A DNA stretch of 37,233 nt from Bacteroidota bacterium. GTDB taxonomy: Bacteria > Bacteroidota > Rhodothermia > Rhodothermales > UBA10348. Below, piece by piece: positions 1 to 37,233 of the stretch. The number at the start of each line of letters is the position of its first letter. Within the stretch, counting starts at the first letter, position 1. The DNA lies in the NCBI GenBank assembly GCA_022571255.1, contig JACZYD010000016.1, positions 1 to 37,233 on the forward strand, written 5' to 3'. The position numbers and the translations under genes were made by a program. The notes under the pieces are model-generated. The model had not been told where the DNA came from. It did not search any database and saw only the letters and a list, made by a program, of their open reading frames with translations.

Positions 1-156
1 GATCTTCAAAGAAGAAGGACCGGTGAACAATGCGAGATCACGGAAGGAGTGACTGCCTGTTCATTGCACACCCATATCGATATTCGTAATTTTACTGGTC
101 TGTACTGGGACAGATATCAGTCCCGTCTACGGCGTTCAAAAACTGCAGCGTTCAAT
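1..156. other. Leading segment with no assignable gene
   Basis: No complete gene is visible. One + strand frame is open from the window edge to a TGA at 50-52 and could be the last 16 codons of an upstream gene, but it is too short to identify. A short dyad (GGGAC, 8-nt spacer, GTCCC, about 108-125) lies between that stop and the tRNA. It has no T-run, so I do not call it a terminator. Confidence 0.3.
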
Positions 157-227
157 TGCCCGGTCGTCTAATGGCAGGACAGCGGCCTTTGGAGCCGTAG
201 GTGGAGGTTCGAATCCTCCCCGGGCAA
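157..227 (+). tRNA. tRNA-Gln (anticodon TTG)
   Basis: A cloverleaf can be folded by eye. The 7-bp acceptor stem TGCCCGG pairs with CCGGGCA, followed by discriminator A. The anticodon stem GCGGC/GCCGT closes the 7-nt loop CTTTGGA, which gives anticodon TTG and reads CAA (Gln). The T arm is GGAGG-TTCGAAT-CCTCC. The 3' CCA is not encoded: the acceptor is followed by ACGG. It lies just upstream of prs on the same strand and may share a transcript with it. Confidence 0.95.
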
Positions 228-303
228 CGGATTATCGGATACCGACACTACGACGGAGATGGAAGGAAGGACAAACGGGCACGACATTCCCGAAAATATA
301 TCA

Positions 304-1242
304 ATGAGCAGATCCAATCCTATCAGCATTTTTACGGGCCGATCCAACCCGTCGCTGGCACGGTCTATTGCTGAACTTTACGGACAGCAGCTGGGACAGG
401 TTGAGATACGCAATTTTTCAGATGGCGAAATTTATGTCCATTTTGAAGAATCGATTCGTGGCTCGGAAGTTTTCCTGATTCAGAGTACTCATCCCAATGC
501 GGATAACTGGTTTGAGTTGCTTCTGATGCTTGACGCGGCGAAGCGTGCGTCTGCGGATACAATAACTGCCGTGATTCCATATTTCGGCTACGCCAGGCAG
601 GAGCGTAAGGATCAGCCGCGCGTCTCGATCGCCGCTAAACTGATGGCAAACATGCTCGAAACGGCCGGAGTCGAACGAGTACTGACGATGGATTTGCATG
701 CATCGCAGATTCAGGGTTTCTTTGACGTGCCCGTAGACCACCTGTACGGATCAGCGGTTTTCATAGAGCACTTTCGCCAAATGGGACTCGATAACCTGGT
801 TGTTGTTGCTCCGGATGTTGGCGGTATCAAAATGGCCAGAGCATATGCGAAAAGGTTGAATGCCGACCTGGCCCTGATAGACAAACGTCGACCGGCTCAG
901 AATGTCGCAGAAGTCATGCACATTATCGGTGATATCGAAGGGAAAAACGTGATTCTCATCGATGATATGATCGATACAGCAGGTACACTTACCAGTGCGG
1001 CAAATGCGTTGAAAAAGGCCGGAGCACTTGAAATCAGAGCGGCCTGTACGCATCCCTTGTTATCGGGCCCGGCCTATGAACGCATTGAAGATTCTGCGCT
1101 CGTAGAGGTTCTCGTAACAGACACCATACCCCTCGTACGGCCGTCCGCAAAGATTTCCGTCTTGAGTGTAGCCGGAGTCTTCGCTCAAGCCATCGACAGA
1201 ATTTATACGGACAAGTCGGTTTCGACGTTGTTTGTGCCGTAG
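304..1242 (+). CDS. prs: Ribose-phosphate pyrophosphokinase (PRPP synthetase)
   Basis: Makes 5-phosphoribosyl 1-diphosphate from ribose 5-phosphate and ATP in the cytosol. PRPP is used for purine, pyrimidine, NAD, His and Trp synthesis. Family motifs are clear: an FSDGE block near the N-terminus, PYFGYARQERKDQPR in the ATP-binding flexible region, DLHASQIQGFF (metal and ATP binding), DVGGIKMARAYAKRL, and the PRPP loop VILIDDMIDTAGT at about residues 216-228. Length from this ATG is 312 aa, typical for class I enzymes. An in-frame ATG 45 bp upstream (259) would add 15 residues with no family counterpart. A GGAAGGAAGG tract overlaps that upstream ATG rather than preceding the chosen one, so the start is likely but not certain. 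It precedes rplY and pth on the same strand, a commonly conserved order. Confidence 0.96.
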   Translation: MSRSNPISIFTGRSNPSLARSIAELYGQQLGQVEIRNFSDGEIYVHFEESIRGSEVFLIQSTHPNADNWFELLLMLDAAKRASADTITAVIPYFGYARQERKDQPRVSIAAKLMANMLETAGVERVLTMDLHASQIQGFFDVPVDHLYGSAVFIEHFRQMGLDNLVVVAPDVGGIKMARAYAKRLNADLALIDKRRPAQNVAEVMHIIGDIEGKNVILIDDMIDTAGTLTSAANALKKAGALEIRAACTHPLLSGPAYERIEDSALVEVLVTDTIPLVRPSAKISVLSVAGVFAQAIDRIYTDKSVSTLFVP

Positions 1243-1293
1243 GACAGTTTCATTATTGAACGCTGAAAAACCAACGTTAACAGATTATATAGA

Positions 1294-1971
1294 ATGGATT
1301 TTGTAACGCTAGAGGCCGAGCCTCGAACCCCAGGGAAAAAGGAAACGAAACAGGTGCGCAGAGATGGGCACGTACCATGTATACTCTATGGTGCCGCCAC
1401 CGAAACGCTTTCTTTTCAGGTTCCTCAGATGGAATTACGTCCGCTTGTTTTCACAGATCAGTTTCACCGGATTCGTTTGAATCTGGATGGAAAAACATAC
1501 GATTGTGTACTGAAACGTATTGATTTCCATCCGACAGAGGACGTTCCGACTCATGTTGACTTTCAGAGACTTGTGGAGGAAGTAGAAATTCAACTTCGTG
1601 TACCTGTTCACTTTATCGGAGATTCCGTGGGTGTACTGGAGGGAGGCACTCCACAGGAATTCGTCCATAAAATCTCGATCCGGTGTTTGCCAAAAAATAT
1701 TCCGGATAGCATCGACGTAGATATCACATCGCTGGAGATCGGTCAGTCGATACTGGTCCGGGAGTTGAATATTGAGGGAGTGAAGATCAATGCAGCTTCT
1801 GATCAGACCCTGATTGCGATTACTCGTCCGCGTGAAATTGAGGTTGTTGAAGTCGACGAAGAATTGCTCGAAGGTGAAGAAGGGATCGAAGGTGAAGAAG
1901 GACTCGAAGGAGAAGAAGCTGAAAAGGGGGCTAAGGGCGCTGAGGGTGCCACCACAGAGGATAAGGGCTGA
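1294..1971 (+). CDS. rplY: 50S ribosomal protein L25 / general stress protein CTC
   Basis: A 5S rRNA-binding protein of the large ribosomal subunit, of the long CTC type with an N-terminal L25 domain (roughly residues 1-90) and a C-terminal TL5-like beta domain (about 95-180). Supporting blocks are VRRDGHVPCILYG, RIDFHPTEDVPTHVDFQRL and the acidic domain junction VEEVEIQLRVPVHF. The last ~40 residues form a low-complexity acidic tail of EGEEG units, encoded by three 18-bp tandem repeats. Full length is 225 aa, normal for CTC proteins. It follows prs by 51 bp and is followed by pth after about 90 bp, a classic prs-rplY-pth arrangement, so co-transcription is likely. Confidence 0.95.
   Translation: MDFVTLEAEPRTPGKKETKQVRRDGHVPCILYGAATETLSFQVPQMELRPLVFTDQFHRIRLNLDGKTYDCVLKRIDFHPTEDVPTHVDFQRLVEEVEIQLRVPVHFIGDSVGVLEGGTPQEFVHKISIRCLPKNIPDSIDVDITSLEIGQSILVRELNIEGVKINAASDQTLIAITRPREIEVVEVDEELLEGEEGIEGEEGLEGEEAEKGAKGAEGATTEDKG
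1867..1920 (+). repeat. Three 18-bp tandem repeats in the rplY tail
   Basis: Three consecutive 18-bp units (starting CTCGAAGGTGAAGAAGGG, with a few substitutions between copies) encode LEGEEG, IEGEEG and LEGEEA. They are in frame and extend the acidic C-terminal tail of L25. Confidence 0.85.
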
Positions 1972-2061
1972 GATAAATCCAACAGCCGGATTCTCCAGCT
2001 TCAGACCTTTTGTGAGGAACCCGTTTCTTATGCTCAACTTCTACGTGTTACGCAACATCAA

Positions 2062-2631
2062 ATGGCTGTTTCAAAACGCCTGATTGTCGGTCTTGGAAAT
2101 CCTGGTACGGAATACTCGAAGACCAGGCACAACGTGGGCTTTGAAGTCATTGATCTGCTTTCGGAAAAACTGAAAATCAAGTTCAAGACGAAGGGTGAGG
2201 CAGTGATTGGCTGGGGCTCCTGGAAGGGCTGGCCGCTCGGTCTCTTGAAGCCGCTTACCTATATGAACAGGAGCGGATTGGCCGTGGAAAAAATTGTTCG
2301 TTCCAACAAGCTCGGGGCAAAAGATATTATTGTCGTTCTGGATGATATTAACCTGCCCGTCGGGAAAACAAGAATCAGGGCCGGTGGAGGTCATGGGGGC
2401 CACAACGGCTTGGAGGACATCATCGATTGGCTTGATGACGATTCGTTTCCGAGGCTTCGGATCGGTATTGGAAGCGATTTCGAACGTGGCGGGCAGTCGA
2501 ATTATGTTCTATCACCTTTTGAAGACGATGAGCGACAGGCGATTGATGAGGCGGTTTCGAAAGCTGCCGACGCAGTGCTTTTTTTCGTCTCGGGAGGAAT
2601 TGAAACGGTCATGAATCAATTTAATCGATGA
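2062..2631 (+). CDS. pth: Peptidyl-tRNA hydrolase
   Basis: Releases tRNA from peptidyl-tRNA that drops off the ribosome, in the cytosol. All family landmarks are visible at expected spacing: LGNPGTEYSKTRHNVGF with Asn13 and catalytic His23, YMNRSG with Asn69, LDDINLPVG with Asp94/95, and GGGHGGHNGL with Asn115. These match Asn10, His20, Asn68, Asp93 and Asn114 of the E. coli enzyme. Length is 189 aa, normal. The stop codon lies inside an 18-bp tandem duplication, but both copies carry the same TGA so the protein is unaffected. It sits directly downstream of rplY. Confidence 0.96.
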   Translation: MAVSKRLIVGLGNPGTEYSKTRHNVGFEVIDLLSEKLKIKFKTKGEAVIGWGSWKGWPLGLLKPLTYMNRSGLAVEKIVRSNKLGAKDIIVVLDDINLPVGKTRIRAGGGHGGHNGLEDIIDWLDDDSFPRLRIGIGSDFERGGQSNYVLSPFEDDERQAIDEAVSKAADAVLFFVSGGIETVMNQFNR

Positions 2632-2658
2632 CTCACGTCGAATCGATGACTCACGTCG
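2623..2658 (+). repeat. Perfect 18-bp tandem duplication across the pth stop
   Basis: AATCGATGACTCACGTCG occurs twice without a mismatch, back to back. The first copy contains the pth stop codon. The second copy starts 10 bases after it. Confidence 0.95.
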
Positions 2659-2858
2659 AATAATTGGTTAACGGGTGTAAAACTATTCCAAAACAGGGTA
2701 ATTTGGTTGCGCACCAGAATCGCGATTGCATACTGTCAATTTTGCGATCAAACATGATTGTGGACCTGGTGGAGACATCAATTTTGGAATCAGATATTCA
2801 GAACCGGGTCCAAGTCTATTTTTCCTGAACGAACAGAAAGCGGAGGGCAAACGCCTAC

Positions 2859-4937
2859 ATGGACGCTGCAATGATTATGTATTTGGTTCCTGTCACTGGG
2901 ATAATCGCACTACTCTATGCCTATTCCCGTGCACGGTGGGTAGTTAAACAGGACGCCGGGACCGACGCCATGATAGAAATTGCCGGCCACATTGCCGAAG
3001 GCGCACGTGCCTTTCTGCGTCGGCAGTACCGCGTCCTGAGCATCTTTGTAATCTCCGTTGCGGCCCTGCTGGCATTCGTGAGCAGCAATAACCCGGATTC
3101 GTCGCCATTGATAGCGATATCGTTTGTGATAGGCGCCCTGTGCTCAGGTACTGCAGGTTTCATTGGAATGAATGTGGCGACAAAAGCCAACGTCCGAACC
3201 ACGCAGGCGGCTCGGACGGGCCTGGGGCCTGCCTTGAATGTCGCCTTTTCCGGCGGCCTGGTGATGGGACTGAGTGTAGTTGGTTTAGGCGTGATTGGAC
3301 TCGGAGGACTCTTTATCATCTACAGTAACTTGTGGGATACCGTTCGGGTGATCAACGTCCTTTCGGGATTCTCACTCGGAGCTTCTTCCATTGCACTTTT
3401 TGCTCGCGTGGGCGGTGGGATTTATACCAAAGCCGCCGATGTGGGTGCTGATCTGGCGGGAAAGGTGTACGAGGGTATTCCGGAAGACGACCCGCGGAAC
3501 CCGGCTACCATCGCCGACAATGTGGGTGATAATGTAGGCGATGTGGCTGGAATGGGCGCCGACCTCTTCGAAAGTTACGTGGGATCGATTATCGCAACGA
3601 TGGTTCTGGGAGCGGCTTTTATCCCGGCCTTCCGTTCAGCTTCCGATGTCACTGATATCGGAGCCGTATTGCTTCCGCTTGTGATCGCCGGAGTCGGCAT
3701 ACTCGTGGCCATCGTAGGTTCATTTTTCGTTAAAGTAAAAGAAGGTGATAGCCCGCAGAAAGCCCTCAACATGGGTGAGTTCGGAGCGTCATTTATTATG
3801 GCGATCCTATCGTATTTCATCATCATATTTATGATGCCTGAAACGTGGTCGGTAGGCGAAAATACGTATACTTCAATCGGCGTGTTTTACGCTGTACTGA
3901 TCGGTCTGGGCGCAGGCGTGATGATAGGAATGATCACGGAGTATTACACGTCCACACACCGCCGACCCGTAATAGCCTTGGCCAAACAAAGCGTAACCGG
4001 ATCAGCGACGAACGTTATTGCCGGGCTCAGTCTCGGGATGTATTCAACCGGTATTCCGGCCATTATTCTGGCACTTGCCATCATCGGGGCGTTCACTTTC
4101 GCCGGTCTTTACGGTATCGCTATCGCGGCTCTCGGTATGCTCTCTGTTACGGGAATTCAACTCGCGGTTGATGCCTACGGCCCTATTTCGGACAACGCTG
4201 GCGGAATTGCTGAAATGGCTAAATTGCCAGCCGAGGTCCGAGAGCGTACGGATGAACTGGATGCAGTCGGAAACACGACCGCGGCGATCGGAAAAGGATT
4301 TGCCATCGGTTCTGCAGCACTGACGGCCCTGGCTCTTTTCGCGGCCTTCATGCAGCAGGCCGACATAGACAGCATCGACGTGGCTAATCCCGTTATTCTC
4401 GCGGGCGTATTGCTCGGCGCGATGCTGCCTTATGTGTTCAGCGCAATGTCCATGGCCGCTGTCGGACGAGCAGCCGGAGAAATGATCAAAGAGGTAGGAC
4501 GTCAGTTTGCAGAAATCCCTGGTCTGCGAGAAGGAACGGCTCAGGCCGACTTCGTTCGATGTGTAGATATTTCGACTAAAGCTGCTATTCGTGAAATGAT
4601 ACTTCCGGGAATTCTTGCGATATCAGCTCCGATTATTATCGGAATGATCGACAAACATATGCTGGGTGGATTGCTTGTAGGTGTCACCGTTTCCGGTGTT
4701 TTATTAGCCATCTTCCAGTCGAACGCCGGTGGTGCATGGGATAACGCCAAGAAACTGATCGAAGGAACGATTGAGATCGACGGCGTTAGTTACGGAAAAG
4801 GAAGCGACACGCACAAGGCGGCCGTCGTAGGTGATACTGTAGGTGATCCTCTCAAGGATACTTCCGGGCCGAGTCTCAACATTCTGATCAAGTTGATTGC
4901 TGTTGTGGCTCTCGTTATTGCTCCGCTGATCAGGTGA
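2859..4937 (+). CDS. hppA: Membrane-bound ion-translocating pyrophosphatase, K+-dependent type
   Basis: An integral membrane enzyme that couples PPi hydrolysis to H+ or Na+ export. Length is 692 aa with about 16 hydrophobic segments, as in the family. The substrate signature is present (DVGADLAGK, then [21 protein letters not shown]), as is the C-terminal loop DNAKK...[20 protein letters not shown]. The segment [10 protein letters not shown] at about residue 470 has the Ala found in K+-dependent enzymes, where K+-independent ones have Lys. The Glu in LFES (about residue 236) is at the position of the Thermotoga Na+-pump Glu, which hints at Na+ transport but does not prove it. Odd point: the usual Lys-Val-Glu after the signature reads Lys-Val-Tyr-Glu here (Tyr204). 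The start is a reasonable ATG; Met5 or Met7 are alternatives. Confidence 0.95.
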
Positions 4938-4974
4938 TCAACTTCCTCTGCAGATCGACTAATCGAGTATTTTC

Positions 4975-6801
4975 ATGGCCAGGATTGAAGTCACAATGCC
5001 CAAAATGGGTGAAAGCATTACCGAAGGAACGGTAATAGAGTGGCACAAGCAGCTTGGCGACTCCATCGAACTCGATGAGTCGTTGCTTGAGATCGGAACT
5101 GACAAGGTAGATACGGATGTGCCATCGCCAGTAGCCGGAATCCTGGCAGAAATACTGGTACAGGAGGGCGAGGTGGTCGATGTGGGTACAGTCATTGGGC
5201 TTATCGAGACCGATGGGGCCGCCGAGACCGATGGGGCCGCCGAGACCGATGGGGCCGCCGAGACTGATGGGGCCGTCGAGACCGAAACATCTGTTGAGCC
5301 GAAAGGCGCGAAATTGGAAGACTCGAAGGCGGAAGATCCCCCTGAGGTGGAAGAGGTGGAAGTTGCGGAGATATCAGCTGTCGGCGTGACCGTACAGGTA
5401 ATCATGCCCAAAATGGGCGAAAGTATCGTTGAAGGGACCGTACTGAATTGGGCGAAGGCCGAAGGCGACAAAATTGAGTTGGATGAAACGCTTCTCGAAA
5501 TCGCCACGGACAAGGTGGATACGGAAGTGCCTTCTCCAGCCGCCGGTACACTCATTGAAATTCTGGTTCCCGAAGGTGAGACCGTGGACGTGGGCACTCA
5601 TATTGCCACGATTGCAACGCGTGCATCTTCCAACAAAGGTGCGGCGTCTTCGGCAAACGTGGCAGGACAAGGATCATCCCCGGCTCTGGATACACAGTCC
5701 TCAGAGCGGGCGACTGCCGCGCCAACCACACCGACTGCCCCCGCCGCGTCAACCACACCAACCGTGGGCCCGACAGAAGCTGTTTCGTCGCCGGGGTCAT
5801 TATCCCGAAACCTGGCCGATGGTCGGTTCCTTTCGCCGCTTGTCAGATCCATTGCCGAAGCTGAAGGGGTTACGCTTGCAGAGTTGACGTCTTTGAAGGG
5901 CAGCGGTCGTGGTGGGCGCATCTCGAAGAAGGATGTATTAGCGTATGTGAAATCCCGCACGAGGGGTTCTGCGCCGACTACTTCCGGTGGTCAGGGAAGT
6001 GACAGAAAAAATGCTGCGGTTACAGCCGGTGCCGCATCCAGACGGTTACTTTCAGCAGAACTTGCGGTGCCCGCCACAGCAACAGGAGACCGGGTGGAAG
6101 TGGTCAAGATGGACCGTATGCGCCGGATCATTTCGGAACACATGATTCATTCCGTGACGACTTCGGCGCATGTTACATCGTTCGCTGAAGTGGACGTGTC
6201 TCGACTGGTTCGAATGCGTGAAAGAAACAAAGAAGCCTTTCTTGCCCGCGAAGGAGTCAAATTGACGTACACGCCATTTTTCGTGTTCGCAGCCGTCGAA
6301 GCGCTGAGGGAGCATCCGATCCTTAATGCGTCCGTGCAAGGAACAGACATCCACTACAAGAAAGATTATCATATTGGAATAGCCGTCGCCATAGGCAAGA
6401 CGGGACTGGTAGTACCTGTCATTCATAATGCGGGCCAGAAAAATATTGTAGGCCTTGCACACGCAGCTTCTGATCTTGCGATCCGAACCCGGAGTAAACA
6501 ACTTCTTCCGGATCAACTTCAGGGTGGCACCTTCACGGTCACCAATATTGGATCGCTCGGGTCCATTATGGGAACACCGATCATTCACCAGCCACAGGTT
6601 GGAATTCTGGCGACCGGAGCGATCACAAAGAGGCCGGTTGTCATCGAAGATCCCATACTTGGAGATACCATTGGCATCCGAAGCATGATGTACGTGTCTC
6701 TGTCGTATGACCACAGGATCGTTGATGGTGCCATGGGCTCGTCTTTTCTGGCAAAATTCAGAGATGTCATCGAGTCTCTGGACCCGACCGAAGAGATCTG
6801 A
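4975..6801 (+). CDS. 2-oxoacid dehydrogenase complex E2 (dihydrolipoyl acyltransferase), two lipoyl domains
   Basis: The core subunit that carries the acyl group on lipoyl-lysine and transfers it to CoA. Domains in order: lipoyl domain 1 (about 1-78, lipoylated Lys44 in GTDKVDT); an acidic linker of ETDGAA repeats; lipoyl domain 2 (about 140-215, Lys180 in ATDKVDT); an Ala/Pro/Thr-rich linker; the E3/E1-binding peripheral domain (about 285-322, FLSPLVRSIAEAEGV ... GRGGRISKKDV); and the catalytic domain (about 365-605) ending in the active-site motif DHRIVDG with His580. Length is 608 aa, consistent with a two-lipoyl E2. Substrate (pyruvate, branched-chain or 2-oxoglutarate) cannot be read from motifs alone. 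The fused E1 at 25.9-28.1 kb is a plausible partner. No E3 is in the window. A hairpin terminator follows the stop codon. Confidence 0.93.
   Translation: MARIEVTMPKMGESITEGTVIEWHKQLGDSIELDESLLEIGTDKVDTDVPSPVAGILAEILVQEGEVVDVGTVIGLIETDGAAETDGAAETDGAAETDGAVETETSVEPKGAKLEDSKAEDPPEVEEVEVAEISAVGVTVQVIMPKMGESIVEGTVLNWAKAEGDKIELDETLLEIATDKVDTEVPSPAAGTLIEILVPEGETVDVGTHIATIATRASSNKGAASSANVAGQGSSPALDTQSSERATAAPTTPTAPAASTTPTVGPTEAVSSPGSLSRNLADGRFLSPLVRSIAEAEGVTLAELTSLKGSGRGGRISKKDVLAYVKSRTRGSAPTTSGGQGSDRKNAAVTAGAASRRLLSAELAVPATATGDRVEVVKMDRMRRIISEHMIHSVTTSAHVTSFAEVDVSRLVRMRERNKEAFLAREGVKLTYTPFFVFAAVEALREHPILNASVQGTDIHYKKDYHIGIAVAIGKTGLVVPVIHNAGQKNIVGLAHAASDLAIRTRSKQLLPDQLQGGTFTVTNIGSLGSIMGTPIIHQPQVGILATGAITKRPVVIEDPILGDTIGIRSMMYVSLSYDHRIVDGAMGSSFLAKFRDVIESLDPTEEI
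5206..5277 (+). repeat. Four 18-bp tandem repeats in the E2 linker
   Basis: Four units of GAGACCGATGGGGCCGCC follow one another; three are identical and the fourth has two changes. They encode ETDGAA, ETDGAA, ETDGAA and ETDGAV in the flexible linker after lipoyl domain 1. Confidence 0.95.
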
Positions 6802-6822
6802 AAAACGCTAAACTGCGTTTTT
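6801..6822 (+). terminator. Probable intrinsic terminator after the E2 gene
   Basis: AAAAACGC - TAAACT - GCGTTTTT forms an 8-bp stem with a 6-nt loop and ends in a T-run. It begins at the last base of the E2 stop codon. Only three pairs are G-C, so it may be weak, but the position is right. Confidence 0.65.
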
Positions 6823-6987
6823 CCGTCGTAGTAATCTGACGTATCCGGAGATCAATTTCCGTTATTGACAATGTCCGTGATGTACGTTTCCTTTACTTTC
6901 GGGATGTATGTCATGTGATATTCCGTTATATAAAAGGAGATCATCAAGGGCACAGCCCCGACCGTTTTCACAGTTCATCCGAATAAC

Positions 6988-7932
6988 ATGCCCCGAAGCG
7001 AAGTCGTTGCCGGTTCCGAAAACGAACAGGACGAAGTTCTGGACCTCTCGATTCTGGAACTCCAAAGCAGGATTCAGAACTTTCTGGGGGAATATCTTTC
7101 AGAAAGGAGTCGTGAGACAGTGGGCACATATCGCCGTTCTTTGAATGAATTCGAGCGGTGGTTTGTGAAGCGATCCGTGCATTGCAGATTCAGGTCATCA
7201 GATATTGAGGCCTACAAGAAGTATCTGATGTTCGAAAAGGGTCTGCACGAGGTATCCGTGTCTACATATCTCACGGCCGTCAGACGATTGTGCCAGTATC
7301 TGGTTGATGTCGGACTTCTTGGCGAGAATCCGGCCCGGTCCGTGAAAGGCAATCGCCGACCGACGTCTCATTCACGAAAGGCATTGACCCGGACCGAGGT
7401 CGAGGTGCTTCTTGGCTCTCTTCCAGATGAAACGGAAATAGATCTTCGCGACCGCGCGATGATTTATCTGATGCTGTACGGGGGTATGAGTGAGATCGAA
7501 ATTGTACGGGCTGATATGCAGGACTTGGATCAGACACTGCTGGGTTGGTATTTGAGAGTCCAGGGGAAAGGGCACACTGCGAAGGATCAACAAGTTCCTA
7601 TAGATCTTCCTGTAATCAACGCCATTCGATTGTATCTGGATGCCAGGCAACGCATCCGGCCCGAGGACCCGCTGTTTGTCTCACACGGACATCGAAGTGA
7701 CGGACAGCGACTGAACACGAGATCAGTTCGCAGCAGAATAAATCACCATCTGACTGTGGCCGGTGTCAAAAGGCCGGGTATCTCGCCGCACAGTCTCACG
7801 CATACCGCAGCATTGATCTGGTTGAACGATGGTATGTCTGTGGAAGATGTCCGCCGGCGGATGCGCCACGGCACGCTTGATACCACAATGATCTACTTCA
7901 AACAGCAGGGATCGCTCTCAAGCTCCGAGTAG
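6988..7932 (+). CDS. Tyrosine-recombinase (XerC/D-like) family protein lacking both catalytic arginines
   Basis: Two-domain architecture of tyrosine recombinases: an N-terminal SAM-like core-binding domain (about 25-115) and a C-terminal catalytic domain (about 130-305). Length is 314 aa, normal. The nucleophile region is intact: RHGTLDTTMIYFK carries His294 and Tyr303. The beta-hairpin Lys194 (QGKGH) and His268 are also present. However, Arg I, normally in GLR-x-SE, is replaced (YGGMSE, Gly166), and Arg II of the HxLRH box is Thr271 (HSLTHT). Both changes are clear in the nucleotides, and no frameshift is needed to read through. In known family members these arginines hold the scissile phosphate, so the protein may bind DNA without cutting it, or have reduced activity. 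I give no gene symbol because a true XerC/XerD role is doubtful. It is followed tail-to-tail by porQ. Confidence 0.85.
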   Translation: MPRSEVVAGSENEQDEVLDLSILELQSRIQNFLGEYLSERSRETVGTYRRSLNEFERWFVKRSVHCRFRSSDIEAYKKYLMFEKGLHEVSVSTYLTAVRRLCQYLVDVGLLGENPARSVKGNRRPTSHSRKALTRTEVEVLLGSLPDETEIDLRDRAMIYLMLYGGMSEIEIVRADMQDLDQTLLGWYLRVQGKGHTAKDQQVPIDLPVINAIRLYLDARQRIRPEDPLFVSHGHRSDGQRLNTRSVRSRINHHLTVAGVKRPGISPHSLTHTAALIWLNDGMSVEDVRRRMRHGTLDTTMIYFKQQGSLSSSE

Positions 7933-8053
7933 CGTGGGAGGGCCGATCCGTCAGCGTCGTGGGCCGACCAGGGAAGAACCGCAGGCGAATCAAGATAACC
8001 GCAGGGGGAGTACCAGGACAGCGGCGGGAGTATCACGGAGTGCGAAAGGCGTG

Positions 8054-8995
8054 TCAGAGGGAAGTCCGCACCGTAAAACGATGAAGTCCACCGAGTGACG
8101 ACCACGAACTGAATGCGTAATCAATACCTATTCGAGATATCTGCAGTCCGAACCCGGTGGATACCCCTGCAAAATCCAGCCTGGATTTTAATCCCAGTTC
8201 ATCATGTCGTCGAAAATTGTATCCAAGCCGAAGTTGAAAATTCCGGCTGAACTGAAATTCTCCACCAAGAATGACGTGATACATCAGGCGAGCAAGGTTC
8301 GAAAGCTCCTTCGGCGCTTCGCCAAGTTTGTTAATGCGATACATCGACAGGGTGAGAAGAAGCGGAGTGTGGGTAAGTTTTTTCGAAACGCCGATTCGAA
8401 GATCTACAGGAAGTCGGGCATTCTTGGACCCGATGGAAGACATTACGAAACCCGCGTGGTGTATCGTCAGGCCAATCGCCAGGCCTCTGTCGTCGACTTC
8501 ATATAACAATCCACCGTCGAAGGACAACGCCGATGCCGATTCTCCGTCCAGAGAACTCAGCAAGAAATGAACGTTTGCTCCATATCTCAGTCCTGAACTT
8601 GTAAGGCGAGAACCGCTGATCGACAGGTCAAGATCGGAGGCATTGAATGTTCCCGATCTCCTACCGTCCTGATCGGATCGGTCAATCGAACCAAACGATA
8701 AGTACCGGACTCCGATCCCAGCCGTTGAGAGCGAATCGACCTGAAATGCGTAGGCTACCGTACCCGAATTGAGACCCGCTACATGATTCAGATATGTCAC
8801 AGAAAACATACCGTGCATTTTTTCTGTCAGCAAAGCAGGGTTCGAAAAAAAGGATCCTGCATCGTTGGTTACCAGGGCCGGGGAGAAACCACCAGTCGCA
8901 GCAACCCGTGCAGTTTCCAGGATCTGAGTGACAGGAAACGAAGAAGATTCTATTTGCGCGTGCGCTTCACGCAGAGATGGAGGGCCTGCCGCCAT
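8054..8995 (-). CDS. porQ: Type IX secretion system protein PorQ (PorV/PorQ beta-barrel family)
   Basis: An outer-membrane beta-barrel protein associated with the type IX secretion machinery. In the family it works with PorU/PorZ at the cell surface. Recognisable N-terminal family blocks are LETARVAATGG, FFSNPALLTEKMHGMFSVTYLNHVAGLN and GIGVRYLSFGSIDRSDQDG. The rest alternates hydrophobic and polar residues, ends in an aromatic strand and is about 310 aa long, as expected. Start problem: this ATG falls inside what looks like a signal peptide. Reading upstream in frame gives VKTIRIAPGTCIAAVVLLY before the Met, and AHAQ some 12 residues after it looks like a signal peptidase site. No ATG, GTG or TTG lies between the in-frame stop at 9065-9067 and this Met, so the true start is unresolved. 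Finding it suggests the organism has a type IX system elsewhere. Confidence 0.82.
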   Translation of the reverse strand: MAAGPPSLREAHAQIESSSFPVTQILETARVAATGGFSPALVTNDAGSFFSNPALLTEKMHGMFSVTYLNHVAGLNSGTVAYAFQVDSLSTAGIGVRYLSFGSIDRSDQDGRRSGTFNASDLDLSISGSRLTSSGLRYGANVHFLLSSLDGESASALSFDGGLLYEVDDRGLAIGLTIHHAGFVMSSIGSKNARLPVDLRIGVSKKLTHTPLLLTLSMYRINKLGEAPKELSNLARLMYHVILGGEFQFSRNFQLRLGYNFRRHDELGLKSRLDFAGVSTGFGLQISRIGIDYAFSSWSSLGGLHRFTVRTSL

Positions 8996-9067
8996 GTACA
9001 GGAGAACAACGGCTGCTATACACGTTCCGGGAGCAATTCTGATTGTTTTGACGGCGTTGACCTGTTA

Positions 9068-9346
9068 TCCGGGATAAGATTGGAGTTCGGCGCTTTCTAC
9101 ACGACGAATATGGTCAGGTTCTCATTCGAAAATGAAATTGAACAGGCCCGCCCATAGGAGAAACTGACCTACTGTAAGGAAAATGTAATCACGAATCAAT
9201 GATGAAGGCAGAGTCCGTCACGAGGATGGTCCGTATATTTCAGGTTCGGCCTGTTCGCTGTTCAAACGGATCAACAGTAATGGTTCTACCGCAGCACCGT
9301 GTTCGTATGACAGGATGTCGTGGTTTCAGAATGATCCCAGTCGTTA
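9068..9346. other. Intergenic region between porQ and secA
   Basis: About 280 bp between the divergent porQ and secA genes. It should hold both promoters. I see no convincing consensus elements, hairpins or small genes in it. Confidence 0.4.
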
Positions 9347-12733
<3,387 letters not shown>

Positions 12734-12771
12734 TGGTCCATTTCCCTGCATAATAAGACAATACTGACATT

Positions 12772-14514
12772 GTGCTCAAGTCCCTTTACATCCGAGATTA
12801 TGCTCTGATCGAGGAACTGGAGGTCAATTTCAGTCGCGGCTTGAACATCATCACCGGTGAGACGGGTGCAGGTAAATCGATCCTCATCGGTGGGCTCAAA
12901 TTGATTCTTGGAGAGAGGGCGCAGACCGATGCGCTGAGAAGAGGAGCCCGAAAAGCGGTAGTAGAGGGCGTGTTTGATGTAAACGATGTGGCTGCGGTCA
13001 GGGATATTCTCGTGGAAGAAGGATTCGACCTGTCGGACGAGTTAATACTGAGGCGCGAGCTTCGGGAAAACAAGAGTCGGGCATTCATCAACGATTCCCC
13101 TGCCTCTCTCGCTCAGATGAGACGCCTCACCGACGAAATCCTCGATCTGCATGGGCAGCATGAGCACCAATCGCTTTTGAAAGAGGCTCGACATCTTCCC
13201 ATGATCGATGCCATGGGTGATTATGATGATCTGCTTCGCGACTATGGCGTTGTGTTTGCAACCCTGGGCGGGCTTCAGAATGAATGGGATGATCTTAAAA
13301 GCCGTGAAGGTGAACTCAAAGAAAGGCGCGAGTTGCTTTCTTTCCAGATCGGGGAGATAGAAGGTGTAAACCCTTTGCCGGACGAACAGCGGACCCTGGA
13401 AGCGGAACGGCAGATTTTAGAGAATGCAGAGCATCTTTTTTCAGCGACTCGCGAGGTGTATGAAAATTTATACGGTTCTGATAACTCTGCCCTTGGCGCT
13501 GTAGTCAAAGCCCGCAACGAACTTCGAGATCTGGCCCGCATCGATCCATCATTCGAAGAACCGGCTTCCGAGATAGAGTCGGCCCGAATTTCTATTGATG
13601 AGGTTTCAAAGTCGATCGATGAGTACAGCAGAGGAATCGAGTTCAATCCAGAAAGACTCGAGTCAATTCGTGAACGGCTCGGAGACCTTGATCGATTGTG
13701 CAGAAGGTACGGGGGCTCATTGGAATCGGTTCTCGACTACTGGCAGAAGTCAGGTGAAGAGTTCACTCTGGTGTCCAGTTTTGAAGGGCAGATAAAACGG
13801 ATTGAAGAATCTATCCACGCCGAACGCAAACGGTTGACGGGGCTGGCCTGGAGAATTTCAGAGGAGCGCAAACTGGTCGCGGGCGAGATAGAAATTCTCG
13901 TCGCGGAGCACCTCACAGAATTGGGTATGCCGGATGCCCGATTCGAGATTCGTATCTCTCAGATTCAGGATGAAGAAGGTTGGATCGGTGTCCCGGATCC
14001 GGAGGGAGTCTCGGCGAACAACGAGAAAGTCGTTAATGAAGTGCACAGCAACCGCTACCGGGCTCGAACATCGGGAGTTGATCAGGTCGCTTTTTACCTC
14101 TCGGCAAACAGGGGCGAGGATTTGCGTCCGCTGTCGCGCGTCGCGTCAGGAGGGGAAATCAGTAGAATTATGCTCGCCCTCAAATCCGTTCTTGCTCGTT
14201 CCGGCGGTGTCCCGGTCCTGGTTTTTGACGAAATTGACGCGGGTATTTCCGGAAGCATCGCCTTCAAGGTCAGCGAAAGTCTTCAGCGGCTTGCGGTTGA
14301 TCATCAACTGATTGTGATCACACATCTACCTCAAGTAGCCGCACGGGCATACTCACATTTTCGTGTAGTGAAACAGGAAATTAATTCGAGGGTGACGATG
14401 GCTATATCGCTTCTGGATGAAGATGAACGACAAATAGAAATTGCCACGTTACTGAGTGGAGAAACGGTAACGGACGCAGCCCTCAAGAGCGCACGTGAAT
14501 TGATTCAGGCCTGA
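12772..14514 (+). CDS. recN: DNA repair protein RecN
   Basis: An SMC-like ATPase used in recombinational repair of double-strand breaks. Walker A GETGAGKS at 29-36 follows the standard N-terminus (LKSLYIRDYALIEELEVNF). The ABC signature RVASGGEISRIMLALK lies at about 456-471 and Walker B VLVFDEIDAGISG at about 481-493. A coiled-coil arm rich in Glu, Arg and Leu lies between about 150 and 370, interrupted mid-way. Length is 580 aa, slightly longer than the usual ~555. The start codon is GTG; no ATG nearby would preserve the conserved N-terminus. It sits 38 bp after secA and 47 bp before the phosphohexomutase gene on the same strand. Confidence 0.96.
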   Translation: MLKSLYIRDYALIEELEVNFSRGLNIITGETGAGKSILIGGLKLILGERAQTDALRRGARKAVVEGVFDVNDVAAVRDILVEEGFDLSDELILRRELRENKSRAFINDSPASLAQMRRLTDEILDLHGQHEHQSLLKEARHLPMIDAMGDYDDLLRDYGVVFATLGGLQNEWDDLKSREGELKERRELLSFQIGEIEGVNPLPDEQRTLEAERQILENAEHLFSATREVYENLYGSDNSALGAVVKARNELRDLARIDPSFEEPASEIESARISIDEVSKSIDEYSRGIEFNPERLESIRERLGDLDRLCRRYGGSLESVLDYWQKSGEEFTLVSSFEGQIKRIEESIHAERKRLTGLAWRISEERKLVAGEIEILVAEHLTELGMPDARFEIRISQIQDEEGWIGVPDPEGVSANNEKVVNEVHSNRYRARTSGVDQVAFYLSANRGEDLRPLSRVASGGEISRIMLALKSVLARSGGVPVLVFDEIDAGISGSIAFKVSESLQRLAVDHQLIVITHLPQVAARAYSHFRVVKQEINSRVTMAISLLDEDERQIEIATLLSGETVTDAALKSARELIQA

Positions 14515-14561
14515 GCAACGTCTTTACAAAATCAATTTCCTCAACAGATAAACTGAAAAGA

Positions 14562-15986
14562 ATGGCCTCCTCAACGAATGATATTGTTTTTGGAACGGAT
14601 GGCTGGCGGGCGATCATCGCGAAAGACTATACGTTCGACAATCTGGCGCGTGTCGCCCATGCAACCGCTTCCTGGTTGCTCGGCACTGCAGGCGAGGGAG
14701 CACAGATTGCGCTTGGTCATGACACACGTTTTCAGGGCCGACTTTTTTCAGAACACGCCGCAGCTGTGTTCGCGTCGCGCGGCGTTACGGTCCATTTTTC
14801 AAACGGTATAGCGGCAACGCCGGCCGTCAGTTATATCACCCTGAAGGTTGGATGTGATGCGGGCGTGGTGATTACGGCCAGTCATAATCCCGCGGTCTAT
14901 AATGGTTTCAAAATCAAAGGACCGTACGGCGGTTCGGCACTACCTGAAATCATTTCCCAGGTGGAACGGGAAATTCCTGCAGCAGATCACGATTTTCCAG
15001 AGCCGAATTCGTTCGCGGATTATGTCTCAACCGGTTTGATAAAGTTGCGTGATTTCCGAAGCGAATACCTGGTAATGATGAAGGAGAAGCTCGATCTGAA
15101 TGTGATAAAAAAGGCAGGTCTCCTGCTTGGTCACGATGCCATGTTTGGTGCAGGGCAGGGTATGTTCAGCGAATTGATCGGAAACGATCATGTAATCGAA
15201 ATTCGGTCGGAAATAAATCCCGGTTTCGGTGGACGGGCACCCGAACCGATCGAAAAAAACCTCTCAGAACTTTCCGAAATGGTAGTGGAGAAGGGATGTT
15301 CTGCGGGAATCGCCAATGACGGAGACGCCGATCGGATCGGCATGTTCGACGAAAATGGTCGGTTTGTCGACTCTCACAAGCTTCTGGCACTGCTCGTTCG
15401 ATACCTGTACGAAGACAAAGGATTAACGGGTGATATTGTAAAGACGCTCTCGACCACGAATATGCTCGACGTCATGGGTTTGAAGTACGGGCTTCACGTC
15501 CACACGACTCGAATTGGATTTAAATACATCGGCGGATATATGCTTGAACACGACGTAATCGTCGGTGGAGAAGAATCAGGTGGAATGGCAGTAAAAGGCC
15601 ATATTCCGGAGAGAGACGGGATATACATCGGGATGTTGATCCTGGAAATGATGGCTCGCCGCGGGAAATATCTTTCGACCCTGGTCGACGCACTGGAAAG
15701 CGATTTTGGCGTGTTCAGGTATCACCGGGTCGACGTGCACACGGATCCGGCTTCGAAAGATGCTGCCCTTGAAAAGCTCCGGAGTTCCGGCGGTCTCACA
15801 TCTATCGCAGGGATCAAGGTGAAGTCCGTTGACACGACCGACGGATTCAAGCATGAAACTGAGTCAGGGTGGGTACTTGTTCGACCGTCAGGCACAGAAC
15901 CTGTCCTCCGAATTTATGCCGAAGCCGGGTCGCGGGAATCAGCCGTTTCAAGCGTTGAGGATACGATCGCTCAACTGGGTATCTGA
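14562..15986 (+). CDS. Phosphoglucomutase/phosphomannomutase (alpha-D-phosphohexomutase)
   Basis: Interconverts hexose 1- and 6-phosphates through a phosphoserine enzyme, feeding nucleotide-sugar and envelope polysaccharide synthesis. All four domain signatures are visible: phosphoserine loop TASHNP with Ser107, metal loop DGDADR at 253-258, sugar-binding loop GGEESGG at about 335-341, and phosphate loop RPSGTEP near 446. The N-terminus FGTDGWRA is also typical. Length is 474 aa. Specificity (glucose, mannose or glucosamine) cannot be assigned with confidence; the GEESGG loop is the glucose/mannose kind. Its 3' end overlaps the converging Nudix gene by 16 bp. Confidence 0.93.
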   Translation: MASSTNDIVFGTDGWRAIIAKDYTFDNLARVAHATASWLLGTAGEGAQIALGHDTRFQGRLFSEHAAAVFASRGVTVHFSNGIAATPAVSYITLKVGCDAGVVITASHNPAVYNGFKIKGPYGGSALPEIISQVEREIPAADHDFPEPNSFADYVSTGLIKLRDFRSEYLVMMKEKLDLNVIKKAGLLLGHDAMFGAGQGMFSELIGNDHVIEIRSEINPGFGGRAPEPIEKNLSELSEMVVEKGCSAGIANDGDADRIGMFDENGRFVDSHKLLALLVRYLYEDKGLTGDIVKTLSTTNMLDVMGLKYGLHVHTTRIGFKYIGGYMLEHDVIVGGEESGGMAVKGHIPERDGIYIGMLILEMMARRGKYLSTLVDALESDFGVFRYHRVDVHTDPASKDAALEKLRSSGGLTSIAGIKVKSVDTTDGFKHETESGWVLVRPSGTEPVLRIYAEAGSRESAVSSVEDTIAQLGI

Positions 15987-16642
15987 TTCAGAACAGGCAT
16001 CGACGATATTGCGGAAATCAATTCCGCGAGAATCATTGCAGTTGCTCCCCAGACAAATTCTCCGTTGAGCGCCAGGAAAGGAATTTCGTGCGTTTCCGAT
16101 TTGATTTTTCGTGTAGCCATGCCCTCTACGCTCGGGTCGATGAGATGGGAAACGGGAACACTGAAAATCCGAGCCACCTCATCGGAGGTTGCCTGCAGAT
16201 CTGGAGGATTTGACGTGTACCCTACGAACGGATGCACGAAAAAATTGGATGGTGGGATAAACAGTGGTGTCAGAGGGCCCAGGACTTTGATTGAACTGGA
16301 AACAATGGCCACTTCTTCTTCCGTTTCCCGCAGAGCGGTTCTCTCGAGAGACTCATTCTTTTCGCATCGCCCTCCAGGAAACGCCACCTGACCCGCGTGG
16401 TTGCTCATGCCCTCGGGTCGGACCGTAAGGAGAAGTTCTGCCGGTTCATTGTGCACCTCAGAAGGAAAAAAAAGTGCAAGTATCGCGGCTTCAGAACAAC
16501 CGGGCGACTTCGTGTTGGCATATGCATACGAATTTCGCATCGGCGGAGCCATTTTCAGCTTGGCATCCAGGCCCGGAAGGGGATTTGATAATCGCACGGA
16601 CAACTCCCGCACAAACTTTAAAAAAAGCTGTCGCTGTTTCAT
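15971..16642 (-). CDS. Nudix hydrolase, CoA pyrophosphatase (CoAse) type
   Basis: Predicted to cleave CoA or its thioesters into 3',5'-ADP and phosphopantetheine. The CoAse-specific motif LLTVRPEGMSNHAGQVAFPGG (71-91) runs straight into the Nudix box (GRCEKNESLERTALRETEEEVAI, 91-113). The Nudix box has Ala where a Gly is usual near its end; the catalytic Glu residues are all there. Length is 223 aa from this ATG. The reading frame stays open about 420 bp further upstream but that part overlaps the next gene and has no family similarity. It lies 91 bp downstream of the secreted-protein gene on the same strand and may be co-transcribed. Its last 16 bp overlap the mutase gene tail-to-tail. Confidence 0.88.
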   Translation of the reverse strand: MKQRQLFLKFVRELSVRLSNPLPGLDAKLKMAPPMRNSYAYANTKSPGCSEAAILALFFPSEVHNEPAELLLTVRPEGMSNHAGQVAFPGGRCEKNESLERTALRETEEEVAIVSSSIKVLGPLTPLFIPPSNFFVHPFVGYTSNPPDLQATSDEVARIFSVPVSHLIDPSVEGMATRKIKSETHEIPFLALNGEFVWGATAMILAELISAISSMPVLNQIPS

Positions 16643-16733
16643 GGGCCGCTTTAGCGCACTCCATGGCAGTAGGTTCCGGACTTTTCGATTACAGTCGATC
16701 AGAAACGGCCCAGGAAGACATCGTCCTCGGAGG

Positions 16734-17588
16734 TCAGTTTCTGCGGAATTCGTAGTCGGTATAGTCGGTCGTTTGTTTGAAATGAACAGCAAATATTCTT
16801 GAGCGACGTCGCATAGGAACTGTCCCCTCGATGACTCTTTTTTTCGGAATGTCCAACGGGCCCTCGCTCGAATAGGATGTTCGTAACGACAATGAAAACC
16901 GGCCGGGAAGACGGTATTCCACGAGTGTTGTATGAAGGCGAAACGTGTCGGTGGTGAACCAGGCGGTAACATGCGACTTTCGAGAAGTCGGAGACGCCGG
17001 CCTGCTTTCTGCCTCCCGGCCATTTCTGCGCTCAGGCGGGCCGAAAGGAAGGCGAATGGTTGCAATGCCGTTCAGTTTCCAGTAATGTGTTCCGCCGCGT
17101 TCGATGAGTTGAAGTGGTTCGTCAGACTCCCACCGACCGACTTCCTGGACCGGGAAACGAAACGAGTCGAGAACCCTGGATAATTCGGGTCGCATCATTC
17201 GGCGTTGCTGCATGAGGAATCGCGATGTACGATCCGCCGATATTTCCTGCCCGTTTGCGACAAGTTGCAGAATCTCTCGCTCCATTCGAAATCTGCCCGG
17301 TTGCACTTTGTCGTCTGTCTTTTCACCGTCTGGAGTCCGTGTAGCAGCTCTCCTGGCTACAAGTCGATAATTTCGCTGCCCTCCTCCTGCGTTCAACGAA
17401 CTATGTACGGTTTCGGAAACAGAAAAAGCACGCAGCTGCTGTAGAGCCGCACTCTGCGATTTGATCCATTCGCGGAAAATATTTTTCCCTTTTCGATCTT
17501 GACTGTCCTGTGCAGCTGCAACAGGTGCCGTAACTGCAACAACGGCAAAAATCAGAAATATCAATCGTACGTAGTGTCGAAATCTCAC
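16734..17588 (-). CDS. Secreted/periplasmic protein of unknown function (possible LolA-like fold)
   Basis: I do not recognise this protein. It has a clear Sec signal peptide: basic start MRFRHYVR, a hydrophobic stretch, then a cleavage site at about VAAAQ (residue 27). The mature part is about 258 aa, Arg-rich and without further membrane segments, so it is probably periplasmic. The C-terminal half contains alternating strands such as VTAWFTTDTFRLHTTLVEY and a terminal FKQTTDYTDYEF. That resembles the half-barrel of LolA/LolB-like outer-membrane lipoprotein carriers, but the resemblance is only by pattern. It is divergent from the two-component system starting at 17830 and shares with it a region carrying a perfect inverted repeat, so regulation by that system is an attractive guess. 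Confidence 0.75.
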   Translation of the reverse strand: MRFRHYVRLIFLIFAVVAVTAPVAAAQDSQDRKGKNIFREWIKSQSAALQQLRAFSVSETVHSSLNAGGGQRNYRLVARRAATRTPDGEKTDDKVQPGRFRMEREILQLVANGQEISADRTSRFLMQQRRMMRPELSRVLDSFRFPVQEVGRWESDEPLQLIERGGTHYWKLNGIATIRLPFGPPERRNGREAESRPASPTSRKSHVTAWFTTDTFRLHTTLVEYRLPGRFSLSLRTSYSSEGPLDIPKKRVIEGTVPMRRRSRIFAVHFKQTTDYTDYEFRRN

Positions 17589-17626
17589 AACAGCAAATCC
17601 GGCTTCTTCCTGTTTGATTTATTGAT

Positions 17627-17650
17627 CACTATGGAGACCGCTCCATAGTG
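17627..17650. promoter_or_regulatory. Perfect 10-bp inverted repeat, possible operator or 5'-UTR hairpin
   Basis: CACTATGGAG - ACCG - CTCCATAGTG is an exact dyad with a 4-nt centre. It lies 38 bp upstream of the secreted-protein start on the - strand and 179 bp before the response-regulator start on the + strand. Exact symmetry at this position suggests either an operator for a dimeric regulator or a hairpin in the leader RNA. It has no T-run on either strand, so it is not an obvious terminator. Confidence 0.7.
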
Positions 17651-17829
17651 TCTGTTCGCAGAGTATACTCCCGACTCCAGCAGAGAGTTGTCACAATTGT
17701 ATGGAAGATATTCCGATACATGCTGAAACAGGGCCCAAACTCCGTCCAAATGGCACCGGTGATGAGAGATGGACTTATATTCCAGACAGTCAATCTGAAA
17801 TCGGACGTCAGCAACCACGGTCAAAGCAA

Positions 17830-18552
17830 ATGCCCGCCTCTCACATACTGGTCGTCGAAGACGATGTGGAGTTACGCAGCCTTCTTACGCAGCGCCTTGA
17901 GGAGTCCGGGTACCGGATCACATCGGTCGACAATGGTCGAAGTGCGCTTGAATCCGTCGAGGAAGAAGTGCCGGACCTTGTACTGCTGGATGTGATGATT
18001 CCCGAGGTTGACGGGTTGGAAGTGTGCAGGCAACTGCGGGCCAGTCATCCTCTTATGTACGTCATCCTTCTCACGGCGAGAACAGAAGAGATGGACAGGG
18101 TGGTCGGACTGGAAGTGGGGGCAGACGACTATGTGACCAAACCTTTCAGTTTGAGTGAGCTCGTAGCGCGGGTCCGAAGTGCACTTCGAAGAATTCGCCT
18201 TACGAGCGAAGAAGCAAGAAAAGACGAACCGGTTCGGGAAATATTTGAGTTTCCCGGAATTAAAATCGATGCAGCAAGGCGCCGGGTCGACGTCAAAGGG
18301 TCAGAAATCAATTTGACCGTTCTCGAATATGACCTTTTGCTTTTTCTTGTTCGCAACCCGGACAGACCGTTCACACGGCTTCAGCTTCTGGATAAAGTCT
18401 GGGACATTCAGTACGAAGGTTATGATCGTACAGTGGATTCACACATACAACGGTTGCGTTCCAAAATAGAAGACGACCAAGGTAACCCCCGATTTATCAA
18501 AACAGTGTGGGGCGTGGGATACAAGTTTCAAACCGAGGGGAATGGCGGATGA
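17830..18552 (+). CDS. OmpR/PhoB-family response regulator
   Basis: A two-component transcription factor. The receiver domain (about 4-118) has the acidic pair Asp11/Asp12, phospho-acceptor Asp54 (LLDVMIPEVDG), the Thr of LLTAR and Lys of VTKPF. The winged-helix DNA-binding domain (about 140-236) shows the family pattern: LTVLEYDLLLFLVRNPDRPFTR, then DRTVDSHIQRLRSKIE and IKTVWGVGYKF. The frame is open 129 bp further upstream, but the receiver domain begins properly only at this ATG. Its stop overlaps the kinase start (ATGA), so the two are translationally coupled. Confidence 0.95.
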   Translation: MPASHILVVEDDVELRSLLTQRLEESGYRITSVDNGRSALESVEEEVPDLVLLDVMIPEVDGLEVCRQLRASHPLMYVILLTARTEEMDRVVGLEVGADDYVTKPFSLSELVARVRSALRRIRLTSEEARKDEPVREIFEFPGIKIDAARRRVDVKGSEINLTVLEYDLLLFLVRNPDRPFTRLQLLDKVWDIQYEGYDRTVDSHIQRLRSKIEDDQGNPRFIKTVWGVGYKFQTEGNGG

Positions 18553-20069
18553 CCACTCGCTCACCCTTGACTGGCCGGCGCAGCTCCGTATTCTGGCGCG
18601 TGGCCGCCGCGATACTGATTGCCCAGCTTCTTACTGGTCTTTTCGCAATTCTGTTTTCAGCCTACCTGGCCAATGATCGAAGTGCAGAGCTGGCAGAGAG
18701 CAGTATCCGGGAACGGGTAGACGGTCTCGCTCAGGAGATCGAACGCCTCGGGGCACCTTTAACGGGTGGTCTGAGCAGTCTTCCGGATCAGGTCTTGTCG
18801 AACCTCTCTCTTCGGTTTCCGGATCCTGTGGCACTGGTCAACGCAGAGGGAACACTTCTGGATATCTTCTATCCATCATCGGACGCGTATCCGGACCTGA
18901 TTGCCGATACCACAATCGTTCCAGGTATACCGGACCACATTGTCTCCGTGCTGGATGAAGGGCGCGTTGTGGTAGACAGAAGTTCAGATCTCATGCGCGG
19001 CGGCTGGGCCGCTGCCCCCATCTACGACGAACTCGGATTTATCGTTGGTGGATTCGTGGTACAGCCCATTTCCGAAACGGTATCTCGCGAACTCGATCCC
19101 ACGCGTTCCGCATATCGCACAGCGATTCTCACAGTTTTACTCATCTCTATTTTGATGGCCACTTTTCTTGCGGGTGGTTTCACCTGGTGGATCGTTCGTC
19201 CGCTCCGGCAAATCGCATCCCGTGTCGAAGAAATTGGTGCCGGGGACTACACGGCCAGAGTCACGGTTCGGGGCCGAGATGAAATCGGTCGCCTTGGCGC
19301 CAGTGTAAATCTGATGGCTTCTCAAGTGGCAAAAAGTGTTGAAACGCTGCAAAAAAGTGACCAGCTGCGTCGGGAGCTGGTGGCAAATGTAGGACACGAT
19401 CTGCGTACGCCACTGGCGGCTCTGAAAGCTCACCTGGAGGAGGGAGGCCGGTTTCATAAGTCCGGAAGGCTGGATGAGGCATTTGAGTCCCTGAATTCAG
19501 CGCGCCGTCAGGCAGATTATTTACAGCGTCTGGTCGATGATTTGTTTGAGCTGAGCCAACTCGAAAACCCTGCGCCATTGCTCCGCCTCGAACCCGTTCT
19601 GACGGCAGAACTGTTGTCGGATGCCAGTCGCAGGCACAGGCCTTCCATTGAGGCCGCGGGTATTCGATTCAAAACACAGATTCCCGATAAATTGCCGACC
19701 ATTCAGGCCGACGGTATCCGGTTGCTTCGCCTGCTGGACAATCTGCTGACCAACGCCAGAGATTTCACCGATTCGGGCGGGACGATTGAACTTGTTGCGG
19801 AAGTATCGAAATCAGATCTGATAATACGTGTGATTGATACGGGACAAGGGATGAAAGAAGCAGAATTGACGTTAATTTTTGATCGCTATTACCGGGGCGA
19901 ATCATCCAGAACCCGTAGCACCGATGGGACAGGATTAGGTCTCGCAATCAGCCGGGCTGTGGCGCAGTCTCATGGCGGGGAGCTCAAAGTCGAGAGTACA
20001 GTTGGAAGGGGTACGACCTTTTCGCTTTTCCTCCCGTTGCGTCTCGCGGATTCCGACAGGGCGGTGTGA
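18549..20069 (+). CDS. Sensor histidine kinase with HAMP domain
   Basis: The inner-membrane sensor partner of the regulator just upstream, whose stop codon it overlaps. Order: a short cytoplasmic N-terminus; TM1 at about 15-40; a periplasmic sensor region of about 150 residues with no domain I recognise; TM2 at about 191-216; HAMP (RPLRQIASRVEEIGAGDY); HisKA with phospho-acceptor His283 (NVGHDLRTPLAAL); and an HATPase domain with N box (DNLLTNARDF, Asn402), G1 (DTGQGM) and G2 (GTGLGLAI). Length is 506 aa. All catalytic residues are present. The stimulus is unknown. The divergent secreted-protein gene may be part of the same regulon. Confidence 0.95.
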   Translation: MTTRSPLTGRRSSVFWRVAAAILIAQLLTGLFAILFSAYLANDRSAELAESSIRERVDGLAQEIERLGAPLTGGLSSLPDQVLSNLSLRFPDPVALVNAEGTLLDIFYPSSDAYPDLIADTTIVPGIPDHIVSVLDEGRVVVDRSSDLMRGGWAAAPIYDELGFIVGGFVVQPISETVSRELDPTRSAYRTAILTVLLISILMATFLAGGFTWWIVRPLRQIASRVEEIGAGDYTARVTVRGRDEIGRLGASVNLMASQVAKSVETLQKSDQLRRELVANVGHDLRTPLAALKAHLEEGGRFHKSGRLDEAFESLNSARRQADYLQRLVDDLFELSQLENPAPLLRLEPVLTAELLSDASRRHRPSIEAAGIRFKTQIPDKLPTIQADGIRLLRLLDNLLTNARDFTDSGGTIELVAEVSKSDLIIRVIDTGQGMKEAELTLIFDRYYRGESSRTRSTDGTGLGLAISRAVAQSHGGELKVESTVGRGTTFSLFLPLRLADSDRAV

Positions 20070-20102
20070 ACAGCCAGAAATGATCAAAGCCGTCGGAAAC
20101 AG

Positions 20103-20137
20103 AAAAGGGCCTGTCCGACAAGCAGACAGACCCTTTT
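20103..20137. terminator. Bidirectional intrinsic terminator between kinase and hsp20
   Basis: AAAAGGGCCTGTC and GACAGACCCTTTT pair as a 13-bp stem with one mismatch around a 9-nt loop. The stem has a T-run at the 3' side on both strands. It lies 33 bp after the kinase stop and 22 bp from the hsp20 stop, so it can serve both converging genes. Confidence 0.8.
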
Positions 20138-20159
20138 GCGTCTCACGATGGATTCCAAA

Positions 20160-20621
20160 TTAAGAAATCTTTATCGAATGAGGCTTGATTTCTTCCGCTT
20201 TTGGAAGTTCGACGTAGAGAACGCCGTTTTCCGTTCGAGCTGAAATCTTTTTTTCTTTGATTTCTGACGGCAGGCGGAATGCACGGCTGAATGAGCCGGT
20301 TACTCTTTCTGCGCGAATTCGAGTTTCGGTTTCTTCAATTTCACGGGCTTTGCGTTCGCCCCGGATGGTAAGAATTCCCTCGTGAACATTGATCTCGATA
20401 TCTTCCTTTTCCACACCCGGGACATCGAATTCTATCAGAAACGACTTGTCCGTTTCTACGACATCCAGCTTGGGCGAGAAGTCGCGGGCAAAATCATTCC
20501 ACGCTCTCGTATCGACGAATCCAAATGACGGGAAAATATTTGCGACCGTTCGGTCAAGTTCTCTGTGCAATATTCGGAGGTGTCTTGCAGGTGTATGGAG
20601 CAACATGTTTGACATGGTCAT
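20160..20621 (-). CDS. Small heat shock protein, Hsp20/alpha-crystallin family
   Basis: An ATP-independent chaperone that holds unfolding proteins. The alpha-crystallin domain spans about residues 47-145: SPKLDVVETDKSFLIEFDVPG at its start, GVEKEDIEINVHEGILTIRGER in the middle, and the conserved ENGVLYVELPK (GVL motif) near the end. The C-terminal tail has HSIKIS, similar to the I-x-I oligomer anchor. Length is 153 aa. The start is one of three nearby ATGs (20621, 20615, 20606); the frame extends further upstream, but without similarity. It is transcribed away from the fumarylacetoacetase gene end with about 270 bp before its start, so it probably has its own promoter. Confidence 0.92.
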   Translation of the reverse strand: MTMSNMLLHTPARHLRILHRELDRTVANIFPSFGFVDTRAWNDFARDFSPKLDVVETDKSFLIEFDVPGVEKEDIEINVHEGILTIRGERKAREIEETETRIRAERVTGSFSRAFRLPSEIKEKKISARTENGVLYVELPKAEEIKPHSIKIS

Positions 20622-20821
20622 ATTCGGTTTAGTTGGCAGCAGTTTCTTGTATAGTCGATCATTTTGAATACAACCGCTGTGCCAACGAGCAAAATCCGAC
20701 AGTTCGTCGCACTGGATGTGCCAAACTCTTACTGAGATGGGACCCTCACTGTAATTGTGACGGTATTTCGTGGACGATATGTCACGCCCGAGGGTTTCGC
20801 TTATGACACGCACGGCGGTGC

Positions 20822-20840
20822 TCCTGACGAGGCGTCAGGA
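20822..20840. promoter_or_regulatory. Perfect 8-bp hairpin downstream of fumarylacetoacetase
   Basis: TCCTGACG - AGG - CGTCAGGA is an exact dyad in the 273-bp gap between hsp20 and the fumarylacetoacetase stop. On the - strand it starts about 54 nt after that stop but is not followed by Ts, so it could be an RNA-stabilising or terminator stem, or an operator for hsp20. It does not match the CIRCE heat-shock element. Nothing else is evident in this gap. Confidence 0.5.
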
Positions 20841-20894
20841 TAATAAAAACGCTCCAGTTCGTGAGAAATGGAAAGATTGACGGTCAGACTTGTC

Positions 20895-22154
20895 TTAGAT
20901 CGCGGGCAGCACAAGCCCGGAAGCCTCTCCGAACCCGATCCGAAAATGTTCAGACTCGCACCATCCGCGGAGTACAACAGTATCTCCGTCCTGGATGAAT
21001 TTCCGTTCTTCGCCATGGTCGAGAGGTACCGCCTTTGAACCCTTCCACGATAATTCAAGCATCGACCCGAAACTTCCAGGATCGGAGCCGCTGATCGTTC
21101 CGGATGCCAGCAGGTCGCCGGGCTGCATGTTGCAACCATTTACGGTATGATGGGCCAATTGCTGGCAGATAGTCCAATACATATACCGGAAATTGGACCG
21201 GCTTACGATCGAGACATCGGACGCCTCAGCAGGGCGGATGCCGACTTCGAGTTTAATGTCGTACGAAGCCTCACAATCTCCTTTCAGGTAAGGCAGTGGG
21301 GCTGGGTCCTGCTCCGGGCCCGTGCAGCGAAATGGTTCGAGTGCATCCATTGTGACGATCCAGGGCGAAATGGTGGTCGCAAAACTTTTACCCAGAAACG
21401 GCCCCAGAGGCACATACTCCCATTTCTGAATATCCCGTGCACTCCAGTCGTTGACGAGGACCATACCAAAAATATGATCCGGAGCTGAACGCAGGGGGAT
21501 GGGAGTGCCGAGCTCGTTTCCAGGACCGATAAAAAATCCCATTTCCAGTTCAAAATCGAGCAGTCGCGATGGGCCGTAAACGGGGGCTCCTTCTTCTGGT
21601 TTGAGTTGACCGTTGGGACGTCGCACGTCCGTCCCGGAAATCACAATGGAACTCGCCCGGCCATGATATCCTACGGGAAGATGCAGCCAGTTGGGCATCA
21701 GTGCGTTCTCTTTTCCCCTGAACATGGTTCCGACATTCGTTGCGTGTTCTCGTGATGAATAAAAATCGGTGTAGTCGCCGATGGACGCGGGCAGAGACAT
21801 GATGACGCCCGCCCGAGGCAGCAGAATCCGTTCCTGCAACGCAGAGTCGTCTCGAAGCGTCGGCGTTGAGGCAGACAACAATTCCTGCAAGCGATCTCGA
21901 ACGGCTCTCCACGACAACTTGCCCGCCGCCATGAACTGATTCAAAGTGCCGCCCTGAAACAGAAAATCAGAGTTCAGGAGCAGGCCCGAAGATTCGAGAA
22001 TCGTAAGATCGAGCACCCAATCACCGATGGCAGTGCCGAGGTGAGGTTCGGAGTCCCCTGGTCTCTTGAACGCGCCAAAAGGAAGATTCTGGATCGGGAA
22101 ATCACTGTTTTTCGGGATATCGAGAAAACATTTCAAGGGACTTGGAGTGGGCAT
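20895..22154 (-). CDS. fahA: Fumarylacetoacetase
   Basis: Catalyses the last step of tyrosine/homogentisate degradation, splitting fumarylacetoacetate into fumarate and acetoacetate. The N-terminal SH3-like domain begins with [13 protein letters not shown], nearly as in the animal enzymes. The catalytic domain shows [16 protein letters not shown] with Asp130 and catalytic His137, then [31 protein letters not shown] (metal Glu residues), [13 protein letters not shown] (metal Asp) and [19 protein letters not shown]. Length is 419 aa, normal. It follows the uncharacterised gene at 22193 by 38 bp on the same strand, so the two are probably one operon. Upstream pathway enzymes (HppD, HmgA) are not in the window. 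Confidence 0.96.
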
Positions 22155-22192
22155 AATCAGGACTTAAAAAACGGAATAATTTCAGGTTGGAC

Positions 22193-23248
22193 TTAGAGGA
22201 GCCAGTTCAGCGAACGAAGATCATCACGGGGTTCATCGAAGCTGCAGCTTCCGATGGATAAAACCTGCGAAGTACGAATTTGCTTGAGGCTGTCCGTTGA
22301 AACAGAGTAGTCATCGAATCGAATGCCCTCATCAACAAATTGGAATCGAGACGGATCCTCGGATTCAATGACAGCGATCAGTTCATCGGTATCGAGTTTT
22401 AACGCTGCACTGAAAATCGCTGCAAAGAACACATTGAGGAAACCGTGCATGATCATCCCTGTGGAATCGGAACAGTGTCGAACCGGATGGTGCAGGCCGG
22501 CTGTGGCTTTAAAAAACTGATCGCCGGAAATAACCACCTGCAGGAATTGTGCGATTTCAAGGCTCGATGGAGTGTCATTCTGATGTTTTCCCCCACATCG
22601 GATTTTAAGGCCCACTGCGATTTTCGGCGATTGTAATGACGAGATCGACCGGACCGCGGTCTTCAGAGAATTCTCATAGTCGCTACCTCGCGAAATCTCC
22701 AGAAAAATCCGTTGCGGAGGGTTGGTCATTTTTTCCAGATCGGATATCAGGCACACGATCCATCGATCGAATTCGTTGCAATCCGGATCGTTGTTCAAAG
22801 CGGGGTTGTTCGAAGTGGGGTCGTTCAAAGTGGGATTGTTCGAAGCGGAGAGTTCAACAGTATCCATCGGAACGAGAATCTCTATCATAGCGACCTGAAA
22901 TGTATCAGGATGCTGTTCCAGGATTTGCTCGATATTTTCAATATCCTCTCGAAAGGAGGACCCGAACAAGTGGGAACCGGAAGTAGTTCGCGGCAAAAGA
23001 CTGAGCCGGATGGGGACAATTTTTCGGAAGGATTCCTTCTCTCCTGTCAATTCATCGAGCCGGGAGACAGGACAGACAAATGGTCCCGTCATCCAGCTGT
23101 CGTGTTCTTTCTGATGCGTCGAGTATTCGAGCAATGCCTGAGACATGCCCAGAGAAGCCGGCGGAAACAACCCCGCGTAGTCAAAAAGACCCCGCAGGAA
23201 TACCGCTACAGACGGCGATGAAGGAATACTCTTTGTTTCCGTAGGCAT
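22193..23248 (-). CDS. Conserved protein of unknown function, linked to fumarylacetoacetase
   Basis: I know no biochemical function for this protein. Strongly motif-like blocks suggest a soluble enzyme: LFDYAGLFPPA (21-31), GLKIRCGG (213-220), FFKATAGLHHPVR (245-257), MHGFLNVF (267-274) and GSCSFDEPRDDL (333-344). I recall proteins with the same KATAGLHHP block in other phyla, but cannot check here. No signal peptide or membrane segment is visible. Lys215, Lys247 and His253/254 are candidate active-site residues, and the strand/helix alternation would fit an alpha/beta barrel; both are guesses. It precedes fahA by 38 bp on the same strand, arguing for a role in aromatic amino acid breakdown. 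An Asn/Pro-rich insert (about 135-154) comes from 15-bp tandem repeats. Confidence 0.8.
   Translation of the reverse strand: MPTETKSIPSSPSVAVFLRGLFDYAGLFPPASLGMSQALLEYSTHQKEHDSWMTGPFVCPVSRLDELTGEKESFRKIVPIRLSLLPRTTSGSHLFGSSFREDIENIEQILEQHPDTFQVAMIEILVPMDTVELSASNNPTLNDPTSNNPALNNDPDCNEFDRWIVCLISDLEKMTNPPQRIFLEISRGSDYENSLKTAVRSISSLQSPKIAVGLKIRCGGKHQNDTPSSLEIAQFLQVVISGDQFFKATAGLHHPVRHCSDSTGMIMHGFLNVFFAAIFSAALKLDTDELIAVIESEDPSRFQFVDEGIRFDDYSVSTDSLKQIRTSQVLSIGSCSFDEPRDDLRSLNWLL
22793..22852 (-). repeat. Four 15-bp tandem repeats within the uncharacterised gene
   Basis: On the + strand, four 15-bp units of the type GTTCAAAGCGGGGTT follow each other, with alternating CAA/CGA and a few other changes. 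On the coding strand they give five-residue units of the form (S/L)N(N/D)P(T/A) at about residues 135-154. Confidence 0.85.
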
Positions 23249-23404
23249 TGCGGGGTAAAATGTGTCTTATTACGGTACTAAATAGAGAATGTGTCGGGTT
23301 ACCGATAAGAGTAAGAACTCTTTATTAACTGTTGTATGAACTCGGTCGGAAGATTATTTTCTTTTTAAAACCCACAGACATCAGTATTGAGGTTACTTCT
23401 TGAT
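23249..23404. other. Divergent intergenic region upstream of the TPR lipoprotein
   Basis: About 155 AT-rich bp between two divergent genes, so it should contain both promoters. An imperfect short dyad (AAGAGT - AAGA - ACTCTT, near 23307-23322) and the tract TTTTCTTTTTAAAA are present. I cannot assign either with confidence. Confidence 0.35.
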
Positions 23405-24607
23405 ATGACGCGTTCCCCCCTGTTTATTTGCCTTGTTTTTGCAAGTTTCGTCCTTTTCGGCGCGGATGGTTGCTCCAGTGACCCCAACGTAGAGGGCGCG
23501 AAGCTGGATCTCAAAAACAAAGATTACGACCGTGCACTGCAGAATCTGGAGACGGCTCTGCAAACCGATCCGGATAATGTAGATGCCCTTGAGCTGAAAG
23601 GCAGAGTTATCGGCGAGATGATTCTTGGTATCCGCGATATCGACGAACATACGAGCCTGCTGGTCGAAATGCTTGACTCGTATGACCGGGCTCTGCTTCT
23701 GGATCCTACCCTGGATGAGACGATTACGCAAGCAATTCGGATTGCGTACTCCAACGAGTTTACCATGGGATCCCAGGCTTTTAATCGTGGCCAAAACGAC
23801 GATTCCGAGTACGCGACTTCAGCTGCGTTTTTTAAGAATGCTGCTCGAATCCAACCCGACTCTTCCGGTGCCTACGTAAATCAGGCGTATGCACATATGA
23901 ATGGTGGAGAATCGGCTGCCGCGATCCAGCCTTTTGAGAAAGCCCTTGAAAAGGGAGATACTGAAAAGGACACTTTTCGATTTCTTGCCAGTCTCTACCA
24001 GTCTGCAGATCGTTTTGAGGACGCCGTGACTGTGTTGGAATCTGCAGGTAAATTGTACCCCGATGACGAGGAACTTCAAAAAGAATTATTGAATGCTTAC
24101 CAGCTGGCCGATCAGACGGATCGAGCCTTGGAGATGTATTCTCAGGCGGTTGAGAAAGACCCGCAGAATAAACTTTTCAGGTACAACTACGGCACATTGC
24201 TTACGATGGAAGAGCGTTACGATGAGGCAATTGAGCAGCTTCAGGCGGCCGTTGCGGTTGACCCCGAATACATTAATGCGCATTACAATCTTGCTACCGC
24301 CTATATCAACCAGGCTGTCCAGACGAATGAAGAGTTAACGGCGATGGATGATGCGTATCGCGAAAAACTGGATTCGATGTCACAAGCTGAAAAAGATGCC
24401 GAAAACGAGAAGATGAATGCGCTGGCGGATCATCGACGTGAACTGTTCGTCCTTGCGATATCACCTCTGGAGTCTGCGCTTGATCTGATGAACGCATCCG
24501 ACGAAGACCCGAAAGACGTTTGCGCAGCACTTTACCAGTCTTACGTGCAGACGAATGCGCTGGACAAAGCTGAGGGTGTATCGGGCTGCGCCGGATTCGA
24601 CGATTAG
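23405..24607 (+). CDS. Tetratricopeptide-repeat lipoprotein
   Basis: An envelope protein of unknown specific role. The N-terminus has a hydrophobic signal (LFICLVFASFVLFG) ending in GADGC, so Cys23 is a likely lipidation site, though Asp at -2 is not ideal for a lipobox. Six or more TPR-like helical pairs follow, for example YDRALQNLETALQTDPDN, ALEMYSQAVEKDPQN and YDEAIEQLQAAVAVDPEYINAHYNLATAY, with a charged helical region before the C-terminus. Length is 400 aa. A TTG 18 bp upstream is in frame, but this ATG gives a more usual signal peptide. TPR proteins of this kind scaffold complexes; no partner can be named from context. A hairpin terminator follows. Confidence 0.88.
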   Translation: MTRSPLFICLVFASFVLFGADGCSSDPNVEGAKLDLKNKDYDRALQNLETALQTDPDNVDALELKGRVIGEMILGIRDIDEHTSLLVEMLDSYDRALLLDPTLDETITQAIRIAYSNEFTMGSQAFNRGQNDDSEYATSAAFFKNAARIQPDSSGAYVNQAYAHMNGGESAAAIQPFEKALEKGDTEKDTFRFLASLYQSADRFEDAVTVLESAGKLYPDDEELQKELLNAYQLADQTDRALEMYSQAVEKDPQNKLFRYNYGTLLTMEERYDEAIEQLQAAVAVDPEYINAHYNLATAYINQAVQTNEELTAMDDAYREKLDSMSQAEKDAENEKMNALADHRRELFVLAISPLESALDLMNASDEDPKDVCAALYQSYVQTNALDKAEGVSGCAGFDD

Positions 24608-24654
24608 AATTTCCTCCGTAACAGTATGCCAGGAAAATGTTAACAGGCCTTGAT

Positions 24655-24686
24655 AAGGTTCGGACTTCTTCGGAGGTCCGGACCTT
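24655..24686 (+). terminator. Intrinsic terminator after the TPR lipoprotein gene
   Basis: AAGGTTCGGAC and GTCCGGACCTT pair over 11 bp (one G-T) around a 10-nt loop, followed by TTCGTGTTTC. It lies 47 bp after the stop and before the next gene on the same strand. Confidence 0.7.
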
Positions 24687-24737
24687 TCGTGTTTCGGTGA
24701 TTGTTATCATTCTTTTATTACATTGAAAGAGTCATTT

Positions 24738-25907
24738 ATGCCGAGCGAAACCGAGAAACCATTGGGGCCGGGCACATTGGCCGTGCATGCGGGGCAGAGT
24801 CCTGACCCGACTACGGGTGCCGTAATGACGCCGATTTATCAGACATCTACGTATGTACAGACTGCCCCCGGAGTGCATTCTGGAAACGAATATGCCCGCG
24901 TCACAAATCCCACAAGGACGGCTCTTGAGGGTAATATCGCGGCGCTGGAAGGAGCGGCGCACGGGATTTGTTTTGCATCAGGAGTTGCGGCAACGGATGC
25001 CATCGTGAAGTGTCTCAGGCCTGGGGACCATGTTGTCGCCTCAAATGACCTGTACGGCGGTACGTACCGGCTGATACGCGAGGTATTTGGCCCGTTCGGA
25101 ATTCAGTCATCGTTCGTGGACATGTCGGATCCGGAAAACGTAGAACAGGCCATTACACAAGCGACGAAGCTGCTCTGGATTGAAACGCCGACAAATCCAC
25201 TGCTCCGGGTTGTGGATATTGTGAGGCTGTCGGAAATGGCCCACGTGCACGACATTACGGTCGCGGTAGACAATACTTTTGCCACTCCGATTCTTCAGCA
25301 ACCTCTGGCGCTCGGAGCTGATCTCGTCGTTCATTCGACGACCAAATACATAGGAGGGCATTCTGATGTGATTGGAGGTGTTGTATGTACCAGCGACGAG
25401 GAATGGGATGAGAAGCTCCGATTTCTCGTTAAAAGTGCGGGTGCAGTACCTGGTCCGATGGATTGCTTTCTGACATTGAGGGGAATCAAAACATTGCATT
25501 TGAGAATGCAACGCCACTGCGAAAACGCTCGGGAAGTCGTTGCGTATCTGGAAGACAATCCACGCGTCGCGTGCGTCTATTACCCGGGTCTTGAACGCAG
25601 TGCGGGCTACGATATTGCAAGACGCCAGATGTCAGATTTCGGCGGGATGGTATCCTTTCTGCTGACGGATGATCGCATCGAGTCGGCCATGAAGGTCCTG
25701 AGCGGGACAAAGCTGTTTTTGCTGGCCGAAAGTCTGGGTGGTGTAGAAAGTCTGATAAACCATCCGGCCAGTATGACACACGCATCTATTCCCAGAGACG
25801 AACGCATTGCTGCGGGTCTGGAAGACGGCCTGATTCGATTGTCGGTTGGAGTAGAAGATGCCGAAGACCTGATCGCGGATCTGGACCGCATTCTGTCAAG
25901 CCTGTAA
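24738..25907 (+). CDS. Cystathionine gamma-synthase/lyase family PLP enzyme
   Basis: A trans-sulfuration enzyme of the Cys/Met-metabolism PLP family, probably making cystathionine from an activated homoserine and cysteine, or cleaving cystathionine. Features: TLAVHAGQSPDPTTGAV at the N-terminus, SGVAATDAIVKCLRPGDHVVASNDLYGGTYRL, TPTNPLLRVVDI, the PLP lysine Lys203 in HSTTKYIGGHSDVIGG, and SLGGVESLINHPASMTHASIP near the C-terminus. Length is 389 aa. Synthase and lyase cannot be separated by motif alone. The start is the ATG; a TTG five codons upstream is in frame. Its stop is 30 bp from the stop of the converging dehydrogenase gene, with no visible terminator between. Confidence 0.93.
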   Translation: MPSETEKPLGPGTLAVHAGQSPDPTTGAVMTPIYQTSTYVQTAPGVHSGNEYARVTNPTRTALEGNIAALEGAAHGICFASGVAATDAIVKCLRPGDHVVASNDLYGGTYRLIREVFGPFGIQSSFVDMSDPENVEQAITQATKLLWIETPTNPLLRVVDIVRLSEMAHVHDITVAVDNTFATPILQQPLALGADLVVHSTTKYIGGHSDVIGGVVCTSDEEWDEKLRFLVKSAGAVPGPMDCFLTLRGIKTLHLRMQRHCENAREVVAYLEDNPRVACVYYPGLERSAGYDIARRQMSDFGGMVSFLLTDDRIESAMKVLSGTKLFLLAESLGGVESLINHPASMTHASIPRDERIAAGLEDGLIRLSVGVEDAEDLIADLDRILSSL

Positions 25908-25937
25908 TATGGTCACAGCTGCAATTCCGACCAGTCC

Positions 25938-28088
25938 TTAATATGAGGCCAGCTTGCGGGCTGCCTCAAGGATATCTTCGTCATTCGGAAGCACGGCCTG
26001 TTCAAGGTTGTCGGCAAATCCGATCGGTGAAAAGGCCCCGGCGACTCTCAGAATTGGAGCATCAAGATATCCAAACCCAGTATCTGCTATCTGCGCCACA
26101 ATTTCAGCTCCGAATCCTACAAATTCATGGTCTTCGTACACGACAAGGGCTTTATTTGTTTTTCTGACAGATTCCATAATTGTCTCAGAGTCCAGCGGGA
26201 CAATCGTACGCAGGTCAATAATTTCCACGGAGATGCCTTCTGTTTCCAGCTGGCGTGCGGCTGCGACAGATTTATGGACCATCATGCCGTAGGTGATTAT
26301 GGTGATATCGGTTCCGTCGCGAACAATATTGGCTTTTCCGAATTCGATCAGGTAGTTCTCATCAGGCTCGGGCGAGCGAGCGGCTGCAGAGCGGTACAGA
26401 GCTTTGTGCTCAAGGAATATGATCGGATCTTCCATTCGGATTGCCGTTTTCAATAGCCCCTTGGCGTCGGCAGCGTTCGAAGGCATCGCGATCAAAAAGC
26501 CCGGCATATGCCCGAAAATACTTTCGATATTCTGCGAATGACATAATCCACCGTGAATATATCCTCCAATGGGAACGCGGATGACCATGGGGCAGCCGAA
26601 ATCTCCATTGGACCGATACCTGAATGACGCCACCTGATTTCGAAGCATCTGCATTGCAGGCCAGATGTAGTCTCCAAACTGGATTTCCACTACGGGTTTG
26701 TATCCCAGGCAGGCCAGTCCTACAGCGGTACCGATAATGGAGGCTTCCGCCAAGGGAGCATTAAAACAGCGGTCAATACCAAATCGATCGGTAAGCGTTC
26801 GGGTTGCTGTAAAGACCCCGCCTTTTCCACCCGCAACGTCTTCTCCGTAGACGATAATATCGGAGTTTCGCTCCATTTCTTCCTGAAGCGCGTGATTGAT
26901 TGCATCGACGACTACGATGGGTTCACCGGCAGGCTCAGAATGTTCAAATTCGAGACCCAGATCGCCCTCGAAATACACATGTTCAAGTGCAGATTCCGGG
27001 GTCGGATCCGGCTGTTCGTTGGCCCACTCTGCTGCCTGGTTTACGTCTTTTACAACCTCACTTCTGATCTCTTCTGTCAGCTGCTCGGTAAGGATCCCGG
27101 CATCCAGTAACTGACGTTCAAACAGGGCGATCGGATCATCTTTTTTGACAGCCTCGAGTTCTTCCGGAGTCCGATATTTTGCATGGTTGTCCGAAGAGGA
27201 ATGGGGCAGAATCCGGACTACATCGGCGACCAGACAAACCGGTCCTTCCCCGGCGCGGATGCGTTTCATGGCCGCGCTGGCTACCGCATACGTATGGAAA
27301 AAATCTGTTCCGTCTACAAGCGCACGTTCAAGGCCTTCGTAACCGCGGGCCAGTTTGTACGCTGTGCCCCCGGCCGTCTGATCATGAACGGGGACAGAGA
27401 TTGCATATCCGTTGTCCTGTACCAGAAACAGAACCGGAAGATTGGATCTGGCAGCCCAGTTCAGTGCTTCGTGGAAATCGCCCTGAGAGGTGGCGCCGTC
27501 GCCGCATGAGCAATAAACATATGCGTCACTCTCTGTTCGCCGAAGTCCGAGGCCCACGCCTACGGCAGGAAGAAACTGTGAACCCACCGAGGACGACACG
27601 GTGAGAATATGGCGTTCGCTGTTTCCGTAGTGCTCCGACATCTGACGCCCGCCCGAATTGGGGTCAGTCGCTTTTGCCAGATGCAGCAGCATGATTTCTC
27701 TGGCGTCAGCCCCGAGCATGAGGTGCATCGTCAGGTCACGATAATACATGCTGAACCAGTCGTGCCCAGGGCGCGACAACAGTCCAATCGCGGCCTGAGC
27801 GGCTTCGTGTCCGGCACATCCAATATGAAAAAACCCCTTTCCCTGCTTGAGAAGGTTCAGCATTTTCTCATCGAGCCGACGAGACAAAAGCATCGTTCGA
27901 TAAACACGAAGCAGAACATCGGGTTCGAAATCCGACGGTCCCATGGGTTCGACGTGGAAATCGGCCTTGAACGGAACCCGGCCAACAGTTTCAATGTCGG
28001 ATGTGATACCAATACCAATACCGTCTGTGGATTCAACAGTATTGTTTTTTTCTTTTGTTTTTACGGTCATTTCTGCTGCGATTGTCAT
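25938..28088 (-). CDS. 2-oxoacid dehydrogenase E1, fused alpha and beta subunits
   Basis: A thiamine-diphosphate decarboxylase that feeds acyl groups to the lipoyl domains of E2. The alpha part (about 55-390) has RRLDEKMLNLLKQGKG, IGCAGHEAAQ, and the ThDP fold running from GDGATSQGDF to VQDN (about 196-226). The beta part (about 395-716) has DAINHALQEEMERNSDIIVYGEDVAG, FNAPLAEASIIGTAVGLA and a transketolase C-terminal domain (DLRTIVPLDSETI). In many bacteria these are two genes; here they are one 716-aa chain. The pattern fits the branched-chain/2-oxoisovalerate-type E1, but pyruvate cannot be excluded. The frame opens at a GTG 66 bp upstream; this ATG is preferred since the added residues look non-conserved. 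The E2 is about 19 kb away on the other strand. Confidence 0.93.
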   Translation of the reverse strand: MTIAAEMTVKTKEKNNTVESTDGIGIGITSDIETVGRVPFKADFHVEPMGPSDFEPDVLLRVYRTMLLSRRLDEKMLNLLKQGKGFFHIGCAGHEAAQAAIGLLSRPGHDWFSMYYRDLTMHLMLGADAREIMLLHLAKATDPNSGGRQMSEHYGNSERHILTVSSSVGSQFLPAVGVGLGLRRTESDAYVYCSCGDGATSQGDFHEALNWAARSNLPVLFLVQDNGYAISVPVHDQTAGGTAYKLARGYEGLERALVDGTDFFHTYAVASAAMKRIRAGEGPVCLVADVVRILPHSSSDNHAKYRTPEELEAVKKDDPIALFERQLLDAGILTEQLTEEIRSEVVKDVNQAAEWANEQPDPTPESALEHVYFEGDLGLEFEHSEPAGEPIVVVDAINHALQEEMERNSDIIVYGEDVAGGKGGVFTATRTLTDRFGIDRCFNAPLAEASIIGTAVGLACLGYKPVVEIQFGDYIWPAMQMLRNQVASFRYRSNGDFGCPMVIRVPIGGYIHGGLCHSQNIESIFGHMPGFLIAMPSNAADAKGLLKTAIRMEDPIIFLEHKALYRSAAARSPEPDENYLIEFGKANIVRDGTDITIITYGMMVHKSVAAARQLETEGISVEIIDLRTIVPLDSETIMESVRKTNKALVVYEDHEFVGFGAEIVAQIADTGFGYLDAPILRVAGAFSPIGFADNLEQAVLPNDEDILEAARKLASY

Positions 28089-28278
28089 CGTATTACGCCC
28101 TATAGTACTGTTTTGTTTGCGTACTGCACCTGCGGTCAGACGTCCTGATACCACAAAAACTACTCCAAACCTGAATCCGCGTGAAAGTCCCTGAAATGGT
28201 CTAAGGGTTTAGTTTTCGCTTGCCAGGCAATCTGCATCGAGAATTGATTACAGATATACCGGTCCATCCAGCGCCGAC

Positions 28279-29742
28279 TTAACGCTCATCGGCGTCCGCT
28301 GGCATTTCAGCGAATGGAAGTTCAAACCAGAAACGCGTGCCGCGTCCGAGGGTACTTTCCACGTGCACGGCTTCGCCGTGGGCGTGTAAAATCTGCTTTA
28401 CGATGCTCAACCCCAGACCCGTGCCGCCGCTCTTTCGCGATCTGTCCGGGTCTACACGATGGAAGCGCTCGAAAATTTTCTCCCTGTGCTCTTCCGGGAT
28501 TCCACGTCCCGTGTCTACAACTTCGATGCGAACTTTATCGAGACGTCGTCTGAACCGGCAACGGACCGTTCCTGTGTCAGAATAGATTACCGCATTTTCA
28601 ATCAGGTTAATCAGCACCTGTCGAATACGATTCCGATCCGCAATGACGAATACGGTCGGATTCTCGACAACAAGTTCCAATCCTTTTTTTTCTGCCTTCG
28701 CCCCCAGAAATTCGTACACATCATCGGCCAGCGTTTTCAGGTTGAAAACACTGGTTTTAATGAGGTCCTCCCGATATTCCAACCGCGCTATTTCAATCAG
28801 GTCACTGAAGAGATTATTCAGTCGTTCCAGATTCGACAATCCTTTCTCTGCGTACAGCCTTCGTTGTGCGGCGCTGAGTTTACTCGACGTCAGTGCTTCC
28901 AGGTATCCGCCGACCGAAAAGATGGGGTTTCTGACCTCGTGCGAGACATTTCCTATGAACTCGTTTTGAAGCCTTGCCAGCCTCTCCAATTCGTCTATTT
29001 TTTCCTTGAAAGCGTCTGACATGTGATTGAGACTGGCGGCTACGTCCTGCATCTCGGCCATACGCGAGTCCACGATTATTTCTTTGTCCAGATTTCCATC
29101 GCTGATGCTCCGTGCACTGTTTCGGATGGCCAGGAGTGGTCGCGTAACCTGCTGCGCAGAAATCCAACTGCCGATGACCGCAAGAACGAGGGCGATAACG
29201 GTAGCTATGATTAAAGTGATCTGCATTCGGCGAATCAGGATCAGCAGAGGAGGCGGTGTCTGACCAATGCGTATGATCTTGTCTCTGCCCAGGAGTGCAG
29301 CAAAAATCATTTGCTGACCATTGACTTCCCGTTCTGCAATCTGCGTTGGCATCTCTGGAGCCAGTTGCATCTCAGGACGTTGCAGCAGAAGTGTATCGAC
29401 CTGCGCGGTAACGCCTCTGACGTCAAGCAATACCTCACCATCAGCGGCAATGGTGATACGATAGTCCGAAAGTTGCGCAATCTGCCGAGCGACCTGAAGT
29501 TGCTCGATTCGAGTCGGCTCACTGTCGATAGCCCTTGCGACACTCGTCAGGTTTTGTCTCATCGTCTGTTCGAGAGCGACCTGGACTTCACGCTGAAGAA
29601 CAAACGTGATATACAAGCTGACCGCAACGACGGCCATACCCACGAAGAACAGGAAGGTCAGGGCCATCCAAGTCAGAGTGGAGGCGCGGGCAGGAACAAA
29701 AAAGCGGTTCAATCGAGAAGACGCCGACGATCTTTTGGCCAT
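28279..29742 (-). CDS. Sensor histidine kinase, PhoR-like
   Basis: The membrane sensor paired with the regulator at 29830, which lies 87 bp upstream on the same strand. It has TM1 at about 24-48, a periplasmic part of about 120 residues, TM2 at about 171-195, HAMP (RPLLAIRNSARSISDGNLDK), HisKA with His268 (GNVSHEVRNPIFSVGGY), and HATPase with N box (LINLIENAVIYSD, Asn383), G1 (DTGRGIPEEH) and G2 (GGTGLGLSIVKQ). Length is 487 aa, and all catalytic motifs are intact. The Ile-Phe-Ser after the H-box Asn-Pro is slightly unusual. The stimulus is unknown. Confidence 0.94.
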   Translation of the reverse strand: MAKRSSASSRLNRFFVPARASTLTWMALTFLFFVGMAVVAVSLYITFVLQREVQVALEQTMRQNLTSVARAIDSEPTRIEQLQVARQIAQLSDYRITIAADGEVLLDVRGVTAQVDTLLLQRPEMQLAPEMPTQIAEREVNGQQMIFAALLGRDKIIRIGQTPPPLLILIRRMQITLIIATVIALVLAVIGSWISAQQVTRPLLAIRNSARSISDGNLDKEIIVDSRMAEMQDVAASLNHMSDAFKEKIDELERLARLQNEFIGNVSHEVRNPIFSVGGYLEALTSSKLSAAQRRLYAEKGLSNLERLNNLFSDLIEIARLEYREDLIKTSVFNLKTLADDVYEFLGAKAEKKGLELVVENPTVFVIADRNRIRQVLINLIENAVIYSDTGTVRCRFRRRLDKVRIEVVDTGRGIPEEHREKIFERFHRVDPDRSRKSGGTGLGLSIVKQILHAHGEAVHVESTLGRGTRFWFELPFAEMPADADER

Positions 29743-29829
29743 AACGGGGCGGCGAATCAGACAAAAATATTATCGTGACCGGTGTACGTATTGCTCTCTG
29801 CGACACGAGAAAAGTGCCGCAAACAGGGT

Positions 29830-30543
29830 TTACTGTTCATCCACTTTTTCTTCTCGAACAAACCGATACCCGACACCACGCACTGTCTGGATGTTTTCGG
29901 CAAACGAACCAAGTTTTTCACGGAGGTTTTTAATATGCGCGTCGACCGTTCTTTCTGTGACCATCATTGCGTCTTTCCAGATCGTTTCCAGCAGCTGTTG
30001 ACGCGTATATGCTTTTCGCGGGTGTCGCACCAGGTATCTGACAAGTTCAAATTCCGTCAGAGTCAGGCCCAGATCCTTCCCATCAAGAGAAGCCCTGTAT
30101 TCATCCTCAAAAATTGTCAGATTGTCTACAATCAGCGTACGACTCTCTTCTATGCCTGATCGGCGAAGCACGGCCTTGACGTGTGCGACAATGACCTGAG
30201 GGGACACCGGTTTCGTCAAATAAGCGTCCGCCCCAAGCATCAGACCACGAATCTGGTCGTCTTCCTCGCTTTTTGCAGAAAGGAAAATAATAGGGATAAG
30301 TTCAGTCTCTACACGTGAGCGAAGCCGACGACAAACCTCGTATCCGTCCATTTCCGGGAGCATGATATCGAGTACGATGAGATCGGTATCTCCATTCACT
30401 TTCTCCAGTGCTTCCGTCCCCGTGTATGCTTTATGGACATTAAATCCAGCTTCCGATAAAAAATGTCCGATAACTTCAACAATATCCTCTTCGTCATCGA
30501 CCAATAAAATGTGTAACTCAGAGGGATTAAAGGTACTTGCCAT
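29830..30543 (-). CDS. OmpR/PhoB-family response regulator
   Basis: The transcription factor partner of the kinase just downstream. The receiver domain shows Asp16/Asp17 (LLVDDEED), phospho-acceptor Asp59 (VLDIMLPEMDG), FLSAK and LTKPV with the conserved Lys. The winged-helix domain shows LGLTLTEFELVRYLVRHPRKAYTR, ERTVDAHIKNLREKLG and IQTVRGVGYRF. Length is 237 aa, typical. It is a second, distinct pair from the one at 17.8-20.1 kb. It is transcribed in the same direction as alr but about 97 bp downstream of it. Confidence 0.95.
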   Translation of the reverse strand: MASTFNPSELHILLVDDEEDIVEVIGHFLSEAGFNVHKAYTGTEALEKVNGDTDLIVLDIMLPEMDGYEVCRRLRSRVETELIPIIFLSAKSEEDDQIRGLMLGADAYLTKPVSPQVIVAHVKAVLRRSGIEESRTLIVDNLTIFEDEYRASLDGKDLGLTLTEFELVRYLVRHPRKAYTRQQLLETIWKDAMMVTERTVDAHIKNLREKLGSFAENIQTVRGVGYRFVREEKVDEQ

Positions 30544-30640
30544 AATTGATCTTCTGGCTAACGTTTCAGCGGGTATTCGAGGATAACTGACACGAACGGT
30601 ATCGTGCCTTCAGGCACCAATATAATACATTCGGGGAGAC

Positions 30641-31807
30641 TTAATGGAGTCTTCCGTCTGTGTGGTCCTGAAGATTCTCGTCGAAATAAATTCTCGGGAC
30701 CCGGTTCCCTACTCTGCAGACAAGTTCATAAGCAATAGTTCCGGCTGTCCGGGCGACTTCAATCGCCGACGGTCCGTTTTTACCGAAAATAATCACCGGA
30801 TCGCCAGTGTGGATGTGTCTTGATTGATCTCCATGTGACCCGATGTCTACCATAAACATATCCATACATACAGTACCGACGATGGGGTAGGCTTTTCCGC
30901 CAATGTGGACGAGTCCGCAATTACTCAGATGGCGCGGAACACCGTCTGCATACCCCGCTGCTACGGAAGCGATTCGCGTCGATCGGGGAGCTCGCCACGT
31001 TCCGTCATACGAGATGGGGGTTCCCGCAGAAACGTTTTTGATGTGAGAGATTTCAGATTCAAGCGTCATTACGGGCCTGAACGACGAGGGCAGGTCTGTA
31101 TTCGGGAGGTCGAGCAGACCATAAAGCCCGACTCCGATTCTTGCTACGGTGACGATATCGGTGTCAATGCTTTCGGGTACGGTGAAAACGGCACTGCTGC
31201 TGGCGGCGTGTATTTCAGCAGGCGCCGACCCAAGAACGTCAACAGCTCTGAGAAATCTCGACCATTGTTGGCCGGTGAATGTAGAATCAGGATGATCCGC
31301 AGTGGAGAAATGGGTGCCCAGGCCTATCAGTTCGAGGTGCTGATGCTGCTCAATCGTTCGAACGGTCGATTCCAGTTCGTCCGCCTGCAATCCGACCCTT
31401 CCCATTCCGGTATCCAGATTGATGTGGACCTTCACAGATGAAACAGATTCAAGCTCGGCGAGAGAATCGGTGCCCGTAATGGTGGCTTCGAGGTCAAATT
31501 CATCGTATGCTGCTGCGCAAGATTTTCTAGGGGCGCCAAAAACCAGAATACGTTCGGAGATGCCGGCAGTTCTGAGCTCTACTGCTTCTGAAATCGTTGC
31601 GACTGCGAGGAACGATATTCCTTCCTGAATCAACGCAGCCGCAATCGGGACGCTGCCATGCCCGTACGCATTGGCCTTGACGACGGCCATAATATTCAGT
31701 CCCGGACAAGACTTCTGAAAAACACGCAGGTTGTGCTTCAGAGATTCGATGTGAATGGTTGCTGTGGTTGCGGACACATCCGACATTTTATATGATGCAA
31801 AATCCAT
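30641..31807 (-). CDS. alr: Alanine racemase
   Basis: A PLP enzyme that makes D-alanine for peptidoglycan. The PLP lysine is Lys44 in VVKANAYGHG, and the second catalytic base is Tyr286 in AAGYADGVPR. Other family blocks are HINLDTGMGRVG, GLGTHFSTAD, RIGVGLYGL and GTVCMDMFMVDIG. Length is 388 aa. Met8 is an alternative start. ddl, which uses its product, lies about 2.3 kb away on the other strand. It is divergent from pyrC, with 182 bp between the two starts. Confidence 0.95.
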   Translation of the reverse strand: MDFASYKMSDVSATTATIHIESLKHNLRVFQKSCPGLNIMAVVKANAYGHGSVPIAAALIQEGISFLAVATISEAVELRTAGISERILVFGAPRKSCAAAYDEFDLEATITGTDSLAELESVSSVKVHINLDTGMGRVGLQADELESTVRTIEQHQHLELIGLGTHFSTADHPDSTFTGQQWSRFLRAVDVLGSAPAEIHAASSSAVFTVPESIDTDIVTVARIGVGLYGLLDLPNTDLPSSFRPVMTLESEISHIKNVSAGTPISYDGTWRAPRSTRIASVAAGYADGVPRHLSNCGLVHIGGKAYPIVGTVCMDMFMVDIGSHGDQSRHIHTGDPVIIFGKNGPSAIEVARTAGTIAYELVCRVGNRVPRIYFDENLQDHTDGRLH

Positions 31808-31922
31808 TGGAAATCTCTTGCGAAAAGCATGAATAAGAAGCTGATGTCTTGTTCAAGGAAGCCAAATCCGGTGATCCTGTGTACTTTGTGGTCATTCGTT
31901 GAATTCTGAAAAATGGAATTCA

Positions 31923-31952
31923 GGGTTGTCTCTGGTCGTAATCTGACAACCC
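31923..31952. promoter_or_regulatory. Perfect 8-bp stem with 14-nt loop upstream of pyrC
   Basis: GGGTTGTC and GACAACCC are exact complements separated by 14 nt. The element ends 37 bp before the pyrC ATG in the alr-pyrC divergent region. It could be a leader-RNA hairpin or an operator. I could not match it to a PyrR site or any named element. Confidence 0.5.
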
Positions 31953-31989
31953 GTTCTCGATTAACGGCCCATTGTAATCTAACAGCACC

Positions 31990-33288
31990 ATGGATTCGAA
32001 ACGCGAACAAAATCTGGTAATTAAAGGCGGTACCCTGCTTGACGCATTGTCCGGAGAACAATCCCGGGCCGATATCCGAATCAGGGATGGAAAAATTGCA
32101 GAACTCGGTTCCAATCTGCCTGATGACGGCGATTTTGTATATGATGCCAGTGATCGCCTGATTTCCATGGGGTGGATGGATATGCACGTTCATTTTCGCG
32201 AGCCCGGTCACGAGCACAAGGAGACCATAAATACCGGATGTAAAGCCGCTGCGTTTGGCGGGTTTACGGCAGTCGCCTGTATGCCGAACACAGACCCCCC
32301 TGTTCATACACGGGATGTCGTTGAATTCATTGTAAAACGAGGCCGCGAAACTCCCGTCGACGTGTATCCGATCGCATGTGTTTCGCGGGATCGAGCAGGG
32401 AAATCCCTCGCCGAAATGGCTGACTTGAAAGCCGGCGGAGCCGTAGCGTTCAGTGATGACGGTTCACCTGTTTATGATGGAGGGCTTATGCGGCACGCCC
32501 TTGAATATGCTTCCATGCTGGAACGCCCCGTGATCAACCATATGGAAGAATTGAGTTTAAATGTCGGAGGGCAAATGCACGAGGGGGCCGTCTCAACCCG
32601 GCTGGGGTTAGCCGGAATCCCGGGTCTGGCAGAAGAGGTCATGATTGCCCGGGATATTCTGATAGCAGAATTTACAGGCGGCCCGGTACACGTGGCTCAC
32701 ATATCGACGGCGCGGGCGGTGGAACTGGTCCGTAACGGCAAGGCTCGGGGAATTCCGGTAACCGCGGAAGTCTGTGCGCATCACTTTTCTCTCACCGACT
32801 CAGAGATCGAACGACATGCTTTCGACACTCACCTGAAAATGCATCCTCCTTTGCGTCCGGCTTCAGATGTAGAGGCCATGAAAGAAGGCTTGAAAGACGG
32901 TACCATCGATGCCATTTGTACAGATCATGCGCCGCATGCTTCCTTTGAGAAAGAAGTCGAATTCATTGCAGCCCCGTTTGGAATATTGGGCCTTGAAACG
33001 GCTTGGGGATTGATCGGTCGGGAGCTGATTCGGCCCCGTGTATTGAGCGTTGTGAATGCCGTTGCGAAAATCACGGTGGCGCCGAGGAAAATACTTCATA
33101 TTCCATTACCCGAATTGACTCCTGGAAACGCCGCGAACCTCACGATATTTGACGCAGAAACAACGTGGATATTCGAAGAACGTCACATTCATTCGAAAAG
33201 CCGTAACACACCTTTTGTCGGTGCAGAAATGGTGGGCAAGGCGCACGCGATTTACAACAGGGGTTATCTTGTGCAAAACCTCGTTTAG
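31990..33288 (+). CDS. pyrC: Dihydroorotase
   Basis: Third step of pyrimidine synthesis: cyclises carbamoyl-aspartate to dihydroorotate. This is the amidohydrolase-type enzyme with MDMHVHFREPGHEHKETI (metal His66/His68, substrate Arg70), MPNTDPP, AFSDDGSPV, NHMEELSLN, VAHISTARAVELVR and ICTDHAPHA (metal Asp and His). Length is 432 aa, normal for the class I bacterial enzymes. A perfect stem-loop lies just upstream of the start. Its stop is 8 bp from the stop of the converging phosphoesterase gene. Confidence 0.95.
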   Translation: MDSKREQNLVIKGGTLLDALSGEQSRADIRIRDGKIAELGSNLPDDGDFVYDASDRLISMGWMDMHVHFREPGHEHKETINTGCKAAAFGGFTAVACMPNTDPPVHTRDVVEFIVKRGRETPVDVYPIACVSRDRAGKSLAEMADLKAGGAVAFSDDGSPVYDGGLMRHALEYASMLERPVINHMEELSLNVGGQMHEGAVSTRLGLAGIPGLAEEVMIARDILIAEFTGGPVHVAHISTARAVELVRNGKARGIPVTAEVCAHHFSLTDSEIERHAFDTHLKMHPPLRPASDVEAMKEGLKDGTIDAICTDHAPHASFEKEVEFIAAPFGILGLETAWGLIGRELIRPRVLSVVNAVAKITVAPRKILHIPLPELTPGNAANLTIFDAETTWIFEERHIHSKSRNTPFVGAEMVGKAHAIYNRGYLVQNLV

Positions 33289-33296
33289 TACGATGT

Positions 33297-33998
33297 CTAA
33301 CGTCCGAATGTGAGGCGTTCGCCGAGACCCGACGGGAGGTCTTCTTCCAGTATTCTGGATTTTGCTGCGTCTATATCGTACGGTATTCGAAGCAGTTCAT
33401 ATTCGAATGTCGATGTGTCGAAAAGGGCCGCGCAGGCGCGCGGGTCACCATCACGAGGCTGTCCGACACTTCCGACGTTGATCAGAAATCGATACCCCTT
33501 CCGAACACGCGATATTCCTATACGATTGGACGTTACGGTCGGTGAATGTGTATGGCCCACAAAACAGATATCCGTTGAAAAATACTTGAACTGAGCCTGG
33601 CTGACCAGAAAAGATCCCAGCCGCTGCCATCGATCCGGATATTGAGGGGAGGCATGCACGAGCGTGAGTGATTCGGTCTCCACGGAAAGCGGCAACTCTG
33701 ACAGGTATTTTTTCTGCTCATCGTCGAGTGCGCGTTCATTGTGACGAGCAGCCGATTGACCATCTGGAGGCAACACCTCCAGACCTGATTCGGTCGCGAC
33801 GGCAAGATCGTGATTCCCAAGAACGACAATGGCGCACCGTGATCTGATAATCTCCAGGCACTCTCCGGGGTCAGCGCCGTACCCGACAATATCCCCGAGG
33901 CAATAAACGGAGTCGACACCTCGGGTATCGATGTGACTCAATACTGCCTCGAGCGCTTGAACGTTCGAGTGAATATCAGAAAGGAGGGCTATACGCAT
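33297..33998 (-). CDS. Metallophosphoesterase, YfcE/MJ0936-like calcineurin family
   Basis: A two-metal phosphoesterase of unknown substrate. All five metal/phosphate motifs are present: LSDIHSN (Asp8, His10), LGDIVGYGADP, LGNHDLA, VHASPQYP and VGHTHSP, followed by INVGSVGQPRDGDPRA, which is common in this subfamily. Length is 233 aa. There is no signal peptide, so it is cytosolic. It is divergent from ddl, with 72 bp between the starts. Confidence 0.9.
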   Translation of the reverse strand: MRIALLSDIHSNVQALEAVLSHIDTRGVDSVYCLGDIVGYGADPGECLEIIRSRCAIVVLGNHDLAVATESGLEVLPPDGQSAARHNERALDDEQKKYLSELPLSVETESLTLVHASPQYPDRWQRLGSFLVSQAQFKYFSTDICFVGHTHSPTVTSNRIGISRVRKGYRFLINVGSVGQPRDGDPRACAALFDTSTFEYELLRIPYDIDAAKSRILEEDLPSGLGERLTFGR

Positions 33999-34070
33999 GG
34001 ATAATGGAATCAGTGGTCGACTGACGTAATTTAAAATAAATCAAACCATATTTGGTATTCAGGTCAGGCA

Positions 34071-35297
34071 ATGATCCATGTAGGAATTGTGTTCGGAGGG
34101 CAGTCTCCGGAACACGAAGTGTCCGTAATCACATCGCTGCAGGCAGCCGCCGTGCTGGATCCGGAAAAATATCTACCGGTGCCCATTTATGTGTCAAAAA
34201 ATGGTCGCTGGTATACCGGTGAGGACATGTTCGATATTTCGGCCTATTCTGATCTGGATAGATTACTCGAACGGTCTCACATTCTGCGCATAAAACCGAG
34301 GTCGGACAATCGGTTAACGTTGCAACACAGTTCGAAAGGCGGTCTGCTGAGCCGGGCTCTACCGGATATTCACCTTGATATTCTGTTGCTGGGTTTGCAT
34401 GGCGGGGCGGGCGAAAATGGCGGAATTCAGGGTTTGTGTGAGTTCATCAATATTCCCTACACGGGAAGCGGGGTGCTTGCCTCGTCGCTGGCGATGGACA
34501 AAGCCCGATCCAAAGAATATTGTCGCGAGAAAGGCATACCTGTCGTACGATTCAAAGCGATTCGAGAATCAGAATGGGCTGGTCGGGAAGACGAAATCGG
34601 TGCAGAAATCGAAAACGAATTTGGATTCCCGTTAATCGTCAAACCGCTCAAACTGGGCTCTTCGATTGGCATATCCCTCGTCTCGTCCATCAACGATTAT
34701 GATGCGGCCATGGAGGAGGCGTTTCGATATGACGAAACCGTGATAGTGGAACATGCTGTAGAAAATCTCAGAGAAATAAACTGCAGTGTGCTGGGAAGCG
34801 AAGACTCTGCTGTGGCAAGTGTGCTGGAAGAACCGGTTTTGGATTCATCGTTGCTCTCGTACGAAGAAAAATATATGCAGGGCACCGATCCGGGAGTTTC
34901 AAAAAATACGCGATCGGCTTCGAAGGCTGTGCCCGCGAGCGGGATGGCTTCGTCGGGACGCATCATTCCGGCTCCTCTGAATGCGGAGAAAACGGAGGAG
35001 ATAAAGAAACTTTCGGTGCTGATATTTCAAACACTCGGATGTGCCGGCGTTTCCCGCATTGACTTCCTGATGAACGCGGAGAGCGGGGAGATCTTTTTCA
35101 ACGAGATTAATACGATCCCTGGTTCGTTCTCGTTCTATCTCTGGGAGCCGAGTGGCGTGTCGTTTCGTGAACTCGTTCAACAATTGATTGAGATCGGATT
35201 CGAGCGTCACCGTCAGCGTGTAAACAGAATACGATCCTACGATGTAAATCTGCTGGCGGAACAGAGCGCTCGGGGTCTGAAAAGAACCAAAGGATAA
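34071..35297 (+). CDS. ddl: D-alanine--D-alanine ligase
   Basis: An ATP-grasp enzyme making the D-Ala-D-Ala dipeptide for peptidoglycan. Family blocks are FGGQSPEHEVSVITSLQAA, LLGLHGGAGENGGIQG, IPYTGSGVLASSLAMDKARSK, FPLIVKPLKLGSSIGISLV, INCSVLG and the metal site FFNEINTIPGSFSFYLWEPSG. Length is 408 aa, longer than the usual 320-370. The excess lies in the omega-loop region after SYEEKY, where about 15-20 Ser/Lys-rich residues precede SGRIIPAPL, and in a short C-terminal extension. It is near alr, whose product it uses. Confidence 0.95.
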   Translation: MIHVGIVFGGQSPEHEVSVITSLQAAAVLDPEKYLPVPIYVSKNGRWYTGEDMFDISAYSDLDRLLERSHILRIKPRSDNRLTLQHSSKGGLLSRALPDIHLDILLLGLHGGAGENGGIQGLCEFINIPYTGSGVLASSLAMDKARSKEYCREKGIPVVRFKAIRESEWAGREDEIGAEIENEFGFPLIVKPLKLGSSIGISLVSSINDYDAAMEEAFRYDETVIVEHAVENLREINCSVLGSEDSAVASVLEEPVLDSSLLSYEEKYMQGTDPGVSKNTRSASKAVPASGMASSGRIIPAPLNAEKTEEIKKLSVLIFQTLGCAGVSRIDFLMNAESGEIFFNEINTIPGSFSFYLWEPSGVSFRELVQQLIEIGFERHRQRVNRIRSYDVNLLAEQSARGLKRTKG

Positions 35298-35524
35298 GCG
35301 GCTCATCCGGATCGAAGAGAGTTGGCCGGACGCTGGTGTTCTGTGCGTGTGTCGTAAAGACAATCCTGGCCGTTCTTGCAAGCGGGAATGCCTGAATCTC
35401 GCATTCACCAGTGTGGGTTCAACTTGAAACAGGATATGATCGGGTAATGAGGGTAATGGAAACCGCCGGCGGATGGATCAGTATGGTCGACTCAATTATT
35501 CGCAGTCAGCGACCAGTACACAGA

Positions 35525-36454
35525 GTGAAGTATTTCATCCTCCTTTTTTTCGCACTGGCACCGGGATCCATCGGAGCGCGAGCGCAGGATTCACCCCGAA
35601 TAAACTCTGAGTCGCTTCTTTCCCACATTCAGACGTTATCCTCCGATGAATTTGAAGGACGGCTTGCCGGAAGCGAATCGGGATTTAAAACCCAGAAATA
35701 CCTGATTGACGCCTTTAGTGGTATAGGATTACCCGTCTGCGCATCTGAGTACCGGCAGGAATTTGAAATCCGGGGTCGTCAGGAAGGTCTTGAAGGCGCT
35801 AATATCCTGGGTTTGATACGCGGCTCATCAGAAAACACCGACATTATTATTCTTTCCGCCCATTTTGATCACCTTGGTATCCGGGGTGGGATGATATTCA
35901 ACGGCGCGGACGACAATGCATCCGGAACCGCTGCCCTTATTGAGATTGCCGCCTACTTTCTTGAAAATCCGCTCGCTCACTCGTTGCTGATCGCCGCATT
36001 TGATGCCGAGGAAAGTGGTCTTCAGGGGGCCGGCGCTTTTTTACAGAACCCCTGCGTTGAGGTAGATCGCATCTCGATAATCATCAATATGGATATGATC
36101 AGTCGCAGTCAGTCGTCCGAGTTGTATGCCTCGGGTACGTTCCATTACCCGCCACTGAAAGAGATTTTAACAAATATGGATGCCCCGGAAAACATTCACC
36201 TCTTGTTTGGTCACGATTTACCGGACACAGGATCGGACGATTGGACCTTGGCGTCTGACCATGGTCCTTTTTTCCAACGGGGGATTCCGTATCTGTATTT
36301 CGGAGTAGAGGATCACGAGGGTTATCACAATCCCAGCGATGACTTTGAGAACATCACGTTGCCTTTTTATGTTAACGCAGTAGAACTGCTTGTTGATGTA
36401 ATCATAGAAGTCGACAATAACATGGATATGGTAAAGGCGCTCAGGCAGCCATAA
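35525..36454 (+). CDS. Secreted M28-family zinc metallopeptidase
   Basis: A Sec-exported aminopeptidase-type enzyme. Zinc ligands are visible in order: SAHFDHLG (His), GADDNASGTAAL (Asp), FDAEESGLQGAG (catalytic Glu, ligand Glu), NMDMISR (Asp) and EGYHNPSDD (His). I chose the GTG that gives a compact signal peptide, KYFILLFFALAPGSIGARAQ; the frame is open further upstream, with an ATG at 35447 and a GTG at 35411 as alternatives. From this start the length is about 309 aa, so it is the short form without a PA domain. Substrate unknown; probably periplasmic or cell-surface. It is 227 bp from the ddl stop. Confidence 0.87.
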   Translation: MKYFILLFFALAPGSIGARAQDSPRINSESLLSHIQTLSSDEFEGRLAGSESGFKTQKYLIDAFSGIGLPVCASEYRQEFEIRGRQEGLEGANILGLIRGSSENTDIIILSAHFDHLGIRGGMIFNGADDNASGTAALIEIAAYFLENPLAHSLLIAAFDAEESGLQGAGAFLQNPCVEVDRISIIINMDMISRSQSSELYASGTFHYPPLKEILTNMDAPENIHLLFGHDLPDTGSDDWTLASDHGPFFQRGIPYLYFGVEDHEGYHNPSDDFENITLPFYVNAVELLVDVIIEVDNNMDMVKALRQP

Positions 36455-36646
36455 AAGGCGGCTCGGCAGGGCATCTTTCATTAGTGTTCACCGGCCCTGA
36501 TGTCCGTTATCGCAACAGGAATTGAATTGACTAATTCAGTTTGAGATCGTTTATTAGGGGTCATCGAGTAGAGAAACACCTGCTCCGATGTCTTATATTC
36601 CGTTATTGCAATTTCGACCAGAGGTAACGTATTCGGACTAAAATTA
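36455..36646. other. Intergenic region before the HNH gene
   Basis: About 190 AT-rich bp between the peptidase stop and the HNH start. It presumably holds the HNH promoter. No convincing hairpin or small gene is seen. Confidence 0.35.
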
Positions 36647-37233
36647 ATGCAACACAACGGCGTGACCGGTTTGGATTCACGCTTTACTGAATATCAGGGA
36701 ACAGAAATTGCTCCTACGGTTTTCTCTGGCCAACCAGCACTGTCTGGTCACGTTCTCGTCTTGAACAACGATTATCGTGCGCTTACGGTAACGAGTGTTC
36801 AGCGGGCGACCGTGCTTGTTCTTCTTCAAAAAGCCGACTTGGTGGAAGCGACTGACAAAAGGTTTATCCGGTCGGCGACGTTGAAGCTGCCTTGGCCAAG
36901 TATTGTCCGTCTGCGCGTGTATGTACGTGTTCCATACAAAAAAATCATGCTTACGCGTAAGAATGTAATGCGGCGTGATGGCGGACGCTGCCAGTATTGC
37001 GGAAACAGGGATCGCCTTACAATTGATCACGTCAGACCGAAGTCCCGGGGGGGAAGAGACACGTGGTATAACCTGGTCGCCGCCTGCGTGCCGTGTAATA
37101 ACAGGAAAGGAAACAAGACGCCGGAAGAGGCAGATATGAAGCTTTCTCGAAAGCCTTTTCGTCCGAGTTACGTGATGTACATTCGGGACTTCGTGGGGTC
37201 GATGGACGATACCTGGAAACCCTATCTTTTTCT
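36647..37233 (+). CDS. HNH endonuclease, partial (cut by window end)
   Basis: No stop codon occurs before the window ends, so the gene is incomplete; 195 codons are visible. The N-terminal region, HVLVLNNDYRALTVTSVQRATVLVLLQKADLVE, is the module that precedes the nuclease in a widespread chromosomal HNH family. The HNH fold follows: a CxxC pair (CQYCGN), IDHVRPKSRGG with the first His, NLVAACVPCNNRKGN with a second CxxC and the Asn, then a TPEEA helix. It is a zinc-stabilised beta-beta-alpha nuclease. Its biological role in these bacteria is unclear; nothing nearby suggests restriction or phage. The ATG is chosen because similarity begins about 34 codons downstream and no other start fits better. 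Confidence 0.88.
   Translation, partial: MQHNGVTGLDSRFTEYQGTEIAPTVFSGQPALSGHVLVLNNDYRALTVTSVQRATVLVLLQKADLVEATDKRFIRSATLKLPWPSIVRLRVYVRVPYKKIMLTRKNVMRRDGGRCQYCGNRDRLTIDHVRPKSRGGRDTWYNLVAACVPCNNRKGNKTPEEADMKLSRKPFRPSYVMYIRDFVGSMDDTWKPYLF

Follow-up and report, generated by a model that had tools for sequence, protein, structure and literature searches.

Arg I and Arg II, the two arginines of the tyrosine recombinase active site, stabilise the transition state at the phosphate; Cre and Flp mutants that lack either of them need a neutralised phosphate for rescue (PMC4499138). Arg I is absent from IntDOT (CTnDOT), where another arginine further downstream reportedly takes its place (PMC8138268). 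In eukaryotes, tyrosine recombinases that are catalytically dead are on record, namely Crypton-derived genes and Ndc10; in the domesticated proteins (DUF3504/Crypton-derived; Cbf2/Ndc10, Gcr1) the fold was kept after catalysis had been lost (PMC3212892). In Ndc10 the recombinase fold is described as persisting in a DNA-binding or regulatory role (as cited in PMC6077249). Among the bacterial systems XerS works as a single recombinase with its gene next to its own site (PMC5357621), and XerD has been described as a sequence-specific SMC unloader (as cited in PMC12322038). In the literature searched we found no description of a catalytically dead tyrosine recombinase which is near-universal in a bacterial order and has relatives in other classes.

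Here we describe a candidate for such a protein. The window, i.e., the whole stretch of DNA that was analysed, comprises 37,233 nucleotides from a member of the Rhodothermales. The host genome has 3.29 Mb and is 99% complete; its named relatives include Rhodothermales MAGs, Roseithermus, Salinivenus and Salinibacter. The gene and its orthologues are called family A, a pseudo-Xer family; families B and C are other Xer proteins of this order. The gene and its active-site positions are the following:

6988..7932, + strand: pseudo-Xer ORF of family A, encoding 314 aa, coordinates with the stop; matches to PF00589 and PF02899, orthologues
7489..7491, + strand: codon 168 (AGT, Ser), Arg I position; alignment with XerD, XerC/D, families B and C
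7567..7569, + strand: codon 194 (AAA), catalytic Lys of the beta-hairpin, retained; alignments, codon reading
7789..7791, + strand: codon 268 (CAC), His of box II, retained; alignments, codon reading
7798..7800, + strand: codon 271 (ACG, Thr), Arg II position; joint alignment, codon reading
7867..7869, + strand: codon 294 (CAC), His/Trp position, retained; alignments, codon reading
7894..7896, + strand: codon 303 (TAC), position of the nucleophile Tyr, retained here and lost in about one quarter of the orthologues; alignments

The ORF is translated into 314 aa with no internal stops. Pfam identifies a phage integrase catalytic domain (PF00589, 70.4 bits) and two SAM-like N-domain matches, i.e., both parts of a tyrosine recombinase fold are present. 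E. coli XerD (PDB 1a0p) is the top PDB sequence match and aligns without a gap. An AlphaFold model built from 27 sequences (mean pLDDT 77.5, pTM 0.60) matches XerA, Cre, XerH and XerD, with XerA as the best fold match. Coordinates, translation, Pfam and fold matches thus agree with an earlier, sequence-only reading which had noted a full-length tyrosine recombinase in an open frame. The scores are far from the NCBIfam equivalog cut-offs for XerC and XerD (TIGR02224, 119.6 vs 335.15 bits; TIGR02225, 111.3 vs 329.6 bits).

The register of Arg I and Arg II was set by the gap-free XerD alignment and by a joint alignment of family A with 17 XerC/D, 16 family-B and 9 family-C proteins. The catalytic set R-K-H-R-(H/W)-Y reads SKHTHY in the window's protein. 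The sequence-only reading had claimed the loss of both arginines, with Thr271 (ACG) at Arg II and Lys194, His268, His294 and Tyr303 preserved, all of which is borne out; its assignment of Arg I to Gly166 was out of register, because in both alignments Arg I falls on Ser168. Gly166 corresponds to the glycine of the GLR motif, identical in 101/101 orthologues; of the Gly and Thr for which orthologues were to be tested, the former is shared by all, Thr271 by 91 of the 101. A displacement of the arginines to 174 or 290, which had been named as a possible objection, is unsupported by the orthologue and joint alignments. Position 290 is unconserved in family A. The columns of R174 and R291 are not Arg in XerC/D, the former being specific for family A, the latter nearly invariant. 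R291 is still present in members without His294 and Tyr303 and thus is not tied to catalysis. Displaced catalytic arginines at 174 or 290/291 thus find no support in the joint alignment.

The orthologue set consists of 101 distinct sequences from Rhodothermales and one sister lineage (f21). In a search of 100 relatives identities were 58-76% across the order and 34-45% in one divergent family, f15; at a strict E-value the gene is present in 71 of the 74 Rhodothermales genomes of good quality. The Arg I column contains Ser (85), Thr (7), Ala (5), Gly (2) and Asn (2), and never Arg. The Arg II column contains Thr (91), Val (4), Ser (3), Arg (2) and Cys (1); the two proteins with Arg at 271 (L071 and L073) have both lost other catalytic residues. 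Orthologues with the arginines in place, which the sequence-only reading took as a sign of sequencing error, are therefore not what the Rhodothermales provide. SKHTHY is found in 67/101 orthologues, and most Rhodothermales members keep Lys, His, His and Tyr. Tyr303 is replaced in 24/101 rows, two of which end or misalign near this residue; it is Ser in lineages f10 and f12, and mostly Asp, Asn or other residues in f15, where the histidines are mostly lost as well at an unchanged syntenic position. In the sister lineage f21 the two Arg positions are occupied by Thr and Val. Within the main clade the box-II segment is very conserved. dN/dS was 0.035-0.173 in the five closest pairs, including one without the Tyr (L080/L081, 0.173), and 0.149 in another Tyr-less pair (L074/L075); a few f14 pairs reach higher values, at most 0.44. 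Catalytic loss across the family and purifying selection, the marks of a domesticated pseudo-recombinase, thus occur together.

A sample of the phylum contained A-like proteins of 31-50% identity in other classes. Together with family A they form one clade (SH-aLRT 100) apart from XerC/D, B and C; family A does not group with XerC or XerD and sits in a separate clade on a long stem. Outside the order the six residues are mostly SKHRHY or SKNRHY in one group, and SKFRIY in another. The complete RKHRHY occurs in one of 135 wider-family members, L204, a distant homologue from another class, and this single protein shows that the wider family is not wholly dead. Its nearest relatives, L205 and L208, carry Gln at Arg II, such that this sub-clade is RKHQHY or RKHRHY. 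The simplest reading of a quick tree would be a loss of Arg I at the base of the wider family and a later return in this sub-clade. The six catalytic columns rank between 39 and 129 of 287 in conservation within the wider family; XerC/D and family B show no variation in the same columns, and family C varies there only in one row at Tyr (L143, a truncated protein). Of 19 columns conserved at 97% in the wider family, none is catalytic and ten belong to the N-domain.

Rhodothermales possess further Xer proteins: family B in 57/100 and family C in 36/100 genomes. B and C are largely mutually exclusive (Fisher p = 2.6e-6, uncorrected for relatedness). Their catalytic sets are complete, except for a degenerate B in Salinibacter-type genomes. 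In L123, L124 and L147, all of this type, the degenerate B adjoins another integrase gene, which in L147 is a family C member. The sister lineage f21 has canonical XerC and XerD beside family A. The proposed search for intact XerC and XerD elsewhere thus succeeded in f21; in the Rhodothermales it led to B and C with complete sets. Many B and C genes are directly preceded by dif-like inverted repeats with arms of up to 12 bp and a 6-bp centre:

L094:3354, L095:3417, L097:2185, L142:3370 and L102:1998: dif-like inverted repeats by B or C genes, among others

The 12-bp arms are perfect in L094/L095 (TACTTCCGATAA-GAACTG-TTATCGGAAGTA) and in L097 (AATGCAACATAA-GTATTG-TTATGTTGCATT). With this layout, which resembles XerS-type systems, B and C with the adjacent repeats are candidate single-recombinase systems for chromosome dimer resolution in Rhodothermales. 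Matches to the canonical dif pattern ATAAN6TTATGTNAA were overall no commoner than those to a reversed control. The palindrome CGATAAN6TTATCG was found genome-wide in 7/30 genomes, beside B in only some of those. Near the family A gene a single dif-like palindrome (L035) was seen among 99 distinct loci scanned.

Could family A be a non-catalytic partner, occupying one arm of a site beside an active Xer (B, C or XerD) and assisting a strand exchange carried out by that Xer alone, as a scaffold-like XerC? A protein without chemistry of its own can still hold a synaptic complex. Further, most genomes encode an active-looking Xer alongside family A, and in three single-contig genomes (G028, G049, G058) A and B are the only PF00589 proteins. 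Yet the palindromes of B and C, with their 6-bp centre and perfect 12-bp arms in L094, L095 and L097, suggest that one recombinase occupies both arms. Family A accompanies B alone in 35 genomes, C alone in 21 and neither in 7; it is also kept in genomes with both, and beside XerC and XerD in f21. As it is retained whichever of B or C is present, an obligate partnership with one of the two is unlikely. In Salinibacter-type genomes, where B itself has lost catalytic residues, A is still conserved. A partner role is therefore unlikely.

We also consider it improbable that family A is still active, as a tyrosine recombinase or a topoisomerase-like enzyme whose phosphate-binding residues are displaced in the manner of IntDOT. 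Such an enzyme would suit the retention of Lys, Tyr and the two His in most members, the strong conservation of box II, the A-specific R174 and the nearly invariant R291, which is absent from XerC/D. On the other side two arginines are missing, not one, and Cre and Flp mutants without either are rescued only by a chemically neutralised phosphate (PMC4499138). The Tyr was lost in separate lineages whose close pairs are under purifying selection, R291 outlasts His294 and Tyr303, and the lost residues differ between classes. The comparison with IntDOT in the sequence-only reading is apt as far as the absent Arg I is concerned and goes no further: Arg II is Thr271, and in the joint alignment the residues just before Lys194 include no family-specific Arg as a candidate substitute (Gln at 192; R190 also occurs in XerC/D). 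Nor is the gene carried by a mobile element. It occupies an order-wide syntenic housekeeping locus, flanked in the window by the following genes:

4975..6801, + strand: lipoyl acyltransferase E2, conserved upstream neighbour; Pfam, synteny
8054..8995, - strand: protein without Pfam match, conserved downstream neighbour ("PorV-like" as shorthand only); synteny
9347..12733, + strand: SecA, conserved neighbour; Pfam, synteny

Most family A genes, those of f15 included, are located in this block of E2, the PorV-like gene (shorthand) and SecA; in L125 (f3) the neighbours are different. A scan of viral contigs found no relative of family A, and on these grounds a viral origin was rejected.

The intergenic region ahead of the gene contains a conserved element:

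6859..6869, + strand: CCGTTATTGAC, 11 bp, putative operator/promoter; upstream alignments of family A
6865-6870, + strand: -35-like box TTGACA, overlapped by the TTGAC of CCGTTATTGAC; sequence pattern
6888..6893, + strand: putative weak -10-like hexamer TTCCTT (TTNNTT in the alignment), 17 nt past the -35-like box; column information from 69 promoters
6923..6929, + strand: second partial copy CCGTTAT, immediately 5' of AAAAGGAG; sequence inspection

Most of the regions upstream of orthologues share CCGTTATTGAC. An alignment of 69 promoters shows the G and two T positions to be invariant; most other core positions carry 1.6-1.9 bits, and the flanks are near random. With at most one mismatch TCCGTTATTGA occurs in 66/99 upstream regions vs 3-7 for the best word in shuffled sets. 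The element is kept in L125 despite its different upstream gene, and a similar AATTTCTGTTATTG precedes relatives of family A in three genomes of other classes. It is missing upstream of family A in f15, f21, f9 and some f13 genomes. Lineage f12 retains roughly ATANCCGTTAT without TTGAC, and in several lineages the first CCGTTATTGC is followed by a second one about 43 nt downstream; this argues that the element is more than a -35 box. A simple sigma-70 scan called no promoter at the element in the window, despite the sigma-70 look of TTGACA-17 nt-TTNNTT. Third codon positions in this region are about as conserved as the others, which makes a signal at the nucleotide level likelier than a coding leader peptide. 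A general promoter motif was rejected as well, since exact CCGTTATTGAC copies number 0-3 per genome and those away from family A mostly lie inside coding sequence. In genus g3 the element forms a near-perfect palindrome of 15-17 bp (TCAATAACCGTTATTGA). The window's own genome has another intergenic CCGTTATTGAC (L191:2013) 5' of a 656-aa ORF, which could be a second target or chance. The TTAT core and specific bases after it resemble Xer arm sequences, a weak sign that family A may bind the element.

The same counts bear on the idea that family A binds near the terminus and organises the chromosome, in analogy to Bacillus XerD, to which SMC unloading has been attributed. Its order-wide chromosomal conservation would suit this role, as would the description of XerD as an SMC unloader (as cited in PMC12322038). 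A recurrent high-affinity-like site was not found: CCGTTATTGAC is present 0-3 times per genome, outside family A mostly in coding sequence. This role is thus very unlikely. Sequencing error or a decaying pseudogene, for which we found no supporting points, can be dismissed in view of 101 orthologues without Arg at 168, open frames and low dN/dS.

We consider it likely that family A is an ancient Xer recombinase which lost recombination early and turned into a sequence-specific DNA-binding protein, probably autoregulated. Several observations favour a DNA-binding reading: the order-wide loss of the arginines, the repeated loss of Tyr and His, purifying selection, the shift of conservation towards the DNA-binding half, and the presence of another active-looking Xer in most of the genomes. 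Of the two possibilities raised by the sequence-only reading, the DNA-binding derivative is therefore preferred; catalysis by other residues is less likely, though conceivable for members that keep Lys, His, His and Tyr. An Xer-type recombinase would have lost its ability to recombine early in the family's history; its two-domain clamp would still wrap a site without cleaving it, because the two phosphate-neutralising arginines are Ser and Thr. One likely site is CCGTTATTGAC, which covers family A's own -35-like box; binding there would result in negative autoregulation. The fold and the conserved upstream element suggest DNA binding, the missing residues suggest that recombinase activity is absent, and autoregulation, like any wider regulatory or chromosome-organising role, is likewise inferred. 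The main reason against greater certainty is that most Rhodothermales members retain Lys, His and Tyr. The box II of the main clade, conserved beyond what a relic should require, also counts against a pseudo-recombinase, as does L204 with its complete set. Against autoregulation, the element could be another regulator's site or mainly a promoter feature, and several lineages lack it. More tentatively, and with rather more doubt than belief, we consider a history in which a chromosome-dimer recombinase became a self-regulating DNA-binding regulator in several classes of one phylum, with Arg I lost at or near the root, later lineage-specific losses, and gene and operator kept together.

If this is confirmed, the automatic annotation of the family A gene as a "recombinase" would be misleading. 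The family would further offer a natural series, i.e., intact, Arg I lost, both arginines lost, all lost, in which the requirements of DNA binding can be tested. Finally, it would suggest that Rhodothermales rely on other Xer proteins for resolving chromosome dimers.

How does family A compare with known systems? With XerC/XerD and XerA/XerH it shares the two-domain fold, the length, the retained Lys/His/His/Tyr, the chromosomal location and vertical inheritance; it differs by the absence of both catalytic arginines, by its separate clade, and by scores far below the NCBIfam cut-offs. Like IntDOT it lacks Arg I, but IntDOT is active, mobile and equipped with an arm-binding domain, whereas family A also lacks Arg II and is not mobile. 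The streptococcal XerD-like protein, a chromosomal Xer relative which is not known to recombine dif, may be comparable, yet belongs to another phylum and gene context. The domesticated eukaryotic recombinases are Crypton-derived or Crypton-related, whereas family A is bacterial and Xer-like, and keeps more of the catalytic pocket.
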